A stretch of DNA of 64,000 nt from Pontibacter liquoris (GTDB lineage: Bacteria; Bacteroidota; Bacteroidia; Cytophagales; Hymenobacteraceae), in contig NZ_JALEBG010000002.1 of assembly GCF_022758235.1 (NCBI RefSeq), positions 248,001 through 312,000 on the forward strand, given 5' to 3'. The notes beneath the pieces were generated by a model that worked only from the letters and a program-made list of their open reading frames with translations, was not told the DNA's origin and did no database searches. The position numbers were made by a program, and so were the translations under genes. The stretch's first letter is position 1; each line of letters begins with the position of its first letter. Of this stretch, positions 1-64,000 are shown piece after piece.

Positions 1-2
1 AA

Positions 3-362
3 TGGCAGGTTCCTTTAAGTAATCGTTGGGAATTGTACTATGGTGGAGAAGCTGGGCCAGTTTACGGAAGATCAGTATCAAAAAACAGAAGCGGGAATTC
101 TGATTACTATAACGGCACAACTGTTAAAGATAATTCATACAATGTTGGGGCTGTGGTCCGGCCATTTGCCGGAATTGCTTTTCAGATCAATAGCAGATTA
201 TACATTGCGACGGAAACAGCAATTGTTGCTTACTACCATACTGGGAAGTACAAAACGCATACTGCAAGCTATGGCAATACTAGCGATGGGACATCAAAGT
301 ATAGCTATGCTAATATCAAATATCAGCCGCTTTCCAATTTATCACTTCTGTTACGGTTCTAA
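3..362 (+). CDS. C-terminal part of an outer-membrane protein (partial at left edge)
   Basis: The open frame enters from the left edge and reads WQVPLSNRWELYYGGEAG before ending in a TAA. The visible 119 residues alternate polar and hydrophobic or aromatic residues and finish with LSLLLRF. A C-terminal Phe after alternating hydrophobics is the usual end of an outer-membrane beta barrel recognised by the BAM complex. It is probably a small porin-like or OmpW/OmpA-barrel protein, but the family cannot be named from this fragment. A TTG at 33 could be mistaken for a start, yet the frame is open upstream of it. A strong terminator follows 43 bases after the stop. Confidence 0.6.
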   Translation, partial: WQVPLSNRWELYYGGEAGPVYGRSVSKNRSGNSDYYNGTTVKDNSYNVGAVVRPFAGIAFQINSRLYIATETAIVAYYHTGKYKTHTASYGNTSDGTSKYSYANIKYQPLSNLSLLLRF

Positions 363-405
363 TTAAGTCGAAAGCGCAACAGGAGAGAAAGATTAGGTAA
401 GTATA

Positions 406-450
406 AAACAGCAAGGCCCACGATTCTGATGATCGTGGGCCTTGCTGTTT
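406..450. terminator. Bidirectional intrinsic terminator
   Basis: Perfect 19-bp inverted repeat: left arm 406-424, loop 425-431, right arm 432-450. The arms begin with AAAC and end with GTTT, so a U run forms on either strand. It lies between the converging partial outer-membrane gene and rfbC and serves both. An AAGTATA heptamer sits just outside the left arm. Confidence 0.9.
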
Positions 451-507
451 TATCAAAATTATATCTTTATAAGTCTAACGTCTTGTGCCTGGCGTTTTAT
501 GTCTCAC

Positions 508-1050
508 CTAAAATGGCGAGTCGAAATCCTTCAGTAGTGGCAATATCTCATCCTTCGGTGATACCAGCGGCGCTGCAATTCCCCAGCTTATACTTAGAGC
601 CGGGTCGTTCCAAAGTATACCGCCTTCTGCTGTAGGCGCGTAAAAGTCTGTGCACTTGTACAGAAAGGTGGTATTGTCTTCCAGGGCCACAAAGCCGTGT
701 GCAAAACCTGCTGGAATGTAAAACTGGTTGTGCTTTTCAGCATCCAGCAGGCAGGTAACGTGTTGTCCGTAGGTAGGCGAGTCTTTGCGCAGGTCTACGG
801 CCACATCCAGGGCTTTGCCCGAACTTACCCGCACCAGTTTGGCCTGCGCATGTGGCGGCTTCTGAAAGTGTAGCCCCCGCAAAACGCCCCTGCCCGACAC
901 CGACTGATTGTCCTGCACAAAATTAGGAGCCAGGCCTAGCGGTTCAAACCACTTTTGGCTGAACGTCTCCAGAAAGTAGCCCCGTTCGTCGCGGAAGATA
1001 CGTGGTGTAAATTCTATTAGTCCCTGTATATGAAAAAGCGTGTGCTCCAT
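508..1050 (-). CDS. rfbC: dTDP-4-dehydrorhamnose 3,5-epimerase (RmlC)
   Basis: 180 residues, normal length for RmlC, a cytosolic cupin enzyme that epimerises C3 and C5 of dTDP-4-keto-6-deoxyglucose on the way to dTDP-L-rhamnose. Visible hallmarks are SVSGRGVLRGLHFQ (residues 50-63) with the catalytic base His61, Lys71 in the QAKLVRV strand, YIPAGFAHGF (111-120), and Tyr131 in the position of the catalytic acid. It follows the glycosyltransferase gene on the same strand after a 263-base gap, consistent with a role in rhamnose-containing surface polysaccharide. The other rml genes (A, B, D) are not in the window, so they must lie elsewhere. Confidence 0.95.
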   Translation of the reverse strand: MEHTLFHIQGLIEFTPRIFRDERGYFLETFSQKWFEPLGLAPNFVQDNQSVSGRGVLRGLHFQKPPHAQAKLVRVSSGKALDVAVDLRKDSPTYGQHVTCLLDAEKHNQFYIPAGFAHGFVALEDNTTFLYKCTDFYAPTAEGGILWNDPALSISWGIAAPLVSPKDEILPLLKDFDSPF

Positions 1051-1313
1051 GAGGTTAATGTGCTGATCTTGACGTGTAGTAAATTAATTTTGAATAACTG
1101 ACTTTTGAATAAATGAATACAAAAGCCGCACTTTATACTTTAATCATCCCGCTTTTTATAGCCTCCTGTTGTCAGCACCTGTCTGTGAAAGATTTCTGGA
1201 TACTAGGTGGCAGGTAAAATACATCCTTGAGTACCGTTTCCCGGCTTTTTTATATTTCCTATTCAAAGAAGCCGCCCATACCTGACTTATTCAAGACCTT
1301 TTCATTCAATGAT

Positions 1314-2438
1314 TCAGTCATTCAAAATTCTACCTTCCTTAACCTGCGCAATGGCTGCTTTATACTTCTGGATTACAAATTGGTCATCGAATTTGGTGGT
1401 GGCCAGTTGGCGGCTGGCTTGGCCCATCCGCTCCAGTTCTTCGTTGCTTAGCTGTAGCATCTGCCCCATTTTGGCGGCCAGGTCGGCTGGGTCGCGGGCG
1501 CGGCAAAGATACCCATTCACATTGTGGTGCACCACCTCGCGGCAGCCAGGCACATTGGTGGCAATTAAAGGTTTGGCCATGGCAGCGGCTTCCAGCAGCG
1601 TGCGCGGCGTTCCTTCGCGGTAAGAAGGCAGCACCACGCAGTCGGCCTGCGCCAGTACAGGGGCTACCTCGTCGGTTGCACCCAGGTACTCGACTCCGCC
1701 GGTAGCCAGCCACTCCTCCAGCTGTTGTTTCGGGATGCCGGAGCGACTGCGCTCATCCACTTTGCCCAGCAGCTGGCATTTCACCCCGGCGTGCTGCGCC
1801 TGCAACCGTTTGCTGGCTTCTATAAACTCCACCACACCTTTGTCAAAAAGCACCCGCGCCACCATCAGGAACACAAAGGGCTGGTTGCGCCGGAATGCAC
1901 CGATGGGCCGGAATGCCTGCAGGTCGATGCCGGAGCCCGGCAGCACCTCCGTGATGCTGGCGGGCACCAGTCTGTTGCGCAGGAAAAGTCGACGGTCGTC
2001 GTGGTTCTGGAAAAATACTTTGGCCGGATAGCGAAACGCAACCCGATACAGCTTCAGGGCGATGGCCGAAATATGATCGCGGGTGATAAAGACGCTGCCC
2101 AGTCCGGATACATTGTTGATGGCCGGAATGCCCGCCCAATGGGCCGCAATGGCGCCGTAAATATTGGGCTTGATGGTATAATGCAGCACCACATCGGGCC
2201 TGAGCTGCCGGTAAGCCCGGTACAGGCGCCAGACAAGCAGCAGGTCCGGGAAGGGGTTGGTGCCTCTGGCCATCTGCACGGGCACAAAGGTGCAGCCGGC
2301 AGCTACCAGCTTTTGGGAATAGGCATCGGGCGGGGCCACCGCTATTACCTCATGGCCGTCTGCCAACAGCGCCTGCAGCAGGCGCATACGGAAATTGTAG
2401 ATGTTCCAGGAAGTGTTGATGACAATGGCTATGCGCAT
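1314..2438 (-). CDS. Glycosyltransferase family 4 protein
   Basis: 374 residues with the GT-B layout: an N-terminal half beginning MRIAIVINTS and a C-terminal nucleotide-sugar-binding half. Recognisable motifs are HYTIKPNIYG (86-95), typical of a GT4 subgroup in O-antigen and capsule clusters, PGSGID (167-172), and the EX7E pair Glu275/Glu283 in REGTPRTLLE. The family transfers a sugar from a UDP/GDP-type donor onto a lipid-linked acceptor at the cytoplasmic face of the inner membrane with retention. Donor and acceptor cannot be read from sequence. No membrane segment is present. Its neighbour rfbC suggests surface polysaccharide synthesis. Confidence 0.88.
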   Translation of the reverse strand: MRIAIVINTSWNIYNFRMRLLQALLADGHEVIAVAPPDAYSQKLVAAGCTFVPVQMARGTNPFPDLLLVWRLYRAYRQLRPDVVLHYTIKPNIYGAIAAHWAGIPAINNVSGLGSVFITRDHISAIALKLYRVAFRYPAKVFFQNHDDRRLFLRNRLVPASITEVLPGSGIDLQAFRPIGAFRRNQPFVFLMVARVLFDKGVVEFIEASKRLQAQHAGVKCQLLGKVDERSRSGIPKQQLEEWLATGGVEYLGATDEVAPVLAQADCVVLPSYREGTPRTLLEAAAMAKPLIATNVPGCREVVHHNVNGYLCRARDPADLAAKMGQMLQLSNEELERMGQASRQLATTKFDDQFVIQKYKAAIAQVKEGRILND

Positions 2439-2568
2439 ACCTGCTCATCACAAAGAAAGCGTTCTTGGGGCCTAAAAACCGTAAGTTAGCCATTTTAGCA
2501 GAAGCATCAGAAATTTTAAAGTAAATTGCACACCGGCGCGCTATGCGCTCCATCACAACTATAAAAGC

Positions 2569-3297
2569 ATGCCCGTAACAGCATTCCTGCACACACACGT
2601 ACTGGTAGTAGTTCTTTTTCTACTGCTGTTTGCTGCCAAGGCAGTTTTGCTGCTCCTAAACAAGCACCAGCTGCTGGCCACGGTACGTCATAAAACCAAG
2701 GTGGCCGACATACTCCTGGGCACCCTAATCCTTATTACAGGGGCATACCTGGCCACGCAGTACAATGGCGGCCTGCCGGCGTGGCTTATCCTTAAAATAG
2801 TACTGGTACTGGCTGCTATTCCGATCGGCATTGCCGGTCTGGCGCGCCAAAGCAAGCTGCTGACGGTGGTGGCGCTCCTGCTTTTCCTTTATGTATATGG
2901 CGTGGCCGAAACCAACAGCCTGATCATGAACAACCAGGAGCCGATAGCAAAGGCTGCCCTTCCGGATGCGACGGATACGCCCGAAACAGATGCCGTCGAA
3001 ACAGGCCAGCCTTCCGCAACCAACGCTGCGGCACCTGAAAACATCATCGCTGCCATGAGCGAGAGCCAGTTGGCCAACGCCAAAGCCATCTACACGCAGG
3101 TATGCGCCAGCTGCCACGGGGCCGATGGCGCCAAAAACAAACGCAACGCGGCAAACTTACAAGTTAGTCAACGCAGCCTGAACGACCGTAAAACCGTTAT
3201 TGAAAATGGCCGCGGCCTGATGCCTGCCTTCGGCAAGCAGCTGAGCGCGCAGGAAGTAGAGATGCTCGCGGCTTACACCATGACGCTTAAGAAATAA
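2569..3297 (+). CDS. SirB2-like membrane domain fused to a cytochrome c domain
   Basis: 242 residues. Residues about 8-112 form four membrane helices in the pattern of SirB2 proteins (LLLNKHQL, VRHKTKVADILLGTLILITGAYLA). A Pro/Thr/Ala-rich linker of about 45 residues follows, then a small class I cytochrome c domain with the haem motif CASCH (Cys179, Cys182, His183) and the likely axial Met218 in GLMPAFG. The haem domain should lie in the periplasm. SirB2 has no settled biochemical role; with a cytochrome attached, electron transfer near the membrane is plausible but inferred. It ends three bases before hflX, so the two are probably cotranscribed. Confidence 0.82.
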   Translation: MPVTAFLHTHVLVVVLFLLLFAAKAVLLLLNKHQLLATVRHKTKVADILLGTLILITGAYLATQYNGGLPAWLILKIVLVLAAIPIGIAGLARQSKLLTVVALLLFLYVYGVAETNSLIMNNQEPIAKAALPDATDTPETDAVETGQPSATNAAAPENIIAAMSESQLANAKAIYTQVCASCHGADGAKNKRNAANLQVSQRSLNDRKTVIENGRGLMPAFGKQLSAQEVEMLAAYTMTLKK

Positions 3298-3300
3298 TTA

Positions 3301-4488
3301 ATGGGAAAAAAGCAATTTTATGATACCGCCAAGCCGCAGGAGACTGCCGTGCTGGTGGCTGTTCCGAGTTACCGCCAGACCGACGAGCAAACCAAAGAAT
3401 ACCTCGACGAGCTGGCTTTTTTAGCAGAAACGGCCGGGGCCGAAACCCTCAAGCGTTTTATTCAGAAGCTCGACAAACCCGATGTGCGCACCTTTGTAGG
3501 CAGCGGCAAACTGGAGGAGATCAATGCCTATGTAAAAGAGCACGATGTGGACATGGTTATTTTCGACGATGACCTCTCGCCCTCGCAGGTGCGCAACATT
3601 GAGCGGGAACTGCAGGTAAAGATCGTGGACCGCAGCCTGCTTATACTTGATATTTTTGCCCTCCGCGCCAAAACCGCGCAGGCACATGCCCAGGTAGAGA
3701 TGGCCCAGTACCAGTACCTGCTGCCCCGCCTGACTAACCTGTGGACGCACCTTTCCAAGCAAAAAGGAGGTATCGGTATGAAAGGCCCGGGAGAGACCGA
3801 GATCGAGACCGACCGCCGTATTGTGCGCGACAAGATCGCCTTGCTGCGCGAGCGCCTCAAAAAACTTGAAAAGCAGAACTACGAGCAGCGCAAAGCCCGC
3901 GCCAGCATTGTACGGGTGGCCCTGGTGGGGTATACGAACGTAGGCAAATCGACGCTGATGAACCTGCTCTCCAAATCCGACGTGTTTGCCGAAAACAAGC
4001 TGTTTGCTACCGTAGATGCCACGGTGCGCAAGGTGGTGCTCGACAACACACCGTTCCTGCTCTCCGACACGGTAGGGTTTATCCGCAAGCTGCCAACCAA
4101 GCTCATCGAAGCCTTTAAATCGACGCTGGATGAGATCCGCGAAGCCGATCTGCTGGTGCATGTGGTGGATATCTCGCATCCTTCATTCGAAGAGCAGATC
4201 GCCATTGTTAACGATACGCTCAAAGACATCCACGCCGCCGAAAAGCCGGTGCTGCTGGTGTTCAATAAAATAGACCGCTACCTGGCACAGCGCGAACAGG
4301 AACTGCAGGAAGAAGGCCACGACGTGCGTCCCTCCATCGAGGATCTGAAAGCCACCTACATGGCCAAGGTACACGCCCCGGCGCTCTTTATCTCAGCCAC
4401 CGACAAGGTCAACATCGAGCAGCTGCGCGACGAACTACAGCGCCGCGTGGCCGAGATCCACTTTGAACGTTACCCCAACAATGTATAG
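3301..4488 (+). CDS. hflX: Ribosome-associated GTPase HflX
   Basis: 395 residues. Order: N-terminal HflX domain (1-190) with the glycine-rich GMKGPGETEIE (159-169), a coiled-coil helix (175-200), then the G domain with G1 GYTNVGKST (210-218), G3 DTVGF (256-260), G4 NKID (322-325) and G5 SAT (365-367). HflX is a cytosolic GTPase that binds the 50S subunit and splits stalled or heat-damaged 70S ribosomes. The start ATG lies three bases after the stop of the SirB2-cytochrome gene. A strong terminator follows directly. Confidence 0.96.
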   Translation: MGKKQFYDTAKPQETAVLVAVPSYRQTDEQTKEYLDELAFLAETAGAETLKRFIQKLDKPDVRTFVGSGKLEEINAYVKEHDVDMVIFDDDLSPSQVRNIERELQVKIVDRSLLILDIFALRAKTAQAHAQVEMAQYQYLLPRLTNLWTHLSKQKGGIGMKGPGETEIETDRRIVRDKIALLRERLKKLEKQNYEQRKARASIVRVALVGYTNVGKSTLMNLLSKSDVFAENKLFATVDATVRKVVLDNTPFLLSDTVGFIRKLPTKLIEAFKSTLDEIREADLLVHVVDISHPSFEEQIAIVNDTLKDIHAAEKPVLLVFNKIDRYLAQREQELQEEGHDVRPSIEDLKATYMAKVHAPALFISATDKVNIEQLRDELQRRVAEIHFERYPNNV

Positions 4489-4494
4489 ATAAGT

Positions 4495-4540
4495 ATAGCA
4501 GAACGCCCTCTCCTAAAAACAGGAGAGGGCGTTCTGCTAT
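4495..4540 (+). terminator. Intrinsic terminator after hflX
   Basis: 20-bp perfect stem, arms 4495-4514 and 4521-4540, six-base loop AAAAAC, followed by GGCTTTTTG. The left arm grows out of an AAGTATA heptamer at 4492-4498, an arrangement seen at several other terminators in the window. Confidence 0.92.
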
Positions 4541-4578
4541 TGGCTTTTTGTGAAGTATAAGCGGTGCAGGACCGGGCC

Positions 4579-4620
4579 CAACCACCCCTAACCCCTCCTT
4601 GTCTAAGGTGGGGAGCTTGG
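4579..4620. repeat. REP-like palindromic element, copy A
   Basis: C-rich then G-rich inverted repeat: CCCCTCCTT pairs with AAGGTGGGG around a short loop, flanked by CCAAC and CTTGG. It resembles short C/G-rich intergenic palindromes that I recall as scattered through Bacteroidota chromosomes. A better preserved copy lies about 200 bases downstream. An open frame running through it is a by-product of the repeat, not a gene. Confidence 0.6.
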
Positions 4621-4675
4621 CTATTGTTGCTGGTGAAGTATGAGCGGTGTTGCTTTGGCTTCATTAGCTTGCTCC

Positions 4676-4702
4676 CAAGATCCTTTCAGGATGACAAAAG
4701 GG
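4676..4702. repeat. Dispersed repeat with GATCCT..AGGAT hairpin, copy 1
   Basis: Contains GATCCTTTCAGGATGACA, an inverted repeat ATCCT/AGGAT with a three-base loop followed by GACA and a purine tract. A near-identical copy lies about 17 kb away at 21573-21600, also in an intergenic region near a gene end. Two copies in 64 kb suggest a dispersed family. Confidence 0.65.
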
Positions 4703-4778
4703 AAAAAGGCAAGGAGAGCAGGTTTATACTTATACTTGAGCAAAGTATAAGTGGTATAGTTCAGGCTACTCAGAAACA

Positions 4779-4815
4779 TCCCCCTACCCCCTTCAAAGGG
4801 GGACTTGGTTCAAGT
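4779..4815. repeat. REP-like palindromic element, copy B
   Basis: CCCCCTT and AAGGGGG pair around CA, and the adjoining ACTTGGTTCAAGT forms a second small hairpin. This is the same family as copy A at 4579-4620, with a cleaner stem. Such paired hairpins may protect mRNA ends or mark a non-autonomous element; nothing here decides which. Confidence 0.65.
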
Positions 4816-4890
4816 TGCATTGTAAAAGATAACCGATTTAATACTTGCTATACTTAAGCAGAAGTATAAACAGTAGCTATCGGACAGCTT

Positions 4891-5010
4891 CCCAGTCCTT
4901 GGGTTGAGCGCCTCGAGAGTTTCCGGTGCCACGATAGTGGCAGCCGGTAGGCAGGAAACGAAAGCAGCGCGATACCCGAGGACGAGCCCTCGCGGGCTTG
5001 GAGCGCTCTA
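4891..5010. ncRNA. Candidate structured RNA or folded repeat (unknown family)
   Basis: This stretch has nested pairing not explained by any gene. An outer helix GAGCGC (4906-4911) pairs with GCGCTC (5003-5008). Inside are CCGGTGCCAC-gata-GTGGCAgCCGG (4923-4947, one bulged G) and CCCGAGG-acgagc-CCTCGcGGG (4975-4996, one bulged C). A small CCCA/TGGG hairpin precedes (4891-4903). No long open frame covers it. It is much richer in G+C than the AAGTATA-rich flanks. It matches no RNA family I recognise (not tmRNA, SRP, 6S or RNase P). It could be a small RNA, a cis-acting mRNA leader, or a copy of a repetitive element. The strand is not determined. Confidence 0.4.
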
Positions 5011-5061
5011 AGGTAAAGATGAAACAGGACATGTATAAAACTGAGGAATTCAGCTAGCTAG

Positions 5062-5234
5062 CAAGTATAGCTGGAAGTTTATACCTGAAGATCAGCCTAG
5101 CCAAAGTATAAAACCGAGCGATACAGTAGTTACCAAGTATAGCCGGAAGTATAAGATAGAGCCTCAAACAACAACTTGGAAGTATAAACTGCAGTATCAA
5201 ACTCAAGCTTCCAAGTATAGCTGGAAGTATAAAA
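5062..5234. repeat. Degenerate tandem repeat built on CAAGTATAGCYGGAAGTATAA
   Basis: Three copies of the core CAAGTATAGCYGGAAGT begin at 5062, 5134 and 5212, spaced 72 and 78 bases. Between them are further AAGTATAA copies (about 5103 and 5179). The spacers are only loosely alike. On the minus strand the repeat makes a spurious frame with ILPAILG three times. Irregular spacing and degeneracy exclude a CRISPR array. The region lies upstream of the SixA-type phosphatase gene and may contribute to its leader or to a binding array. Confidence 0.7.
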
Positions 5235-5353
5235 CCCAGCTCATACATTCCCTGCCGGGCCTCTCCACAACTATTTACAAGCAGTTTCAGTAAGTAGCAA
5301 TGCTGCCGCAATTCCTTTTTAAGTGCACCCGGCGGCATACTTAATACCGACAC

Positions 5354-5851
5354 ATGATGAAGACGTTATATATCCTGCGCCATGCCAAATCGAGCTGGAA
5401 ATTTGAAGGGCTCAGCGACCAGGACAGACCGTTGAATAAGCGGGGCCGCGAAGATGCGCAGCTCATGGGCCAGGAACTGGCTTCCCGCGGCCTCAAGCCC
5501 GACCTGATCCTGGCCAGCCCTGCCGTAAGAGCGCTTACCACGGCTACCCTGGTAGGCAAAGAGCTGGGCTACCAGCCGGAAGATATTGTACTGGATGAGC
5601 GGGTGTACGCCGCAGGCATCAAAGACCTGATGGAAGTGGTGCAGGAAACGCCCAAAGATGTGCAGTCGCTGCTGCTGGTGGGCCACAACGAGGGCATCTC
5701 CGACTTTGCCAACGAGCTCTCGCCGGAGAACCTGGCCCGGCTGCCCACTGCCGGCATCGTAGCCCTGCAGTTTGATTGCGATAACTGGACGGAAATCAGC
5801 CGCGACAATGCGGACTTTTTATTCTTCGATTTTCCAAAAAACTACAAGTAA
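5354..5851 (+). CDS. SixA-type histidine phosphatase
   Basis: 165 residues, the length of small single-domain histidine phosphatases. Visible are LRHAKSSW (8-15) with the phospho-accepting His10, DRPLNKRG (24-31), the SPAVRA Arg59, Glu83 and VGHNEG (109-114) with His111. The RHAK rather than RHG start is typical of SixA, which removes phosphate from histidine phosphotransfer proteins; many Bacteroidota homologues have no tested substrate. The start is the first of two consecutive ATGs; either is possible. ppk1 follows after 65 bases on the same strand, so a link to phosphate or polyphosphate metabolism is attractive but inferred. Confidence 0.85.
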   Translation: MMKTLYILRHAKSSWKFEGLSDQDRPLNKRGREDAQLMGQELASRGLKPDLILASPAVRALTTATLVGKELGYQPEDIVLDERVYAAGIKDLMEVVQETPKDVQSLLLVGHNEGISDFANELSPENLARLPTAGIVALQFDCDNWTEISRDNADFLFFDFPKNYK

Positions 5852-5916
5852 CACCTGCATCCTTTTCCGGCAAAAGCCGCTGATGCCAACGCCCTACCGG
5901 CACACCTTTATACCAC

Positions 5917-8025
5917 ATGAACGAAGAGCAACTATTACAGGCAAGCCCACAGCAGGAACTCCCTTTTATTAACAGGGAGCTGAGCTGGCTGGCCTTTAAT
6001 TTCAGAGTATTGCAGGAGGCCGAAGACAAGCGCGTGCCGCTGCTGGAGCGCATTAAGTTTCTGGCTATTTTTTCTTCTAACCTCGACGAGTACTTTAAAG
6101 TGCGGGTGGCAACGCTCAAGCGCCTGATCAAGCTGAAAAAGAAGACACGCGAAAAGCTGGAAGAAGATCCTTCAATTACCTTTGACCAAGTGATATGCGA
6201 GGTAAAACGGCAGCAGAACGAGTTTGGCAGGGTGTACCGCGAAAGTATACTGCCCGACCTGCGCCGGGAGAACATCCACATGCTGACGGAGAACGACCTG
6301 AACCCGGCGCAGCAGCAATGGGTGAAGGCCTATTTTGAAGAAACCCTGGCTCCCTTGCTGCTCCCCATTATCCTGGATGCCACCGAAACGCACCTCTTTC
6401 TCAAAGACCAGACGGTATACCTAGGCATTAAAATGGATGATCCGAAAACGGAAGGTGACAAGCCCGAGCGTTTCAGCATGCTGGAAATCCCCACCAAAAA
6501 GCTTGGAGGGCGTTTTGTGAAGCTGCCCACAGAGGGCGAGCAACGCTACGTGATGTTTGTGGACGATGTGATCCGATACTGCCTGCCGCTGTTGTTTCCC
6601 CAATACAGGCACTTTGATGCCCATGCCGTAAAGGTGTCGCGGGATGCGGAACTGGATATTGAAGAGGAAGTATCGGGCGACCTGATGGCCAAGATTCGCA
6701 AAAGCGTTAAGAAGCGCGAAACCGGCTACCCGGCGCGCCTGCTCTACGACCCCACCATGCCCCAGGACCTGCTTGACCGCCTGATGGCTCACACCGGCAT
6801 ATCGGAAGAGGAACTGGTGGAAGGCAGCAAGTACCACAACTTCCGCGATTTTTTTCAGTTCCCGGACTTTAACCTGCCCCGCCTCAAGTATGACCCGCAG
6901 CCCCAGCTGGTGCACCCGTTGCTGGAGAAAGAGCCCAGCATACTGGCCGCCATGCAAAAGCAGGATTACCTGGTTCATTACCCCTACCAGTCGTTCGACT
7001 ACGTGCTGCGCCTCTTTAACGAAGCCGCTACCGACCCCAACGTAACCGCCATCAGTGTTACCCTGTACCGCGTAGCCGACAAATCGGCCATTGCCAAAGC
7101 GCTGGTAAAGGCCGCTAAAAACGGCAAGCTGGTAACGGTTGTGGTAGAGCTGAAAGCGCGTTTCGACGAGGAATCCAACATTTACTGGGCAGGCAAGCTG
7201 CAGAAGGCAGGCGCCAACGTGATCTTTGGCATCGAGGACCTGAAAGTACACTCCAAGCTGGGCCTGATCACGCGCAATGAGAACGGCACCCTAGTAAACT
7301 ATGCATACCTGAGTACGGGCAACTATAACGAGGACACCGCAACCATCTACGCCGACTACGCCCTGTTTACCGCAGATCCACGCCTGACCAGGGATGTGGA
7401 ACAGGTCTTTAACTTTTTCGTGGATCGCCAAACCGACAAAAAAATCGAGCACCTGCTGGTGGCCCCCATCAACATGCGCGAAAAGTTTGTAGGGCTGATT
7501 GACCGCGAGATACGCAATGCCCGCAAAGGGTTGCCGGCAAGTATGATCCTGAAGATGAATGCGCTGCAGGACGAGCGCATGATCCGCAAGCTGTATGAAG
7601 CCAGCCAGTCAGGCGTTAAAATTCAGCTGCTGGTGCGCGGCATCTGCTGCCTGGTGCCGGGTGTGGCGGGGCTGAGCGAGAACATACAGGTGCGCAGCAT
7701 TGTAGACCGTTACCTGGAGCATGCCCGGGTATACATTTTCCACAACAACGGCGAGGAGCAGTATTATGTGGCCTCAGCCGACTGGATGACACGCAACCTG
7801 AACCGGCGCATCGAAGTAGCTTTTCCGCTGTTGCACCCTAACCTGGTAGCGCAGGTACGCACCATCATCGACTTTCAACTGGCCGATGACACCAAAGCCC
7901 GCGATGTATACAACAACTATGTGCAGGAGCCGGCGGCAGCCAGCGTGCGCTCGCAGTACAAGACGTATGAGTACCTCCGCAGCCTGGTGCCCGAAGGGAT
8001 GAATCCGGAACGAAAAGGCAAATAA
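5917..8025 (+). CDS. ppk1: Polyphosphate kinase 1
   Basis: 702 residues, the usual PPK1 length. It makes inorganic polyphosphate from ATP (reversibly) as a membrane-associated oligomer. N domain: PFINRELSWLAFNFRVLQEA; head domain with FLAIFSSNLDEYFKVR; C1/C2 domains of the phospholipase-D fold. The autophosphorylated His445 lies in LKVHSKLGLI and the second essential His602 in LEHARVYIFHN. NLNRRIEVAFPLLHP also matches the family. It follows the phosphatase gene at 65 bases and converges with the DUF6268 gene, leaving only 17 bases between stops. Confidence 0.97.
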   Translation: MNEEQLLQASPQQELPFINRELSWLAFNFRVLQEAEDKRVPLLERIKFLAIFSSNLDEYFKVRVATLKRLIKLKKKTREKLEEDPSITFDQVICEVKRQQNEFGRVYRESILPDLRRENIHMLTENDLNPAQQQWVKAYFEETLAPLLLPIILDATETHLFLKDQTVYLGIKMDDPKTEGDKPERFSMLEIPTKKLGGRFVKLPTEGEQRYVMFVDDVIRYCLPLLFPQYRHFDAHAVKVSRDAELDIEEEVSGDLMAKIRKSVKKRETGYPARLLYDPTMPQDLLDRLMAHTGISEEELVEGSKYHNFRDFFQFPDFNLPRLKYDPQPQLVHPLLEKEPSILAAMQKQDYLVHYPYQSFDYVLRLFNEAATDPNVTAISVTLYRVADKSAIAKALVKAAKNGKLVTVVVELKARFDEESNIYWAGKLQKAGANVIFGIEDLKVHSKLGLITRNENGTLVNYAYLSTGNYNEDTATIYADYALFTADPRLTRDVEQVFNFFVDRQTDKKIEHLLVAPINMREKFVGLIDREIRNARKGLPASMILKMNALQDERMIRKLYEASQSGVKIQLLVRGICCLVPGVAGLSENIQVRSIVDRYLEHARVYIFHNNGEEQYYVASADWMTRNLNRRIEVAFPLLHPNLVAQVRTIIDFQLADDTKARDVYNNYVQEPAAASVRSQYKTYEYLRSLVPEGMNPERKGK

Positions 8026-8042
8026 GCCAAAGCGGGCAGCGC

Positions 8043-9074
8043 TTACTCGCCGCCGTGCTTTTTCAGGAGCTTGCGCGGGGGCACGGCAAACAGCTCCACC
8101 CCGATATACCCTGTGCCAGCCAGGTCGTTTTTGATCAGCTCGTTCTGAGAGCCGATATCATCGAACACGCGGTTGCGGTAATACTGCCGGAAACCGCCTT
8201 CCACGGCAAACCATAGAAAGTCGTAGATCTCGCGCTCGGCACGCACCAGCCCTTTAAAGTCGGTGCGGCGCAACTCCACATTCCCGAACTCCGATAAAGG
8301 CGGGTTCTTAACACGCAACGTATAGGCCGCGCCCTCGATCTTATAGCCGGCATAGAAAAGTGTTTTTTCATCCATGTTGTAGCGTACGCGGGCGTTGGCC
8401 GGAAAAATGGATTCGACACCCCACTGCTTGTTGAAAGTGCGGTTATACAGGATGCCGGGATAAATGCTCTGTCGCCCGAACGTATAGCCCACTTCCACGC
8501 CAACGCCAATGGCATAGTCGGGAGTTTTCTTCCAGCCATAAGCCAGGTCCACGGTGGTTTTCAGGAAATCAGAAATACCGATATTCTCCTGCCGGTAGTC
8601 GCCGTTTAGCTCGCCTTTGACACGGATCAGGTAAAACCGGCGGTCGTTGAGCGAGTGCAGAAAGGCCAGTTGCAGGCCCAGGCTTTTGAGATGCTTGTCC
8701 TGCAGGTTCTCATAAAGGCTGTAGGAGCTGGGCGTAATGTTGCCAAACTCAAATTCCTCATACTTATACGTAAGCCCCAGGATAAGCTTTGTTTGCGGCT
8801 TGTTGATAACGGGCCCGAAAGCGCGCACATCAAACTTGTTGTTGCGGCGCACATGCCCGCTGCCGTCGCCTACCCGCGGGTCTTCGGACTTCGAGTCGAT
8901 ATCAAACTGCGGCAGCCGCTCATAGCCGATTATGATGCCCCTGCTTTTGCCCATACCCTGCACCGAAGGAGAGGCATACGTTTTCAGAACCTGCGATTCG
9001 GGGTTCTGCGCCTGAGCGCGTGGGGCACCCAGCAGCAGGGCCAGCACCGGCAATAGTAAATACTTGTTTTTCAT
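8043..9074 (-). CDS. DUF6268-type outer-membrane beta-barrel protein
   Basis: 343 residues. The N-terminus MKNKYLLLPVLALLLG..AQAQ is a Sec signal peptide cut after about residue 22. The rest alternates hydrophobic and polar residues in amphipathic strands (TKLILGLTYKYEEFEF, YAIGVGVEVGYTFG, VRYNMDEKTLFYAGYKIEG), as expected for an outer-membrane barrel. I recognise the general look of DUF6268, a Bacteroidota family with no known function. It lies 66 bases downstream of the large phosphoesterase-barrel gene, with a hairpin between, and the two may be cotranscribed. Confidence 0.65.
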   Translation of the reverse strand: MKNKYLLLPVLALLLGAPRAQAQNPESQVLKTYASPSVQGMGKSRGIIIGYERLPQFDIDSKSEDPRVGDGSGHVRRNNKFDVRAFGPVINKPQTKLILGLTYKYEEFEFGNITPSSYSLYENLQDKHLKSLGLQLAFLHSLNDRRFYLIRVKGELNGDYRQENIGISDFLKTTVDLAYGWKKTPDYAIGVGVEVGYTFGRQSIYPGILYNRTFNKQWGVESIFPANARVRYNMDEKTLFYAGYKIEGAAYTLRVKNPPLSEFGNVELRRTDFKGLVRAEREIYDFLWFAVEGGFRQYYRNRVFDDIGSQNELIKNDLAGTGYIGVELFAVPPRKLLKKHGGE

Positions 9075-9096
9075 AGTGTATAGGTTAGGTTCGGAA

Positions 9097-9130
9097 AGCC
9101 ACGTGCTGCCCCGGAGTGCGGCACGTGGCT
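9097..9130. terminator. Hairpin between phosphoesterase-barrel gene and DUF6268 gene
   Basis: AGCCACGTGC (9097-9106) pairs perfectly with GCACGTGGCT (9121-9130); the 14-base loop can form a few more pairs. On the minus strand the hairpin is followed only by TTTCC, so it is a weak terminator or an mRNA stability element, not a full stop. Confidence 0.5.
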
Positions 9131-9140
9131 GTTAGCTTAT

Positions 9141-12100
9141 TTAAAACAGGAAGCCTAATTTCAGCATCCATAGCTCATCATCATCGCCCACGGCATACGT
9201 CAGCGACAACACATTGCGTTGCAGTAGCTCTGTCCAGATACCGCCGCCGTAGCCGGAATGGAGGCTACGCAAAAACGGCTGCCCCGGGTCCGTATCGTTG
9301 TATACGCGGCCTACATCATAGAGACCAAGCACCCCGAATTTAGCCGGCGTCAGGAACAGGTTATAGTTGAGCACCGCTACCCGGGCCTCCGCATTTGCAT
9401 AGATAGTCGAGCGGCCGGCCAGACGTGTGCGGCGGTAACCGCGCAGGTTATCGGTGCCGCCCAGCGTGCTGGCCTGGTAAAACCGGAAGTTGCCATAGTT
9501 ATGCGATGCGCCCACCCTGCCGGCCCACGTGAGCTGAAAAGGGAAATTGGGGGTGATGTAAAAGCTGAAATCTGAGCTGATATTGCCGTAGCCCAGGTGC
9601 TGGCCACCTAGCTGCCGGCTATAACTGATGCTGTTATGCCAGCGCATGCCAATACGCGGGTTGGCCTCGCTGCTGCTGCCCAGTACGTTCATGTTCAGGA
9701 AGGCCGCTACCCCCAGGTAGTGCTGCGCGTTAAACGTGCCCGCTTCCGCGTTGTAGGTATCGGTTGGCAGGTTGCCGGCTACTGCTTCATTTACCAGGAA
9801 GTTCGCAGCTTCCGGCGTGGCTACTTTAAAGCGGTCGTAAGTGGGGCCTATCCCTGCTTTAAAGAAAGAAGTAACATCTTTATACAGCATAGCGCTCAAA
9901 CGCTGGCGCTCGTAGCGCACCCGGTAATAAGCCTCGTCCGTACCCGGCTCCTGGCTGGTTTCATTGCCCAGCCCGTAGAAATTACGCTGCATTTGCGGCC
10001 CTTCCACCTTGCCGTCCACAAGTATGCTCCACGGGCCCATCACCTGCCGGAAGTCGCCGTTATAGTGGGCCATAAATGAATTTGTAAAGAAAGTGTAGTT
10101 GCCTTCGAGCAGGTGCTGGGTAGCATAAGGCGTTTTCCGGAATCCTTGGGTGCGGGCCAGCACGCCAGCTCCCAGAATAGCGCCGTCATCTACGTTATAC
10201 CCCAGGTTAAGGCGCGGAACTACAAAAGGAATGCTATAGTTGTCGCGATCATACACGTTCACTTCCTCAAACAAGGTGGTTTCGTCTTTCGTTTCGGAGC
10301 CAAAGTCAAACTTGTTGCCCGTATTGATATCATAAACGACCGTATACTTGCGGGGGCCGCTCACATGCGAATTGTCCACGATCAGGTCTTCGTCCCCGCC
10401 CCCGATGATGCGCACCACAATGCCTTTCTGCACGTTGCCGGTCACTTTAAACTCGTCTTCTCCGGCCAGACCGTAGAGGCGCAGCTCCTTGGTTTCGCTT
10501 GTATAAAAGGTGCGTTTGAAGAGGGTATCGAGCACCTCGCCTTCTTTGGAGAGCTTATACACGGTCAGCTGCGTCTGATCATCGTTTAGCCGGTTCACCA
10601 GAAAACGTTCGTGCTTGTCGCTGCCGGCCACATCCACGGCTTTGGCCAGGTGCTCATAATATTGCTCGGCGGCTTGCGGCAGCTTATCGCGCCGCGATTT
10701 CAGCTTGGCCACCAACTCCGGCCCTGAAATGCCGCGGACACTTTCGGGCAACTGCTGCACGGCACTTTCGATCACGGCATCTGTCAGGCTGGCTTTTATA
10801 TTGTTGGCCAGGCGCAACCAGTCCTGGCGGGTAACTTTAGCAGTAAACGTGCGGTCCAGGGTAAGGGCATTCAGGTTGAGACCCAGCACATCGGGATAAT
10901 CGTAACCGAAGTTCTGCACCTGCCGGGTGCCCCATTTGCGCATAGCCAGCCAGGGCAGAATGCCGTCTGCTTTAAAAAAGGCCTGGTCGCGGTCTACCGG
11001 CACAGGAATGTAAAGGTGCCCTTTGCCAGCTTTCTTGCGGTCTACCCAGCGCCATTGCCCTTCGTGGCGGTTCCAGTCGCCGATAAGCATATCCAGCAGG
11101 CGGGCCCGGACAAACGCCTGCTCATCCACTTCGTTGTCGTTGTCGTCTTTGAGTTCGCTCAACACTTTGTCGGTACCCACCAGGTTAGTGGCGTTGCCAA
11201 GGCTGGCAACATCTTCATGGTTCTCATCGGGGTCTTCCTCCAGCATGGCCAGCATGTTGCCATACTCGTCTTCATACTGCCGTAGATAAGGCGTTTGCGG
11301 GATGTATACCAACTTGGGATTGGTATGAAACACGCCGGCGGCATCAGCCAGGGGCGGCACCATCAGGGCGCCATACGGGTGCTGCGCCGATACCTGGTCT
11401 TCCAGCCGGCTACGAGCCTCTGATTCGAGGAGGAACTCGGGCAATACGACGGTTGGCTCTTTGTTTACGCTCCGGAGTTTAAATTCCCGGGCCTCGGGGT
11501 TGCGCACCTTCAGCGAAGTGGTCTGCTGCCCGCCGCCTTTCTGGTAAGGCCGCAGCCCGCCAAGCTCGTTTTTCATGTCCAGCAGGGGCGCTGTTACCGG
11601 GGTGGTCCACTCCTTGCGGTAGTGTTCTCCCTGGAGCAATTCTTTCAGTCCGCTCACCTCATACTTGCTGTTGGCCGCCAGGGTAATGGTGCTATCGCTG
11701 TAATCGGTATTATCCTGCACCAGCGGCTTTTCCTGCGGTGGCTTTTTGTTGTAAAGCAACGTGCGGTAGGTAATCCGGCCCGTAGCCCCACCGTCTACGG
11801 GTACCCAGTATTCTGTCCATACTTCCCCGTTGTCATAATAGAGCAGTTTGGAAAAGCCCTCTATCCGTTGCGCATATTCCGCATCGCCGCCGGGCTTCAC
11901 AAACTGGTTCTTACAGCCCGATCCGCTGACAATCAAAGGCGTGTTATTATGCTTGAAGTACTCCAGGGCATGCTCGTGGCCTGCGGCGTACGTAATGTTA
12001 TCATACTTGTCGAAGATGTTGAGCAGCCCCTCAATGTATGCCTGGTAACGCGGGTGCGGAATATCTTCCAGAATGCCGCCATACTTGCGGGCAAACGGGT

Positions 12101-12956
12101 AAATGGAGCCAATGATAGGTAGTGGCAGATACATCCACTCGCGGAGCATGGTTAGCGGGAAGAAGTGGTCTTTGAGCGTGAAGAAACCGCCATGTGCTCC
12201 GCGGCTTTTGAGCGGATGGTGCGCTACCACCAGGATATCACTGCCCTGGTTCTTCTCGATAATATCTTCCATCTTCACCAGAAAGTCGGCCTCGGAGGTG
12301 GCGCCGCAACCGCTGTTGTTGCCGTAAGGCCTGTTGAAAGGAAACATCCACCACTCCGAGTCTACCGCGATCAGCACCAGGTTGTCGCTCAGGCGCACTT
12401 CGTAGGGCCCCGGGCACCCGTTGCCGGGAACATAGTAATCGTCGCCCAGCACAATATCTTTCTTGTCGAGGTACTCATTTACGTAATTCTGTTCCCGCAT
12501 AACGGCCTCCAGTCCGCCGCGTCCGCTGTGGTTCCAGTCGTGGTTGCCCGCTATCATGTAGGTTTCGCCGGGGTAGCCTTTCAGAATATTGAGCTGCTCG
12601 TTCATGCGCTCTTCCGACACCTTGCGATCTAAGGCACCTTCTTTGGGCAGGCCATTGTAATAGACATTGTCGCCCAGGTAAATGGTCGCGCTCTGCTCGC
12701 CGGTTTCGTTCATCATGCGCTGCAGCAGCTTGAGGGTGGGCTCCTGCACGCCGTCGGTCCGGGGTTCGCCCACATCGCCAATGAGAAATACCGTGTACAG
12801 CAGCTTGTTGCCGGGGGCGGGTTTTTCCTGCTCCCAGTTGGCTGCCTTGGGGCTATAATAGGGCTTTGTGTTGACGCAGGCACTCAGGAGCAGCGTGAGC
12901 AACAGCTGCCCGAGGAGGCGTATCGGAAGGCACTTAGGGGTATACATTTTCTTCAT
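9141..12956 (-). CDS. Lipoprotein: calcineurin-like phosphoesterase fused to a C-terminal outer-membrane barrel
   Basis: 1271 residues. The lipobox LLLSAC puts Cys27 at the mature N-terminus. Residues about 50-390 are a metallophosphoesterase with every metal motif: GDVG (60-63), GDNVY (95-99), GNHDW (137-141), AHHP (245-248) and GHEH (326-329). A middle part (about 590-830) contains MLIGDWNRHEGQW (623-635) and PVDRDQAF around Asp655. The last 340 residues (LNLGYNVDDGAILGAGV to the terminal LKLGFLF) look like the surface-antigen/Omp85 beta barrel, with LGGTDNLRGYRRTRLAG matching the conserved barrel motif of BamA/TamA relatives. The protein should sit in the outer membrane. Phosphoesterase substrate and facing side are unknown. 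Many lines of Bacteroidota seem to carry such proteins, annotated variously. Confidence 0.82.
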   Translation of the reverse strand: MKKMYTPKCLPIRLLGQLLLTLLLSACVNTKPYYSPKAANWEQEKPAPGNKLLYTVFLIGDVGEPRTDGVQEPTLKLLQRMMNETGEQSATIYLGDNVYYNGLPKEGALDRKVSEERMNEQLNILKGYPGETYMIAGNHDWNHSGRGGLEAVMREQNYVNEYLDKKDIVLGDDYYVPGNGCPGPYEVRLSDNLVLIAVDSEWWMFPFNRPYGNNSGCGATSEADFLVKMEDIIEKNQGSDILVVAHHPLKSRGAHGGFFTLKDHFFPLTMLREWMYLPLPIIGSIYPFARKYGGILEDIPHPRYQAYIEGLLNIFDKYDNITYAAGHEHALEYFKHNNTPLIVSGSGCKNQFVKPGGDAEYAQRIEGFSKLLYYDNGEVWTEYWVPVDGGATGRITYRTLLYNKKPPQEKPLVQDNTDYSDSTITLAANSKYEVSGLKELLQGEHYRKEWTTPVTAPLLDMKNELGGLRPYQKGGGQQTTSLKVRNPEAREFKLRSVNKEPTVVLPEFLLESEARSRLEDQVSAQHPYGALMVPPLADAAGVFHTNPKLVYIPQTPYLRQYEDEYGNMLAMLEEDPDENHEDVASLGNATNLVGTDKVLSELKDDNDNEVDEQAFVRARLLDMLIGDWNRHEGQWRWVDRKKAGKGHLYIPVPVDRDQAFFKADGILPWLAMRKWGTRQVQNFGYDYPDVLGLNLNALTLDRTFTAKVTRQDWLRLANNIKASLTDAVIESAVQQLPESVRGISGPELVAKLKSRRDKLPQAAEQYYEHLAKAVDVAGSDKHERFLVNRLNDDQTQLTVYKLSKEGEVLDTLFKRTFYTSETKELRLYGLAGEDEFKVTGNVQKGIVVRIIGGGDEDLIVDNSHVSGPRKYTVVYDINTGNKFDFGSETKDETTLFEEVNVYDRDNYSIPFVVPRLNLGYNVDDGAILGAGVLARTQGFRKTPYATQHLLEGNYTFFTNSFMAHYNGDFRQVMGPWSILVDGKVEGPQMQRNFYGLGNETSQEPGTDEAYYRVRYERQRLSAMLYKDVTSFFKAGIGPTYDRFKVATPEAANFLVNEAVAGNLPTDTYNAEAGTFNAQHYLGVAAFLNMNVLGSSSEANPRIGMRWHNSISYSRQLGGQHLGYGNISSDFSFYITPNFPFQLTWAGRVGASHNYGNFRFYQASTLGGTDNLRGYRRTRLAGRSTIYANAEARVAVLNYNLFLTPAKFGVLGLYDVGRVYNDTDPGQPFLRSLHSGYGGGIWTELLQRNVLSLTYAVGDDDELWMLKLGFLF

Positions 12957-13283
12957 ACGTACGAAAACTCTCTTGTCCGGGCTACGTCATACCTTGTGAA
13001 AACCTGCCTGCTTTGTAGCGGCAGACGTATTGCCAGGCTGGTGATACAGAGGCTCCTGAGCTGTAGCGGCAGGCTAGGGATGTGGCTGGACAGGCTTTGC
13101 TAACGAGACGCAACAAATTTTAGTTGTTACCCGAATCATACCTTCCGCACCGGGATTAAGGCCGATTCACTAACAAAATGCAGCAGTTACCGTAACCGCA
13201 AATTACTGCAGCCAACTACTTGACCGCAGTATACCTGCCGATCTTATGCAGCCTGCCTAAGCAGCGGCAGTACTTAAACCACT
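12957..13283. other. Gene-free region between divergent genes
   Basis: 327 bases separating two divergently transcribed genes, so it must hold both promoters, but no clear TAnnTTTG box was found. It contains two copies of TGTAGCGGCAG about 55 bases apart (13014 and 13069), each followed by a GCTGG-ending segment, a possible short direct repeat. AACAAATTTTAGTTGTT near 13110-13126 is a weak inverted repeat. Confidence 0.5.
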
Positions 13284-14480
13284 ATGGAAGAAGCAACAAT
13301 TATAAAGGCCGCCGGTGAGTATGTTCTTCAGCTCTTTAAGGAACAACTCTCGAAAAAGCTGGTTTACCACAATTACAGACACACCTTTGAAACGGTAACC
13401 GAAGCACAGGAACTTGGCCGCATGAGCCACCTGGCGCCCGATGAACTGCAGGACCTGGTGCTGGCCGCCTGGTTTCATGATACCGGTTATACAGTTACAT
13501 ATGATGGGCACGAAGAAGAGAGCAAGCGCCTGGCCACCGACTGGCTGCAGGAGCGCCAGTACCCACAGGAGCGCATCAACCGCATTCTTGGTTGCATAGA
13601 AGCAACGCAGGCCGGCGTGCAGCCGCAGGGGCAGTTGCAAACGCTTCTGGTAGATGCCGACCTGTCTAACATGGGCAAAGCCTCTTTTGCGGCCACTGCC
13701 GAGTTACTGCGGGTAGAGTGGGAAATCTACCGGAACAAGTTCTTTACAGAAAGAGAATGGGCTAAGTTTCAGCTGAACTTCCTGCTGTCCACCTCCTTTC
13801 TTTCAACCGAGGCACAACACAAATACGCCGCGCAACTGGGCCTGAACATACAGGAGCAGCGCAAATTGCTGAGCACAGAGGAGAAGCATAAAAAGAAAGA
13901 AGAGAAAAAACACCGCAAAACACTGGCGCAGCCCAAGCGGGGCATCGAGACCATGTTCCGCAACACCTATAAAACGCACCTGGACCTCAGCGGCATTGCC
14001 GATAACAAGGCAAACATGATGATCAGCTTGAATGCCATCATCCTTTCCGTCATCATCACTTACCTGAGCGCCAAGACCTCTGTGATAGGCACCGATTACA
14101 CGCATCACCGCTCCCTAATTATCCCTATCGGCACTTTGCTGCTCACCACGCTGGGCTCAGTGATCTTTGCCATTATTTCGGCCCAGCCCGAGATCACCAG
14201 CCTGAAGCTCCGGAAAAACAGCTCCCGGGTAAACACCCGCCAGGTGAACCTGCTTTTTTTCGGCAACTTTACCAAGCTGCCCTTAGAAGATTTCCGCAAA
14301 GGAATGCATGAGATCATGCGCGACAAAAAATCGCTGTATAACAACATGATCACCGATATTTATTACCTGGGTGAGGTACTGAACCGCAAGTATCGGGTGT
14401 TGCGCATTTCATACACGATCTTTATGGTGGGGCTGGTGCTCACCGTCATCGCCTTTGGTATAGCCGTCGCTTTTTATTAA
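13284..14480 (+). CDS. HD phosphohydrolase domain fused to a Pycsar-effector-like (PycTM) membrane module
   Basis: 398 residues. Residues about 10-190 are an HD domain: YHNYRH (28-33), FHDTG (64-68) and LVDADLSN (122-129) supply the H..HD..D metal ligands of HD hydrolases. A lysine/glutamate-rich helix (200-215) leads to a C-terminal part beginning NTYKTHLDLSGIADNKANMMISLNAIILSVI (227-257, in two halves: the DNKANMM core at 240-246). That core plus following helices (about 248-263, 278-300, 373-397) is what I recognise from PycTM, the membrane effector domain of Pycsar anti-phage systems. In Pycsar the effector is switched on by cCMP or cUMP. No cyclase gene is nearby, so its signal and role are open. 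The HD part could hydrolyse or sense a nucleotide. Confidence 0.78.
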   Translation: MEEATIIKAAGEYVLQLFKEQLSKKLVYHNYRHTFETVTEAQELGRMSHLAPDELQDLVLAAWFHDTGYTVTYDGHEEESKRLATDWLQERQYPQERINRILGCIEATQAGVQPQGQLQTLLVDADLSNMGKASFAATAELLRVEWEIYRNKFFTEREWAKFQLNFLLSTSFLSTEAQHKYAAQLGLNIQEQRKLLSTEEKHKKKEEKKHRKTLAQPKRGIETMFRNTYKTHLDLSGIADNKANMMISLNAIILSVIITYLSAKTSVIGTDYTHHRSLIIPIGTLLLTTLGSVIFAIISAQPEITSLKLRKNSSRVNTRQVNLLFFGNFTKLPLEDFRKGMHEIMRDKKSLYNNMITDIYYLGEVLNRKYRVLRISYTIFMVGLVLTVIAFGIAVAFY

Positions 14481-14507
14481 GAAACCCGTTCCCTGCCGGG
14501 CCACTTG

Positions 14508-14535
14508 TTTGGCGAGCGGATTAAAGCTAAATTTG
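14508..14535 (+). promoter_or_regulatory. Promoter of tRNA-Arg (TTTG-N16-TAAATTTG)
   Basis: TTTG at 14508-14511 and TAAATTTG at 14528-14535 match the Bacteroidota -33 / -7 pattern TTTG...TAnnTTTG. The -7 box ends 17 bases before the tRNA. The candidate promoter at 24894-24921 has the same 16-base spacer. Confidence 0.65.
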
Positions 14536-14552
14536 CCTGCCGAAAATCCACC

Positions 14553-14627
14553 GGCCCCGTAGTTCAACGGATAGAATAGAAGTTTCCTAAACTTTAGATC
14601 CGCGTTCGATTCGCGGCGGGGCCACCA
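14553..14627 (+). tRNA. tRNA-Arg (anticodon CCU), CCA encoded
   Basis: Full cloverleaf: acceptor GGCCCCG/CGGGGCC (7 bp), D stem GTTC/GAAT, anticodon stem GAAGT/ACTTT with loop TTCCTAA giving anticodon CCT (reads AGG), T stem CCGCG/CGCGG with loop TTCGATT, discriminator A at 14624 and an encoded CCA at 14625-14627. It reads a codon that is rare in the surrounding genes. A promoter lies just upstream and a terminator just downstream, so it is a single-gene unit. Confidence 0.95.
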
Positions 14628-14630
14628 TGC

Positions 14631-14665
14631 AAAAAGCCTGTTCCTGAATTGGAATGGGCTTTTTT
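14631..14665 (+). terminator. Intrinsic terminator of tRNA-Arg
   Basis: AAAAAGCCTGTTCC (14631-14644) pairs with GGAATGGGCTTTTT (two G-T pairs) around TGAATT, and a T run follows. It begins four bases after the CCA end. Confidence 0.9.
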
Positions 14666-14784
14666 AGTTTAACCTGCTGCTACTAACGCCTCCATACCTA
14701 CCTGACCAGGCACATCTTTTTAAGATAAACCGCAACTTTCTGCTGCCATATCCATATATATAAGATATTATATCAGTTCTGCCT

Positions 14785-15132
14785 ATGAGAAAGTTGCTTC
14801 TATTGGGCGCCCTTGCTGCCCTGACACTGACTGCCGGCTGTAACCGGAACAAAAAGAATATGGTACAGCATAGTTCTGAGGCTACTGAAGCTAGTGAGAC
14901 CGGTGCTACGCCCCCGCTTGAGGCCGATGTGCTGCTGGTAACCCACCCCCTCATCAATGGCCAGCTCTACAACAGCCCCAGCTTTGAGGGCGTCTCGCTC
15001 ATCCACTTCGACACTGCCCAGCAAATCCAGGTACTCGACACCTCCAATGCCATCTTTATAAAGGCACGCATCCGTAAAGACACCATCGCTTATACCGGCT
15101 ACGTATCCAAAGCCATCCTGCCAGAGAAATAA
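14785..15132 (+). CDS. Small lipoprotein with an SH3-like domain
   Basis: 115 residues. The lipobox LTAGC places a lipidated Cys19, so it is anchored to a membrane facing the periplasm or surface. After a Ser/Thr/Glu-rich linker, residues about 55-113 (VSLIHFDTAQQIQVLDTSN then IKARIRKDTIAYTGYVSKAIL) have the rhythm of a bacterial SH3 (SH3b) domain, ending in the usual GYVSKAIL strand. SH3b domains often bind peptidoglycan or proteins. No partner gene is apparent; neighbours are a tRNA and a T9SS-domain protein on the other strand. Confidence 0.65.
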   Translation: MRKLLLLGALAALTLTAGCNRNKKNMVQHSSEATEASETGATPPLEADVLLVTHPLINGQLYNSPSFEGVSLIHFDTAQQIQVLDTSNAIFIKARIRKDTIAYTGYVSKAILPEK

Positions 15133-15390
15133 CGCCTTTTAACAAGAAGCAACACCCTTTCTCAGTTCCTTACCAGCGTTACTACCGGCCTCTTTTGCCG
15201 CTGCAGTTTCAGCCACCTTGCTTCGGCTGCACTGCTGCGAAGTATACTTCCTAACAACAATTTTTTTCTTCCCTGCTCCTTTCTAGGGCGCTTTTCAACT
15301 TCTTTATTATTTCAGACATGGCCATACTTAGTCCTGATCTGCTGCGCTGTGCTCACGGGTCGTTTTATACTTTACCCTTTACCGGAAACA
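15133..15390. other. Gene-free stretch between converging genes
   Basis: Pyrimidine-rich on the plus strand (CTTTTGCCGCTGC, TTTTTTTCTTCCC). It contains GAAGTATACTTC at 15239-15250, a 12-bp perfect palindrome built from two overlapping AAGTATA heptamers, and another TATACTT at about 15367. No credible open frame or RNA was seen. Confidence 0.5.
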
Positions 15391-15419
15391 AAAAAGGCAG
15401 CCCTGAAAAGGGCTGCCTT
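15391..15419 (-). terminator. Terminator of the T9SS-domain gene
   Basis: AAGGCAGCCCT (15394-15404) and AGGGCTGCCTT (15409-15419) form an 11-bp stem with a GAAA loop. On the minus strand it is followed by a T run (A6 on plus at 15388-15393), which fits the minus-strand gene that stops at 15443. Confidence 0.9.
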
Positions 15420-15442
15420 CTAGTGTTGTATGGCGCAGTATT

Positions 15443-15823
15443 TTACTTGATCACGACACGGCGCACTGCACTGAATTTATTTGCTTCGAGCTTAATGTAA
15501 TAAAGCCCTTTTGCAAAACTGTTCAAATCGATGGTTGTGGTGAACTGCCCCTCGCCCCGCGACAATGTTTCGTGCAACACCTCGTTGCCGATTACATTGA
15601 TGATGCGCAGATCTGCCGTGCGGGCATTCAGGTTAGAAACTGAAATAGTGAACACCCCGTCGCTGGGGTTTGGATAAATCGCAATGTCCTGGTCTTCCTG
15701 CTCCACAGTAAGGGCTTTTTCTTTATCTGTCTGGGTTAGCTGCCCTACGACAGGTGGGCGGGCCTGGGCTTGCGCGACCTGCACAAGCGAACACATAAAC
15801 AAAGAAAGTATAAGTAGCTTCAT
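15443..15823 (-). CDS. Very short T9SS sorting-domain protein
   Basis: 126 residues. A signal peptide (MKLLILSLFMCSLVQVAQAQA) is followed by a 25-residue linker and then a type A sorting domain: IAIYPNPSDGVFTISV (48-63), LRIINVIGNEVL and the ending KGLYYIKLEANKFSAVRRVVIK. This domain normally directs large secreted enzymes or adhesins through the type IX secretion system, after which it is cut off. Here almost nothing precedes it. It might be a stand-alone carrier, a surface-coat filler or the remnant of a larger gene. It has its own terminator. Confidence 0.85.
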   Translation of the reverse strand: MKLLILSLFMCSLVQVAQAQARPPVVGQLTQTDKEKALTVEQEDQDIAIYPNPSDGVFTISVSNLNARTADLRIINVIGNEVLHETLSRGEGQFTTTIDLNSFAKGLYYIKLEANKFSAVRRVVIK

Positions 15824-15989
15824 ATAAAATGAGTAAATTCTTATTCAAAATTAAACAAAAGTCGTTCCATTTATTTCAACGGCTGGCTGCATAATTTGTT
15901 CTTGCATTATACCCTATAAATCAGCGGTATTCACCAAATTATACTACCAGGCAGTTGGAATATATTAAGTACCTGTAAAGTGAACAGCA

Positions 15990-17102
15990 TTGACTGATAT
16001 TGCAATTGTAGGTGGTGGCCTGGCGGGCCTGGTAAGTGCGCTGGGTCTGGCAAAAGCCGGGCTCCGGGTGGTGCTGGTCGAGAAGAAAGTATACCCTTTT
16101 CACCGGGTATGCGGCGAGTATGTTTCCAACGAGGTGCTGCCTTACCTGCGCGCGCTTGGTGCTGACCCGGCCTTGCTGCAGCCGGCGGCCATTAACCGGT
16201 TTATGCTTACCTCTCCGAAAGGCAAGGCGCTGTTTGCCCCCTTGGACCTGGGCGGGTTTGGAATAAGCCGTTATGCGCTGGACCACTACCTCTACCAAGT
16301 GGCGCAGCAGCAGGAAGTGCAATTTATTTTGCAACAGACCGTACAGGATGTACGCTTTACAGGCGATGCCTTTACCCTGCAACTCTCCGGGGGCGAAACG
16401 CTGGCTGCCAAGGTGGTGCTGGGCGCTTTCGGCAAACGCGCCAACCTCGACCGGCAGCTGAACCGCCCTTTCTTTCAGGCCCGCTCTCCCTACCTGGGCA
16501 TTAAATACCACCTTCGCTACGATGCACCCCGCGACCTGATCGCGCTCCACAATTTTAAGGAGGGCTATGCCGGCATTTCGGCGATAGAAGATGACCGGTA
16601 CTGCTTTTGTTACCTGACCACGCGCCGCAACCTGAAAGCCCACAGAAGTATAGCGGCTATGGAACAGGCCGTGCTGTGCCGCAACCCGCACCTGCGCCGC
16701 ATATTCGAAGAGGCTGATTTCCTCTACGACCAACCCGAGGTGATCAACGAAATATCGTTTGCGCCTAAAACCTGCATCGAGAACCACATGCTGCTTTGCG
16801 GCGATGCGGCAGGTATGATCACGCCGCTGTGTGGCAACGGCATGGCCATGGCTATCCACTCCGGCAAAATTGCTACCGACCAGGTGCTGCGCTATTTCCG
16901 GGAAGGGCTGCCCCGGCCACAACTGGAAGAAAATTACCGCCGTGCCTGGCAGCAGCAGTTTGCCGGGCGCCTGCAGGTGGGCCGCGCGGTGCAGCAGCTT
17001 TTCGGCAGCCCCATTCTTTCGGAAGTGGCGGTAGGAGCGCTGCAATGGCTTCCGCCCCTGGTGCGCCTGGTGATGCGGCAAACACACGGGCAGCCTTTCT
17101 GA
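15990..17102 (+). CDS. FAD-dependent oxidoreductase of the geranylgeranyl reductase/hydroxylase type
   Basis: 370 residues starting at a TTG (the frame begins MTDIAIVGGGLAG and no ATG lies upstream close by). The FAD-binding GGGLAG (8-13), VEKK after the second strand, the substrate-side CGEYVS motif near residue 41 and CGDAAGMITPLCGNGMAMA place it among geranylgeranyl-reductase-like and aromatic-hydroxylase-like flavoproteins. It is followed by a type III polyketide synthase and a methyltransferase. Streptomyces srsABC has the same three activities for methylated phenolic lipids, where the flavoprotein hydroxylates the ring. That role is an inference here. Other products in the family are possible. 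Confidence 0.8.
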   Translation: MTDIAIVGGGLAGLVSALGLAKAGLRVVLVEKKVYPFHRVCGEYVSNEVLPYLRALGADPALLQPAAINRFMLTSPKGKALFAPLDLGGFGISRYALDHYLYQVAQQQEVQFILQQTVQDVRFTGDAFTLQLSGGETLAAKVVLGAFGKRANLDRQLNRPFFQARSPYLGIKYHLRYDAPRDLIALHNFKEGYAGISAIEDDRYCFCYLTTRRNLKAHRSIAAMEQAVLCRNPHLRRIFEEADFLYDQPEVINEISFAPKTCIENHMLLCGDAAGMITPLCGNGMAMAIHSGKIATDQVLRYFREGLPRPQLEENYRRAWQQQFAGRLQVGRAVQQLFGSPILSEVAVGALQWLPPLVRLVMRQTHGQPF

Positions 17103-17270
17103 GAGGTATACCTGGCCTGCCTATATCTTAAAGCAACTGCTTTCGTAGTTAGGTTGGTTACCTGTTGCCTGCCTTGTAGCAATTGGCCATAACTATAAGG
17201 CTTTATTTCTGTTTAACACCGGGCTCCTTCCGGCACCACAACCAACAGGAACACTTAGAAATATTCCCCT

Positions 17271-18398
17271 ATGAAGAGCTACTTATGCGCTATCGGCACC
17301 GCGAACCCACCCCACAAAATACCGCAGATGCAAATTGCGGCATTTATGGCGGCCGCGCTACAGTTTGACGAGCAGGACACCCGCAAGCTGAAAGCCTTGT
17401 ACCGGGTGTCGGGTATTGGCCAGCGCTATACGGTGCTCGAGGATTATGCGCGCCAGAACGGCAGCTTCACTTTTTTCCCCAATACCCCTTCGTTAGAGCC
17501 TTTTCCGGGGGTGCAGCAACGCATGAACCTCTACAAGCAGCACGCGGTGGACCTCTCGGAGGAAGCAGTACGCAGCTGCCTGTCTAAAATTTCGGGCACC
17601 CACCTGGCAGACCTCACGCACCTGATCACGGTGAGCTGCACCGGCATGTATGCCCCAGGCCTGGATATTGAACTGGTGGAACGGCTGGGCCTGCCAACCA
17701 CCGTGCAGCGCACCGCCGTGAATTTTATGGGCTGCTATGCCGCCTTTAACGCCATTAAGCTGGCCGATGCCATCTGCAAAGCCACTCCCACCGCCCGGGT
17801 AATGCTGGTGTGCACAGAGATCTGCACCATCCACTTCCAAAAACACGCCGAGCAGGACCACCTGGTGTCGAATGCGCTTTTTGGCGACGGCGCGGCCGCG
17901 GTGCTGATGCAAGGCGAGCCCTGCCGGGAAGTGAGCCTGGAGCTGCAATCGTTCCACTGCGACCTGGCACCTGCCGGTAAGCGCGAGATGGCCTGGCACA
18001 TTGGCGATACAGGTTTTGAGATGACGCTTTCCTCCTACGTACCTGACCTGATCAAGAATGGCATCCGGGAACTGACCGACAGGTTGCTGCAGGGCCTGAA
18101 GACCACCATGGCCGAGATCAAACTTTTTGCCATACACCCCGGCGGGCGCCGCATACTCGAGGTGATCGAACAGGAACTGGGCCTGTCGCGCAACGACAAC
18201 CGCTTTGCCTACCAGGTGCTGCGCGATTTCGGGAATATGTCGTCGGCCACGGTGCTGTTTGTGCTGCAGGCGCTGATGGACGAACTCACCCATAAAGATA
18301 AGAACGAACCGGTGCTGAGCTTTGCCTTCGGGCCGGGGCTTACGCTGGAATCCATGTTACTTAAAGTGCACTATGCAGAGGCTGCTCCAACGCTCTGA
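17271..18398 (+). CDS. Type III polyketide synthase (chalcone synthase-like)
   Basis: 375 residues, normal for the family. The full catalytic triad is visible: Cys123 in TVSCTGMYAPG, His289 in FAIHPGGRR and Asn322 in FGNMSSATVLFVL. FGDGAAAVL (204-212) and the ending FAFGPGLTLESMLL are also typical. These homodimeric cytosolic enzymes extend an acyl-CoA starter with malonyl-CoA and cyclise the chain to alkylresorcinols, pyrones or similar. Starter choice cannot be read from sequence. The gene overlaps the downstream methyltransferase, indicating a tightly coupled unit. A 168-base gap separates it from the flavoprotein gene. Confidence 0.93.
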   Translation: MKSYLCAIGTANPPHKIPQMQIAAFMAAALQFDEQDTRKLKALYRVSGIGQRYTVLEDYARQNGSFTFFPNTPSLEPFPGVQQRMNLYKQHAVDLSEEAVRSCLSKISGTHLADLTHLITVSCTGMYAPGLDIELVERLGLPTTVQRTAVNFMGCYAAFNAIKLADAICKATPTARVMLVCTEICTIHFQKHAEQDHLVSNALFGDGAAAVLMQGEPCREVSLELQSFHCDLAPAGKREMAWHIGDTGFEMTLSSYVPDLIKNGIRELTDRLLQGLKTTMAEIKLFAIHPGGRRILEVIEQELGLSRNDNRFAYQVLRDFGNMSSATVLFVLQALMDELTHKDKNEPVLSFAFGPGLTLESMLLKVHYAEAAPTL

Positions 18399-19083
18399 CG
18401 AGCCCGAGCTGATGGACGACCTCACCTTGTCAGGTGAGGAGCTGCGCAGGAACCTAAACGAGCTGGAGGTGATCAACCGCTGGCTGGGTGGCCACAAGGT
18501 GGTGCTGGATGCGCTCAGTAAGCTAACGGGCACGTATAACCGCCAGCAGCCGCTGCGCATTGCCGACATTGGCTGCGGGGGCGGCGACACGCTCAAAAGC
18601 ATGGCCCGCTGGGCTCGCCGCAAAGGTATACCCGTGGAACTGCAGGGCGTAGATGCGAACGACTTTATGGTGCAGTATGCCCGCGGGCGTTGCCAGCAGT
18701 ACCCGGAAATAAGCCTGCTGCAGGCCGATGTGTTCTCCGAAGCATTCGCCCGCGAGAAGTATGACATCATTGTCTGCAGCCTTTTTTGCCATCATTTCAC
18801 CAACGAGCAGCTCACGAGTCTGTTCGGCAGGCTGCACCGGCAGGCGCAGCTTGGCGTGATCATCAACGACCTGCACCGCCACTGGCTGGCCTACTATGCC
18901 ATCAAGTATATCACGGTGCTGTTCGGGGGCTCGCGCCTGGTGCGCAACGATGCGCCACTCTCAGTCTGGCGTGCCTTCCGACGGCAGGAACTGCAGCAAC
19001 TGGTGCAGCAGGCAGGCATCAGGCAGTATTCGTTGCGCTGGATGTGGGCCTTTCGGTGGCAACTGCTCCTGCTCAAAAGCTAA
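18373..19083 (+). CDS. SAM-dependent methyltransferase of the polyketide cluster
   Basis: The ATG at 18373 (MQRLLQRSDEPELMDD) is preferred: it gives 236 residues and a 26-base overlap with the polyketide synthase, whereas starting at 18322 adds a tail read from the synthase coding frame. Class I Rossmann methyltransferase with the SAM motif RIADIGCGGGDT (62-73). VSLFCHHF and HRHW segments suit a small-molecule O- or C-methyltransferase. Its position after the type III synthase points to methylation of the aromatic product, like SrsB. The C-terminal FRWQLLLLKS is slightly hydrophobic. Confidence 0.85.
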   Translation: MQRLLQRSDEPELMDDLTLSGEELRRNLNELEVINRWLGGHKVVLDALSKLTGTYNRQQPLRIADIGCGGGDTLKSMARWARRKGIPVELQGVDANDFMVQYARGRCQQYPEISLLQADVFSEAFAREKYDIIVCSLFCHHFTNEQLTSLFGRLHRQAQLGVIINDLHRHWLAYYAIKYITVLFGGSRLVRNDAPLSVWRAFRRQELQQLVQQAGIRQYSLRWMWAFRWQLLLLKS

Positions 19084-19165
19084 CCTTTGCAGCACGGCAA
19101 AGTATACTAGTTACTTTTTGACCTGTACGCCTGCTTGCCGGGCAACACACCCTTATCTTACCCGC

Positions 19166-19348
19166 ATGAGCAACAAAGTAAAATTATGGGCGCTGGCGAT
19201 CATCTCGCTTATCGCATCAGCTTTTATTATTTCCATCTTCATCAAAGTGGTGAAAGTAGTGCTCTTTGCCGTGCTGGTACTGGCGCTGGCTCCCTTCATT
19301 TACCTGGTGCTGCGCTTGTTGCTGGTGGGCGGCCGTAAAAACCGCTAA
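19166..19348 (+). CDS. Small membrane protein, 60 residues
   Basis: The frame starting at ATG 19166 encodes MSNKVKLWALAIISLIAS followed by two hydrophobic helices (about 7-27 and 30-52) and ends GGRKNR. Positive residues lie at both ends and between helices (KVVK). It lies between the methyltransferase and the converging deacetylase gene, whose stop is only seven bases away. No family is recognised. The length, clean two-helix pattern and good spacing make it a likely gene. A longer frame extends upstream in the same phase but looks like a shadow of the methyltransferase. Confidence 0.6.
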   Translation: MSNKVKLWALAIISLIASAFIISIFIKVVKVVLFAVLVLALAPFIYLVLRLLLVGGRKNR

Positions 19349-19355
19349 AACTGCT

Positions 19356-20258
19356 TTAAAAGTATACCTGCTGGGCCAGCCGGAATGTATTGGCATGCGC
19401 CTCCACAATGTGGGCCAGCTGTTTAGAGTAGCCCCCTCCCATACTTACCGTAACCGGCAGCCTGTGCCGGCGGCATAGCTCCAGCACCGTTCGGTCGCGC
19501 TCCTTGCAGCCTTCTATACTCATGGCAAGCTTGCCCAGCTTGTCGGTTGCCAGCACATCCACCCCCGACTGAAAAAAGACGAACTCCGGCTGCTGCTCGT
19601 CCAGCAGGCGGGGGAGCGTTTGTTTCAACAGCGCCAGGTAGGTTTTATCGTCCGTGCCTTCGGCCAGGGGAAGATCCAGGTCCGAGGTTTCTTTATGAAA
19701 GGGATAATTGTGGCCGCAATGCATGCTGAAGGTAAACACCCGCGGCTCGTGCCGGAAGATCTGCGCCGTGCCGTTGCCCTGGTGCACGTCCAGGTCCACA
19801 ACCAGCACTTTCCGGATGCCTTCGTAGCGGAGCAGGTAGTTGGCAGCAATGGCAATGTCGTTGAGCAGGCAAAAGCCTTCACCCCTGTCGGTAAACGCGT
19901 GGTGCGTGCCGCCGGCAATGTTCATCCCGATGCCATACTGCAGCGCAAACCGGGTAGCCTGCAGCGTGCCGTTCATGATCACCACTTCCCGCCGGATCAG
20001 CTCCTCTGACAGGGGGAAGCCTGTCTTGCGCACCTCGGCAGGCGTCAGCTGCAGGTCGCGCAGGCGCTGCCAGTAGGTGGCATCGTGAGTATCAAGTATA
20101 AACTGCTCGGGCAAGGGCTCCGGCGCAAACAGGTTGTCATCCACAATAGTGCCTTCGTACAGCAGCTGTTCGGGCAGCAAATCATACTTGGCCATCGGGA
20201 AACGATGGCCCTCCGGTAGGCTGTGAGCAAATATTTCAGACCAGGCAATTTTTAGCAT
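19356..20258 (-). CDS. HDAC/AcuC-family deacetylase
   Basis: 300 residues. Zinc-dependent arginase-fold deacetylase: GGTHHA (116-121) with the paired His119/His120, DLDVHQGNGT (155-164) carrying Asp157 and His159, the SMHCG segment, and the MGGGYS close to the C-terminus. Bacterial members deacetylate acetylated lysines, polyamines or small metabolites; which one is not visible. The -7 promoter box sits only four bases before the ATG, suggesting a leaderless mRNA. It is convergent with the small membrane protein gene. Confidence 0.93.
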   Translation of the reverse strand: MLKIAWSEIFAHSLPEGHRFPMAKYDLLPEQLLYEGTIVDDNLFAPEPLPEQFILDTHDATYWQRLRDLQLTPAEVRKTGFPLSEELIRREVVIMNGTLQATRFALQYGIGMNIAGGTHHAFTDRGEGFCLLNDIAIAANYLLRYEGIRKVLVVDLDVHQGNGTAQIFRHEPRVFTFSMHCGHNYPFHKETSDLDLPLAEGTDDKTYLALLKQTLPRLLDEQQPEFVFFQSGVDVLATDKLGKLAMSIEGCKERDRTVLELCRRHRLPVTVSMGGGYSKQLAHIVEAHANTFRLAQQVYF

Positions 20259-20262
20259 AGCA

Positions 20263-20290
20263 CAAAGCTAACAACAATACTGTAGCACAA
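20263..20290 (-). promoter_or_regulatory. Promoter of the deacetylase gene, -7 box abutting the start codon
   Basis: On the minus strand TAGCTTTG (20270 down to 20263) fits TAnnTTTG exactly, and a TTG at 20290-20288 lies 17 bases upstream. The ATG follows only four bases after the box, so transcription would begin at or beside the start codon. Confidence 0.55.
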
Positions 20291-20360
20291 GTTTTAGGTT
20301 GTTTGCCGAGCCGATGCAAACAGTGCAAAAACTAACGCCTTTAGCAGCCCTGTTTAGCAA

Positions 20361-20460
20361 AGTGGATAAGTAAAAACAGGTGCCTTCTGCTGCGTAATTT
20401 TGGCCTCGCCAGTTGTGGATAATTGTGGATAACTTTGTTTATTACCCCTACTTATCCACG
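20361..20460. other. Cluster of DnaA-box-like sites (possible replication origin)
   Basis: TGTGGATAA at 20414-20422 and again at 20424-20432 are perfect matches to the reverse of the DnaA box TTATCCACA, one turn apart. TTATCCACG at 20452-20460 is the opposite orientation with one mismatch, and AGTGGATAA at 20361-20369 also has one mismatch. A stretch rich in A+T (about 20461-20555) follows, the usual place for unwinding. Four sites in 100 bases of gene-free DNA are far above chance. Gene directions nearby do not clearly point away from the site, so the origin call remains open. Confidence 0.5.
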
Positions 20461-20895
20461 CTTTGCTGTTAAATGCCTGTTAAAAGTCGGACAAAATCTT
20501 AACAATTTCATATTACAGGCCCGCAGAGTGTAAAATTTTTAGCATTTATACTTACCCCTTGTTGCCAGGGCTTGTGCTGTAAGGTGCCTGGCAAAAAGCC
20601 CTGTCGCAAGTGGCCGCTCCTATCGGCCAATGCAATTCTAAGGACAGAGGATGTGTGCCCGGCGGCAGCGCTGCAACGTATAAACCCGCGATATCCGGGC
20701 AGCAGCGACAAAGCCCCGAGTGCGGCTCACAACCCATACTATCCACCAACTTGCGCCCGGCGATCAGACGGATCTTCCCCGAGGTAAACAGCAAGCTCTG
20801 CCTTATGGCCTGCCATCAGCAGCTATACCCGGCGGCAGGGCCCATACTTGCGTACATATGCGAAACATCCCGAAAAACCGTTCCTACAAAAATCA
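20461..20895. other. Gene-free region downstream of DnaA-box cluster
   Basis: The first 95 bases are rich in A+T (TGTTAAATGCC, AAAATTTTTAGC, TTTATACTT). The rest has average composition, with CCAGGGCTTGTGCTGTAAGGTGCCTGG a weak hairpin near 20567. Several short open frames run in different phases and none looks coding. The upstream signals of the DUF6992 gene must lie at its right end, but no clear promoter box was seen. Confidence 0.45.
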
Positions 20896-21456
20896 ATGAA
20901 ACGCGTTATGAGAAAATACCTTTGCCTGCTCCCTTTGCTCCTCTGGGGCTTTGCCGCGCAGGCGCAGGGCAATGCCCTTGCCGCTTTTAACCAGCAGCAG
21001 ACCCAAACATTAAAAACAGGGATGCTGGTTTTGGGGGGGTGGGCCATCCTCAACATTGTGATCGGCAGTTTTAAACTCACCAAAGCTTCGCGCAGCAAGA
21101 AGTTCTACTTCCAGATGAACCTGTACTGGAACATCGTGAATTTGTGCATTGCGGCGGCAGCCCTTTATTCGCTTTTTGTGCCTGCTGCTGCCAGCCAGAC
21201 ACTTGCTCACAGCCTCTATCAGCACGAATGGTACAAGAAAATTTTATACCTGAATGTGGGCCTCGATATAGCCTATATTTTACTGGGAGCTTACCTGAAA
21301 GAGCGTGCCCGCAACTCGCCTAAAACAGAGCAATTGCTGGGATGGGGACAGGCCATAGTGCTGCAGGGCTGGTTTCTGTTGTTGCTGGATGGATTTCTGG
21401 TGCTGCTGCTGGAGTCCGGCGCTGACCAGTTGTTACGGCTTGTTCCCCCACTTTAA
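20896..21456 (+). CDS. DUF6992-like membrane protein with signal peptide
   Basis: 186 residues from ATG 20896 (MKRVMRKYLCLLPLLLWG); an in-frame ATG at 20848 would add 16 residues ahead of the signal peptide and is less likely. The signal peptide ends near AQAQG. Four hydrophobic helices follow, with KTGMLVLGGWAILNIVIGSF and FYFQMNLYWNIVNLCIAAAALY typical of DUF6992, a Bacteroidota family without known function. The Asn/Gln/Trp-rich helices are conserved in what I recall of the family. No operon partner is seen. Confidence 0.7.
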   Translation: MKRVMRKYLCLLPLLLWGFAAQAQGNALAAFNQQQTQTLKTGMLVLGGWAILNIVIGSFKLTKASRSKKFYFQMNLYWNIVNLCIAAAALYSLFVPAAASQTLAHSLYQHEWYKKILYLNVGLDIAYILLGAYLKERARNSPKTEQLLGWGQAIVLQGWFLLLLDGFLVLLLESGADQLLRLVPPL

Positions 21457-21572
21457 GCCTCGGGCAGTTAAGTTCTAAAAAAGAGAAGTTCAAAAAGTAA
21501 GTCAGTCCGTTAAGAAGCTTTGTAGAAATAGAGGCCCCACCCTGAGAGTTAAAGCCTTCGATACTTGCCACT

Positions 21573-21600
21573 AGGATCCTTACAGGATGACAAGAAAGGA
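21573..21600. repeat. Dispersed repeat with GATCCT..AGGAT hairpin, copy 2
   Basis: AGGATCCTTACAGGATGACAAGAAAGGA differs from the copy at 4676-4702 by a few positions and keeps the ATCCT/AGGAT hairpin and the GACA tail. Here it is downstream of the DUF6992 gene, again near an AAGTATA-type heptamer (TATACTT at about 21629). Confidence 0.65.
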
Positions 21601-21658
21601 GATCGGTCTGGAGTGTAGCAAACGTCGGGTTATACTTGCGATCTGCCAGGAGAATAGT

Positions 21659-21718
21659 AGTATAAGTATAAAGAAGGGCTGCCAGGTTAACCCGGCAGCC
21701 CTTCTTTATACTTATACT
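21659..21718. terminator. Very long bidirectional terminator containing AAGTATA
   Basis: A 25-bp perfect stem, arms 21659-21683 and 21694-21718, closed by a loop containing the GGTTAACC palindrome. Both arms include the AAGTATA/TATACTT heptamer near the base and AAGAAGGG/CCCTTCTT above it. It separates the converging DUF6992 and PfpI-type genes. Confidence 0.9.
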
Positions 21719-21731
21719 TGTGCCTGAAGCC

Positions 21732-22289
21732 TTAGCGATTGTGGCGGCCTTCGGCAAACTCTTCGATCATCTTTTTATTGAAAGCCGGTATGTCATCTGG
21801 GTTGCGGCTGGTAACCAGGCCTTGGTCTACCACCACTTCTTCGTCCACCCACTGTGCCCCGGCATTTTTCAGGTCAGTTTGCAGCGTGGGGTAGCTGGTC
21901 ATCTTTCTGCCTTTCACTTTGCCTGTTTCGATCAGCGTCCAGGGGCCATGGCAGATGGCGGCCACCGGCTTGCCCGCCTCCATAAACTTATTTACAAAGC
22001 TTACCGCCTCCTGATTGCCGCGCAGCTTGTCGGGGTTCATGACGCCGCCGGGCAGCAGCAGCGCATGATAATCTTCTGCTTTTGCCTCGCCCAGCTTTTT
22101 ATCTACTTTAAACGAGTCGCCCCAATCGGTGTGGTTCCAGGCTTTGATCTCGGCATTTTTATTCGGGGAGATGATGTGCGCCTCTGCGCCGGCATCCTGT
22201 AAAGCCTGCATCGGCTTGGTGAGCTCCACTTGTTCGAAACCTTCTTCTACCAGCACGGCCACTTTCTTTCCTTCTAATGTATTTGGCAT
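21732..22289 (-). CDS. PfpI/DJ-1 family protein (YhbO-like)
   Basis: 185 residues with the class I glutamine-amidotransferase-like fold. The nucleophile elbow AAICHGPWTLI gives Cys113-His114, and the N-terminal EEGFEQVEL supplies the conserved Glu. LLLPGGVMNPDKLR (77-90) matches the PfpI/YhbO subgroup. Members have been described as intracellular proteases or as protein and nucleotide deglycases acting on glyoxal damage; the latter claim is disputed. Cytosolic stress protection is the safest reading. It stands alone between terminator 21659-21718 and a 104-base gap. Confidence 0.92.
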   Translation of the reverse strand: MPNTLEGKKVAVLVEEGFEQVELTKPMQALQDAGAEAHIISPNKNAEIKAWNHTDWGDSFKVDKKLGEAKAEDYHALLLPGGVMNPDKLRGNQEAVSFVNKFMEAGKPVAAICHGPWTLIETGKVKGRKMTSYPTLQTDLKNAGAQWVDEEVVVDQGLVTSRNPDDIPAFNKKMIEEFAEGRHNR

Positions 22290-22393
22290 TTTAAGTTTGT
22301 TTGATGGTTATAAATGTGTTCTTATCCTAAACGATGACGACGCCGGATGGTTAAAGCTCGTCCTGCATTTGCCCGTTAAGTATAGACACCCGG

Positions 22394-22771
22394 TCAGCTT
22401 TCTTTCCTGCTGTCGGCCGGCAGGGGCAGTCCAGACGGATCAATGGCACTGGCCGCTTTGCCAGCCGGGTTCAGATGCTGCCGGTGCTTGAGGCCTGCCA
22501 CGCGGGCCTCCACTTCATACTTGTTGTTATAGTAGCCCACCCGCATCGACTCGCGCAGATACAGCCACAGAAACCGGAAAAAGCCGTGCTCCCGGAACTG
22601 CCGGATGTGGCATAGCTCATGCGCCAGCCATCCCTCGTCCTGCAGAAAGACCTCGCGGCTTACACCGCTCAAATGAATGTGGTTGCCCAGCACCATGGCT
22701 ACATTTTTACTTTTGAGAACCAGGCGGGCAATGCGGGCGAAAAACGAACGTTCTACAATCTTATATTCCAT
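22394..22771 (-). CDS. Small DUF4157-like putative zinc metallopeptidase
   Basis: 125 residues. HELCH at 51-55 is a gluzincin zinc motif, and YEVEAR (85-90) supplies a downstream Glu as third ligand, the HExxH...ExxA layout. VFLQDEGWLAHELCHIRQFREHG resembles DUF4157 and similar small metallopeptidase domains. There is no signal peptide and only a weakly hydrophobic patch (FFRFLWLYL). The substrate is unknown, and structural or inactive roles are possible. It lies on the minus strand just upstream of the PfpI-type gene (104-base gap), so cotranscription is possible. Confidence 0.6.
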   Translation of the reverse strand: MEYKIVERSFFARIARLVLKSKNVAMVLGNHIHLSGVSREVFLQDEGWLAHELCHIRQFREHGFFRFLWLYLRESMRVGYYNNKYEVEARVAGLKHRQHLNPAGKAASAIDPSGLPLPADSRKES

Positions 22772-23060
22772 AGTAGGGTGCAGTGAAATTGTACTTCCGA
22801 GTATCCTGAAAGCGGCCTGGACTGCATGCAGCCAAGCCGTCCAAACTGAAAAGCAGGCTGATACCTGCTGATCACAAACCGACAGGCGCCGGATTTTACT
22901 TGGCGCTTTGGATTATTGCCTTTATCTTTGCCGATGCTACGATGCTGCAAACATTGTAACAGCAGCCGGCAAGCCAGGGAATGTAATGCTCTACGGCCGC
23001 TGCCAAGTATAAGGTGCAACTGTTAGTCCGCGTTGGCGGGCTACTAACTAGCCAAACCCG

Positions 23061-23687
23061 ATGACAAAAAACATCATATTGAGTGTGCTTGCCCTGATGG
23101 CACTTGCGCTTTCGTACTTCTACGAAGTTACGCCCGCAAGGTCGGAAACGCCGGCACCCCAAGCCATGCAGCCGGCCATTACGCCTTATGCCATTAACTC
23201 GCCGCAGGACATGGTAAAGGCCCTGGAACTAAAGCTGCCTGCGCCGCCTCCAGCCCCGGAAGTTGTGGTGGAAGAGGGCTTCTACTCCAAAAGGCTCGGC
23301 ATCCGTTTCAAAACCGATCGCAATAAGCGCCTGGTCGATCTGGCAACCAAGTGGATCGGCACCCCCTACCGCTACGGCAGCAACTCCAAAAGAGGCACCG
23401 ACTGCTCGGGCTTCGTTTCCCGGATCTATCGCGAAGTATACGGCATTAACCTGAGCCGCAGTTCCCACTCCATGTTCGAAGATGTGCAGCGCATCAAGCG
23501 CGGCAACATGCGTACGGGCGATCTTGTCTTCTTCCGCCGAAGCCCCAAAGAGCCTATATTTCATGTGGGCATTTACCTCAAAAACAACAAGTTTATACAT
23601 GCTTCCACCAGTGGCGGCGTCATGGTCAGCTCGCTGAAAGAAGCTTTTTACCGCAACAACTTTTATGCTGCGGGCCGCGTGATCTAA
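23061..23687 (+). CDS. Secreted NlpC/P60 (C40) cell-wall peptidase
   Basis: 208 residues. An N-terminal signal or anchor helix (4-21) is followed by a Pro-rich linker (30-70) and the NlpC/P60 domain (about 88-208). The catalytic triad is Cys115 in GTDCSGFVSRIY, His168 in IFHVGIYL and His180 in FIHAS. Such enzymes cut peptide cross-links of peptidoglycan, usually gamma-D-Glu-diaminopimelate bonds, in the periplasm. A TATCTTTG box at 22923-22930 could be its promoter with a leader of about 130 bases. A terminator follows. Confidence 0.93.
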   Translation: MTKNIILSVLALMALALSYFYEVTPARSETPAPQAMQPAITPYAINSPQDMVKALELKLPAPPPAPEVVVEEGFYSKRLGIRFKTDRNKRLVDLATKWIGTPYRYGSNSKRGTDCSGFVSRIYREVYGINLSRSSHSMFEDVQRIKRGNMRTGDLVFFRRSPKEPIFHVGIYLKNNKFIHASTSGGVMVSSLKEAFYRNNFYAAGRVI

Positions 23688-23709
23688 ACACACGCCGCCT
23701 GCGATAACG

Positions 23710-23736
23710 AAGCCCTGCAGTTACGCTGCGGGGCTT
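23710..23736 (+). terminator. Terminator after the NlpC/P60 gene
   Basis: AAGCCCTGCAG (23710-23720) pairs with CTGCGGGGCTT (23726-23736), one T-G pair, loop TTACG. TTGCTTTT follows. Confidence 0.85.
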
Positions 23737-23901
23737 TTGCTTTTAACGGAATCGTAAAACAAATTTAGCGGCAGTAAGTATAGGAAGGTTACCATTTGTT
23801 TGCGGAAATTGCACCCCAATCAGCCACCCGCCCTATAACCCGGATGGCCGGACAAAGCAAGCTGTAAACCAACACCACACGTAAAAGCACATACATCAAT
23901 T

Positions 23902-24450
23902 ATGGAGAATACAAGACCCGAAGGGAAAAATATTGCGGACAGCCCTTTATTTCAAAATATCCTGAAGAAAGCCGAGCGATACCTCAAGCACCCTTCGCTG
24001 GTGGCTTCGCTGCTGAACGATGCGTTTAAAAAAGCGACCGCGAAAAAAAGCGTAGGCTCGCTGGCAGCCGAAGCCTGGGAAAGCCTGCAACTGCTCTCCC
24101 GCATGATCAAAGCAGCCATGGCCGGCGAGTACAAGGGCATTCCGAGCACTACGGTGGTAGGCGGCATTGCTGTGATCATTTATTTTATCATGCCCATCGA
24201 CCTGATCCCGGACTTTATTCCGGTACTGGGTCTGCTGGACGATGCCAGCCTGCTGGCCTGGTTTATGACCAGCATCAAATCAGAGCTTGACAAGTATAAA
24301 GCGTGGGAAGCATCGCGCCCGTTTCCGGTGGAGACGCCGCAAAGTGCAGCGCCAACTGCCATGCACAATGCCGACCCTTCTTTTGGCACGCCAAAGTATA
24401 GCGATACCACCGACGGACACGTACAAATAGAGCGGAACACTGAGCAGTAA
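23902..24450 (+). CDS. YkvA-like (DUF1232) membrane protein
   Basis: 182 residues. The DUF1232 core is visible at about 95-125: VIIYFIMPIDLIPDFIPVLG followed by LLDDASLLAWF. The strongly conserved P-DLIPDF-P-GxxDD signature marks the family. One or two membrane helices are predicted. The function is unknown in any organism I can recall. The N-terminal 90 residues are mostly helical and the C-terminal tail is disordered. A small gene follows after 24 bases, so the two are probably cotranscribed. Confidence 0.85.
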   Translation: MENTRPEGKNIADSPLFQNILKKAERYLKHPSLVASLLNDAFKKATAKKSVGSLAAEAWESLQLLSRMIKAAMAGEYKGIPSTTVVGGIAVIIYFIMPIDLIPDFIPVLGLLDDASLLAWFMTSIKSELDKYKAWEASRPFPVETPQSAAPTAMHNADPSFGTPKYSDTTDGHVQIERNTEQ

Positions 24451-24474
24451 TCAATCATTAAACCCTGGCAACTT

Positions 24475-24711
24475 ATGGAAAAAAATAAGAAAGGCGGGAA
24501 CAACACACAGTATGCGACAGGCGGACCGGACGCCGGAAAAAACGATAACCCCGTTATCAAGCATTTTCCGCTGGGCCGCGCAGCCAACCAAACGCACCAA
24601 GGCACGGAGCCGCACCCGCACGAACCGATCCTGCGCTCCGCCACCACCGACAGCAGCCGGATGCCTAAAAACAGCACCGACGATGGCCCAACTGGCGGCA
24701 ACATCCGCTAG
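24475..24711 (+). CDS. Small disordered hydrophilic protein, 78 residues
   Basis: Starts 24 bases after the YkvA-like gene, with a terminator 24 bases after its stop. The sequence (MEKNKKGGNNTQYATGG) is rich in Gly, Asn, Pro, His and Thr with no hydrophobic core, so it should be unstructured and soluble. No family is recognised. Position between a gene and a clean terminator supports coding. Similar short Gly/Asn-rich proteins are often stress-related in this phylum, but that is only an impression. Confidence 0.55.
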   Translation: MEKNKKGGNNTQYATGGPDAGKNDNPVIKHFPLGRAANQTHQGTEPHPHEPILRSATTDSSRMPKNSTDDGPTGGNIR

Positions 24712-24734
24712 GCTAGGCAGGCACCCACTTACCC

Positions 24735-24769
24735 AAGGCGGCAGGTATGAACTACCTGCCGCCTTTTTT
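24735..24769 (+). terminator. Intrinsic terminator
   Basis: AAGGCGGCAGGTA (24735-24747) pairs with TACCTGCCGCCTT (24753-24765), 13 bp, loop TGAAC, with T run to 24769. It ends the YkvA-like unit. Confidence 0.93.
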
Positions 24770-24784
24770 GTATTTATTTTGGAC

Positions 24785-24798
24785 ATTTACCGGTAAAT
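24785..24798. promoter_or_regulatory. Perfect 14-bp palindrome (possible operator)
   Basis: ATTTACCGGTAAAT, an uninterrupted palindrome just after the terminator and 116 bases before the promoter box of the YgjP-like gene. It has no loop, so protein binding is more likely than an RNA hairpin. Confidence 0.4.
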
Positions 24799-24842
24799 CC
24801 ACTTCCTGTTAAACACTTAAGTTTTATAAAATATAGCACAAT

Positions 24843-24860
24843 TTAAATACATGTATTTAA
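24843..24860. promoter_or_regulatory. Perfect 18-bp palindrome (possible operator)
   Basis: TTAAATACATGTATTTAA is an uninterrupted palindrome in DNA rich in A+T, 34 bases before the -33 box of the YgjP-like gene. Symmetry suggests a dimeric regulator site; none is encoded next door. Confidence 0.45.
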
Positions 24861-24893
24861 TAAATTTAAAATAAAAGGGCTGACTACTATAGT

Positions 24894-24921
24894 TTTGTAA
24901 GGAAATTATTTTCTATATTTG
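24894..24921 (+). promoter_or_regulatory. Promoter of YgjP-like gene (TTTG-N16-TATATTTG)
   Basis: TTTG at 24894-24897 and TATATTTG at 24914-24921 fit the Bacteroidota consensus and share the 16-base spacer of the tRNA-Arg promoter. The predicted leader to the GTG at 24956 is about 28 bases. Confidence 0.65.
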
Positions 24922-24955
24922 ACCGGGTAGATTTGTATTTTAACTTTTAGCCAGA

Positions 24956-25696
24956 GTGTATACATCATTTTTACGATTAACCTCCGTCAATCTACATATT
25001 GATGGGATAGGAAAGGTACTGATTGAGCGAAGCGAGAAAGCAAAGCGCCTCACCATCAGTGTGAGGCCCCTGAAGGGGGTGCGGGTGGCAGTGCCGCCGC
25101 ACATCAGCTTTGAGAAAGCCGAGCAGCTCATTTATACCAAAGCGGACTGGATCAAGGAGCACCAAGCCCGCATGCAGCAGCACGAGGAAAAGGTAACGGT
25201 TTATGACCACGCCACAGAGTTCCGGACCCGCCACCATACGTTGCGCCTGCTTACCCACGCCCAGTATTCGATGCGCTGCGTGGTGCAGGACGGGTATATC
25301 AGCGTTTTTTACCCGGCCTTCAAAAACGTGCGCGACAACGATGTGCAGAAGTTCATCCGCAAGTCGATTGAGGAGGCGTACCGCAAGGAAGCCAAGCAGC
25401 ACCTGCCACAGCGCGTAGCCTATTTTGCCGACAAGTTCGGGTTCTCGTACAGCAGCGTGTTCATTAAAAATGCCAAATCACGGTGGGGCAGCTGCTCGCA
25501 CACCAACAACATTAACCTGAACCTGCATTTGATGCGCCTGCCCGAGGCCCTCTGCGATTATGTGATCCTGCATGAGTTGGCCCACACAGTAGAGAAAAAC
25601 CACGGGCCAAACTTCTGGGCGCTCCTCGACAGGATATCGGGCGATGCCCGCGGCCTGGACCGGAAACTGAAAGCTTACCGCATTTCCATCTATTAA
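24956..25696 (+). CDS. YgjP-like M48-superfamily metallopeptidase (DUF45)
   Basis: 246 residues from GTG 24956; no nearby ATG is in frame. The zinc motif is HELAH (206-210) with His216 in KNHGPNFW as third ligand, preceded by the family signature RWGSCS (176-181) and NLNLHLMRLP. YgjP/DUF45 proteins are soluble, minigluzincin-like enzymes often found next to restriction systems or nucleotide genes; their substrate is uncertain. Here it stands alone with its own promoter. The N-terminal half carries ISVRPLKGVRVAVPP, typical of the family. Confidence 0.9.
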   Translation: MYTSFLRLTSVNLHIDGIGKVLIERSEKAKRLTISVRPLKGVRVAVPPHISFEKAEQLIYTKADWIKEHQARMQQHEEKVTVYDHATEFRTRHHTLRLLTHAQYSMRCVVQDGYISVFYPAFKNVRDNDVQKFIRKSIEEAYRKEAKQHLPQRVAYFADKFGFSYSSVFIKNAKSRWGSCSHTNNINLNLHLMRLPEALCDYVILHELAHTVEKNHGPNFWALLDRISGDARGLDRKLKAYRISIY

Positions 25697-25938
25697 TCCT
25701 GTTGCTATAGCAAAACTCTACTATCTCTAAAATCAGGCAAACAGGCGCCGGCAATAAAATAATAGCTTTTTGGTCGCTGGCTTCCCTCTCCCTACCTGCT
25801 TCTTTTTATCATCAGCCATGCGCCCGGCCCCGGTGTTGCGCTGTGCTTTAGCTCGCCGCCATACCTGCTGCTTTGCTGTAGCGAACGCTATACGTATGTT
25901 GCTGCACTTGCACCGGCCGGAATGCCAAAACGGCAGAT

Positions 25939-25976
25939 AAAACAAAAGCGGAAGGCATGCCTTCCGCTTTTGTTTT
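25939..25976. terminator. Bidirectional terminator, 38-bp uninterrupted palindrome
   Basis: AAAACAAAAGCGGAAGGCA mirrors TGCCTTCCGCTTTTGTTTT (centre at 25957/25958). U tracts form on either strand. It lies beside AAAGTATAAA at 25977-25986. It ends the efflux/ACP operon on the minus strand and the YgjP-like gene on the plus strand. Confidence 0.92.
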
Positions 25977-25993
25977 AAAGTATAAACGCTTCC

Positions 25994-26251
25994 TTAGCTT
26001 GCCTTCCGTATGCTGTGGGTTGCCACAAAATCAAGCAGGTCTCCCACGGTGTCGATCGGCACCTCGTCCGGAATCGTGATATGGAATTTTTTTTCCAGTT
26101 CCAGGATAATATCCACAAGGTCTACCGTATCGAAGCCAAAATCCTGCGACAGGTGTTTATGCGCTTTCAGCCGGTCGGCTTTGATCTCCTTTGTTTTGCT
26201 GATGATCCGGATAACCTCCTTCTCTACAGCGTTGTTTGTACTAGTCAGCAT
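25994..26251 (-). CDS. Acyl-carrier-like protein with Thr in place of the carrier Ser
   Basis: 85 residues with the four-helix pattern of acyl carrier proteins: FGFDTVDLVDIILELEKKF (38-56) and ITIPDEV (58-64). In an ordinary carrier the motif is DSL, where Ser carries 4'-phosphopantetheine; here it is D41-T42-V43, and the codon ACG leaves no doubt. It may therefore not be modified, or be modified inefficiently. It begins four bases after the RND pump stop on the same strand, so it is the last gene of the efflux operon. A lipid-related or structural role with the pump is possible but unproven. Confidence 0.8.
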   Translation of the reverse strand: MLTSTNNAVEKEVIRIISKTKEIKADRLKAHKHLSQDFGFDTVDLVDIILELEKKFHITIPDEVPIDTVGDLLDFVATHSIRKAS

Positions 26252-26255
26252 AGGT

Positions 26256-29200
26256 TTAAAGGGTATATTCTCTAACTTTTACACTTTCAGGCGCTTGTGC
26301 CTGCTGCTCCTGAAGAGCGGCCTGGCGCTTCTTTTTGCCCATCAGTTTATTTTTCAGCCGCTCGTTGAGCAGGTACATAACCGGCACGATGAGGAGCGTC
26401 ACAATCGTCGCAAAACTCAAGCCAAAAATAATGGTCCAGGCCAGCGGCCCCCAGAAAGCGGCACTATTGCCGCCCATAAAAAAGTTTGGCTCAAAGGCCG
26501 TAAACAGCGTGTAGAAATTCAGGTTAACGCCCAGCGCCAGCGGTATAAGCCCCAGCGTGGTCGACAAAGCTGTTAAAAGCACCGGGTTCAGGCGGGTTTT
26601 ACCGGCTTCCACAATGGCCTCTTTCAGTTCCTTGCCTTCACTCAGCAGGATGTCCGTAAATTCCACAATCAGGATACCATTTTTAACCACAATGCCGGCA
26701 AGGGCTACAATGCCTACGCCTGTCATCACAATCGAAGCATCCATCCGGAAAATAGAAAAGCCCAGCAACACGCCAATGATACTAAACAGCACCTCCGACA
26801 GGATAATGAAGGGCTTGGAGAGCGAGTTAAACTGTGTAACCAGAATAAGGAAGATGATGCAGAAAGCAGCCACCAGCGCCAGCAGCAGGAATTGTCCCGT
26901 TTCCTGCTGCTCTTCCTGCTGGCCGCCCATCTTCACTTCGTAGCCTTCCGGCGTCTGGAAATTTTTCAGCGCCCCTTCTATCTGCTGCACCACCTCATTG
27001 GCATTGTAACCCGCCAGCACGTTCGACTCCAGCGTCACCATGCGCTTCAGGTTCTTGCGTTTAATCCCGCCATAAGAAGTCGTATAGTTGATCGTTGCCA
27101 CCGAGGATAGCGGGATCTGGCGCACCAGCCCCGAGTTCATGTCGCGGTAGGTGATGCGCATGTCCAGCAGGGCATCGATGTTGTCGCGGTAGGGCTCGGC
27201 ATAGCGGATCTGGATCGGGTATTCGTCTTCGTCGCGCTTAAACTTAGAGGCTTCGCGGCCAAAAATGGCAGTCCGGATCTCGGAACCGATCTGGCCGGTG
27301 CTGATGCCCTCGCGGTTAGCGCGTTCGCGGTCTATGCTCACGGTGATTTCCGGCTTGCTGTCTTCCAGGTCCGAGCGCAGCTCCTCGATGCCTTTGATAT
27401 TCTGCTCATCGATGTACTGCTCTACCTGTTTGGACAGGGTGATAAGCTGCGGAAAATCCTCTCCCGAAATTTCGATGCTGATCGGCTTGCCCACTGGGGG
27501 GCCGTTCTGCTCTTTGTCCACAGTAATCGCGGCGCCGGGTATGCCTTTCACGGCTTCCCTGATCTCGGTCAGGTACTGGCTGCTGGGCTTGTTGCCGGTG
27601 CGGTCCATAAACTCGACAAACGCCACGGTTACTTTGCCTTTGTGCGATTGCGGGGTCACGCTGCGCTCGTTCTGGTCGCCGGCGCCAATGGCCACGTTCG
27701 CGATCACCGACTCCACATCAGGGTTGTTTTCGCCGATCACGTTATAGATGCGCCGCTCCACCAGCTTGGTTACCGAATCTGTGACGGCCTGGTCAGTACC
27801 CACGGGCAGGTTGATGTAAGTATACACAAAGTTGGGGTCCGACTCTGGAAAGAACACCACCTTGGGAGGGCGCACCGCCGTTAGGAACACTGAGAAGACC
27901 AGCAGCGCGAGAATGCCCCCGAACATCCACACCGGGCGCCAGCCCACCAGCATCCAGCGCAGCAGGCGCTCATAGCCGCCCATAAAGCGCGGCAACGTGT
28001 TTTGCTGAAACCGCCGGATCATACCGGTGAGCACATACTTGTTGAGGGCCACCAGCACCACGCCCAGCAGAATAAGGTTTGCCACGCCATACCAGCCTGC
28101 CACATAGCAGCCGGCCGCCACAAGTATAGCCACAATGTTGAGCACTAAAAAGCGCCTGCGGGCTTTCGGCGACACCTCCCGGTTCTCGTTTTTACGCATA
28201 AAAGAAACGGCAAATACCGGGTTAATGATAAAGGCCACTACCAGCGACGAGAGCAGCGTAATAATGAGCGTAATGGGCAGGAAGAACATAAACTTGCCCA
28301 CAATGCCCGGCCAGAAAGCCAGCGGCAGAAAGGGCGCCACCGTGGTGAGCGTACCCGCCAGCACCGGCACAAACACTTCGCCGGCGGCCTCCTTGGCCGA
28401 TTTTACAATACTCAGGCTGGAAGTATGATAGATGCGGTGCGTGTTCTCGATCACTACAATGGCATCATCCACCACAATGCCCAGGGCCAGCAGGAAGGAG
28501 AAAAGCACGATCATGTTGAGCGAGAACCCCAGCGTGGGCATGATGATAAAGGCCAGGAACATGGAGATCGGCACCGACAGCCCGACAAAAATGGCGTTGG
28601 TCGTACCCATAAAAAACATCAGGATAATGGTAACCAGCACAAAGCCGATGATGATGGTGTTGATCAGATCATCCAGGGTATGGCGCGTCATGGTGGACTG
28701 GTCGCCGGTGATGGTGATCTTCAGGTCGTCGGGCAACACGGTGCCCTGCATCTGCGCCACCATCGCATGGATCTTGTCGGAAGCCTCGATCAGGTTTTCG
28801 CCGCTGCGCTTGATCACGTTGAGGGTGATCACGGGCTTGTGGTCCAGGCGGGCAAAGCTCTCCTGCTCTTCAAAGCCTTCCCGCACCACGGCAATATCGC
28901 CCAGCCTGATGTTGGCGCCGGCCACGGATTTTACCACGATATCACTGATGCGGGATGGGTCCACGTACTGCCCTACTACGCGCACCGAGCGTTTCATTTC
29001 GCCCACGGTGATGTTGCCACCCGATATGGTCATGTTCTCCGAGGCAATGGCGCGCTCCACGTCGGCAAAGGTCACCTTCGAGGCCTGCATTTTATACATG
29101 TCCACGTTTACCTGGATCTCCTTGTCCAGGGCGCCGATCATGTCCACGCGCGTAATTTCCGGCTCTGCCTCAATGCGGTCCTGCAGGTCTTCGGCATACT

Positions 29201-29672
29201 TCTTTAGCTGCCCCATACTATAGTTGCCCGACACGTTGACGTACATGATCGGAAACTCAGAGAAGTTGATCTCCTGCACATCGGGGTCCTGGTCCAGGTC
29301 GGTGGGCAGGTCAGCGCGGGCTTTGTCCACAGCATCTTTCACCTGCTGCTTGGCCTCAGCCACCGCCACATCGGTATTAAACTCCACCGTGATCATCGAG
29401 AAATCCTGCACCGAATTGGACGTGACCTTCTTCACCCCCGAAATGGCCTTGATCTCCTTTTCAATGGGGCGCGTTACCAGGTTTTCCATATCGGAGGGCG
29501 AGGTGCCGGGGTAAACCGTGCCCACAAAAATGGTCGGGATCACGATATCCGGGAAGTTCTCTTTCTGCAGGTTCACGTAGGAGAAGGTCCCCGCCAGCGC
29601 CACAATCAGCGTGATGATGTAGATACTGGTTCTGTTATCGATGGACCAACTGGTTAGCTTAAACTGTCTCAT
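26256..29672 (-). CDS. RND-family efflux pump, inner-membrane permease
   Basis: 1138 residues, slightly longer than AcrB-type pumps. It starts with the conserved SIDNRTSIYIITLIVALAG helix and has twelve membrane segments in two halves with large periplasmic loops. Proton relay Asp402/Asp403 lie in GIVVDDAIVVIENTHR. Second-half repeats (VGIVALAGIVVKNGILIVEF) are present. The pump forms a trimer and, with the adaptor and TolC-type channel encoded upstream in the operon, exports drugs, detergents or lipids from the periplasm to outside using the proton gradient. Substrate is not readable. The C-terminus is a Lys/Gln-rich tail. Confidence 0.96.
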   Translation of the reverse strand: MRQFKLTSWSIDNRTSIYIITLIVALAGTFSYVNLQKENFPDIVIPTIFVGTVYPGTSPSDMENLVTRPIEKEIKAISGVKKVTSNSVQDFSMITVEFNTDVAVAEAKQQVKDAVDKARADLPTDLDQDPDVQEINFSEFPIMYVNVSGNYSMGQLKKYAEDLQDRIEAEPEITRVDMIGALDKEIQVNVDMYKMQASKVTFADVERAIASENMTISGGNITVGEMKRSVRVVGQYVDPSRISDIVVKSVAGANIRLGDIAVVREGFEEQESFARLDHKPVITLNVIKRSGENLIEASDKIHAMVAQMQGTVLPDDLKITITGDQSTMTRHTLDDLINTIIIGFVLVTIILMFFMGTTNAIFVGLSVPISMFLAFIIMPTLGFSLNMIVLFSFLLALGIVVDDAIVVIENTHRIYHTSSLSIVKSAKEAAGEVFVPVLAGTLTTVAPFLPLAFWPGIVGKFMFFLPITLIITLLSSLVVAFIINPVFAVSFMRKNENREVSPKARRRFLVLNIVAILVAAGCYVAGWYGVANLILLGVVLVALNKYVLTGMIRRFQQNTLPRFMGGYERLLRWMLVGWRPVWMFGGILALLVFSVFLTAVRPPKVVFFPESDPNFVYTYINLPVGTDQAVTDSVTKLVERRIYNVIGENNPDVESVIANVAIGAGDQNERSVTPQSHKGKVTVAFVEFMDRTGNKPSSQYLTEIREAVKGIPGAAITVDKEQNGPPVGKPISIEISGEDFPQLITLSKQVEQYIDEQNIKGIEELRSDLEDSKPEITVSIDRERANREGISTGQIGSEIRTAIFGREASKFKRDEDEYPIQIRYAEPYRDNIDALLDMRITYRDMNSGLVRQIPLSSVATINYTTSYGGIKRKNLKRMVTLESNVLAGYNANEVVQQIEGALKNFQTPEGYEVKMGGQQEEQQETGQFLLLALVAAFCIIFLILVTQFNSLSKPFIILSEVLFSIIGVLLGFSIFRMDASIVMTGVGIVALAGIVVKNGILIVEFTDILLSEGKELKEAIVEAGKTRLNPVLLTALSTTLGLIPLALGVNLNFYTLFTAFEPNFFMGGNSAAFWGPLAWTIIFGLSFATIVTLLIVPVMYLLNERLKNKLMGKKKRQAALQEQQAQAPESVKVREYTL

Positions 29673-29690
29673 AGTCCTATACTTGTTAGG

Positions 29691-30845
29691 TTATTTCCTG
29701 CTTAGCCTGGCCGGCTGCTCAAACACCACCGGTTGCCCTTCGTTCAGGTTCAGATAGCCAGCCGTAATGACCTGCTCGCCTCCTGACAACCCGCGCAGCA
29801 CCTCAACCTGGCCCCCATATGCCATCCCGGTCTTCACTTCCCGCTTTTCGGCCACATAGCGGGTACCGTCCTTTTTAGTCACAAACACGTATTCCGAGCT
29901 GCCGTCTTTCTGCACCAGGTTTACCGGTATCACCATGGCGCCCTCTTTTTTGTAATCCTGGATGCGGACCACCGCCACCATGTTGGGCCGCAGGGTTATT
30001 TCGTTGCTGTTTTTGGGGCGCAGCTGCACGGTAAAGGTCCGGCTCGTCGGGTCGATAAACTGGCTCATTACTTCTACCCGCGTCTCCACCTCTTTGTCCA
30101 GGTCCGGAAAAAACACCCGGGCCTCGTCGCCTTTGCTGATTTTGGCCAGGTACGCTTCGGAAACTTCGGCCACAATTTTAGCGTCCTGGGTGTTCACCAC
30201 CCGGATAATGCCCACGCCCGGGGCCACGGCCTCACCGGCATTGGGGATCACTTCGTCCACCACCCCGCTGATGGGGGCTTTGATGTTGTATTGCTCGCGC
30301 TGCTGCCGCAGGGTGGCCATGTTGTGCTCCAGAGCTTCCTTGTTATTTTTGGCCGTCAGGTACTGCATTTCGGTGCCGATCTTCTGGTTCCAGAGGCTTT
30401 GCTGCTTTTCGAAAGCGATCCGGGCCAGCTCTAGGCGTGTGCGCAGCTCGGCTATACTTTGCTCCAGCACCAGCGCATCAATGGTTGCCAGCGTCTGCCC
30501 TTTGGTTACCCGGTCGCCGCGCTGCACGCGCATACTTGTCAGGGTACCGGGCACACGGGCGCTCACCAGTACGTTCTGGTCAAAGGCCACTTTTCCCTGC
30601 ACCTCCACAAAATGGCGGAACGTATCCGGCGCCACCGTCACCACCGAAACCGGCACCGTTTTCTTTTCTGTCGCCACCGTTTTGCCTTCGGCTTTCATCT
30701 GCGTCTCCAGGGCCGCAATTTTCTGGTTAAGCGTGGTTTGTTCTTCTTTCAGCTGGGCCAGTTGCGTTTCTTTGTCGGCGGGTTTGCTGCAGGCGGCCAG
30801 GCTCAAAAGCAGCGCCAGCATACGGATGCCTATACTTTGTTTCAT
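29691..30845 (-). CDS. RND efflux periplasmic adaptor (membrane-fusion lipoprotein)
   Basis: 384 residues. Lipobox LSLAACS gives lipidated Cys19. Coiled-coil hairpin (about 25-65 and 130-180), a lipoyl-like domain (RVPGTLTSMRVQRGDRVTKGQTLATI, quoted in part: RVQRGDRVTKGQTLA at 112-126), beta barrel and a membrane-proximal domain follow the family order. It bridges the pump and the outer-membrane channel. It lies between the TolC-type and pump genes with gaps of 31 and 18 bases. Confidence 0.95.
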   Translation of the reverse strand: MKQSIGIRMLALLLSLAACSKPADKETQLAQLKEEQTTLNQKIAALETQMKAEGKTVATEKKTVPVSVVTVAPDTFRHFVEVQGKVAFDQNVLVSARVPGTLTSMRVQRGDRVTKGQTLATIDALVLEQSIAELRTRLELARIAFEKQQSLWNQKIGTEMQYLTAKNNKEALEHNMATLRQQREQYNIKAPISGVVDEVIPNAGEAVAPGVGIIRVVNTQDAKIVAEVSEAYLAKISKGDEARVFFPDLDKEVETRVEVMSQFIDPTSRTFTVQLRPKNSNEITLRPNMVAVVRIQDYKKEGAMVIPVNLVQKDGSSEYVFVTKKDGTRYVAEKREVKTGMAYGGQVEVLRGLSGGEQVITAGYLNLNEGQPVVFEQPARLSRK

Positions 30846-30876
30846 CGTGATTTCAGCAATTAGTTTTTCAGTCGTT

Positions 30877-32349
30877 TTATTTTGAGAGCAGGGTGCCGGT
30901 GGCTTTGTCGAGGTTCACTTTGGCGATGAGGGCATCATACATGGCGGCGTAGTAGTTGGTCTGGGCCTGGCGCAGGTCTGTTTCGGCGGTGACCACTTCC
31001 AGGTTAGAGCCTACGCCCTCCTGAAACTTGATCTTGGCCACCCGGGCAATTTCCTGGGCCAGAGCCAGGTTCTCCTGCTGCGATTTCATCACATCCAGGG
31101 AGTTGGTCAGTTCGGTGGAGGCCTGCGAAAGCTGCAGGTCTATACTTTGGCGGAGCGTTTCGAAGTTGTATTTGGTGTTCTCCAGCGCCAGCCGGGCCTG
31201 CTGGATCTGGTAGTGCTTGCTTAGCCCGTCGAAAATAGGCACCTGCAGCTGCGCGCCCACATAGCCAAAGTCGAACCAGTTGCGGTCTATGGTATTGCTC
31301 GCGCCGGCGCGCACATTCAGCACATCGGAGAGCGTGCGGCCCACGCCGTTGTAGCCGTAGCGAGCGTTGAGGTATAGCCGGGGCAGGTAGCCGGCCCGTT
31401 TGTTGCGCAGGTCCAGGTTGGCCAAATCGCGCTGCGTTTCCAGGATGGCATATTCAACGCGGGAGCTGTAGTTGAAATTGGCGGGGTTCACTTTCGTAAC
31501 ATCCACTTCCACTTCGGCCAGTTCATCGGTCAGCGTAATGGGCTGGCGCTGCTCGAGCCCCATCTGAAACTTAAGCAGGCTTTCGCTCAGGGCCAGCAGG
31601 CGCTCGGTCTTTTGCTGCTCCACCTTCAGGTTGTTGCGCGACACCCGCAGGCGGTCCACATCCAGCTTTTCGGCCACCCCGTTCCGGAACATGACCTGCG
31701 TCTGGTTCAGCAACGTGTCGAGGCGGGCCAGGTTCTGGTTAAGCAACGCCATGCGCGCGCGGCTTACCAACACTCCGTAATACGCTTTGCTCACCTGCTC
31801 CACCACTTCTATCTCGCCCTGCTCCATACTTTTGCGCGAGAGCTCGGTATATGTTTTGGCCGCCTTCAGCCCGATCAGGTATGAGCCGTCGAAGAGTAGC
31901 TGGCTACCGGTAACAGCCAGGCTGCCCGTATAGGGCTGCACAAACGTAATGGCCTGCAGCCCTGTCCGGCTCGAATCCGGCTCTGGCGTGGAATAAGTGG
32001 GCTGCAGGATAATAGGCTGCCCTGAGTTGATCTGCTCCGGTGTGATGGTAAAGTTGTCGAGTTGGGAAGGGGCGCCAAAACTGCCCGGGTCGAAGAGCGT
32101 TTTCTGCTGAATAAAGTTGTTTCCCACTTCGGCCGCTCCGTTGAGCTGCGGCAGCCCCATGGCCCTGATCTCGCCAACCCTTGCCCGGGCAATTTTCTCC
32201 TCGTTGCGGGTGGCTTTCAGGTTCGTGCGGTTTTGCAGCGCATATGCTATACTTTGCTTCAGGCTAAAGGCCTGCGCCTGCTGCCCCTGCACCGGCCGGC
32301 CAGCCAGCAGCACAACGACTGCCAAGATCAGGGTAATTTTCTTTTTCAT
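30877..32349 (-). CDS. TolC-family outer-membrane efflux channel
   Basis: 490 residues with a signal peptide (MKKKITLILAVVVLLAG..GQQAQA) and two OEP repeats of long helices (LKQSIAYALQNRTNLKATRNE; VEQVSKAYYGVLVSRARMALLNQN; ETDLRQAQTNYYAAMYDALIAKVNL). The trimer forms the outer-membrane barrel and periplasmic tunnel for the RND pump. The gene is second in the operon after tetR, 28 bases apart. AGT-ATA (Ser-Ile) codon pairs making AAGTATA occur at KQSIAYAL and RQSIDLQ. Confidence 0.94.
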   Translation of the reverse strand: MKKKITLILAVVVLLAGRPVQGQQAQAFSLKQSIAYALQNRTNLKATRNEEKIARARVGEIRAMGLPQLNGAAEVGNNFIQQKTLFDPGSFGAPSQLDNFTITPEQINSGQPIILQPTYSTPEPDSSRTGLQAITFVQPYTGSLAVTGSQLLFDGSYLIGLKAAKTYTELSRKSMEQGEIEVVEQVSKAYYGVLVSRARMALLNQNLARLDTLLNQTQVMFRNGVAEKLDVDRLRVSRNNLKVEQQKTERLLALSESLLKFQMGLEQRQPITLTDELAEVEVDVTKVNPANFNYSSRVEYAILETQRDLANLDLRNKRAGYLPRLYLNARYGYNGVGRTLSDVLNVRAGASNTIDRNWFDFGYVGAQLQVPIFDGLSKHYQIQQARLALENTKYNFETLRQSIDLQLSQASTELTNSLDVMKSQQENLALAQEIARVAKIKFQEGVGSNLEVVTAETDLRQAQTNYYAAMYDALIAKVNLDKATGTLLSK

Positions 32350-32377
32350 AGTTTTTTAGGGGTTGTAGGTGGTGGGA

Positions 32378-33010
32378 TTACTCTTCTTCGGTTACATGCT
32401 TGTAGGCGTTTATAAGCTTGTGTCCTTTCAGGGTGGCCATGCCCAGCATGTAGTGCTCCAGGCAAGCCAACTGCACCCTCGGAATATCGAACTTGTGCTG
32501 CGGAAAAAGCATGGCATTAAAGGGCATCTCGATCATGGCCAGGCGCAGGCGCGCTACAATGTCTACTTCCAGGTCGTTTCTGAAAAGCCCCTCGCCCATG
32601 CCCCGTGCAATGTTCTGCTTTATTTTCTGGAGGATGTAGTTGCGCTTGTGGCTTTCCCACAGTTCCCAGCCGGTGGGGTGGTATTTCTGCAGGTCATGAA
32701 AAATAGACGGATGAATTTCGGTAAAGACCTTTTTACTCAGCGCCATGAGGTCGAAAAGCTCCGCAATGGCATTTTCGGCCTTTGTGATGATGCCTTCGCA
32801 GGTATTTTCCACGGCCAGCAGGTATTGCTGGCAGGCCGCATACACTACCTCATCCTTGTTATCAAACCACTTGTAGATCGTTTTCTTCGACATGCCCAGG
32901 TGCTGGGCAATATCATCCATCGACACACTCTTGATGCCTTTCTGGCAGAAAAGCCCGAAGGCCGCTTCAGCTATTTTATCTTTTGCCGTTGTTTTCTCGA
33001 CCGTATCCAT
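32378..33010 (-). CDS. TetR/AcrR-family repressor of the efflux operon
   Basis: 210 residues. N-terminal HTH: KDKIAEAAFGLFCQKGIKSVS then MDDIAQHLGMSKKTIYKWFDNKDEV (residues about 30-54), with the typical KTIYKWF recognition helix. The rest is a helical ligand and dimer domain. It is the first gene of the efflux operon and probably represses its own transcription: an ATGGAAAC/GTTTCCAT inverted repeat overlies the upstream promoter at 33027-33065. The ligand would be a pump substrate. Confidence 0.93.
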   Translation of the reverse strand: MDTVEKTTAKDKIAEAAFGLFCQKGIKSVSMDDIAQHLGMSKKTIYKWFDNKDEVVYAACQQYLLAVENTCEGIITKAENAIAELFDLMALSKKVFTEIHPSIFHDLQKYHPTGWELWESHKRNYILQKIKQNIARGMGEGLFRNDLEVDIVARLRLAMIEMPFNAMLFPQHKFDIPRVQLACLEHYMLGMATLKGHKLINAYKHVTEEE

Positions 33011-33026
33011 GTCGCTGATTTTGCCT

Positions 33027-33065
33027 TAAAACTATGGAAACATTTTTCATTTCAAAAGTTTCCAT
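33027..33065 (-). promoter_or_regulatory. Promoter and operator of the tetR-efflux operon
   Basis: ATGGAAAC (33034-33041) and GTTTCCAT (33058-33065) form an 8-bp perfect inverted repeat with a 16-base spacer. On the minus strand a TTTG (33056-33053) lies inside the spacer and TAGTTTTA (33034-33027), one mismatch from TAnnTTTG, starts at the inner edge of one arm. A repressor bound here would block RNA polymerase. The repressor gene starts 16 bases further on. Confidence 0.6.
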
Positions 33066-33240
33066 CAACTGTATTCCCTAAACAATGGTCAAGCGCAGAA
33101 GTTTGCCCGTGAACAAACATATCAACGTCATGAAAACCCACTATTTGTTTTATACTTACTAAAAAACAGGCACATACCTTACCGGCCTGTGCTAGCTACC
33201 TATACTTCTCTAACTCTGCCTGGCTGCCGTTATACTTGCT

Positions 33241-33981
33241 CTAGATGCCCAGCACGGCTTTAAGCTTCGTGTAGCCGCTCCTGCTCAGGGGCACCCGCAG
33301 GCCGTTCTTCAGCAGGGCCACATGGCTGTCTTTTTCAAAGGGTTCTATTCGGGTGAGTTGCGAAAGGGGGATCATGTAGGAGCGGTGCACGCGCACAAAC
33401 TGGGCCCGGGGCAGGGTGCTTTCGTAATAGCCCATGGTTTTCTTTTTAAGGAAACACCCGCCGGCGGTATGGACCTTCACATAGTCATCGTACGCTTCCA
33501 GGTACAGCACTTCGCTTACAGGTATAATGCGGATGTCGTTGCCGGCTTTTACCACTATGCGCGCCTGTTCTTCGGGTTGCGGTATGGTAGCTTCCACGGA
33601 GAGCGGGCTGCTAGCAGCTGCAGTGTTGCCCCGTTGTGCCAGCCACTTTTTAACGGCGGCATCAAAGCGCTCCTGGCTAAAAGGCTTGAGCAGGTAATCC
33701 ACGGCATTGGCCTCAAACGCCTTGATGGCATGCGCATCAAAGGCGGTGGTAAAAATAACGCCCGGGGCAGGGTCTACCAGCTCCAGCATCTCGAAGCCGC
33801 TGATCTTGGGCATCTGGATGTCGAGGAAGATCAGGTCGGGCTGGTGCTGCATGATGGCTTTTACGCCCTCAAAGCCGTCGTTGCATTCCTGCATTACCTT
33901 CATGTCCGGGTAGCGTTGCAGATACTCCAGCACCAGGCTTCTGGCCAGCGGTTCGTCGTCTATAATCAGGCATTTGATCAT
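33241..33981 (-). CDS. LytTR-family response regulator
   Basis: 246 residues. Receiver domain with acidic pocket DDE (8-10), phospho-acceptor Asp54 in FLDIQMPKISG, and KPF near residue 108. A LytTR DNA-binding domain fills the C-terminal third (VLYLEAYDDYVKVHTAGG, VRVHRSYMIPL). These regulators bind paired 9-bp direct repeats. Four bases of its start overlap the kinase gene, so they are coupled; target genes are not marked here. Confidence 0.95.
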   Translation of the reverse strand: MIKCLIIDDEPLARSLVLEYLQRYPDMKVMQECNDGFEGVKAIMQHQPDLIFLDIQMPKISGFEMLELVDPAPGVIFTTAFDAHAIKAFEANAVDYLLKPFSQERFDAAVKKWLAQRGNTAAASSPLSVEATIPQPEEQARIVVKAGNDIRIIPVSEVLYLEAYDDYVKVHTAGGCFLKKKTMGYYESTLPRAQFVRVHRSYMIPLSQLTRIEPFEKDSHVALLKNGLRVPLSRSGYTKLKAVLGI

Positions 33982-35003
33982 GCGCTTTGCGGGATTTTGA
34001 TATGGGTTATAAATGTATGGTCCTGTTGCTCGGTGGTGAGCAGGTCCTGGCGGGCATACAACAGGTATAACCGCCGCCGGATAGAGTCCAGGCCAAAGCC
34101 GGTACCCTGCTGGGGCTGCAGCGAACCTGCGTCGTAAGGGTTCTCAATGCGGATGAGCAGGGTATTGTCTGCCGTGCTGGCGCTGAGTTTTATCATGGTG
34201 TCGCCTACCGTGTCGTAGAGGCCGAACTTAATAGCATTTTCCATGACCGGCTGCAACAGCAGGGCCGGCAGGCGCATGGCCATACTTGGTTCCTGTGCGG
34301 CTATCTCGGTCTGGAGGCGGTGGCCGAAGCGTACTTTTTCTATCTCGAGGTAAAGCTGCAGGTGGTGCAGTTCATCGGCCAGCGGCACCTGCTGCTGGCT
34401 ATCTTTGCGCAGCGTGCCCCGCAAAAAATCGGCCAGCTGCTGGATCATTTTACGAGCCTGCTCGGGCCGGCTGCCCGCCAGCGCACTGATGGAGTTGAGG
34501 CTGTTGAAAAGAAAGTGCGGCTGCAGCTGCTGGCGCAGGTTCAGGAGCTCGGCCTCGCGGGCAAGCTTTTCGGTGGCGGCTTTGCGCTCATCGGCCTCCC
34601 GCAGCTCACGGGTATAAAACCAAAGCCAGGTCAGGAGCAGGATCAGCAGGATCATGAGCCAGGCAAAAGCCAGCCGCACCGCCAGCGTCTTGTCTACAAA
34701 CGCCAGGTAGGCTGCCTCTCCTTCAAACAACTTACCAGCCAGCCAGTAAAAGAGCGCTATACTTATGCCGGCCAGCCCCAGGCTCCAGCCCAGCAGAAAA
34801 ACGCCCTGCCGTATACTTGGCTGGTAATACCGTAGGCCCGTTCCCATGGCGTAGCTTCCGGCTGCCAGCAGCAGGTTGGTAAGCAGGGCATCGGTAGCGG
34901 CGTTGGTTGCCCCGAAACCCGTAGGCAGCAGCACCAGCGTTTGCACCACCGCCCACAGCAGCGCCCAGCCCAGGTAAATCAGGATCAAACGGAATGGAGA
35001 CAT
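33978..35003 (-). CDS. LytS-type sensor histidine kinase (His_kinase family)
   Basis: 341 residues. Four hydrophobic segments (about 5-28, 42-58, 66-90, 107-130) then the kinase part with LRQQLQPHFLFNSLN (156-170) carrying the phospho-accepting His163, and a C-terminal HATPase region (NAIKFG, GTGFGLDSIRRRL). No extra sensor domain is seen, so sensing is by the membrane segments. It is encoded between a LiaF-like membrane protein and the LytTR regulator, a trio that resembles the cell-envelope stress circuit LiaFSR of Firmicutes, with a different kinase class. Confidence 0.93.
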   Translation of the reverse strand: MSPFRLILIYLGWALLWAVVQTLVLLPTGFGATNAATDALLTNLLLAAGSYAMGTGLRYYQPSIRQGVFLLGWSLGLAGISIALFYWLAGKLFEGEAAYLAFVDKTLAVRLAFAWLMILLILLLTWLWFYTRELREADERKAATEKLAREAELLNLRQQLQPHFLFNSLNSISALAGSRPEQARKMIQQLADFLRGTLRKDSQQQVPLADELHHLQLYLEIEKVRFGHRLQTEIAAQEPSMAMRLPALLLQPVMENAIKFGLYDTVGDTMIKLSASTADNTLLIRIENPYDAGSLQPQQGTGFGLDSIRRRLYLLYARQDLLTTEQQDHTFITHIKIPQSA

Positions 35004-35139
35004 GCAGGCTATACTTGTAGGAAACGGACAAAAAGAAAGTATACTTTACTTAACACCTGGGGCAGCAGTAGCAGCATTGCAGGCACAGGATCTTTTATAC
35101 TTGCACATAGCATCTTTCCTGTGTCCTGCTGCCTGTTGC

Positions 35140-35979
35140 TCAGTAGCTCTTGATGTTCAGGCCGCCAAAAAGGGTCGTACCTTTCAGAATGAGCACTTTG
35201 TTGGGATCGTAGCCATGCGGCAGGGCCGGGCGGTTATCGTCTATCCCTCCCAAAATGGCCACCATTTCCGATTTTATCTGCCAGTGCGGCGGCACGATCA
35301 GGCTGGTGCCCCCGAAGATCTGGGTGGTATCCAGCACCACCGGGTATTGCATGTCGGCCTGCATCAGGTTCAGCTCGGTGCCCCCGAATACGCTCACCAC
35401 CTCGCCGCCTTTAAAGTTCTTGGTAATGATATTTTTCTTCACCCCGCCAAAAATAGCCGTGGTGCGCACGTAGTCTTCCACAGAAGGAACGGGCTCCGAA
35501 GCCCCTGCATCAGGAGCGGTATACGTGCCGCTATAGTTGGTGTAATCGCCCGCCGGGGCAGCACCAGTAGCTACGTCGGGATAGTAGCCGGTGGTGTCAC
35601 TTCCGGATGGCCCGGTTCCCGGAGGGTTACCCCAGGTATGTCGTCTTTTAGGACGCGCCATCAGCCACACCCCCAGGCCGATGATGAGGATAGGCCAGAA
35701 AAAATGCCGCATACTAAAATGAACAAAGAAGAAATCATCCAGCAGGAAAACGGTGCCGATCACGATGAGCACCAGCCAGCCCGGCCGCTGAAACGAATGC
35801 CGGAAACCCATGAACAGGCCCAGCACGATCAGCAGCATCTGCCAGGAAAATACCCAGCGCGGGAAAAAGAACACATTCATTTTGGCAGCCAGCAGCAATA
35901 CACCGATCACTACCAGCACCAGGCCACCGCCTACTTTGCCTGACTGCCTTTCCGACGGGTTAAAGTCTTTATTTCTCAT
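35140..35979 (-). CDS. LiaF-like membrane protein
   Basis: 279 residues. N-terminal DUF5668/LiaI-like region has four membrane helices with short turns (about 18-110). A Gly/Pro/Thr-rich linker of 60 residues leads to a C-terminal beta-rich LiaF domain (about 190-279) with repeats TAIFGGVKKNI, VVSVFGGTELNL, TTQIFGGTSLIV, MVAILGGIDDN. In Firmicutes LiaF restrains the LiaS kinase until envelope damage. Here it precedes the LytS/LytTR pair after a 136-base gap, and the same restraint role is plausible. Confidence 0.82.
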   Translation of the reverse strand: MRNKDFNPSERQSGKVGGGLVLVVIGVLLLAAKMNVFFFPRWVFSWQMLLIVLGLFMGFRHSFQRPGWLVLIVIGTVFLLDDFFFVHFSMRHFFWPILIIGLGVWLMARPKRRHTWGNPPGTGPSGSDTTGYYPDVATGAAPAGDYTNYSGTYTAPDAGASEPVPSVEDYVRTTAIFGGVKKNIITKNFKGGEVVSVFGGTELNLMQADMQYPVVLDTTQIFGGTSLIVPPHWQIKSEMVAILGGIDDNRPALPHGYDPNKVLILKGTTLFGGLNIKSY

Positions 35980-36006
35980 GACTTGTCATAGTTTAAATTT
36001 CTGATT

Positions 36007-36037
36007 CAAAAGTATGGCAGCAGATAGCGCAGCACAA
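36007..36037 (-). promoter_or_regulatory. Promoter of the liaF-kinase-regulator operon
   Basis: On the minus strand TACTTTTG at 36014-36007 fits TAnnTTTG, with a TTG at 36037-36035 (20-base spacer). The leader to the ATG at 35979 is about 27 bases. Only the -7 box is strong. Confidence 0.4.
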
Positions 36038-36322
36038 CGACAAATAGGCTTGCCGGGGCAAAAAGTCGGTAAGTGGCCGGTCTGCGTCGGTAAACTGCCG
36101 GCGAACTTGGCAGGCCCGGCATTCGCCGCCCGCTGCGCGTATACTTGCAGGAGGGCAGCAGCCGTTTGCTAACGTAAAGGTGCTGAATAACCTGGCGCCT
36201 TAAAATTATTTTGGAGCAACCCGCTCTTTTAGCCGCCCAACGGGCGCCTGGCAGCTACAAACCGGAAAACAGCTATTGCAGAAACACGCCCGGCAAGCAT
36301 GAAGTTAAAAGCAGCAAATTAT

Positions 36323-36330
36323 TATCTTTG
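36323..36330 (+). promoter_or_regulatory. -7 box of pheS directly before the start codon
   Basis: TATCTTTG is an exact TAnnTTTG match and ends only three bases before the first ATG (36334). If it is used, the mRNA would start at or next to the ATG, giving a leaderless message. No clear -33 TTTG was found. Confidence 0.5.
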
Positions 36331-36333
36331 CAT

Positions 36334-37365
36334 ATGATGGTGGAGAAGATACAACAAGTAGCACAAGAGCTGGAGGCCGCAGCGCTGAACAATGCCTCCG
36401 AACTGGAGCAGTTCCGCATTGCCTACATGGGCCGCAAAGGCCGCATTGCCGACCTGTTTGATAACCTGAAGCAGGTGGCGCCGGAGCAGCGCCGCCAGGT
36501 GGGCCAGGAACTCAACAGCCTGAAGAACCGCGCCCAGGAACGTTTTGACCAGGCGCAGGAGCAACTGGCCAGCGCCGCAGCCGGCAACGCCGGCGAGCAG
36601 GCATTTGACTTTAGCCTGCCCCCTGTGCCCAACACGCTGGGCACCCGTCACCCGCTCTCACTGGTGCGCCGCGAGATCGTGCGCATTTTTGAGCGCATTG
36701 GCTTTAACGTGTCCGAAGGACCGGAGATGGAGGACGACTGGCATAACTTCTCGGCCCTGAACTTCCCGGAAAACCACCCGGCACGCGAAATGCAGGACAC
36801 CTTTTTCCTGAGCGCCGACCGCCAGCAGTTGCTGCGCACCCATACGTCTACCGTGCAGGTGCGCCTGATGGAAACACAAAAGCCGCCGCTGCGCAGCATT
36901 ATGCCGGGCCGCGTGTACCGCAACGAAGCTATTTCGGCGCGGGCACACATGGTGTTCCACCAGGTAGAGGGCTTGTATGTAGATAAAAACGTGAGCTTTG
37001 CCGATCTGAAGCAGACGCTGTATTACTTTGCCAAAGAGATGTTCGGGCAGGACACGCAGGTGCGCTTCCGTCCGTCTTTTTTCCCGTTCACCGAGCCTAG
37101 CGCGGAGATCGACATCACCTGCCTCATCTGCAAAGGCGAGGGGTGCAACATCTGCAAACATACCGGTTGGGTAGAGATTGGCGGCTCAGGCATGGTAGAC
37201 CCGGCCGTGCTGGAAAGCAGCGGCATCGATCCGCAGGAATACTCGGGTTTTGCTTTTGGCATGGGCATTGAGCGCATTACGATGCTCAAATACCAGATAA
37301 AGGACCTGCGCCTGTTCACCGAGAACGACGTGCGGTTCCTGCGCCAGTTTGAAGGCGTTATTTAA
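36334..37365 (+). CDS. pheS: Phenylalanine-tRNA ligase alpha subunit
   Basis: 343 residues from ATG 36334 (MMVEKIQQVAQELE); the next codon is also ATG. It is the class II synthetase subunit that, as an alpha2-beta2 enzyme, charges tRNA-Phe. Features: N-terminal coiled coil (1-85), motif 2-like REMQDTFF and MPGRVYRNEAISARAHMVFHQVEG, the Cys-rich ITCLICKGEGCNICKHTGW, and motif 3 GFAFGMGIERI. An in-frame extension to 36211 has no similarity to PheS and lacks a promoter, so it is not used. The pheT gene is not adjacent. Confidence 0.97.
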   Translation: MMVEKIQQVAQELEAAALNNASELEQFRIAYMGRKGRIADLFDNLKQVAPEQRRQVGQELNSLKNRAQERFDQAQEQLASAAAGNAGEQAFDFSLPPVPNTLGTRHPLSLVRREIVRIFERIGFNVSEGPEMEDDWHNFSALNFPENHPAREMQDTFFLSADRQQLLRTHTSTVQVRLMETQKPPLRSIMPGRVYRNEAISARAHMVFHQVEGLYVDKNVSFADLKQTLYYFAKEMFGQDTQVRFRPSFFPFTEPSAEIDITCLICKGEGCNICKHTGWVEIGGSGMVDPAVLESSGIDPQEYSGFAFGMGIERITMLKYQIKDLRLFTENDVRFLRQFEGVI

Positions 37366-37483
37366 TTGTTGGATTGCTGCATTGTTTAATTGTTGGGCTT
37401 CGCTGGTAGTTAATTCTTCAAGTATAGCCAAGCTTTACATCAATCCAGCCATTTAACCATTTAACAATGTAACCATTCACCAG

Positions 37484-38341
37484 ATGACCCTGGAGGAGAT
37501 AAAAACGATCGGCGTAGTGGGTGCTGGCACCATGGGGCAGGGCATTGCGCAGATCTGTGCGCTGGCCGGCTACAAAACCATCCTGTTCGACATCAATGCC
37601 CAGGTGCTGGAAAAGGCGCAGCAGACGACTACTGAGAACCTGGCTAAAGGCATTGCACGCGGCAAACTCACGGAAGCCGACAAGCAAACGACTCTCGGCA
37701 ACCTTTCTTTTACAGGCGATACGCTGCAGTTAAGCTGCGATGTGATCATCGAAGCGGTGGTGGAACGGCTGGAGGTAAAGCAAAGCATTTTTAAGGAGCT
37801 GGCCGCCATCAACAGTCCGCAAACCATACTTGCCTCTAACACGTCCTCTATCCCAATCACGCGTATTGCCGGCGCCGTGCCGCACCCCGAGCGCGTGGTG
37901 GGCATGCACTTTTTTAACCCCGCTCCCATCATGAAACTGGTGGAGGTGATCTCCGGCGCTGCTACCTCGCCGCAAGTAAAAAATACCATACAGCAACTGG
38001 CCCGGAAGCTGGGCAAAACGCCTGTTATGGCCAAAGACTCGCCAGGTTTTATCGTGAACCGCGTAGCCCGTCATTATTATGTGGAAGCCCTGAAGCTGCT
38101 GGAAGAAGGCGTAGCTGATGTGGCAACCATCGACAAGCTGCTGCAAGCGAGCGGCTTTAAAATGGGCCCTTTTGAGTTGATGGACCTGATTGGGGTGGAT
38201 ACAAACTATTCTGTGACGACTGCCATGTTCGAGGCCTTCCATTACGATCCGAAGTTCCGGCCAAGCCGCATTCAACAGCAGAAAGTGGATGCTGGCCATC
38301 ATGGTCGCAAGTCAGGCAAAGGCTTTTATAATTATGAGTAA
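37484..38341 (+). CDS. 3-hydroxyacyl-CoA (3-hydroxybutyryl-CoA) dehydrogenase
   Basis: 285 residues, normal for the monofunctional enzyme. NAD-binding GAGTMGQG (13-20), NTSSIPITRIA (119-129), and the catalytic His142 in VVGMHFFNPAPIMKLVEV. SPGFIVNRVARHYY and the closing GRKSGKGFYNYE are family marks. It oxidises L-3-hydroxyacyl-CoA to 3-ketoacyl-CoA in fatty acid or butyrate-type metabolism in the cytosol. It is separated from pheS by 118 bases and overlaps the following lipoprotein gene by eight bases. Confidence 0.95.
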   Translation: MTLEEIKTIGVVGAGTMGQGIAQICALAGYKTILFDINAQVLEKAQQTTTENLAKGIARGKLTEADKQTTLGNLSFTGDTLQLSCDVIIEAVVERLEVKQSIFKELAAINSPQTILASNTSSIPITRIAGAVPHPERVVGMHFFNPAPIMKLVEVISGAATSPQVKNTIQQLARKLGKTPVMAKDSPGFIVNRVARHYYVEALKLLEEGVADVATIDKLLQASGFKMGPFELMDLIGVDTNYSVTTAMFEAFHYDPKFRPSRIQQQKVDAGHHGRKSGKGFYNYE

Positions 38342-38753
38342 ACTCTGGATAGCTTTATCACTCCTGCTAGCGCTACTGGCAGGCTGCAAAGACAGCAGCA
38401 GCGGCCCGGCCATACCCACAGTGCCGGTGAGCGTGCAGATCAACGTCGGCAGCCTCCAATACCCGGAACTGCGCCAGGACGGCGGCTATGTGTATCTGCA
38501 GGGCGGTTACAAAGGCATTATACTGATACGCCAAAACGCCAACCTATACCTGGCCTTTGAGCGCGCCTGCCCCTACGACCCAACCAGCACCTGCCCGGGC
38601 ATAGAAGCCGACGCTTCCAATCTGTTTCTGATCGATAAATGCTGCGGCTCCCAGTTCAATTTTCAGGGCAACGTAACAGCCGGCCCGGCAGTATATGGCT
38701 TACGGCAATACCAAACCTCTTTGTCAGGCGCTGTGCTCTATATTTCGAACTAA
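38334..38753 (+). CDS. Rieske-like lipoprotein lacking the canonical histidines
   Basis: 139 residues from ATG 38334, the ATGAGTAA overlap with the dehydrogenase stop. Lipobox LLAGC marks lipidated Cys18. The remainder resembles short Rieske-type lipoproteins of this phylum: FERACPYDP...CPGIEAD and DKCCGSQFNFQGN, but the His residues of CxH / CxxH are absent, so it probably cannot hold a normal 2Fe-2S cluster. The conserved Cys residues may form disulfides. It is presumably anchored to a membrane facing the periplasm. The function is unknown. Its overlap suggests translational coupling only. Confidence 0.65.
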   Translation: MSKLWIALSLLLALLAGCKDSSSGPAIPTVPVSVQINVGSLQYPELRQDGGYVYLQGGYKGIILIRQNANLYLAFERACPYDPTSTCPGIEADASNLFLIDKCCGSQFNFQGNVTAGPAVYGLRQYQTSLSGAVLYISN

Positions 38754-38886
38754 AATTTTAAGATTGATTTACAGTAATTTATACTTACAGCAAAGTTTTT
38801 TTTCAGGGCATACTTGCGTACTATCAAAAACCGCTGTAATATTGCACCATCAATCAGCGGAAAAGCCGCAGTGATACATCCAAAAT

Positions 38887-38960
38887 TCCTCCTTAGCTCA
38901 GTTGGTTAGAGCACATGACTGTTAATCATGGGGTCCCTGGTTCGAGCCCAGGAGGGGGAG
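38887..38960 (+). tRNA. tRNA-Asn (anticodon GUU)
   Basis: Acceptor TCCTCCT/AGGGGGA (one T-G), D arm AGCTC..GAGC, anticodon stem CATGA/TCATG with loop CTGTTAA giving GTT, variable loop, T stem CCTGG/CCAGG with loop TTCGAGC, discriminator G at 38960. No CCA is encoded, unlike the tRNA-Arg in this window. A terminator follows four bases later. Confidence 0.96.
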
Positions 38961-38964
38961 CTTT

Positions 38965-39005
38965 AAAAAAGCCACTTACAGGTAAAACTGCTAAGTGGCT
39001 TTTTT
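38965..39005 (+). terminator. Terminator of tRNA-Asn
   Basis: AAAAAAGCCACTTA (38965-38978) pairs with TAAGTGGCTTTTTT (38992-39005), with a T run. Confidence 0.93.
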
Positions 39006-39071
39006 TATGTACCTACAATTTGCTGACAGCATCGCTGGTGGTAAGGCTTAGGGAATACGTTTATCTGCCCA

Positions 39072-39118
39072 AAACTAAAAAGCAGGAGCGTCTAGGACGC
39101 TCCTGCTTTTTAGTTTTA
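39072..39118 (-). terminator. Terminator at the end of the polysaccharide locus
   Basis: 22-bp perfect stem with a three-base loop TAG: arms 39072-39093 and 39097-39118, with AAAACT/AGTTTT at the base. It lies 91 bases after the last locus gene (minus strand) and can also stop plus-strand transcription. Confidence 0.9.
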
Positions 39119-39209
39119 TTGCCTTCTGGCAAGGCCCCTTACATTTACCTTCACATCACCTGCTCTTTCGATAGCCCTTTCAAGCTTCTTTCATAAGATG
39201 AAGGGCGCT

Positions 39210-41774
39210 TTATTCCTGCGCACTCACCGGCACAAAAGTGAACATCCATTTGGTAGGGTTCTGCCAGTCTTTGCCCTTGAAGCTGCCTACGGGCAACTTC
39301 ACCACCACGGTGTTCCAGCCTTTGCGCAGCCGGGCCGGTGTTGGCGCGCGGTAAGAATAGCCTTCATCTGTTAAGGCGATCTCGGCATTTCCTTTCTGCC
39401 CTGCCCTCTTCCAGCGCGGCGGCGCGATAACCTGCCCGTTCAGGTATACGGCGCTGCCCCGGTCGTCCCAGGTGCCCGCCTCTGGCGAATCTGAGTTATA
39501 GGAGCGGGACAGGTCGTTAAAGCCAATCCAGAAGTAGCCGGTCGTATCAGTATCGCTCCATAGTTGGGTGGTGGCATACCAGGTGGTGTTTTCCTTTGGC
39601 TGCTCCAGGGCGCCTTTTACCAGCGGGCTCCACCAGTGGCGCAGCACTACTGTGCCGCCCACCACTTCCAGTACAGGTTTCCGGGCTTTAAAGGATTTCT
39701 TCTCGGGTGCAAACACACGCGAAAGATCGCCTTTGTTCGGATAAGGGCCGAACAGCTTCCAGGTAATATGCCCCTGCGCCGCATACGGGAAGGGCAGATG
39801 CCGGAAGTAGAGCGCTTTATGATCGAGCAGCTGCTGCTCAAACTTTTTAAAATCCTCGGCGCGTTCGGAGCCCGGCTCCCCCACCGTGGCTACCCAGTCC
39901 GGAGTGCCCCCGCCGCGCCAGCTGCGCTCGGCAAAGGCCAGCATGGCCGGGTAAACGGCGTTCATCTCCAGCACATCTTTTTCTTGCGCCACCCGCCGGT
40001 CGTTCCACACGCAGAGCGAGGCTCCCAGCAGACTGCTGTCGCCGGCCACGCGGTCGCCAAGGCGGCGGTAAAAGATCGTAACTACGCTCTCCAGCGGGTC
40101 CATATGGTTAAGGTACAGGTGGCGGGAGTCAATGTATTTCAGGCCGGGTTTTATTTCCACGTCGCGCATCCACAGTTGCCGGAAGGTGGCGGCCTCAAGG
40201 TTGCCGCCCGGCTCCCAGCCAATGGTTTGCTTGCCCGCTGCGTGCAGCAGTTTCGTTACCTGGGGCACAAAGTCCGGGTTGGTGATCTTCACCTCATCGG
40301 CGCCTACATGTATAAACGGCACGTCAAACGTTTGGCTGAAGCGGGTAAGCACGTCTTTGATAATCGTCAGCCCTTCCGGACTTTGCATGTCGTGGCCCGT
40401 CGCGCGGGTAAAAGCGGCACTGTGGCCCGGCATGTCTATTTCCGGCACCAGCGTGATGTAACGCTCCCGGCAGTAGCGGATCAGTTCCTGCAGTTCCTCT
40501 ACCGAGTAGTATAAGCCTTTGTCGCGCTGCATGTGCTCCGGTGCGGTGAGTTGCGGGTAACCAGGCACCTGGAGCCGCCAGGCGATGTCTTCGGTGGCAT
40601 GAAACTGGAAAACATTCAGTTTATACTTTGCCATTACATCAATCTGCTCTTTAAGCAAATCCATGGATTGATAATTGCGGCCAACATCCACCATGTACCC
40701 CCGCCAACCGAAAGCAGGCCAGTCCGTGATCTCGCAGCCCGAAATCAGTGCGCCGTCGCGCAGCAGCTGGGCCAGCGTTTGTACGCCGTTGAAAATGCCA
40801 TGCGCAGTGTTAGCCCTGAGCAGCACCCGCGCGCTGTTCACCGACAAAGTATACGCCTCCTCCCGGAAGCGCGCTGCCTCCACCGGCTCCAGCGCCAGCG
40901 CCATGTAGGGCTCGCCGGGCGCGGGCTTCGCTTTGATGTGCATCGTCAGCCCCTGTTTTGCTAGCTGCTGCAGCAGGCGCTCCGCCTCCTGCCGCAATGC
41001 TGCATCCTGCACTACCAGGGTGCGGCATTGGTATAGCGGGAAGGTGGCTGTTGTCCATTGCAGCTTTTGCGGCAGCGGCAGAAGGGCAGGCTTTTCCTGT
41101 AGGTCGTAAATTTTAGCATAGACCAGGTGCTTCCACAACATATACCCGGCGCCTTTCAGGTGCACCCCATCGTTCGTATATCGGGCGTCCAGTTTCCCGG
41201 CGGCATCAGAGAAGGGCGTATGCAAGTCGAGGTACGTATAGCCATGTGCGGCCGCCTGAGCGTGGAGCTGCTCGTTTACCTGCCTGATACGCGCGCCGTT
41301 TTGAACGTGGCCCCCGAACTTACCGAACACATCGTTTACCGGCAGGATGCTCTGCACGTAGAGCTGCGTGGCGGGCGTCTGCTGCCGCAGATAGTCAGCA
41401 ATCCATACTATGTTGCGCAGCAGGCTGTCCGGCGGCACCTGCCGGGCCAGGTCGTTAGTGCCTATCAGCAGGAACACTTTAGCTGGCTTGCGGGCTGCCA
41501 CCTCTTCTATCCTGTTCATCACCCCGGCTGATACATCGCCGCTGATGCCGCGGTTTTTCACGCGCGGGTCCTTAAAAAGCTCCCCCCATTCGGCGCCGTC
41601 GGTAATGCTGTTGCCCACGAAAAGGATGTCGCCAGGGGTATGCGGTAAGGATTCGAAATGGCTGGCGCGCTGGTGGTAATAGGTCGGGAACAGGCTGTCG
41701 GGCAAGTGCACCGGCTTTAGCTGCGCCGCCGCCGCACTTGCCAGCAGGCAAAGCAGGAAAGTAAGTCTCTTCAT
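39210..41774 (-). CDS. SGNH hydrolase-GH20 hexosaminidase fusion
   Basis: 854 residues with a signal peptide (to about residue 17). First module (about 45-225) is an SGNH/GDSL esterase: GNSITDGAEW with Ser56, GISGD (76-80), GTNDLA (105-110) and NDGVHL with Asp202/His205. Second module is GH20: beta domain, then catalytic barrel with HATEDIAWRLQVPGYPQL, EIDMPGHSAAF and Asp493-Glu494 in HVGADEV. A C-terminal beta domain of about 200 residues follows. The esterase could remove O-acetyl groups while GH20 takes off beta-linked GlcNAc or GalNAc. It is the last gene of the locus. Confidence 0.9.
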   Translation of the reverse strand: MKRLTFLLCLLASAAAAQLKPVHLPDSLFPTYYHQRASHFESLPHTPGDILFVGNSITDGAEWGELFKDPRVKNRGISGDVSAGVMNRIEEVAARKPAKVFLLIGTNDLARQVPPDSLLRNIVWIADYLRQQTPATQLYVQSILPVNDVFGKFGGHVQNGARIRQVNEQLHAQAAAHGYTYLDLHTPFSDAAGKLDARYTNDGVHLKGAGYMLWKHLVYAKIYDLQEKPALLPLPQKLQWTTATFPLYQCRTLVVQDAALRQEAERLLQQLAKQGLTMHIKAKPAPGEPYMALALEPVEAARFREEAYTLSVNSARVLLRANTAHGIFNGVQTLAQLLRDGALISGCEITDWPAFGWRGYMVDVGRNYQSMDLLKEQIDVMAKYKLNVFQFHATEDIAWRLQVPGYPQLTAPEHMQRDKGLYYSVEELQELIRYCRERYITLVPEIDMPGHSAAFTRATGHDMQSPEGLTIIKDVLTRFSQTFDVPFIHVGADEVKITNPDFVPQVTKLLHAAGKQTIGWEPGGNLEAATFRQLWMRDVEIKPGLKYIDSRHLYLNHMDPLESVVTIFYRRLGDRVAGDSSLLGASLCVWNDRRVAQEKDVLEMNAVYPAMLAFAERSWRGGGTPDWVATVGEPGSERAEDFKKFEQQLLDHKALYFRHLPFPYAAQGHITWKLFGPYPNKGDLSRVFAPEKKSFKARKPVLEVVGGTVVLRHWWSPLVKGALEQPKENTTWYATTQLWSDTDTTGYFWIGFNDLSRSYNSDSPEAGTWDDRGSAVYLNGQVIAPPRWKRAGQKGNAEIALTDEGYSYRAPTPARLRKGWNTVVVKLPVGSFKGKDWQNPTKWMFTFVPVSAQE

Positions 41775-41822
41775 AAGTGTATAGGAATTTCTGTGAAGCG
41801 GTAAAGCACAACGGCCGCGCCG

Positions 41823-43886
41823 CTATTGGCCCATGGGCTGTAGCTCCGGGCTGTCGGTATAAAAGGATTTCTGGCTCACCACGTGGCCGGTTGGGCGCAC
41901 CACCGTAATGATGCCCTTTCCATTAAAATCATCGTTGATCTCAAAATCCACTTTCTGGCCCGGCTTTAGTTCCGGCAGCGCGTATACTTTGCCTTTCTGC
42001 CAGTTTTCCTCTTTGTCTGATAAATAGAGCTTATACCCTTTAACAGTATGCTGCGGCAGGCCCACGCTGCCGAAGATCAGCACAAAAGCTTTTCCTTTTT
42101 GCCCCTGCCGTAGCTGCTGCACCTCTACCGGCGAGGACATTTCGCGCAGCACTTTCATAGATGGTTTAGGTTTGCCATACATGTCGTAAATACCATGCAC
42201 GCGCCGTCTATACTTGTTCTTTTCGCTCGTGCCGGGGTAGTGGGTACGGTAGTCGGTCAGGTCGAAATAGATGGCACCTTCAATGTAGGGCTTGCTCTCG
42301 TACACGGCCATGTGGTACACCAGGTCCTGAATGCGCCTTTCGTCGCCGCCGCGGAAGTTAGGCTCCACCAGGCCAAACTCCGAGATGAAGAGTGGCTTGT
42401 TTGGGTACGACTGGTGCACACTGTCGAGGTAGCTGTGGATCTCGCCTACCGGCAGCGCCCACCAGCTACCACCATACTCATTCATCATCAGGTAGTCGCC
42501 CAGGCTGCCGGCGTCAGGCGTAAAGGTCGGGCTGTTGTAAAAGCCTTGCGTCAGGGTATTGCTGACATAGGCCACATGGCGCGACGGGTCGAGTTCGCGT
42601 GCCCGCGCCACCAGGTCGGTGATCATCTGTTTCATATGAGCATTGCGGCCGCGCAGCTCGTTGCCTACGCCCCACGAGTAAATACTGGGATAATTGTAGT
42701 TATTGTGCACCATAGTTTGCAGCTGCCGCATGGCAATTGTGCGGATGGTATCGTTAGAGGGCGTTTCTGGTCCCCACAGCGGCACTTCCTGCTGCACCAG
42801 AATACCGTTGCGGTCACAGTAGTCGTAGAACACGTCCGACTGCTGGAAGTGCTGCCTGGTAAAGATGGCGTTCACGTCCTTCATCAGCTGGCCCTGCCGC
42901 CTGATTTCGGCCGCCGGTTCGGCAAAACCATAGTCAGGATTGGAGCCGGCCGTCCACTCCACGCCCATCAGCTTCACGCGCTCGCCGTTCAGGTAGGTTT
43001 TACCGCCCTCAAACTTTACTTCCCGGAAGCCGGTGTTGGTGCTGATCCTGTCCACGGCCTTACGTCCGTTGAGCACGGTCACCTCGATGCGGTAGAGGTT
43101 CGGAAAATCGAAATGCCAGGGATTTACTTTAGGCAACGCATAGGAAAGCACGGCCTCGCCGTTCTGCCAGGTGGCCTTGTCGGTTTTTTTCAGGATGAGC
43201 TTTTTTGTGGGCTGGTTCTCCTCGGTAATGGTGACAGCAAACTTGAGGTTGCGGGCCTCTGCTTCGCCAAAGCCCAGCCGCAGCTGTAGTGTGCCGGAGT
43301 TGGTATTCACGTCCAGTTTAGGGGTAACATGCAGGTAATGGGCAGCCGGCTTGCCGGACACGATGAGCGCCACCGGCCGGATGAGGCCGCCATCGTTGGG
43401 CCAGTCGAAGGAGCTGCCGAACGGTACTTTGTTGCGGCCGTAATCGTTGTTGCTTGCAATGGTGATGGTGTTTTGCTGCCCATACCTGAGCTTACCGCTC
43501 AGGTCGATGGCGAACTTGTCGAAGCCGTCGCCGATGTTCTCGCCCACCTTCTCGCCGTTCAGGTAAATGTAGGCCGTGTGGTTTACGGCGCCAAACTCCA
43601 GCACCACGCGCTTGTTTTTCCAGTTGCCCGGTACGTCAACCTTTTTTTGGTACCAGCCCCAGCCATAGTGGTTCTGGTTGTCGGGCTCCACGTTCCAGGT
43701 ATGGGGCAGCTGCACGGTGCGGGTGTGCGGCAGCGGCTGCGTGTACCAGTGCCCTGCCAAGCCTTCGGCTTTTTTATCTACCGTAAACTGCCAGTCTTTG
43801 TTAAGCGAAAGGGTGTCGCGCTGGGCAAAGGCCGCGGCGCTGCATAAAAGGAGAAATAAAAGGAACGTAATTCTGCGTACTAGCAT
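41823..43886 (-). CDS. Glycoside hydrolase family 2 (beta-galactosidase-like)
   Basis: 687 residues with a signal peptide ending near AFAQ. Order: jelly-roll sugar-binding domain (VPGNWKNKRVVLEFGAVNH), immunoglobulin-like domain, TIM barrel. Acid/base Glu410 in SWGVGNELRG and nucleophile Glu503 in FISEFGLVEP. It lacks the C-terminal domain 5 of large LacZ proteins and has an added beta domain. Most such enzymes remove terminal beta-galactose; beta-glucuronidase or mannosidase activity is possible. Periplasmic. Near GH95, GH20 and GH29 genes it fits galactose-containing side chains. Confidence 0.88.
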   Translation of the reverse strand: MLVRRITFLLFLLLCSAAAFAQRDTLSLNKDWQFTVDKKAEGLAGHWYTQPLPHTRTVQLPHTWNVEPDNQNHYGWGWYQKKVDVPGNWKNKRVVLEFGAVNHTAYIYLNGEKVGENIGDGFDKFAIDLSGKLRYGQQNTITIASNNDYGRNKVPFGSSFDWPNDGGLIRPVALIVSGKPAAHYLHVTPKLDVNTNSGTLQLRLGFGEAEARNLKFAVTITEENQPTKKLILKKTDKATWQNGEAVLSYALPKVNPWHFDFPNLYRIEVTVLNGRKAVDRISTNTGFREVKFEGGKTYLNGERVKLMGVEWTAGSNPDYGFAEPAAEIRRQGQLMKDVNAIFTRQHFQQSDVFYDYCDRNGILVQQEVPLWGPETPSNDTIRTIAMRQLQTMVHNNYNYPSIYSWGVGNELRGRNAHMKQMITDLVARARELDPSRHVAYVSNTLTQGFYNSPTFTPDAGSLGDYLMMNEYGGSWWALPVGEIHSYLDSVHQSYPNKPLFISEFGLVEPNFRGGDERRIQDLVYHMAVYESKPYIEGAIYFDLTDYRTHYPGTSEKNKYRRRVHGIYDMYGKPKPSMKVLREMSSPVEVQQLRQGQKGKAFVLIFGSVGLPQHTVKGYKLYLSDKEENWQKGKVYALPELKPGQKVDFEINDDFNGKGIITVVRPTGHVVSQKSFYTDSPELQPMGQ

Positions 43887-44043
43887 GCTTTGAGTAAAAG
43901 TTAAATAGTTGATCTGTATAATTTTTAAGTATAAACTGATAGTGTGATCCTTCTTTTTTAGTGCGGTCCGCTACCCTGCTGCTAACCGGCGTGCTGCAGA
44001 ACACGCGGAACACCTGACAGTGCTGCCTGCTGCAAGGCTCCGG

Positions 44044-46476
44044 TTATAGGTAGCGTAGCACATAGCTACGTCCCCGTCTGGTCTTGAAATGCACCATGCC
44101 GTTACCCAGGGTTTTTACCTTCAGTTTTTTGCCGCCTGCGCCATACACCTGCATCCCTTCCGGCACCTGCACATAGCACTCCTCCCCGGCAGTGGAGGTG
44201 ATGCGGGCTTCCGTCAACTTGCCCGCGTGCCACGAAAAAGCAGTGACGAAACCATTGCGGGCGCGCAGCCCTTTCATCGAGCCGCTGCGCCATGCCTGAT
44301 CTGTGGGCAGGGCCGGCAAGAAACGGATAACAGCGTGGTGGCCGTTGCTTTGCAGCAGCATTTCGGCAATGGCAGCCGTGGCCCCGAAATTCCCGTCGAT
44401 CTGAAAAGGCGGATGTGCACAGAACAGGTTGGGATACGTGCCCGCCCCTGCCATTTTATAGGTACCGTCCTGCGTTGTAAAAGCGGGCATCAGCAGGCTC
44501 TGCAGCATTTTCAGGGCATGGTCCCCATCGCCCAGGCGGGCCCAGAAGTTGATCTTCCAGGCTCTCGACCAGCCGGTGCCCGCATCGCCGCGCAACTCCA
44601 GCGTTTTGCGCGCAGCCGCGGCCATCTCGGGGGTGTCGAGCGGGTTTATCTCGTCGTAAGGGTATAGCCCGTAGAGCTGCGACACGTGCCGGTGCTGCGG
44701 CTCGGCCTCTTTATAGTCGCGGAGCCACTCCTGCACGCCACCGGTGCGGGCGCTGACCTGGTTTGGCGCCAGCCGCTGCTTTACCTGTTGCAGGGAGTCG
44801 CGCCATACTTTATCTACGCCAAGTATAGCGGCCGCCTCGATGGTATTGCCCAGCAGCTCGCGGCCAATCTGCATGTCGATGGCCGGGCCCATGGTCGTTT
44901 GGCCGGCAAACCCATCGGCGGTGATGTAGGTGTTCTCCGGCGAGTTGGACGGCGCGGTGGCAAGCCAGCCGGTCTGCGGGTCCTCTACCAGGATGTCGGT
45001 ATAGAACTGCGCCGCTCCTTTCAGCACGGGGTAAATTTCTTTTAGATAGGCCTTGTTGGGGTTAAAGCGGTAGTGTTGCCACAGGTGTTGGCACAGCCAG
45101 GCGCCGCCGGTCAGGGTGGAGCCCCAGGAGGCATCCTCGCCGGGCGCAGTGAACTTCCATGGCGTGCTAAACATGTGGGCCACCCAGCCTTTGGAGTGGT
45201 AGTATGCCTGGGCTGTTTTTTGCCCTGGCGCAACTAGTTCTTTCGTAAAGTCGAGCAGTGGCTGGTGCATTTCCGGCAAGCCGGTTACCTCGGCGGGCCA
45301 GTAGTTCATCTGTAAATTGATGTTAAGATGATAATCGCCGTTCCAGGGGGTGCGGTACTCCTCGGCCCACAGCCCCTGCAGATTGGCGGGCAGGCCGCCG
45401 GGGCGGGAGCTGGAAATTAGCAGGTAGCGCCCGAAATTATAGTATAAAGCAGGCAGCTGCGCGTCGGGTTGCCCGGCAGCATAGCGTACCAGGCGCTGCG
45501 CCGTTGGCTGGTCTGCTACGTTGGTAGCGATGCCGGTAAGGTGCAGCGCACTGCGGTTGTAGTACTTCTGAAAATCCGCCACATGATTTTTCAGGAGCAC
45601 TGGCCAGGCCATCTTAGCGGCGGCTTCTACCTGCTTGCGGGCAACCGGTAAAGGCGCGGGACCACGCTGCGCTACCTGCGGCCAGTTCAGATCGGTGGCA
45701 GCTCCAAGTATAAGCAGGCAGTCGGAGGCACCTTGCACCTCCAGCCCGTTTCCATTAGCCGCCACGCTGCCATCGGGGGTCAGGGCTTGCAGGTAGGCGG
45801 CAAATTTTATTCCCGCCTCTCCCTCCCCGCCATCGAGCTGCCCTTGCATGGTGAGGGCGTTACCTGATGCGGAAAAAGTTGCCCGCTCCTGACGATGCAG
45901 TTTTACACTAAAGCGCAGTGCGCCGGCTTTGTTGCTGTGCAGGCGCACCAGCACCACCTGCTGCGGATAACTCACCCATACTTCCTCCCGGTATGTTACG
46001 CCCCCGCGTTTCCACTCGGTCACGGCCAGGGCGCTGTCCAGGTGCAGGGTGCGTTTATAGTCCGTTACAGCCCCGGTGGTATCGCGCCAGTCGAGCAGCA
46101 GGTCCGCCAGGATCTGGTAATTTCCGAACCTGCTTCCCGCCGATCCTTTGCCCGCACTCGTGAAATGCTGCTGCAGCAGCTGCTGGGCTTCCTTGTTTTT
46201 TTCCTGCTGCAACAGCTGCTGGATGGTAGGCAGGTACTGGTAGGCATCGGGACGGTTAGGGTTCTGCACGCCACCCGACCACATCGCTATTTCGTTGAGC
46301 ACGATCCGCTCCTGGCCGGTGCGGCCATACACCATGGCCCCCAGCCGCCCGTTGCCCAGCGGCAGCGATTCGGTAAAGTGCGTGGCCGGCTTATCGAAGA
46401 GCAGGTTCTGATCCGCCTGGGCCAGCAACCGGAAGCTCTGCAACAAAAGAAGAACTAAGAAAAAAGGCTTTATCAT
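44044..46476 (-). CDS. GH95 alpha-fucosidase-like enzyme
   Basis: 810 residues with a signal peptide (to AQA at 18-20). Matches GH95: FTESLPLGNGRLGAMVYG near the N-terminus, GDYHLNINLQMNYWPAEV with the catalytic Asn region, QLYGLYPYDEINPLDTPEM, and IDGNFGATAAIAEML. GH95 enzymes remove alpha-1,2-linked L-fucose by inversion; some act on L-galactose. It would sit in the periplasm. AGC/ATA-type codon pairs in AAILG and LLILG create AAGTATA copies on the plus strand. Confidence 0.92.
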   Translation of the reverse strand: MIKPFFLVLLLLQSFRLLAQADQNLLFDKPATHFTESLPLGNGRLGAMVYGRTGQERIVLNEIAMWSGGVQNPNRPDAYQYLPTIQQLLQQEKNKEAQQLLQQHFTSAGKGSAGSRFGNYQILADLLLDWRDTTGAVTDYKRTLHLDSALAVTEWKRGGVTYREEVWVSYPQQVVLVRLHSNKAGALRFSVKLHRQERATFSASGNALTMQGQLDGGEGEAGIKFAAYLQALTPDGSVAANGNGLEVQGASDCLLILGAATDLNWPQVAQRGPAPLPVARKQVEAAAKMAWPVLLKNHVADFQKYYNRSALHLTGIATNVADQPTAQRLVRYAAGQPDAQLPALYYNFGRYLLISSSRPGGLPANLQGLWAEEYRTPWNGDYHLNINLQMNYWPAEVTGLPEMHQPLLDFTKELVAPGQKTAQAYYHSKGWVAHMFSTPWKFTAPGEDASWGSTLTGGAWLCQHLWQHYRFNPNKAYLKEIYPVLKGAAQFYTDILVEDPQTGWLATAPSNSPENTYITADGFAGQTTMGPAIDMQIGRELLGNTIEAAAILGVDKVWRDSLQQVKQRLAPNQVSARTGGVQEWLRDYKEAEPQHRHVSQLYGLYPYDEINPLDTPEMAAAARKTLELRGDAGTGWSRAWKINFWARLGDGDHALKMLQSLLMPAFTTQDGTYKMAGAGTYPNLFCAHPPFQIDGNFGATAAIAEMLLQSNGHHAVIRFLPALPTDQAWRSGSMKGLRARNGFVTAFSWHAGKLTEARITSTAGEECYVQVPEGMQVYGAGGKKLKVKTLGNGMVHFKTRRGRSYVLRYL

Positions 46477-46594
46477 GCGCTTATACTTGTTTGCTGACTT
46501 CCAAAGGATACACCATTGCCTATACTTTAAAACCTGTTACTGTTAAAACCCATGCTTCCCGCTGCGCCCGCACTGACCACGGCAGGCCGTGAGC

Positions 46595-47830
46595 TTACTT
46601 TCCTTTTACTTTCTTAAGCCGGAACACCTTGGTTTCGTGAGACTGCACCTTGCCTTTCCAGCTTTGGCTTTTCCCTAACACTTTATGGGCCCACAGGTCG
46701 CGGACTTCATACTTGCCATCTAAGCCCAGCTCCGAAAAGCCAATGGTATAGTTCCGGGCCGTTTCGCCCCGGTTGAGGATTGCGATGGCATATTCGTCAT
46801 TTTGCAGCGGCTTTACCAGCACGGTCCAGGTGGCATTGTTGATTTTCCGCTCGGCCTGCTTGCCCAGCGCGTCCTGATTGACGGCGATCACTTCTTTGTT
46901 AAGCAGGATACGGCTGGTTTCGGCGTTCATATAGCGCACATCGTTGGTGGCAACCAGCGGCGCAGCCATCATGCTCCACAGGCTCATCTGGCTCTGGTAC
47001 TCGATGTCGTTCATGCCAATTCCCCCCAGATCGCCCGAAGGTCCTTTCCGCCCATACAAGCCCACCACCAACATATCCGGATCGTTCCACCGGCCGGGGC
47101 CGGCAAAGGCATGCAGTCCCGCATTTACGTCGAAGATGTCCAGGATACCTTCCGCGTTTTCCTGCCCACTCAGGTTCTTCCACTTATCGCGCACATCATA
47201 GGTGGTGCGCCACAGCTGCCCGCCTGCTTCGGCGGCCCAGTGCCAAGGCTTGCGCTGCCCCCATTCGCAGATGCCAAACACAATATCGCGGCCGCTCTTG
47301 CGCAGGGCATCGCTCATCTTGGTGTAGCGGGCTACGGCCGTGGCCGAGTCCTTTGGGGCACCGCAGTAGTCGTATTTGAGGTAGTCGATGTCCCAAGAGG
47401 CGAAGGTTTTGGCATCCTGCTCCTCAAACCCCAGGCTGGCCGTATAGCCGGCGCAGGTCAGCTGCGCCGCATCAGAATAGATACCGAGCTTCATGCCTTT
47501 CCCGTGCACGTAATCGGCCAGGGCCTTGATGCCGGAAGGAAATTTGGCAGGGTCGGCGATGATGTTGTTGCGGTTGTCGCGGCCGCCCTGCCAGCCATCG
47601 TCGATGAAGATGTAGTTGTAGCCGGCTTCTACCATGCCCGAGGCTACCATCGCGTCGGCCATCTCTCGGATATCTTTCTCGTTGATATTATCTGCAAAGA
47701 AATTCCAGGTCATCCAGCCCATCGGCGGCAGGGGGGCCAACTGGCTGTTATTATTCGGTTTTACTTGTGCTAAACCCGGGAAAAAGACCAGGCAAAGTAT
47801 AAAAAGGAGAAGGTTGCTTTTTCTGTTCAT
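46595..47830 (-). CDS. GH27 alpha-galactosidase (or N-acetylgalactosaminidase)
   Basis: 411 residues with a signal peptide ending PGLAQ. GH27 start PPMGWMTWNFF, DDGWQGGRDN, and nucleophile Asp154 in YLKYDYCGAP. Asp250 in RWNDPDML is likely the acid/base. A C-terminal beta domain (about 330-411) follows. It cleaves terminal alpha-1,3/1,6-galactose or alpha-GalNAc, with retention. The exact sugar is not readable. In this locus it would strip alpha-linked caps such as blood-group-B-like or alpha-galactose ends. Confidence 0.93.
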   Translation of the reverse strand: MNRKSNLLLFILCLVFFPGLAQVKPNNNSQLAPLPPMGWMTWNFFADNINEKDIREMADAMVASGMVEAGYNYIFIDDGWQGGRDNRNNIIADPAKFPSGIKALADYVHGKGMKLGIYSDAAQLTCAGYTASLGFEEQDAKTFASWDIDYLKYDYCGAPKDSATAVARYTKMSDALRKSGRDIVFGICEWGQRKPWHWAAEAGGQLWRTTYDVRDKWKNLSGQENAEGILDIFDVNAGLHAFAGPGRWNDPDMLVVGLYGRKGPSGDLGGIGMNDIEYQSQMSLWSMMAAPLVATNDVRYMNAETSRILLNKEVIAVNQDALGKQAERKINNATWTVLVKPLQNDEYAIAILNRGETARNYTIGFSELGLDGKYEVRDLWAHKVLGKSQSWKGKVQSHETKVFRLKKVKGK

Positions 47831-47993
47831 GTTGCTGTTGTAGGTATTGCAATGGGCCTATATGAAGTATGCCGGATGGCAAAAAGCTTTAGCGGGCTTC
47901 ATGCCAAAACGAGCAAGCAGGTGAAAACTCCGGCTATTGCACAAATGCCATGCTTCCGGCCTTTCTCACCTCCTCAAGGCCAAAGGCGTAGTA

Positions 47994-48028
47994 GTGGCAG
48001 GTATACAACTGCTTTTTATACCTGCCAC
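47994..48028 (-). promoter_or_regulatory. Hairpin between GH20 and GH27 genes
   Basis: GTGGCAGGTATA (47994-48005) pairs with TATACCTGCCAC (48017-48028), 12 bp. On the minus strand it lies six bases after the GH20 stop, with no T run afterwards, so an mRNA-processing or attenuation role is more likely than full termination. Confidence 0.45.
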
Positions 48029-48033
48029 CGCAA

Positions 48034-50343
48034 CTATTTTACAATGATCTCATCGGCAAAGAGCCAGGCAGCTTTCCCTTCGCCGGGGTGGCCTTTGGGA
48101 TTCTGGCCCAAATTTTTAGCCGTGATGCGGATGTAGCGCGCCTGCTGTTTCGGAAAAGCGGTGGCATAATCCCGGATGGTGGCATTCTTCTCGTCCACCG
48201 ACACCTGGCTTTGCACCATGCCCACTTCCTTAAAGTTTTTGCCATCTGTTGATACCTCGAACTTCACCCACTGCGGCATAAAGATCCAGTCGCGGTAATT
48301 CTGCAGGCAGCCCAGCGTCAGGCTGCTCACCGGTTTCGCCTCGCCCAGGTCCACGGTGGCAATCAAGTCATCGGCGTTGAGGCCGTGCCAGTGCTTGCCC
48401 ACTGCCGTGGTACCGCGCACGCCATCGGTAAGGCTGTTGGGGCCGTCGGCCTGGTAGTATTTGCTTATCGGGTTAGTATAGTCCACATTGCGGCCAATGG
48501 CCTTGTGCACGACAAACGACTGCTCGGCCGTCTCCATACCTTTTACATGGCCGTTCACGACCGTTACCGCCTTCAGCGTCACGGTAGAGTCGATGCGAAC
48601 CGGGCCCTCATACTTCCGGCTTGCCGGTGTCGGCGTGCTGCCGTCCATGGCATAGTAAATGTCGCCGTTCACGGCCTCGGTTGTCAGCGCCACGGTCAGG
48701 TTGCCGTTTTGTGAAATAGGCTGGATGGCTACCGTGAAGTTACCAGGGCTATAGTTGAGGCCTTTTTGCCCGAATGCGTTGAAGTGATACTGCAGGCGCT
48801 TGTTGAAGTCTACCCAGTTCTTCTGCTCCTTCGGCGACCACACGACCTCGGCCAGCGCCAGCATGCGTGGCAGCACCATGTACTCCAACTGGCTCAGCGT
48901 GGTCACATACTCGGCCCACAGGTTAGCCTGCGCACCCAGCACATACTTGCCCTCCTCCTCCGTCAGTTCCTTGGGAATAGGGTCATAATCATAGATGCGC
49001 TTCAGGGTGTTAAAGCCGCCGATCGCCATGGGCTCGCCGGTAGGTCCGGCCTGGTAATGGTCGAAGTATAACGGGTTGCCGGGCGTCATGATGACGTTGT
49101 GGTGCATTTTAGCTGCCGTAATACCGCCGCTCTCGCCGCGCCAGCTCATCACGGTCGCTTCAGGGGCCAGGCCGCCTTCCAGTATCTCGTCCCAGCCGAT
49201 CATTTTGCGGCCTTTGCTCACCAGGTATTTTTCCATGCGCGTGATAAAGTAGCTCTGCAGCTCTTCCTCGTCTTTCAGCTTCTCCTGCTGCATCAGGGCC
49301 TGGCATTTGGCACAGTGCTTCCAGCTGGTTTTGTCCACCTCATCCCCGCCGATATGGATGTAAGGAGAAGGGAAAATGGCCATCACCTCGTCCAGCACAT
49401 CCTCCAGGAAAGTATAAACCTGCTCGTTGCCCGGGCAGTAGTTCGATGCCATATTGGTGTAGTCGCCGCCGGTCAGGGGCAACTGCTGTTTCTGCCCGCA
49501 GCTCAGAAAAGGGTAAGCGGCAATGGCCGAGGCCACATGCCCGGGCATCTCGATCTCAGGCACCACCGTTACGTTGCGCTCTGCTGCATACTTCACAATA
49601 TCTTTGATCTGCTCCTGGGTATAGTAGCCGCCGTAAGTGGGCTGCTCGCCGGCCTTGGCCTGCGGCCGCTCGCCCCATACTTTGTCGTTCTGGTCTACCC
49701 GCCAGGCGCCCACCTGCGTCAGCTTAGGATATTTTTTTATCTCGATGCGCCAGCCCTGATCATCCACCAGGTGCCAGTGGAAGCGATTAATCTTATAGCT
49801 GGCCAGCAAATCGATGTAGGCTTTCACCGCGTCGGGCGAGAAGAAGTGGCGGCTCACATCCAGGTGCATGCCGCGCCAGCTAAAGCGCGGGTAGTCGGTG
49901 ATCTGCATACTTGGCACCTGCAGCGCAGCGTTGGTGCGCACCTGCGGCAGCGTTTGCAGCAGCGACTGGATGCCATAGATAATGCCCGCCTGGGTGTTGG
50001 CGCTGATGAGGATCCCCTCCGGTGAGACAGCGAGTTTATACCCCTCCTCGCCAATGCCGCTGATGCTTTCGAGGCGCAGGCGGATGGCGTTCGTTTTCTT
50101 GCTCTTGCGGCGCATCTCGTAGCCGGAAATACGGCTGATGTGGCTGGCCAGGAAGGCTGCCGCCGGCTTCAGTGCTTTGTGCGAATTATCCAGCCGCACG
50201 GTAGTGCTGCCGTTTATGGTGAAGGCTCCCTGCCCCAGCTCCAGCTGAACAGGTTTGGGGATAATGCTTACCACCGGCTGCTGCTGCGCAAACAGCAGGA
50301 AAGGACATAGTAAGAAAAGGATGAGGAAGGTTGTTTTTTTCAC
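48034..50343 (-). CDS. GH20 beta-N-acetylhexosaminidase with C-terminal F5/8-type domain
   Basis: 769 residues with a signal peptide (to about FAQQQP). GH20b domain with VVSIIPKPVQLELG, catalytic barrel with FHWHLVDDQGWRIEIKKYP, VPEIEMPGHVASA, and Asp334-Glu335 in HIGGDEVDKTSW. A fibronectin/chitobiase-like C domain and then a discoidin-type (F5/8) domain (about 620-769) follow. It removes GlcNAc or GalNAc from non-reducing ends and the added domain may bind sugars. The locus has two GH20 genes; this is the ordinary one. Confidence 0.95.
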   Translation of the reverse strand: MKKTTFLILFLLCPFLLFAQQQPVVSIIPKPVQLELGQGAFTINGSTTVRLDNSHKALKPAAAFLASHISRISGYEMRRKSKKTNAIRLRLESISGIGEEGYKLAVSPEGILISANTQAGIIYGIQSLLQTLPQVRTNAALQVPSMQITDYPRFSWRGMHLDVSRHFFSPDAVKAYIDLLASYKINRFHWHLVDDQGWRIEIKKYPKLTQVGAWRVDQNDKVWGERPQAKAGEQPTYGGYYTQEQIKDIVKYAAERNVTVVPEIEMPGHVASAIAAYPFLSCGQKQQLPLTGGDYTNMASNYCPGNEQVYTFLEDVLDEVMAIFPSPYIHIGGDEVDKTSWKHCAKCQALMQQEKLKDEEELQSYFITRMEKYLVSKGRKMIGWDEILEGGLAPEATVMSWRGESGGITAAKMHHNVIMTPGNPLYFDHYQAGPTGEPMAIGGFNTLKRIYDYDPIPKELTEEEGKYVLGAQANLWAEYVTTLSQLEYMVLPRMLALAEVVWSPKEQKNWVDFNKRLQYHFNAFGQKGLNYSPGNFTVAIQPISQNGNLTVALTTEAVNGDIYYAMDGSTPTPASRKYEGPVRIDSTVTLKAVTVVNGHVKGMETAEQSFVVHKAIGRNVDYTNPISKYYQADGPNSLTDGVRGTTAVGKHWHGLNADDLIATVDLGEAKPVSSLTLGCLQNYRDWIFMPQWVKFEVSTDGKNFKEVGMVQSQVSVDEKNATIRDYATAFPKQQARYIRITAKNLGQNPKGHPGEGKAAWLFADEIIVK

Positions 50344-50445
50344 GATAAAAATTTAGTAAAGCATTAAGGATCACAATATTAATAGCACCCGCCCAACCTG
50401 AAAGTATAAAGCCTGCCTGGTAGTCGGGGAATTTCGCTTCTTGAT

Positions 50446-51966
50446 TTACTCCGGCCGTTTGTAGAGGCCCAGTTCTGAGAGCGTTGGGTTAAGGCGCGAA
50501 GAAAGGATGCGCAGCCGCACTTTATCGGACGTTACCGCATCGAAGAGGAGCAGCCGCTTGTAGCCCACCGTGGTACCCTCGGTTACCTGCTGCCATTGCC
50601 CGTTTAGCCACACGTCCAGCGCAAACTTTTCGATGCGCTGGCCTACGGCGATGTTCTCCTGCAGCGCCAGCACGTCAAAGGTGCTGCTGCCGGGCAGCGC
50701 CAGCTCCAGCACTGCCGTGGTGTCGCTGCCGCGGGTAGTCCAGTACGAAGTATACTTGCCGTCGCGCAGTGCTTTGGCGTTTTTGCCGTTGGCCGAGGTG
50801 ATCTTCGCTTTTGCGGCCAGGTTTGTGTGGAACGTCTCCTGCCGCAGTTGCGGCCAGCCCTGCAGGCTCCGGACATCACTTTCGTGGACAAGGCCGCGGG
50901 TGTCGGGCGGAATGTTGAGCAGCAGCACGCCGTTGCGGCCCACCGAATTGTAGTAGATATCCTGCAGCTTCTCCGGCGATTTTACCTGGTTGTTTTCGGT
51001 GGGATGATAGAACCAGCCGGGCCGAATGGACACGTCTGTTTCGGCAGGGTACCACACCAGGCCTTTGGCAGGCAGTATCTTTTCGCGGCTTCCGAGTACT
51101 TCGCCCCGCATGTCGCCCTGCGGCTTAAAGGCCACAGCCTGTTGCGAGCCGGCAGCCACGGCGGCCTGATTTAAATTGTCGGCAGGCACTACGCTCCACT
51201 CGGTTTCGCGGCCGTAGCCGGTTTCGGTGCCTACCCAGCGCACATCAGGCCCCATTACGGCAATAGTGGCCATGGGCTGCAGTTTGCGGATTTGGGCATA
51301 CCAGCGGTCGAAGTCATACTCCTGTTTTTTGCCGTTGGGCCCCTCGCCGTTGGCGCCGTCAAACCATACTTCGTCCACACGGCCATACTGCGTGAGCAGC
51401 TCCGTGAGCTGGTTTACAAAGTAGTCATTGTAAGCGTCGGTGCCGTACAGCGGTGAGTTCCGGTCCCAGGGCGAGAGGTAGATGCCGAAGCCGACGCCAT
51501 ACTCCCGGCAGGCGTCGGCTACTTCCTTCACCACATCGCCACGGCCATTTTCCCAAGGGCTGTTCTTAACCGAGTGCTCCGTATACTTGCTGGGCCACAG
51601 GCAGAAACCATCGTGGTGCTTGGCCGTGAGAATGACCTGCTTAATGCCGGCCTCTTTGGCTACGCGCACCCACTGGCGGGCGTCCAGTTGGGTAGGGTTA
51701 AACACGTTCGGATCTTCCGTTCCATCTCCCCACTCGCGGTTGGTGAAGGTGTTGACGCCAAAGTGAAAGAAAGCTGTCATTTCCAGCTGCTGCCAGCGCA
51801 GCTGCCGGGGCGTGGGCACGATGTTGGCAGCCTTTCGGATAATCTCGGCCGGTGTGTCTTGCGGCTGCATAACAGCGGAGTTGCTTTTACCAGTTGGACG
51901 TTGGGCGCAGCCGGCGGTGATGGCCAGCAGCAGGATTATACCTGCTGTAAGCGTGTGTCGGGTCAT
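50446..51966 (-). CDS. GH29 alpha-L-fucosidase (lipoprotein)
   Basis: 506 residues from ATG 51966 (MTRHTLTAGIILLLA); an in-frame ATG 36 bases upstream would put a charged tail before the signal. Lipobox ITAGC gives lipidated Cys19 or so. Barrel with MTAFFHFGVNTFTNREW and LTAKHHDGFCLWPSKYTE, nucleophile Asp203 in VWFDGANGEG. The C-terminal part (about 380-506) resembles an F5/8-type sugar-binding domain. Retaining alpha-fucosidases of this type act on 1,3/1,4-linked or 1,2-linked fucose depending on subfamily. Confidence 0.93.
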   Translation of the reverse strand: MTRHTLTAGIILLLAITAGCAQRPTGKSNSAVMQPQDTPAEIIRKAANIVPTPRQLRWQQLEMTAFFHFGVNTFTNREWGDGTEDPNVFNPTQLDARQWVRVAKEAGIKQVILTAKHHDGFCLWPSKYTEHSVKNSPWENGRGDVVKEVADACREYGVGFGIYLSPWDRNSPLYGTDAYNDYFVNQLTELLTQYGRVDEVWFDGANGEGPNGKKQEYDFDRWYAQIRKLQPMATIAVMGPDVRWVGTETGYGRETEWSVVPADNLNQAAVAAGSQQAVAFKPQGDMRGEVLGSREKILPAKGLVWYPAETDVSIRPGWFYHPTENNQVKSPEKLQDIYYNSVGRNGVLLLNIPPDTRGLVHESDVRSLQGWPQLRQETFHTNLAAKAKITSANGKNAKALRDGKYTSYWTTRGSDTTAVLELALPGSSTFDVLALQENIAVGQRIEKFALDVWLNGQWQQVTEGTTVGYKRLLLFDAVTSDKVRLRILSSRLNPTLSELGLYKRPE

Positions 51967-52165
51967 ATCTGTGTCTTTTCCTGAGTGGAGTGCCGTGGCC
52001 AATCCGCTCCTGCTTTTGCTTATACTTTGCAGCCACCCTTCAGCTTAGCGCATCGGGTTAGCCGTTTACTGTTTGTTTAAAGGGGCAATGCCGTGCCTGT
52101 TGTGCGTCCGGGCTTTTTGTTGAGGAAGCTCCGCTGCTTTGATCTATTCTCCGGGTGGTTTATAC

Positions 52166-53716
52166 TTAAGGCTTGCCGGTTCTCTGCGTCAGCAGCTGCT
52201 TTGCTTCCTCATCCTCATACTTCTCAATAAGGCCTGCCAGCTGCTTTTTAAGGCTTCCTGTTATTTTTTCGTAGCCCTTGCGGCCATAGAGATTGTGTAA
52301 CTCTTGGGGATCTTTCTGCAGATCATACAGCTCCCACCCGTTTACTCTTTTATAAAAGCGGATCAGCTTGTATCGCTTGGTTTTGATACCGAACTGCGGC
52401 GACACGGCGTGCTCGCCGTTTTCGTAGTAGTGGTAGTAGAGCGCGTCGCGGCCTTTGGCTTTTTTGCCTGTCAGCAGCGGCAGCATCGACTCGCCCTGCA
52501 TGTCCTTTGGCACAGCTACGCCGGCTGCCTCCAGCATGGTGGGCGCAATATCCAGGTTCAGTACAAACGCATCTGAAACAGTACCGGGCTTTATTACACC
52601 TGGGTAGCGCATCACCATCGGCGTGCGGAACGATTCCTCATACATCCAGCGCTTGTCGAACCAGCCATGCTCGCCCATAAAAAAGCCCTGATCGGAGAGG
52701 TAAATCACAATCGTGTTTTCCGTGAGGTTGTTTTTATCCAGGTAGTCGAGGGTGCGGCCAATGTTGCGGTCCAGCGAGGCGGCAGTGCTCAGGTAGTCGC
52801 GCAGGTAGCGCTGGAACTTCCACTCTGCCAGCTCCTTGCCCGCCAGGTGGCGGGCCTCCAGGTCTGCTTTAATTGGTTTGTAATACGCTTCGAAGCTGGC
52901 CTTCTGAGCGGCGTTCATGCGGGCAATGTTGCCGTCGCGCACACTGTCCAGGTCAGGGAACATTTTCAGGTCGTAGCCCATGCGCATATCTTTGGCGATG
53001 GACATTTCCTGCACTTGGGCGGCCTTGCGACCGGCATAGGTATCGTAAAAAGTGGCGGGCACCGGAAAGGTTTTGTCGTCGAACAGGCCGAAGTCAGCGG
53101 TATCGGGCAGCCACACGCGGTGGGTGGCCTTGTGGCCGATCACCAGGCAGAAGGGCTTGCTCTGGTCGCGCTGGTTGAGCCAGTTTTCGGCTGCGTCCTC
53201 GATCAGGTTGCTTACGTAGCCTTCTACCCGTTTCTTGCTGCCGTCCATCATCAGGAAGTCCGGGTTATAATAGTCCCCCTGCTCCGGCAGAATCTGCCAG
53301 TAGTCGAAGCCCTGCGGGTCGTGACCTAGGTGGTACTTGCCTATCCAGGCGGTCTGGTAGCCTCCCCTTCCCAACTCTTTTACAAAGGAGTTCTGGCTGG
53401 CATCGAAGCTGGACGTTTCATTGTCTTTGTAGCCGTTTTTGTTGCTATACTTACCTGTCAGGATCACTGCCCGGCTAGGCCCGCAGATGGAGTTGGTCAC
53501 ATACGCTTTATCAAACCGGGCACCCTCTCTGGCAATGCGGTCGATGGCGGGCGTTTGCATCAGGCCCTGCCCGTAAGCGCTGATAGCCTGATAGGCGTGG
53601 TCGTCGGAAACGATGATGACGATGTTGGGCCGTTTGCCAGGCTGTTGTGCTACTGCTACCCGGTAGGCGCACATCCATAAAACGACTAGAAGCAGGTGTT
53701 TCATCAGAGACATCAT
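52166..53716 (-). CDS. Family S1 sulfatase
   Basis: 516 residues with a signal peptide (MMSLMKHLLLVVLW.. to AVAQ). Metal pocket Asp38/Asp39 in IVSDDHAY and formylglycine motif Cys78-Gly-Pro-Ser-Arg82 (CGPSR), the form modified to formylglycine before folding. GKYHLGHDPQGFDYW follows the S1 signature. It removes sulfate esters from sugars in the periplasm. An anSME/FGE maturase is not in the window and must be encoded elsewhere. Its presence in the locus shows that the target glycan is sulfated. Confidence 0.94.
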   Translation of the reverse strand: MMSLMKHLLLVVLWMCAYRVAVAQQPGKRPNIVIIVSDDHAYQAISAYGQGLMQTPAIDRIAREGARFDKAYVTNSICGPSRAVILTGKYSNKNGYKDNETSSFDASQNSFVKELGRGGYQTAWIGKYHLGHDPQGFDYWQILPEQGDYYNPDFLMMDGSKKRVEGYVSNLIEDAAENWLNQRDQSKPFCLVIGHKATHRVWLPDTADFGLFDDKTFPVPATFYDTYAGRKAAQVQEMSIAKDMRMGYDLKMFPDLDSVRDGNIARMNAAQKASFEAYYKPIKADLEARHLAGKELAEWKFQRYLRDYLSTAASLDRNIGRTLDYLDKNNLTENTIVIYLSDQGFFMGEHGWFDKRWMYEESFRTPMVMRYPGVIKPGTVSDAFVLNLDIAPTMLEAAGVAVPKDMQGESMLPLLTGKKAKGRDALYYHYYENGEHAVSPQFGIKTKRYKLIRFYKRVNGWELYDLQKDPQELHNLYGRKGYEKITGSLKKQLAGLIEKYEDEEAKQLLTQRTGKP

Positions 53717-53850
53717 ATAATGTTAAAGGCAAAACAGCGGCGGCAAATCTTTTTGCGCTCAGCTGATAGCGGTGCGCCGCATCCGAACAGCACCGGTTTA
53801 AAGTATAAATGCTGGCAGAAGTATGGCTGCTGGCAGGGGCACGCTTCGGG

Positions 53851-54699
53851 TTATTGTTGCTGATATACCCGCACCCAGTCCACTGCCATCTGCACGGGCA
53901 GATCTTCGTTATGGATCTCCCCTACCCAGTTGCCGCCCAAGGCCTGGTCCAGAATGATGTAAAACTCCTGGTCAAACGGCCACTGGCTTGCATCAGCCTG
54001 CGCCAGCTTCGGATAAGTGAATGTCTTGCGCCCGTTCACAAAAAAGTCGAGCCGGTCGGGGTACCACTCCAGACCGTAAATGTTGTAGCCGCCTACCTCA
54101 AAGGGAGTGGTGGCAAAGTATGGCGGGTTTGTTTTCTGGTTCAGGCGGTCGATGTAACCGCTGTGCATGGTCTGGTAAATAATCGTGTCAGAGTTGAGGT
54201 GTTCCATAATGTCTATTTCGCCGCTGAGGGGCCAGCCGCCATATTTGGACGCCTGGGGCATCAGCCAGATGGCAGGCCAGGAGCCTTTGCCCTTTGCCAG
54301 TTTGGCCCGCACCTCTACCTTGCCATACCTGAAAGCGAACTTGTCTTTGGTCTGGATGCAGGCGGTTTTATACTTGGCGGTGTCAGTGGGGTCGCGGTTT
54401 ATGATGCCCCGCAGGTATAGCTGGCCGTCTTTCACAAAGGTGGTGGCCAGCGTATCGGCACAGTAGCAGGCCCAGTCGGCAGACTTGCGCGAGGCAAAGC
54501 CCCACCTGGCAGGATCGGGAGCACCGTTTGTTTCAAACTCATCTGCCCATACCTGTACCCAGCCGGCCGTTTGCCCGTGTTGCGCCAGCTGTTTGCGGCC
54601 GCAGCCGCCCAGCAACAGCGCCGTGGAGGCAAGCAGCAACATGGCAAAGAGTTTCCAACTGATAAATTTAGCGCCCGGAGTAGCCAGATCGTTGTCCAT
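53851..54699 (-). CDS. GH16 endo-glycanase (lipoprotein)
   Basis: 282 residues. Lipobox LLGGC with Cys33; the first 16 residues precede the hydrophobic stretch, so an internal start is also possible. Jelly-roll fold with catalytic Glu161, Asp163 and Glu166 in GEIDIMEHL. GH16 enzymes cut beta-1,3 or beta-1,4 bonds in chains such as laminarin, agar, carrageenan, porphyran or poly-N-acetyllactosamine. Being the only endo-enzyme and located right after SusD, it probably acts at the cell surface and makes the oligosaccharides that the pair imports. Confidence 0.93.
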   Translation of the reverse strand: MDNDLATPGAKFISWKLFAMLLLASTALLLGGCGRKQLAQHGQTAGWVQVWADEFETNGAPDPARWGFASRKSADWACYCADTLATTFVKDGQLYLRGIINRDPTDTAKYKTACIQTKDKFAFRYGKVEVRAKLAKGKGSWPAIWLMPQASKYGGWPLSGEIDIMEHLNSDTIIYQTMHSGYIDRLNQKTNPPYFATTPFEVGGYNIYGLEWYPDRLDFFVNGRKTFTYPKLAQADASQWPFDQEFYIILDQALGGNWVGEIHNEDLPVQMAVDWVRVYQQQ

Positions 54700-54735
54700 G
54701 GGTTAACATGCTAATTGAAATCCTTTTAAAAATGA

Positions 54736-54779
54736 GCTCTGCCGCCCCTCCGCCACATCAGGCGGCAAAGCGGCAGAGC
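54736..54779 (-). promoter_or_regulatory. Bifurcated hairpin after susD
   Basis: GCTCTGCCGC (54736-54745) pairs with GCGGCAGAGC (54770-54779), enclosing an inner CCGCC/GGCGG stem (54750-54754 with 54761-54765). On the minus strand it begins 20 bases after the SusD stop and is followed by CATTTTTAAAAGG. It could be a partial terminator or stabilising end that keeps SusC/SusD levels above the downstream enzymes. Confidence 0.6.
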
Positions 54780-54799
54780 AGTTTATAGTTGTGCAATCG

Positions 54800-56791
54800 T
54801 TATTCCAGTGCTCCCGCATTGGCGGCCAGTGGCCAGCCCGGGTTCTGGTATATGGCCGAGGAGTTCACATCAGCAGACGGGGAAGCGATAATAAAGTGCT
54901 GAATGGCGATCGGCTCGAGGTAGTGTGCATAGGCCCAGCGGTAACCATCCTTGGCCAGGTTGCTGGCCGACAGGTTGATGCGGTACGGACGCAGGTACTG
55001 GCTCTCCGCTTTTTTAGACACGTTGGCCGTTTTGCCCGGCGTGTCGGCTTCTATCAGCAGCGCTTTGCCATCTTTATCTACATACCAGCTTTGCATCGGC
55101 CCCCATACTTTAAATCCTTCGATAATGAATGGATTGGTCTTCAGCTGGTCCAGTGCACGCCAGCGCTTCAGGTCGGTGTAGCGCATGCCTTCTGCAATGA
55201 GCTCAACACGGCGCTCCCGGCGAATATTGTACAGTACCGGGTCAGCCAGGAGCCGACCGGCCGAATAAGCGGCAAAATCGTTTTTGGATTCCTGCGCCAT
55301 GTCGGTAGCCGCCACGGTGGCCATATAATCCGGGTTTACGCCGGACCGTTCGCGGATGGCCCGCCAGTACTGGTCAGCTTTGCCGTTGATCATTCCCTCC
55401 CGCAGGTACGAGGCTTCGATGTAGTTGAGGTAGGCCTCTACCACGCGGAATACGATGCTGCCCGTAGCGCCCATACTTCCTACTGTCTGGTCGAACTGGT
55501 ACGACATACCTTTTTTAACGCTGTAGCCCGTTACGTCGCGGGTTTCCTGCAGGCCGATAATGTCGGGGTTACCGATCAGGATCGGGGAACCGTCTGCGTT
55601 GGTCTTGTCTTTGAGCCGCAGCTCGCCCGGGGCTTTCATAAACAGCTGCAGGCGGTTGTCGCGCTCCTTCTTCACGTTTTTGATAAAGTCGTCGCCGTGG
55701 TAACCGGAGCCGGAAGCGTAGATCGGCAGGCCGTTTTTCATCAGAAAATTATCTACCAACCCTCTGGTGTACCCGGTGTTGCCGCCGTTCTGGTTAATAT
55801 AGTGGTTCACGTTATTGTTGATGCCGAGGCTGGGGTCGTACTGGCGCCACAGCAGCACCTCGGAATACTTCTCCATGCTCGGGTCAGAAAACATGGTGAA
55901 GTAGGGGTTGGCAGAAGAGTTATACCCGTTGTCCTGGGTGTTTGCAACCAGCGGCACCGCGTCAGCTACCTTCTCGGCAGCCTCCATGGCCTGGGTCAGG
56001 AAAAAGTTGATTTCCTCGCCCATGTTTATGCTGAAGTTGTCCACTTTACCGGCACCAGGCCAGCCAGGGCCGCCGGGAACCTGCGGTGTGCCGCTGTGGT
56101 AGGTAAGCCACGAGGCCTCGTAAAGCGCCACCCGCGACTTAAAGAGCAGCGCGGCGTTGAGTGAAATACGGTTTTTGCCGCCCGGGGGCACTGACTGCAG
56201 CAGCAGGATAGCCGAGTCGAGGTCGGAAAGTATAAAACGGGCTACTTCGTTGCGGGGCCGGCGCTTCGACATGGCCGTCAGCTCGTCTAACTGGTCGGGC
56301 AGGGTCTTGCGCACAATCGGAAAGTCGCCCAGTGCCTGCACTTTGTTAAAGTACTCGTAGGCACGCAGAAAATAGCCTTCTCCTACGTAGTGTGCAATGT
56401 TGTTGGCACTGCCCGTGATCTTACCCTGTTTCCAGCGGGGCACCACGGTCTCGATGAAGTAGTTAGCTTGCCGGATGCGGTCAAAGTTCCAGCTGCCTCC
56501 TGACTGCGGCACCCGCCACTCGCCGGGCACCCAGCGCACCGAGTAGCCGCTGGAGGCCTGGTTGTCGGTACTGTTATCGTTGCCGAAGGTTCCTACGTTG
56601 AAGCCGCTGTGCGAAGGGAAGTTATACTCGGCAACCGTATAGGCGGCCAGGTCGGCCTCGTTGGCAAAGAAGTTGGATGGGGTGATCTCCGACAGGGGCT
56701 CCCGGTCCAGGAACTGGTTACAACTGGTTGTCCCCAGGGACACCAGCAACGCCAACATAAGATATAATTTGGTATGGATTGCTCTTTTCAT
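54800..56791 (-). CDS. SusD/RagB-family nutrient-binding lipoprotein
   Basis: 663 residues with lipobox TTSC (Cys24) and the classic SusD start NQFLDREPLSEITPSNFFANEADLAAY. TPR-like helices and C-terminal RRERRVELIAEGMRYTDLKRW (about 530-550) are family marks. SusD is the surface lid over the SusC barrel and binds the oligosaccharide. It starts 11 bases after the SusC stop. Its large size suggests extra binding loops. Confidence 0.95.
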   Translation of the reverse strand: MKRAIHTKLYLMLALLVSLGTTSCNQFLDREPLSEITPSNFFANEADLAAYTVAEYNFPSHSGFNVGTFGNDNSTDNQASSGYSVRWVPGEWRVPQSGGSWNFDRIRQANYFIETVVPRWKQGKITGSANNIAHYVGEGYFLRAYEYFNKVQALGDFPIVRKTLPDQLDELTAMSKRRPRNEVARFILSDLDSAILLLQSVPPGGKNRISLNAALLFKSRVALYEASWLTYHSGTPQVPGGPGWPGAGKVDNFSINMGEEINFFLTQAMEAAEKVADAVPLVANTQDNGYNSSANPYFTMFSDPSMEKYSEVLLWRQYDPSLGINNNVNHYINQNGGNTGYTRGLVDNFLMKNGLPIYASGSGYHGDDFIKNVKKERDNRLQLFMKAPGELRLKDKTNADGSPILIGNPDIIGLQETRDVTGYSVKKGMSYQFDQTVGSMGATGSIVFRVVEAYLNYIEASYLREGMINGKADQYWRAIRERSGVNPDYMATVAATDMAQESKNDFAAYSAGRLLADPVLYNIRRERRVELIAEGMRYTDLKRWRALDQLKTNPFIIEGFKVWGPMQSWYVDKDGKALLIEADTPGKTANVSKKAESQYLRPYRINLSASNLAKDGYRWAYAHYLEPIAIQHFIIASPSADVNSSAIYQNPGWPLAANAGALE

Positions 56792-56802
56792 CGGTTCGAT
56801 AA

Positions 56803-59800
56803 TTAAAAAGTTACACTAAGGCCGCCGGAGTATACCTGGGAGAATGGATAGGTTTTGCCGTCGTTCCATCCGCTCAGGCCAACAGTCTCGGGGTCAAAGA
56901 TGTCGATCATGTCGGAGAAGGTGAGCAGGTTCTCGCCAGACACATAGAAGCGCAGGCGCGAGATCCCCACACGGGAGGTCAGGTTGCCTGGCAGGGTGTA
57001 GCCTACCTGCAGGTTTTTGAGGCGCAGGTAAGCGGCGCTCTGAAGGTAACGGGTCTGTGACTGCTGGTTTTTGCCGGTATTAAAGTATGGCTTCGGGAAA
57101 TAAGCGTCCAGGTTCACGTCGGCTGTGCCGGACTTTACCATAGGCGATGTCTCGTCGCGGAAGAAGTCCATGTGCTCCGTAAAGCCCGCCGACTGCCACA
57201 TGCCGCCACTGGCGCCCCAGAAGTAAGGGCCGTTAGGCATGTAGTCGCGCTGGCCTACGCCCTGCAGAAACAACCGCATATCAAAGCCTTTCCAGTTAGC
57301 GGTCAGGTCGAGGCTGTAGCGGTAACGGGGGGTGCTGTTGCCGATAACCGAGCGGTCGCCGGTATTGCCCAGAATGCCTGTTCCGCCATCAATCTTGCCA
57401 TCGCCGTTCAAGTCAGCGTACATAATGTCGCCTGCTCCCCAGTTGCTTCCCAAGCCGCTCTGGTCTACTTCTGCCAGGTGGGCATCCATCTCTTCCTGGG
57501 TTTTAGCAATGCCCACGGTGGTGTAGCCCCAGATGTTGCCCATTAGCTCGCCATCGTACCAGGTATTGATGTTACCGGTCGGGTTAGGATAACGGGTGAT
57601 GCGCTGCCGGGAATCGGCCATCACAGCCCGCAGGCCATAGCCAACCTCTCCAATCTGATCATGCCAGGCGGCTTCCAGCTCAAAGCCGTAAGACTCCATG
57701 TCGGTGTTGTTGATCTGCGGCACAGCAGTACCCAGTATCACCGGCAGTTCCGGTGCAGGCCCTACCATGTCAAAGGTCTTGCGCTTAAAGTAATCGAAGT
57801 TCAGGTTCAGTCGGTTCTGCAGCAAGGCCACGTCAAAGCCGGCATCCCAGCTGGTCACGCGCTCCCAAGTAAGCAGGGTGCTTACCAGCCCTGGGGCATA
57901 GGCCGTGTTGGGCTGCTGCCCGCCTATCAGCCAGCCACCGTTGTTCACGCCGATCGGCATTTTAGAATAGAAAGGATACCAGTTTCTGGTGTTCTGGTTT
58001 CCGAGCTCGCCATAAGAACCGCGGAGCTTCAGCGTCTGTACCACATCATCAAAAGTCCAGAAATCTTCCTGAGCGATGTTCCACCCTGCCGACACCGATG
58101 GGAAAAGGTTCCAGCGTTTGTCTCTTATAAATCGGGAGCTACCATCGTAGCGGGCGTTTACTTCCAGCAGGTAGCGCTCTTTGTAGTTATAGTTCAGGCG
58201 GCCGAAAAAGCCGGCAATAGCCCAGTGCTGGTATTGTCCTTCCTCCGCTTTGCTATCTTCCGTAGCGGTGTTGATGGTCGGCAGCAAAGGATTGATCAGT
58301 CCGCTACGGGAAGCGCCGATGGTACGGAACTTTGTCAGTTCCGAGTTAAAGCCGCCCAGCACTTTAAAATGATGTGCCTCTTTCAGGTCGAAAGTATAAT
58401 CGGAGAAGATGTTAGAAGAGAAGTAGTTTTCTTTGCGGGCGTACTCGTACACCGAACTGTAGCCCGCCGAGTTCCAGCCAACCGATACAGGAAAGGAATT
58501 CCCGGCCACGTCATAGGCATATGCCGGGCGCACGTCGGAATGCCTGTTTCCGTTGGTAACCCGGAAGTTGCCGTTGGCCACAATGTTCCATCCTTTAAGG
58601 GGCGTCAGCGTCAGCTGTCCCTGCTGGTAGAGCCAGTCGGTCTGGTTAATAACGCGGCCGCCTTCCTCTAATTGCGCTATTTCGCCGGGGTCCGACCAGT
58701 TGCCGTTCGGGTCATACACCGGCACGGTGGGCCAGCGACGCGCCACGTTGTGGTAAAACAGATCCGACTGGTGTGTGGCCTGCGTATAGTCTTCGCGCAC
58801 ATAGCGGGTACTGTAGTTAAAGCTGGCAAACTTACTGATAACCGTGTTGATCTTGCCGCTCAGGGTATAGCGCTTAAAGGCATCGTGGGAGTGGCGCAGC
58901 AGGCCACCCTGATCCAATAAGCCGCCGGAGGCATAGAACTGGGTTTTATCGGTGCCACCATTCACGCTCAGGTTATGCTCCTGCGATAAAGAATAGCTCT
59001 TATACTGCTCCTTAAACCAGTCGGTGTTGCCGTTGGAGCCAGTATAGTACTCGTAGCGGTCACCATTGGCATTAGGCACGGTGCCATAGTCAATCTCCCC
59101 GTGCTGGTACTTGAGGATGCGGTCCAGTACTTCGTCCGAGAATTTAGCTCCCTCGCCGTCGTTTGCAGCCGCCTCATTCCAGTACTTGGCAAAAGTATAG
59201 GAGTCCATCATCGTGGGCAGACCCATCGGCTTGCTGATGCGGAAGTTGTCGTTATAGTTTACAGTCGTTTTACCGGCTTTACCACTCTTGGTCGTGATCA
59301 GGATAACCCCGAAAGGAGCACGGGAGCCGTAAATGGAAGAAGCCGCGGCGTCTTTCAGCACGGTAATCGTTTCGATATCCTGCGGGTTAATGGCGTTCAT
59401 ATCGCCTTCCATGCCATCGATGAGCACCAGCGGCGAGGCTGTGGAGCCTGCACCGATCGTGCCCGCTCCGCGGATGTTAAAACTCAGGGGCTGATTCAGC
59501 TCCCCGCCCAGTCCAGTAGTCTGCATGTTCAGGCCCGGGACAAGGCCCTGTAGCGCCTGCCCCACATTCTGCACCGGCCGCGACTCCAGTACCTGCGCGT
59601 TCACCGTGGAAACTGCCCCCGTCAGGTTGGCTTTTTTCTGCGTGCCATACCCTACCACCACTACTTCTTCCAGCTTAGAAGTATTTACCTCTAACTGAAT
59701 AGTTCCCAGGGCGGGCGCCACCTTTACTTCTTTGTTCAGGTAACCCAGAAAGCTGATCTCCAGCACGGCATCCTGCGCAACGTTTTGCAGCACAAAGGCA

Positions 59801-60279
59801 CCATCAGCACCAGTAGATGTGCCCTTGTCGGTGCCTTTTACCCGCACGGTGGCACCAGGCAAGGGCTCGCCCTTCTCATCAGCCACTTTGCCGGTTACGG
59901 TAATGCCGGTTTGCCGCAGCACGGCCGCTTCCTTTACCACCACGGTTCTGGAATCGATGGTAAAGGCCAGCGGCTGCCCTTTGAAAGAAGCACTCAGGGC
60001 CTCCTCCAGGCTTGCATTCTGTACCTGCACGCTCACCGGCAGAGCCTGCTTTAGCAGTTTGGCGTTATAAAAGAGGTCGTAGCCACTTTGTCTTCTTATT
60101 TCCTTCAGCACCTTCTCCAGCGGCGCTTGGCGCTCTGAGAGGGTGATTTTCTGAGCATACCCTGACGCGCTTACCTGAAGCAGCGCGGTAAATAGAAGGA
60201 TGCAGGTAAGTTTCATGGTCTTCAGCAATAAATTTCGGCTGCACGGGCCCCTGCCCGATTTAGTAGGGTAAAAGTTCAT
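56803..60279 (-). CDS. SusC/RagA TonB-dependent transporter with N-terminal STN domain
   Basis: 1158 residues. Positively charged start (MNFYPTKSGRGPCSRNLLLK) then signal helix at about 22-42; MKLTCILLF at residue 22 is an alternative start. STN domain (about 45-105: LSERQAPLEKVLKEIRRQSG, YDLFYNAKLL), carboxypeptidase-regulatory-like domain (128-200, GKVADEKGEPLPGATVRVKGT), TonB box and plug (about 205-330, EVVVVGYGTQKKANLTGAV), then 22-strand barrel. The STN domain touches FecR-type anti-sigma factors, so this transporter probably also signals the presence of its glycan. SusD is downstream with 11 bases between them. Confidence 0.96.
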   Translation of the reverse strand: MNFYPTKSGRGPCSRNLLLKTMKLTCILLFTALLQVSASGYAQKITLSERQAPLEKVLKEIRRQSGYDLFYNAKLLKQALPVSVQVQNASLEEALSASFKGQPLAFTIDSRTVVVKEAAVLRQTGITVTGKVADEKGEPLPGATVRVKGTDKGTSTGADGAFVLQNVAQDAVLEISFLGYLNKEVKVAPALGTIQLEVNTSKLEEVVVVGYGTQKKANLTGAVSTVNAQVLESRPVQNVGQALQGLVPGLNMQTTGLGGELNQPLSFNIRGAGTIGAGSTASPLVLIDGMEGDMNAINPQDIETITVLKDAAASSIYGSRAPFGVILITTKSGKAGKTTVNYNDNFRISKPMGLPTMMDSYTFAKYWNEAAANDGEGAKFSDEVLDRILKYQHGEIDYGTVPNANGDRYEYYTGSNGNTDWFKEQYKSYSLSQEHNLSVNGGTDKTQFYASGGLLDQGGLLRHSHDAFKRYTLSGKINTVISKFASFNYSTRYVREDYTQATHQSDLFYHNVARRWPTVPVYDPNGNWSDPGEIAQLEEGGRVINQTDWLYQQGQLTLTPLKGWNIVANGNFRVTNGNRHSDVRPAYAYDVAGNSFPVSVGWNSAGYSSVYEYARKENYFSSNIFSDYTFDLKEAHHFKVLGGFNSELTKFRTIGASRSGLINPLLPTINTATEDSKAEEGQYQHWAIAGFFGRLNYNYKERYLLEVNARYDGSSRFIRDKRWNLFPSVSAGWNIAQEDFWTFDDVVQTLKLRGSYGELGNQNTRNWYPFYSKMPIGVNNGGWLIGGQQPNTAYAPGLVSTLLTWERVTSWDAGFDVALLQNRLNLNFDYFKRKTFDMVGPAPELPVILGTAVPQINNTDMESYGFELEAAWHDQIGEVGYGLRAVMADSRQRITRYPNPTGNINTWYDGELMGNIWGYTTVGIAKTQEEMDAHLAEVDQSGLGSNWGAGDIMYADLNGDGKIDGGTGILGNTGDRSVIGNSTPRYRYSLDLTANWKGFDMRLFLQGVGQRDYMPNGPYFWGASGGMWQSAGFTEHMDFFRDETSPMVKSGTADVNLDAYFPKPYFNTGKNQQSQTRYLQSAAYLRLKNLQVGYTLPGNLTSRVGISRLRFYVSGENLLTFSDMIDIFDPETVGLSGWNDGKTYPFSQVYSGGLSVTF

Positions 60280-60353
60280 ACATTTGATCTTGTTAGGTTA
60301 GCACGGTTATACATTGTCTCAGCAATCAAAACCCGATGAGCGAGCCTGGCATC

Positions 60354-60382
60354 AGCCGGAGGTGTTGCAAGCGCCTCCGGCT
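60354..60382 (-). promoter_or_regulatory. Hairpin between fecR and susC
   Basis: AGCCGGAGG (60354-60362) pairs with CCTCCGGCT (60374-60382). It lies between the FecR stop (60421) and the SusC start (60279). The minus strand has no T run after it. It may attenuate read-through or stabilise mRNA; a sigma-dependent promoter for SusC is expected in the same 141-base gap but was not recognisable. Confidence 0.4.
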
Positions 60383-60420
60383 ACTTTCAGGTAACTACGC
60401 GTCGGGGTAAGCGACGGCAT

Positions 60421-61584
60421 TTATGGCATCACAAGTACCCTCCTTCCTTTTACTTTAAATGTAACATCTCCTGTAAGCTCTAATATTCGGAGGGTCTGGC
60501 CGATGCTGTTGCTGCGCGATACCATGCCGCCAAACTTCAGGTCTCCCGCCTCGCCCTCGTACACGATCTGCACATCGTACCAGCGAGCCAACTTCCGCAT
60601 CAAGCTTTCCAGCCCTTCATTATCAAATACAAAGTAGCCGTTTTTCCAGGCCACGGCCTCTTCGGCTGCTACCGGTTGCACCGCTACGGCACCATCGGCA
60701 TAGCTGACAGCCGCCTGCTGCCCTGGCGCCAGCAGTTCCGAACGGTTGGTCTTACCCACCAGCACCTTCACGGCGCCTTCCAGCAGGGTCGTTTTCACAG
60801 CTGCCTCGTCGGGGTAGGCACTGATGTTGAAATGCGTGCCCAGCACCTCCACTGTTTGTCCCTGGCTCACCACCCGGAAAGGCATGCGCCTGTTTCTGGT
60901 CACTTCAAAATAAGCCTCTCCTACCAGTTCCACCCGGCGTTCACCGCCAGCGAAGCGTGTGGGGTACCGCAGCGAGGAAGCCGCATTCAGCCATACTTCG
61001 GAACTGTCAGGCAACACTACCCGGTACTGCCCTCCTTTGGGTGTTTCAATGGTGTTATAGCTTAGCACCTGCGCCGGCGCTGCCCCGGTAGCAATGTATA
61101 GCAGCTGCCCGTCGGCTGTTTTGGTGATGCGGATACCCGCCTGCCGTGCCAGTTCCCCGTTAGCAGCGCTGTCTAAGATTATTTTGGAACCATCGCCCAG
61201 GGTCAGGACGGCTTTGTTGCCGCCGGGCTTTACCTCGCTTTCAGCCAGTGACGCGGCAGCCGCCGCCGTCTCAACTGCCTGAGATTGCTTGCCATAGCGG
61301 TAAAGGAACAAGGCCGCTGCCAACACCGCCAGCAGCAGAGAGGCTGCCACAGCCCAACGGGCAGGCAGGGCAGCTTTCTTCTTTTCCCGCCACTTTATGT
61401 CCTGTAAAATCTTACCATAGAGCCGGGCCCGGGTTTCCTCCTCTTCTCCCAATGCTGCCGACTCCCATACCTGCCCCTTCTCCTGAAGCGCGTCATAGGC
61501 CTCAAAAAGCCTGTTCTCCTCTGCCGCACTCGCATCGCCAGCCAGGTATTTGTTTATTAAGTCTCGGAATTCTTCGTCGTTCAT
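60421..61584 (-). CDS. FecR-family anti-sigma factor
   Basis: 387 residues. N-terminal cytoplasmic helical part (1-70) that would hold the ECF sigma factor, one membrane helix at about 75-93 (AVAASLLLAVLAAALFLYRYG), then periplasmic FecR domain (about 180-275: GGQYRVVLPDSSEVWLNAAS, VGEAYFEVT) and a C-terminal STN-like/DUF4974 tail. It receives the signal from the STN domain of the SusC protein and frees or activates the sigma factor. It lies between the sigma and SusC genes, the usual order. Confidence 0.94.
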   Translation of the reverse strand: MNDEEFRDLINKYLAGDASAAEENRLFEAYDALQEKGQVWESAALGEEEETRARLYGKILQDIKWREKKKAALPARWAVAASLLLAVLAAALFLYRYGKQSQAVETAAAAASLAESEVKPGGNKAVLTLGDGSKIILDSAANGELARQAGIRITKTADGQLLYIATGAAPAQVLSYNTIETPKGGQYRVVLPDSSEVWLNAASSLRYPTRFAGGERRVELVGEAYFEVTRNRRMPFRVVSQGQTVEVLGTHFNISAYPDEAAVKTTLLEGAVKVLVGKTNRSELLAPGQQAAVSYADGAVAVQPVAAEEAVAWKNGYFVFDNEGLESLMRKLARWYDVQIVYEGEAGDLKFGGMVSRSNSIGQTLRILELTGDVTFKVKGRRVLVMP

Positions 61585-61917
61585 CAGGAGGGATTTGTAT
61601 GTATGTGCCGCCGGAAGGGGCTTACCCCCAAAGGCTGTGGAAATATTTTTTTTGAAGTGCCTCTATACTTACCTGGCTTGGGTAGAGCAGAATAAAAGCA
61701 GTGCGGGAAAAGGCAAGGGCCTGCAAAAGAGGGTTTCTGAGGAATTGCCAGGTATACAGCAGCTACTAGCGTCTTCGCTAAATTCCAGATAGCCTCCGAA
61801 GGTGTGGGGCCGGACGAGCGGCAAAAGGAAGTGATACGAAAGGGATTCCCAGGATGCAGACGTGACGGTACAGGGCGCAGCAGAGCTGCCTTATAGTTCG
61901 TTCTTGCCTGATTGGGG
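61585..61917. other. Gene-free region between sigma and fecR genes
   Basis: 333 bases, unusually long for a sigma/anti-sigma pair that is often tightly packed. It contains AAATATTTTTTTT, a TATACTT at about 61663 and GCAGCTACTAGC near 61760. It may hold an internal promoter or leader for fecR, but no TAnnTTTG box on the minus strand was seen. Confidence 0.45.
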
Positions 61918-62553
61918 TTATATTTCTTTGCTCGCGTGCTGCGGAAGCGGTGAAGCAGACGGGGGCATCTTATCTGCGGCAACGAACAGCACGGCGCCCC
62001 ACACCAGCAGGCTTCCGAGCGTTGTTCGCAGGCGGCGCAGCGCGATTGTGAGGTGGTTCTCGGCAGTTTTAGAGGTAATGCCAAGCTGCTGCGCAATTTC
62101 GGTGGTGCTCAGGTGCTCCCGGCGACTCAGCAGAAATACCTGCCGGCACTTATCCGGCAACCGGGTAATCCCCTGCTCCAGCAGGCTGTAAAGGTCATGT
62201 TCACAAAGGGCGGCTTCCGCCTCGTTCGCCACTACAATGCTCCCGGCTGCTTCCGGCAGTTGCTGCCGTGCCTTTCCGGAACGGACGGCCTTGAAAACCT
62301 GGTAACGAACAGCCGTGTACAGATACGCCTGCAGCGAATCGATGGCAGCCCCTTCCCGCTTAAACCACAGGCTCACCAGCACCTCCTGCACAACGTCCTC
62401 TGCTCCCTGCCTGTCGCGAAGCACATTGTAAGCTGCCAGGTATAGTTTAGACCAGTATTTGTTGTAGATCAGCTCAAACGCAGTGTTATCGCCTGCTTGC
62501 AGCAGTTCAAGCAGTTGCTCATCGGGCCATACATCTGTGCGCTTACTCTGCAT
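61918..62553 (-). CDS. ECF RNA polymerase sigma-70 factor
   Basis: 211 residues. Region 2 (about 20-90: NTAFELIYNKYWSKLYLAAYN, AEDVVQEVLVSLWFKR) and region 4 (about 130-185: LPDKCRQVFLLSRREHLST, EIAQQLGITSKTAENHLTIAL) are clear, with no region 3 or 1.1. It belongs to the Bacteroidota group controlled by FecR. It should direct RNA polymerase to the SusC promoter when glycan is sensed. The C-terminal tail has a hydrophobic stretch (LGSLLVWGAVLFVAA), common in this group. Confidence 0.95.
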   Translation of the reverse strand: MQSKRTDVWPDEQLLELLQAGDNTAFELIYNKYWSKLYLAAYNVLRDRQGAEDVVQEVLVSLWFKREGAAIDSLQAYLYTAVRYQVFKAVRSGKARQQLPEAAGSIVVANEAEAALCEHDLYSLLEQGITRLPDKCRQVFLLSRREHLSTTEIAQQLGITSKTAENHLTIALRRLRTTLGSLLVWGAVLFVAADKMPPSASPLPQHASKEI

Positions 62554-62607
62554 GCTACTCCTTTATCCTTTCCACCTAACCAAACAGAACCAAAAATTTA
62601 TATTTAT

Positions 62608-62626
62608 CTTTATGTAAGACATAAAG
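62608..62626. promoter_or_regulatory. Inverted repeat upstream of the sigma gene
   Basis: CTTTATGT (62608-62615) and ACATAAAG (62619-62626), spaced by AAG, form a perfect 8-bp dyad 55 bases upstream of the sigma start. Short spacing suits a dimeric regulator. Confidence 0.4.
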
Positions 62627-62741
62627 CTATACATAGTCTGATCAACTTCAAAGAACCAGTTTAATTCTTTTTTATTTGCTGTGGAAGAATGTATGGCAAC
62701 CGGACTAAGCTGGTACTTACCTGGATACAGGAGTTGCGGCG

Positions 62742-64000
62742 TTAGTTTAAACCACCCTGCCCTTTGTAAAGCTCCAGCGGCTTATCCAGCTCCACGGCCA
62801 ACACCGACATATAGGTATCCTGCGCCTGCTCGGGCACGCTGATGTAGACCAGGCCCGGCACCGGGCTCCACGAGATCTTGCCCACGATCTTGTGCGGCAC
62901 CGTTTGGGACGTGCCTACCACTCGGATGTTCTTGATGTTGTTCTTCAGTCCTTTTACCATCACCTGCCCCTGTACTTTTCCCGGCAGAAACAGGTACACC
63001 GTAGCAGAGTCTTTGGAGAGCGTGGAAGGGCCATAGAAGTGGCCCTGCGGCAGCCCGGCCAAGGTGCCGAAGATCGCCTCTTCGTGCTTTTTGTTCCATT
63101 TACCCAGCTCCTTCAGCACATGCACCTCCTCGGGCGGGATAGTGCCGTCCTGCTTGGCGCCGATGTCGAGCAGCAGGTTACCGCCGTTACTAATGGCATC
63201 TGCGAAGATGGTGATCACCTCGTAAGGCGTTTTCCAGGCTGTGTCCTGTGGCTGGTACCCCCAGTTATTATTGATGGTCATGCACAACTCCCACCAGTTA
63301 TAATGGGGGCGTGTTACCGGAAAATTCTGTTCGGGCGTATCGTAGTCGCCGTAGCCTGTTAGGCGGCCGTTGATGATGGCGCCGGGCTTGCGGCTAAGGA
63401 TGCTCTGGCGGATGCCGGGGGCGTTCCATTCTGTGGCGCTATGCTCCCAGTCGCCATCAAACCACCACAAATCGGGCTTGTAGGCTTTGTTCACCTCGTT
63501 TATCTGCGCCTGGTTAAAGGCCAGGAACTTCTGCCAGCGCTTAGGGCTGTCGCTGATCTTGTAGCGGGCGCTGTCTTTTAAGAAGCCCGGGTAGTCCGGG
63601 TGGCTCCAGTCGATGAGCGAATAGTAAGCCCCGCGCTTTATCCCCTGCTTGTCCAGGGCCTTGTAAAACGGCGCAAGCAGGTCGCGGCGGGCCGGTGTAT
63701 TTTTCACCACGCTATAGTGCTTTTGTTTGGTGGGCCACAGCGCTACCCCGTCGTGGTGCTTGGTCGTGATCACGGCATAGCGGGCGCCGCTCTCTTTGAT
63801 CAGGGCCGCCCAGGCTTCCGGATCATAGTTGGAAGCCGTGAAGCCTTTGAGCTGCTTCATATAATTGGGGTAGCTGATCTTCCTGTTATGAAAACTCCAG
63901 CTTTCATCGATGCCGTCCACGGCATAGATGCCCCAGTGGATAAAGATGCCCAGTTTGGCGTCGGCAAACCATTGCATTTTATCGCGGATGGAATCCGGGT
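62742..64000 (-). CDS. GH29 alpha-L-fucosidase (partial at right edge)
   Basis: The frame is open to the window edge: residues DSIRDK precede MQWFADAKLGIFIHWG, so the ATG at 63977 is internal and the true start lies beyond 64000. Visible GH29 marks are KLGIFIHWGIYAV, ITTKHHDGVALWP and nucleophile Asp in LWWFDGDWE (Asp codon at 63456-63458). The ending VLAVELDKPLELYKGQGGLN closes the C-terminal beta domain. A second, distinct GH29 gene lies at 50446-51966. It is upstream of the sigma gene and on the same strand, so it may belong to the locus or to a neighbouring transcript. Confidence 0.93.
   Translation of the reverse strand, partial: PDSIRDKMQWFADAKLGIFIHWGIYAVDGIDESWSFHNRKISYPNYMKQLKGFTASNYDPEAWAALIKESGARYAVITTKHHDGVALWPTKQKHYSVVKNTPARRDLLAPFYKALDKQGIKRGAYYSLIDWSHPDYPGFLKDSARYKISDSPKRWQKFLAFNQAQINEVNKAYKPDLWWFDGDWEHSATEWNAPGIRQSILSRKPGAIINGRLTGYGDYDTPEQNFPVTRPHYNWWELCMTINNNWGYQPQDTAWKTPYEVITIFADAISNGGNLLLDIGAKQDGTIPPEEVHVLKELGKWNKKHEEAIFGTLAGLPQGHFYGPSTLSKDSATVYLFLPGKVQGQVMVKGLKNNIKNIRVVGTSQTVPHKIVGKISWSPVPGLVYISVPEQAQDTYMSVLAVELDKPLELYKGQGGLN

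Follow-up and report, generated by a model that had tools for sequence, protein, structure and literature searches.

The middle part of a 1271-residue protein of Pontibacter liquoris, encoded in the window (the whole 64,000-nucleotide stretch of DNA analysed here), is supported by structural modelling as a previously unrecognised kinase-fold domain. It is located between a metallophosphoesterase and an outer-membrane barrel. As judged from models and sequences, the Bacteroidota-wide envelope family represented by this protein most likely adds phosphate to an envelope substrate and removes phosphate again. The domains, the kinase fold, the family-invariant catalytic residues and the recurrent gene neighbourhood were computed.

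Phosphoesterase, barrel and the published Omp85 record

The features of the locus are compiled in Table 1. The open reading frame of this Pontibacter-like genome starts with ATG, and the frame itself, the PF00149 match and the barrel model bear out the original prediction of a single chain that joins a phosphoesterase to a barrel. The lipobox with its cysteine (LSAC, Cys27) is that of a bacterial lipoprotein; a lipobox was not seen in every homologue.

Table 1. Coordinates of the protein, its domains and motifs, and neighbouring genes in the window
Feature	Position	Strand	Basis
Whole ORF, 1271 aa: lipoprotein signal, metallophosphoesterase, kinase-fold domain, beta linker, Omp85 barrel	9141..12956	-	
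Signal peptide and lipobox LSAC, Cys27 (residues 1-27)	12876..12956	-	sequence
Metallophosphoesterase domain (residues ~48-395), purple-acid-phosphatase-type motifs GDxG/GDxxY/GNHD/VxxH/GHxH	11772..12815	-	
Kinase-fold domain (residues ~418-771)	10644..11705	-	AlphaFold2 model, structure and profile comparison
Gly-rich loop, GGGQQTTSL-like stretch (residues 474-482), between beta1 and beta2	11511..11537	-	
Lys499, invariant, directly past beta3; candidate nucleotide-phosphate-binding Lys	11460..11462	-	
Catalytic loop GDWNRHEGQWRW (residues 626-637); family consensus GDWDRHxxQWxW	11046..11081	-	
Codon 629 AAC (Asn); Asp in all other full-length homologues (predicted catalytic base)	11070..11072	-	
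D655-R-D657, metal-binding (DFG-equivalent) motif	10986..10994	-	
Beta-rich linker, kinase-fold domain to barrel (residues 772-908)	10233..10643	-	model
16-stranded Omp85 (TamA/BamA-type) barrel (residues 911-1271), no POTRA	9144..10226	-	
Omp85 L6 motif LRGY (residues 1171-1174)	9435..9446	-	
DUF6268 outer-membrane protein, 66 bases downstream of the ORF, same strand, probably co-transcribed	8043..9074	-	
Membrane protein with HD phosphohydrolase and PycTM parts, divergent neighbour with phylum-wide conservation	13284..14480	+	
ppk1 polyphosphate kinase, recurrent neighbour	5917..8025	+	
sixA-like phosphohistidine phosphatase, recurrent neighbour	5354..5851	+	

The N-terminal domain is a calcineurin-like metallophosphoesterase of the purple-acid-phosphatase type. 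Residues 55-257 match PF00149 above the cut-off in a Pfam scan of the protein, and all five motifs are in place (GDxG 60-63, GDxxY 95-99, GNHD 137-140, VxxH 243-246 and GHxH 326-329), which confirms the complete calcineurin-type active site that had been predicted. Each metal-ligand position is conserved in 50 to 53 of the 53 full-length homologues. Purple acid phosphatases of the ACP5 type share the five signature motifs and gave weak phmmer matches, but they are soluble and fused to neither kinase nor barrel. A virulence-linked metallophosphoesterase of Riemerella, listed as a type IX secretion effector in a review, probably does not belong to this family of phosphoesterase, kinase fold and barrel.

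The C-terminal domain was modelled as a barrel of 16 strands that resembles TamA with a Z of 27.3 (rmsd 3.1 over 295 residues). LRGY conforms to the Omp85 L6 motif (V/I/L)RG(F/Y), whose RG is found in 53/53 homologues, and NF047779 matches the C-terminus with an E of 4e-24, yet below the curated cut-off of that model. The expected BamA/TamA-like barrel is accordingly present. The POTRA domain, which is usual but not universal in Omp85 proteins, is absent, the pre-barrel part being modelled as kinase fold and beta linker; the noNterm Omp85 group likewise lacks POTRA (PMC4104836). The linker is hardly represented among the structural matches listed, which does not by itself speak for a novel fold.

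A phosphoesterase-Omp85 fusion with PF00149 N-terminal to the barrel has been on record since Heinz and Lithgow (2014) as the 'Metallo' subfamily, which was labelled metalloprotease, described with a genus-level distribution and presented in a text that nowhere mentions a kinase (PMC4104836). Matched by description, these proteins are very probably the family studied here. The fusion itself is hence not new. Another example of an enzyme domain joined to an Omp85 barrel is the patatin-type PlpD, whose enzyme is kept in the periplasm; it differs by its phospholipase and single POTRA and is devoid of a kinase fold (PMC11116518).

The TamA/BamA-type barrel and the quality control proposed by Heinz and Lithgow (PMC4104836) would suit an Omp85 protein that assembles membrane proteins or forms a secretion porin, with N-terminal domains that resemble cargo or chaperones, comparable to the proteolysis proposal for 'Metallo'. 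We consider this highly improbable, as PF00149 denotes a phosphoesterase and not a protease, POTRA is lacking, both enzymatic sites are conserved, and barrel-free stand-alone genes exist for the kinase fold as well as for the phosphoesterase.

The kinase-fold domain

AlphaFold2 predicts a protein-kinase-like fold for the middle domain (pLDDT 93.1, pTM 0.92). The 50 PDB entries listed for this model share its bilobal PKL fold and comprise PI4K, CotH, CtkA, HipA, PI3K, Fam20C and similar proteins, with VIA Z scores of 14.9 (PI4KII, the best), 14.3 (CotH), 13.7 (CtkA), 11.3 (HipA) and 10.4 (Fam20C) that refer mostly to residues ~455-771. The best Foldseek matches are PI4KII-alpha (E 2e-5), HipA and HipT. 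Structure prediction and comparison thus retrieve a kinase fold, neither a linker nor a plug, and the high-confidence model supports the kinase-like middle originally suspected.

The lipid kinases of the PI4K-II type are the top structural match among the 50 listed, but the aligned part is 10-12% identical, their catalytic motif is another one, and the likeness to PI3K/PI4K concerns the fold only. Together with the membrane-proximal position of the domain in the model, this match favours a narrower form of our explanation, in which the enzyme phosphorylates lipids or glycans instead of proteins, with an outer-membrane lipid (LPS, inositol lipid) as its target. We regard this restriction as somewhat unlikely: CotH, a protein kinase, is tied with PI4K-II within 1 Z unit, and the fold therefore leaves the class of substrate undecided.

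The segments GDWNRHEGQW and PVDRDQAF, which had drawn attention to the middle part, are both present, and sequence profiles place the family versions GDWDRH and PxDRDxxF on the catalytic and metal-binding motifs of the spore-coat protein kinase CotH (PF08757). In the hhalign comparison (E 6e-4), GDWDRH is paired with GxWDxY and PxDRDxAF with PYDYDNTF; the CotH-like fold and catalytic motifs are hence found in the middle domain by structure and profile, with the GxWDx.. loop and the DxDxxF motif aligned. CotH differs in having no Omp85 barrel, and the hhalign alignment is limited to the C-lobe. Against HipA, GDWDRHxxQ is paired with NxDDHxxN. The small size of the alignments explains the low hhalign probabilities (28% and 2%). 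Run against PDB sequences, a family profile selects the CtkA DRH loop, as aligned by the search tool itself. HipA, HipT and CtkA have the catalytic loop [D/N]-x-D-x-H-x-x-[N/Q] and the fold (Z 10-14) in common with the family, but are soluble and without barrel, and Fam20C and Fam20A, the former similar in fold, are animal proteins without barrel.

Among 80 relatives, PF08757 (CotH) was matched by two (best E 0.025) and PF06702 (Fam20C) by one (E 0.0012), all of them weak. The Pfam scan of the window protein and two paralogues yielded no kinase family; the curated scores of PF08757, PF07804 (HipA) and PF06702 were not reached, and the window protein has no match to any of the three. No middle-domain family exceeded its cut-off in Pfam, NCBIfam or PADLOC, where PDC-M03A extends weakly across the motif (E 0.02). 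Searching PDB with the middle part by phmmer gave chance matches only; those to APH(2'')-Id were rejected as support since they fall in residues 857-918, i.e. the linker. CotH was not found in the protein's own genome.

The conservation of the motifs was evaluated in 53 non-redundant full-length homologues, which were collected by whole-protein or whole-domain search without use of the motif; the loci L105-L184 were left out, because they had been retrieved with the motif pattern. K499, D627, D629, H631, Q634 and D655 are invariant in all 53, down to 27% identity, and this strictness is at least that of the phosphoesterase ligands. The family shows the PKL order of Gly-rich loop, Lys, catalytic Asp and metal-binding Asp (474-482, K499, D629, D655), the Gly-rich loop not being part of the 53/53 count. 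Position 634 is Gln where most kinases have a metal-binding Asn, a point against the kinase reading.

Kinase-like folds are known to transfer AMP (SelO) or glutamate, and the departure of the motif from canonical kinases (Gln634, D-R-D) would be compatible with a non-phosphate group being moved onto envelope proteins. Such a transfer is very unlikely in our judgement, given that the nearest folds among the 50 listed are phosphotransferases and that the residue pattern aligns with CotH and HipA.

Distribution, neighbourhood and degenerate copies

The family occurs in 147 of 395 sampled Bacteroidota genomes, about a third of the sampled species, and the kinase-fold domain is found in several architectures. 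Most members collected carry the N-terminal phosphoesterase of the purple-acid-phosphatase type. In L068 and L069, stand-alone kinase-fold genes adjoin stand-alone phosphoesterase genes; in L235, two kinase-barrel genes have a separate phosphoesterase gene beside them. In 44 sampled loci the neighbours were HD-PycTM (32), an SdiA-regulated beta-propeller (25) and ppk1 (11), with ten assignments verified by Pfam.

The original prediction named Asp627, Asn629, His631 and Asp655 as residues to be checked for conservation. Three of them belong to the invariant catalytic set, but Asn629 is unique to the window protein and replaced by Asp in 53/53 others. The orthologue in L006, 78% identical, is of the GDWDRH type. 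With Asn at the predicted catalytic Asp, the window copy is probably kinase-impaired while the family looks active, and phosphate transfer, if any, would fit the family better than this copy.

Fam20C works in a secretory compartment, and Fam20A and Fam20C form a pseudokinase-kinase pair. A tandem stand-alone pair of Pontibacter, with GDWSRHEDNW in one gene and GDWDRH in its neighbour, resembles this pairing. Together with Asn629 and the degenerate motifs of several barrel members lacking the phosphoesterase, it would fit a silent pseudokinase module that would bind a nucleotide or phosphorylated ligand and regulate the phosphoesterase or the barrel. Among these barrel-linked members, L092, L095, L096 and L099 have lost the motif, so that the fold may serve a structural purpose in some. 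As an explanation of the kinase fold the pseudokinase is nevertheless unlikely, considering the invariance of the six residues, at least as strict as that of the phosphoesterase ligands, and the retention of the whole kinase set in L080, L085 and L086 despite a degraded phosphoesterase.

A candidate kinase at the outer membrane

For the favoured addition and removal of phosphate we infer catalysis, periplasmic side, substrate and phosphate donor as follows. A kinase-like domain of the PI4K-II/CotH/CtkA/HipA/Fam20 group is tethered to the Omp85 barrel via the beta-rich linker, and the topology of Omp85 would place both enzymatic domains on the periplasmic side, next to the inner surface of the outer membrane. 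The substrate, a protein, glycan or lipid of the envelope, would be phosphorylated and then dephosphorylated by the same family, in joint action with HD-PycTM and the SdiA-regulated beta-propeller as conserved partners, frequently joined by PPK1. Little ATP is believed to be available in the bacterial periplasm, which weighs against this reading. Tentatively, a functional kinase and an opposing phosphatase in one outer-membrane chain could perform reversible envelope phosphorylation throughout the phylum. Polyphosphate or another donor than ATP might be used, and PPK1, HD-PycTM and a lipoprotein with a beta-propeller would belong to the same conserved module.

Gram-negative bacteria are scarcely known to phosphorylate anything beyond their inner membrane, and we know of no outer-membrane-anchored kinase. 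The family, with its invariant catalytic residues and conserved partner genes, represents a candidate for such an enzyme. The published label is also corrected: the 'metalloprotease' Omp85 proteins (PMC4104836) are very probably phosphoesterase and kinase-fold proteins. The union of these domains in one chain suggests that bacteria harbouring this family may attach phosphates at the outer membrane as well as cleave them off.

Domain organisation of the protein

The 1271-residue ORF begins with a lipoprotein signal and a phosphoesterase and ends in an Omp85 barrel. Purple acid phosphatases, whose signature comprises GDxG, GDxxY, GNHD/E, VxxH and GHxH, are the sole PDB sequence matches of the phosphoesterase domain, all weak; the five motifs are all present and conserved, and the ligands are kept in 50 to 53 of the 53 full-length homologues. 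The model of residues 404-1271 (pLDDT 93.7, pTM 0.90) shows a 16-stranded barrel, with TamA (Z 27.3) and BamA as structural matches, and contains no POTRA domain. The N-terminal part of Omp85 proteins is periplasmic. The enzyme domain of the patatin-Omp85 protein PlpD also stays in the periplasm (PMC11116518). By analogy with both, the enzyme domains studied here would be periplasmic.

Coordinates of the protein, its elements and further genes of the window and its genome (G000)
Feature	Position	Residues	Remark
ORF	9141-12956 (-)		
Lipobox		Cys27	LSAC
Phosphoesterase		55-257	PF00149, above cut-off
GGGxQTxSL			Gly-rich, between beta1 and beta2 of middle domain
Beta3 residues		R495/K499	middle domain
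Helix after beta3		D520	middle domain
Strand preceding hinge		E573	middle domain
GDWDRH			behind a helix; two strands, then DRD
Linker	10233-10643	772-908	beta-rich, between kinase fold and barrel; GLxGxDxF...GGxGxD stretches
HD phosphohydrolase-PycTM fusion	13284-14480		PycTM is a Pycsar-effector membrane domain
FAD-dependent oxidoreductase beside type III polyketide synthase	15990-17102, 17271-18398		synthase of the chalcone-synthase family; small biosynthetic cluster
Tandem stand-alone kinase-fold genes (L002, L003)	G000:C3:183701-186764		
HipA homologue (L220)	G000:C1:1052091-1052732		in-frame TGA, probably pseudogene

The kinase fold of the middle domain

The kinase-like middle part of the original prediction is supported by the modelled fold and by motif alignments with CotH and HipA. 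The AlphaFold2 model (80 sequences) reached pLDDT 93.1 and pTM 0.92; its top Foldseek match is PI4K-II alpha (E 2e-5), followed by HipA and HipT. All 50 entries listed by VIA-align belong to the kinase-fold group (Z 14.9 for PI4K-II, 14.3 for CotH, 13.7 for CtkA, 11.3 for HipA, 11.2 for VPS34 and 10.4 for Fam20C), mostly over model positions ~41-357, i.e. protein residues 455-771. According to sequence conservation and model, the elements follow the kinase order. Sequence comparisons agree with the fold independently. In hhalign, GDWDRH and PxDRDxAF correspond to GxWDxY and PYDYDNTF of CotH (E 6e-4), and GDWDRHxxQ to NxDDHxxN of HipA (E 0.03). The PDB matches of the domain profile include CtkA, exactly at LLGNFDRHNGNW (E 0.5), and the Pfam near-misses of its relatives include Fam20C (E 0.0012) and CotH. 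These matches are individually unconvincing, but convincing combined with the modelled fold.

Pfam and NCBIfam gave no assignment for the middle domain, which is a separate family lacking an entry in the searched libraries. The fusion of barrel and phosphoesterase is already known: Omp85 proteins carrying PF00149 form the 'Metallo' group of Heinz and Lithgow (2014; PMC4104836), who labelled the domain a metalloprotease. The word kinase is absent from their text, and our literature search, which covered mainly open-access papers, found no description of a kinase fold; the kinase-fold domain, its spread, stand-alone forms and neighbourhood thus appear to be new.

Conservation of the kinase residues

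We compared 53 full-length homologues (<85% mutual identity, the most distant sharing 27% identity with the window protein), collected without use of the motif. K499, R495, D520, D622, D627, D629, R630, H631, Q634, D655 and D657 are each present in 53/53. Of the four residues originally proposed for a conservation check, Asp627, His631 and Asp655 are therefore invariant, whereas Asn629, counted as a motif residue, is Asp in all other full-length homologues, including one 78% identical to the window protein (L006). The alignment predicts D629 to be the catalytic Asp of HipA/CtkA/CotH-type kinases, and Asn629 (codon AAC) is likely a strain-specific loss or strong drop of the predicted kinase activity; a sequencing error is possible. 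In a wider set with barrel-only and stand-alone members D629 is conserved to 89%, and the kinase motif has clearly degenerated in some members that lack the phosphoesterase. In L080, L085 and L086 the phosphoesterase is broken but the kinase set intact.

Stand-alone kinase-fold genes also occur in tandem (L002/L003, L140, L141, L144, L157), some with a lipobox. The second gene carries GDWSRHExNW, in which the catalytic Asp is replaced, and the first gene of L002/L003 and L157 has GDWDRH; the pairs resemble the kinase-pseudokinase pair Fam20C/Fam20A.

Occurrence, gene neighbourhood and proposed function

Relatives of the window protein are present in 60/60 genomes of its own family, and the middle domain was found in 113/296 sampled genomes of the phylum by single-sequence search and in 147/395 by profile search, with hosts such as Pontibacter, Hymenobacter, Rufibacter, Larkinella, Roseivirga, Pedobacter, Labilibaculum and Balneolaceae. 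The own genome harbors three stand-alone middle-domain copies (~550-600 aa, 39-44% identical) and one stand-alone phosphoesterase gene. The fetched loci comprise phosphoesterase+middle+linker+barrel (139), middle+linker+barrel (27), middle+linker (23), middle core alone (3), phosphoesterase alone (4) and a few truncated forms. The ~430-residue stand-alone forms of L084, L087 and L104 hold the core without linker, which places the domain boundary near residue 771.

Among 44 loci across the phylum, fetched regardless of the motif, 20 with and 24 without phosphoesterase, the HD-PycTM gene is a conserved neighbour (19/20 and 13/24; 32/44), apparently a housekeeping rather than a defence gene. The corresponding counts are 15/20 and 10/24 for an SdiA-regulated beta-propeller gene, 5/20 and 6/24 for ppk1, and 2/20 and 8/24 for sixA; Pfam confirmed ten neighbour proteins. 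Neighbour orientation and side differ between loci, which argues for selection over inherited order. Based on the two PycTM genes of the own genome, we estimate chance adjacency within 10 kb at about 1%, the 44 loci being not independent and many related. In L268, L265 and L245, HD-PycTM, ppk1, beta-propeller and kinase-barrel genes are consecutive on the same strand in an operon-like manner, the propeller beside the barrel being reminiscent of BamB with BamA.

A stand-alone kinase-fold gene adjoins a stand-alone phosphoesterase gene in L068 and L069, and a separate phosphoesterase gene lies next to two kinase-barrel genes in L235; the fused domains therefore associate also as separate genes. 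In L227 (6664-9669), L228 (9589-12552) and L243, a conserved set of genes for a phosphate-selective-type porin, a CotH kinase and a PAP2 phosphatase adjoins the phosphoesterase-less kinase-barrel genes, another pairing of a kinase and a phosphatase.

Domains, fold, conserved sites and gene association form the computed basis of our proposal, from which we infer catalysis, membrane side, substrate and phosphate donor. The donor is the main difficulty, as ATP is considered scarce in the periplasm. Polyphosphate may serve instead, a testable idea suggested by the recurrence of ppk1; PPK1 itself, however, is a cytoplasmic enzyme. The kinase-fold domain may also be a pseudokinase or transfer a non-phosphate group. 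Most likely, the family would act on an envelope substrate, both adding and removing phosphate on the periplasmic side of the outer membrane.
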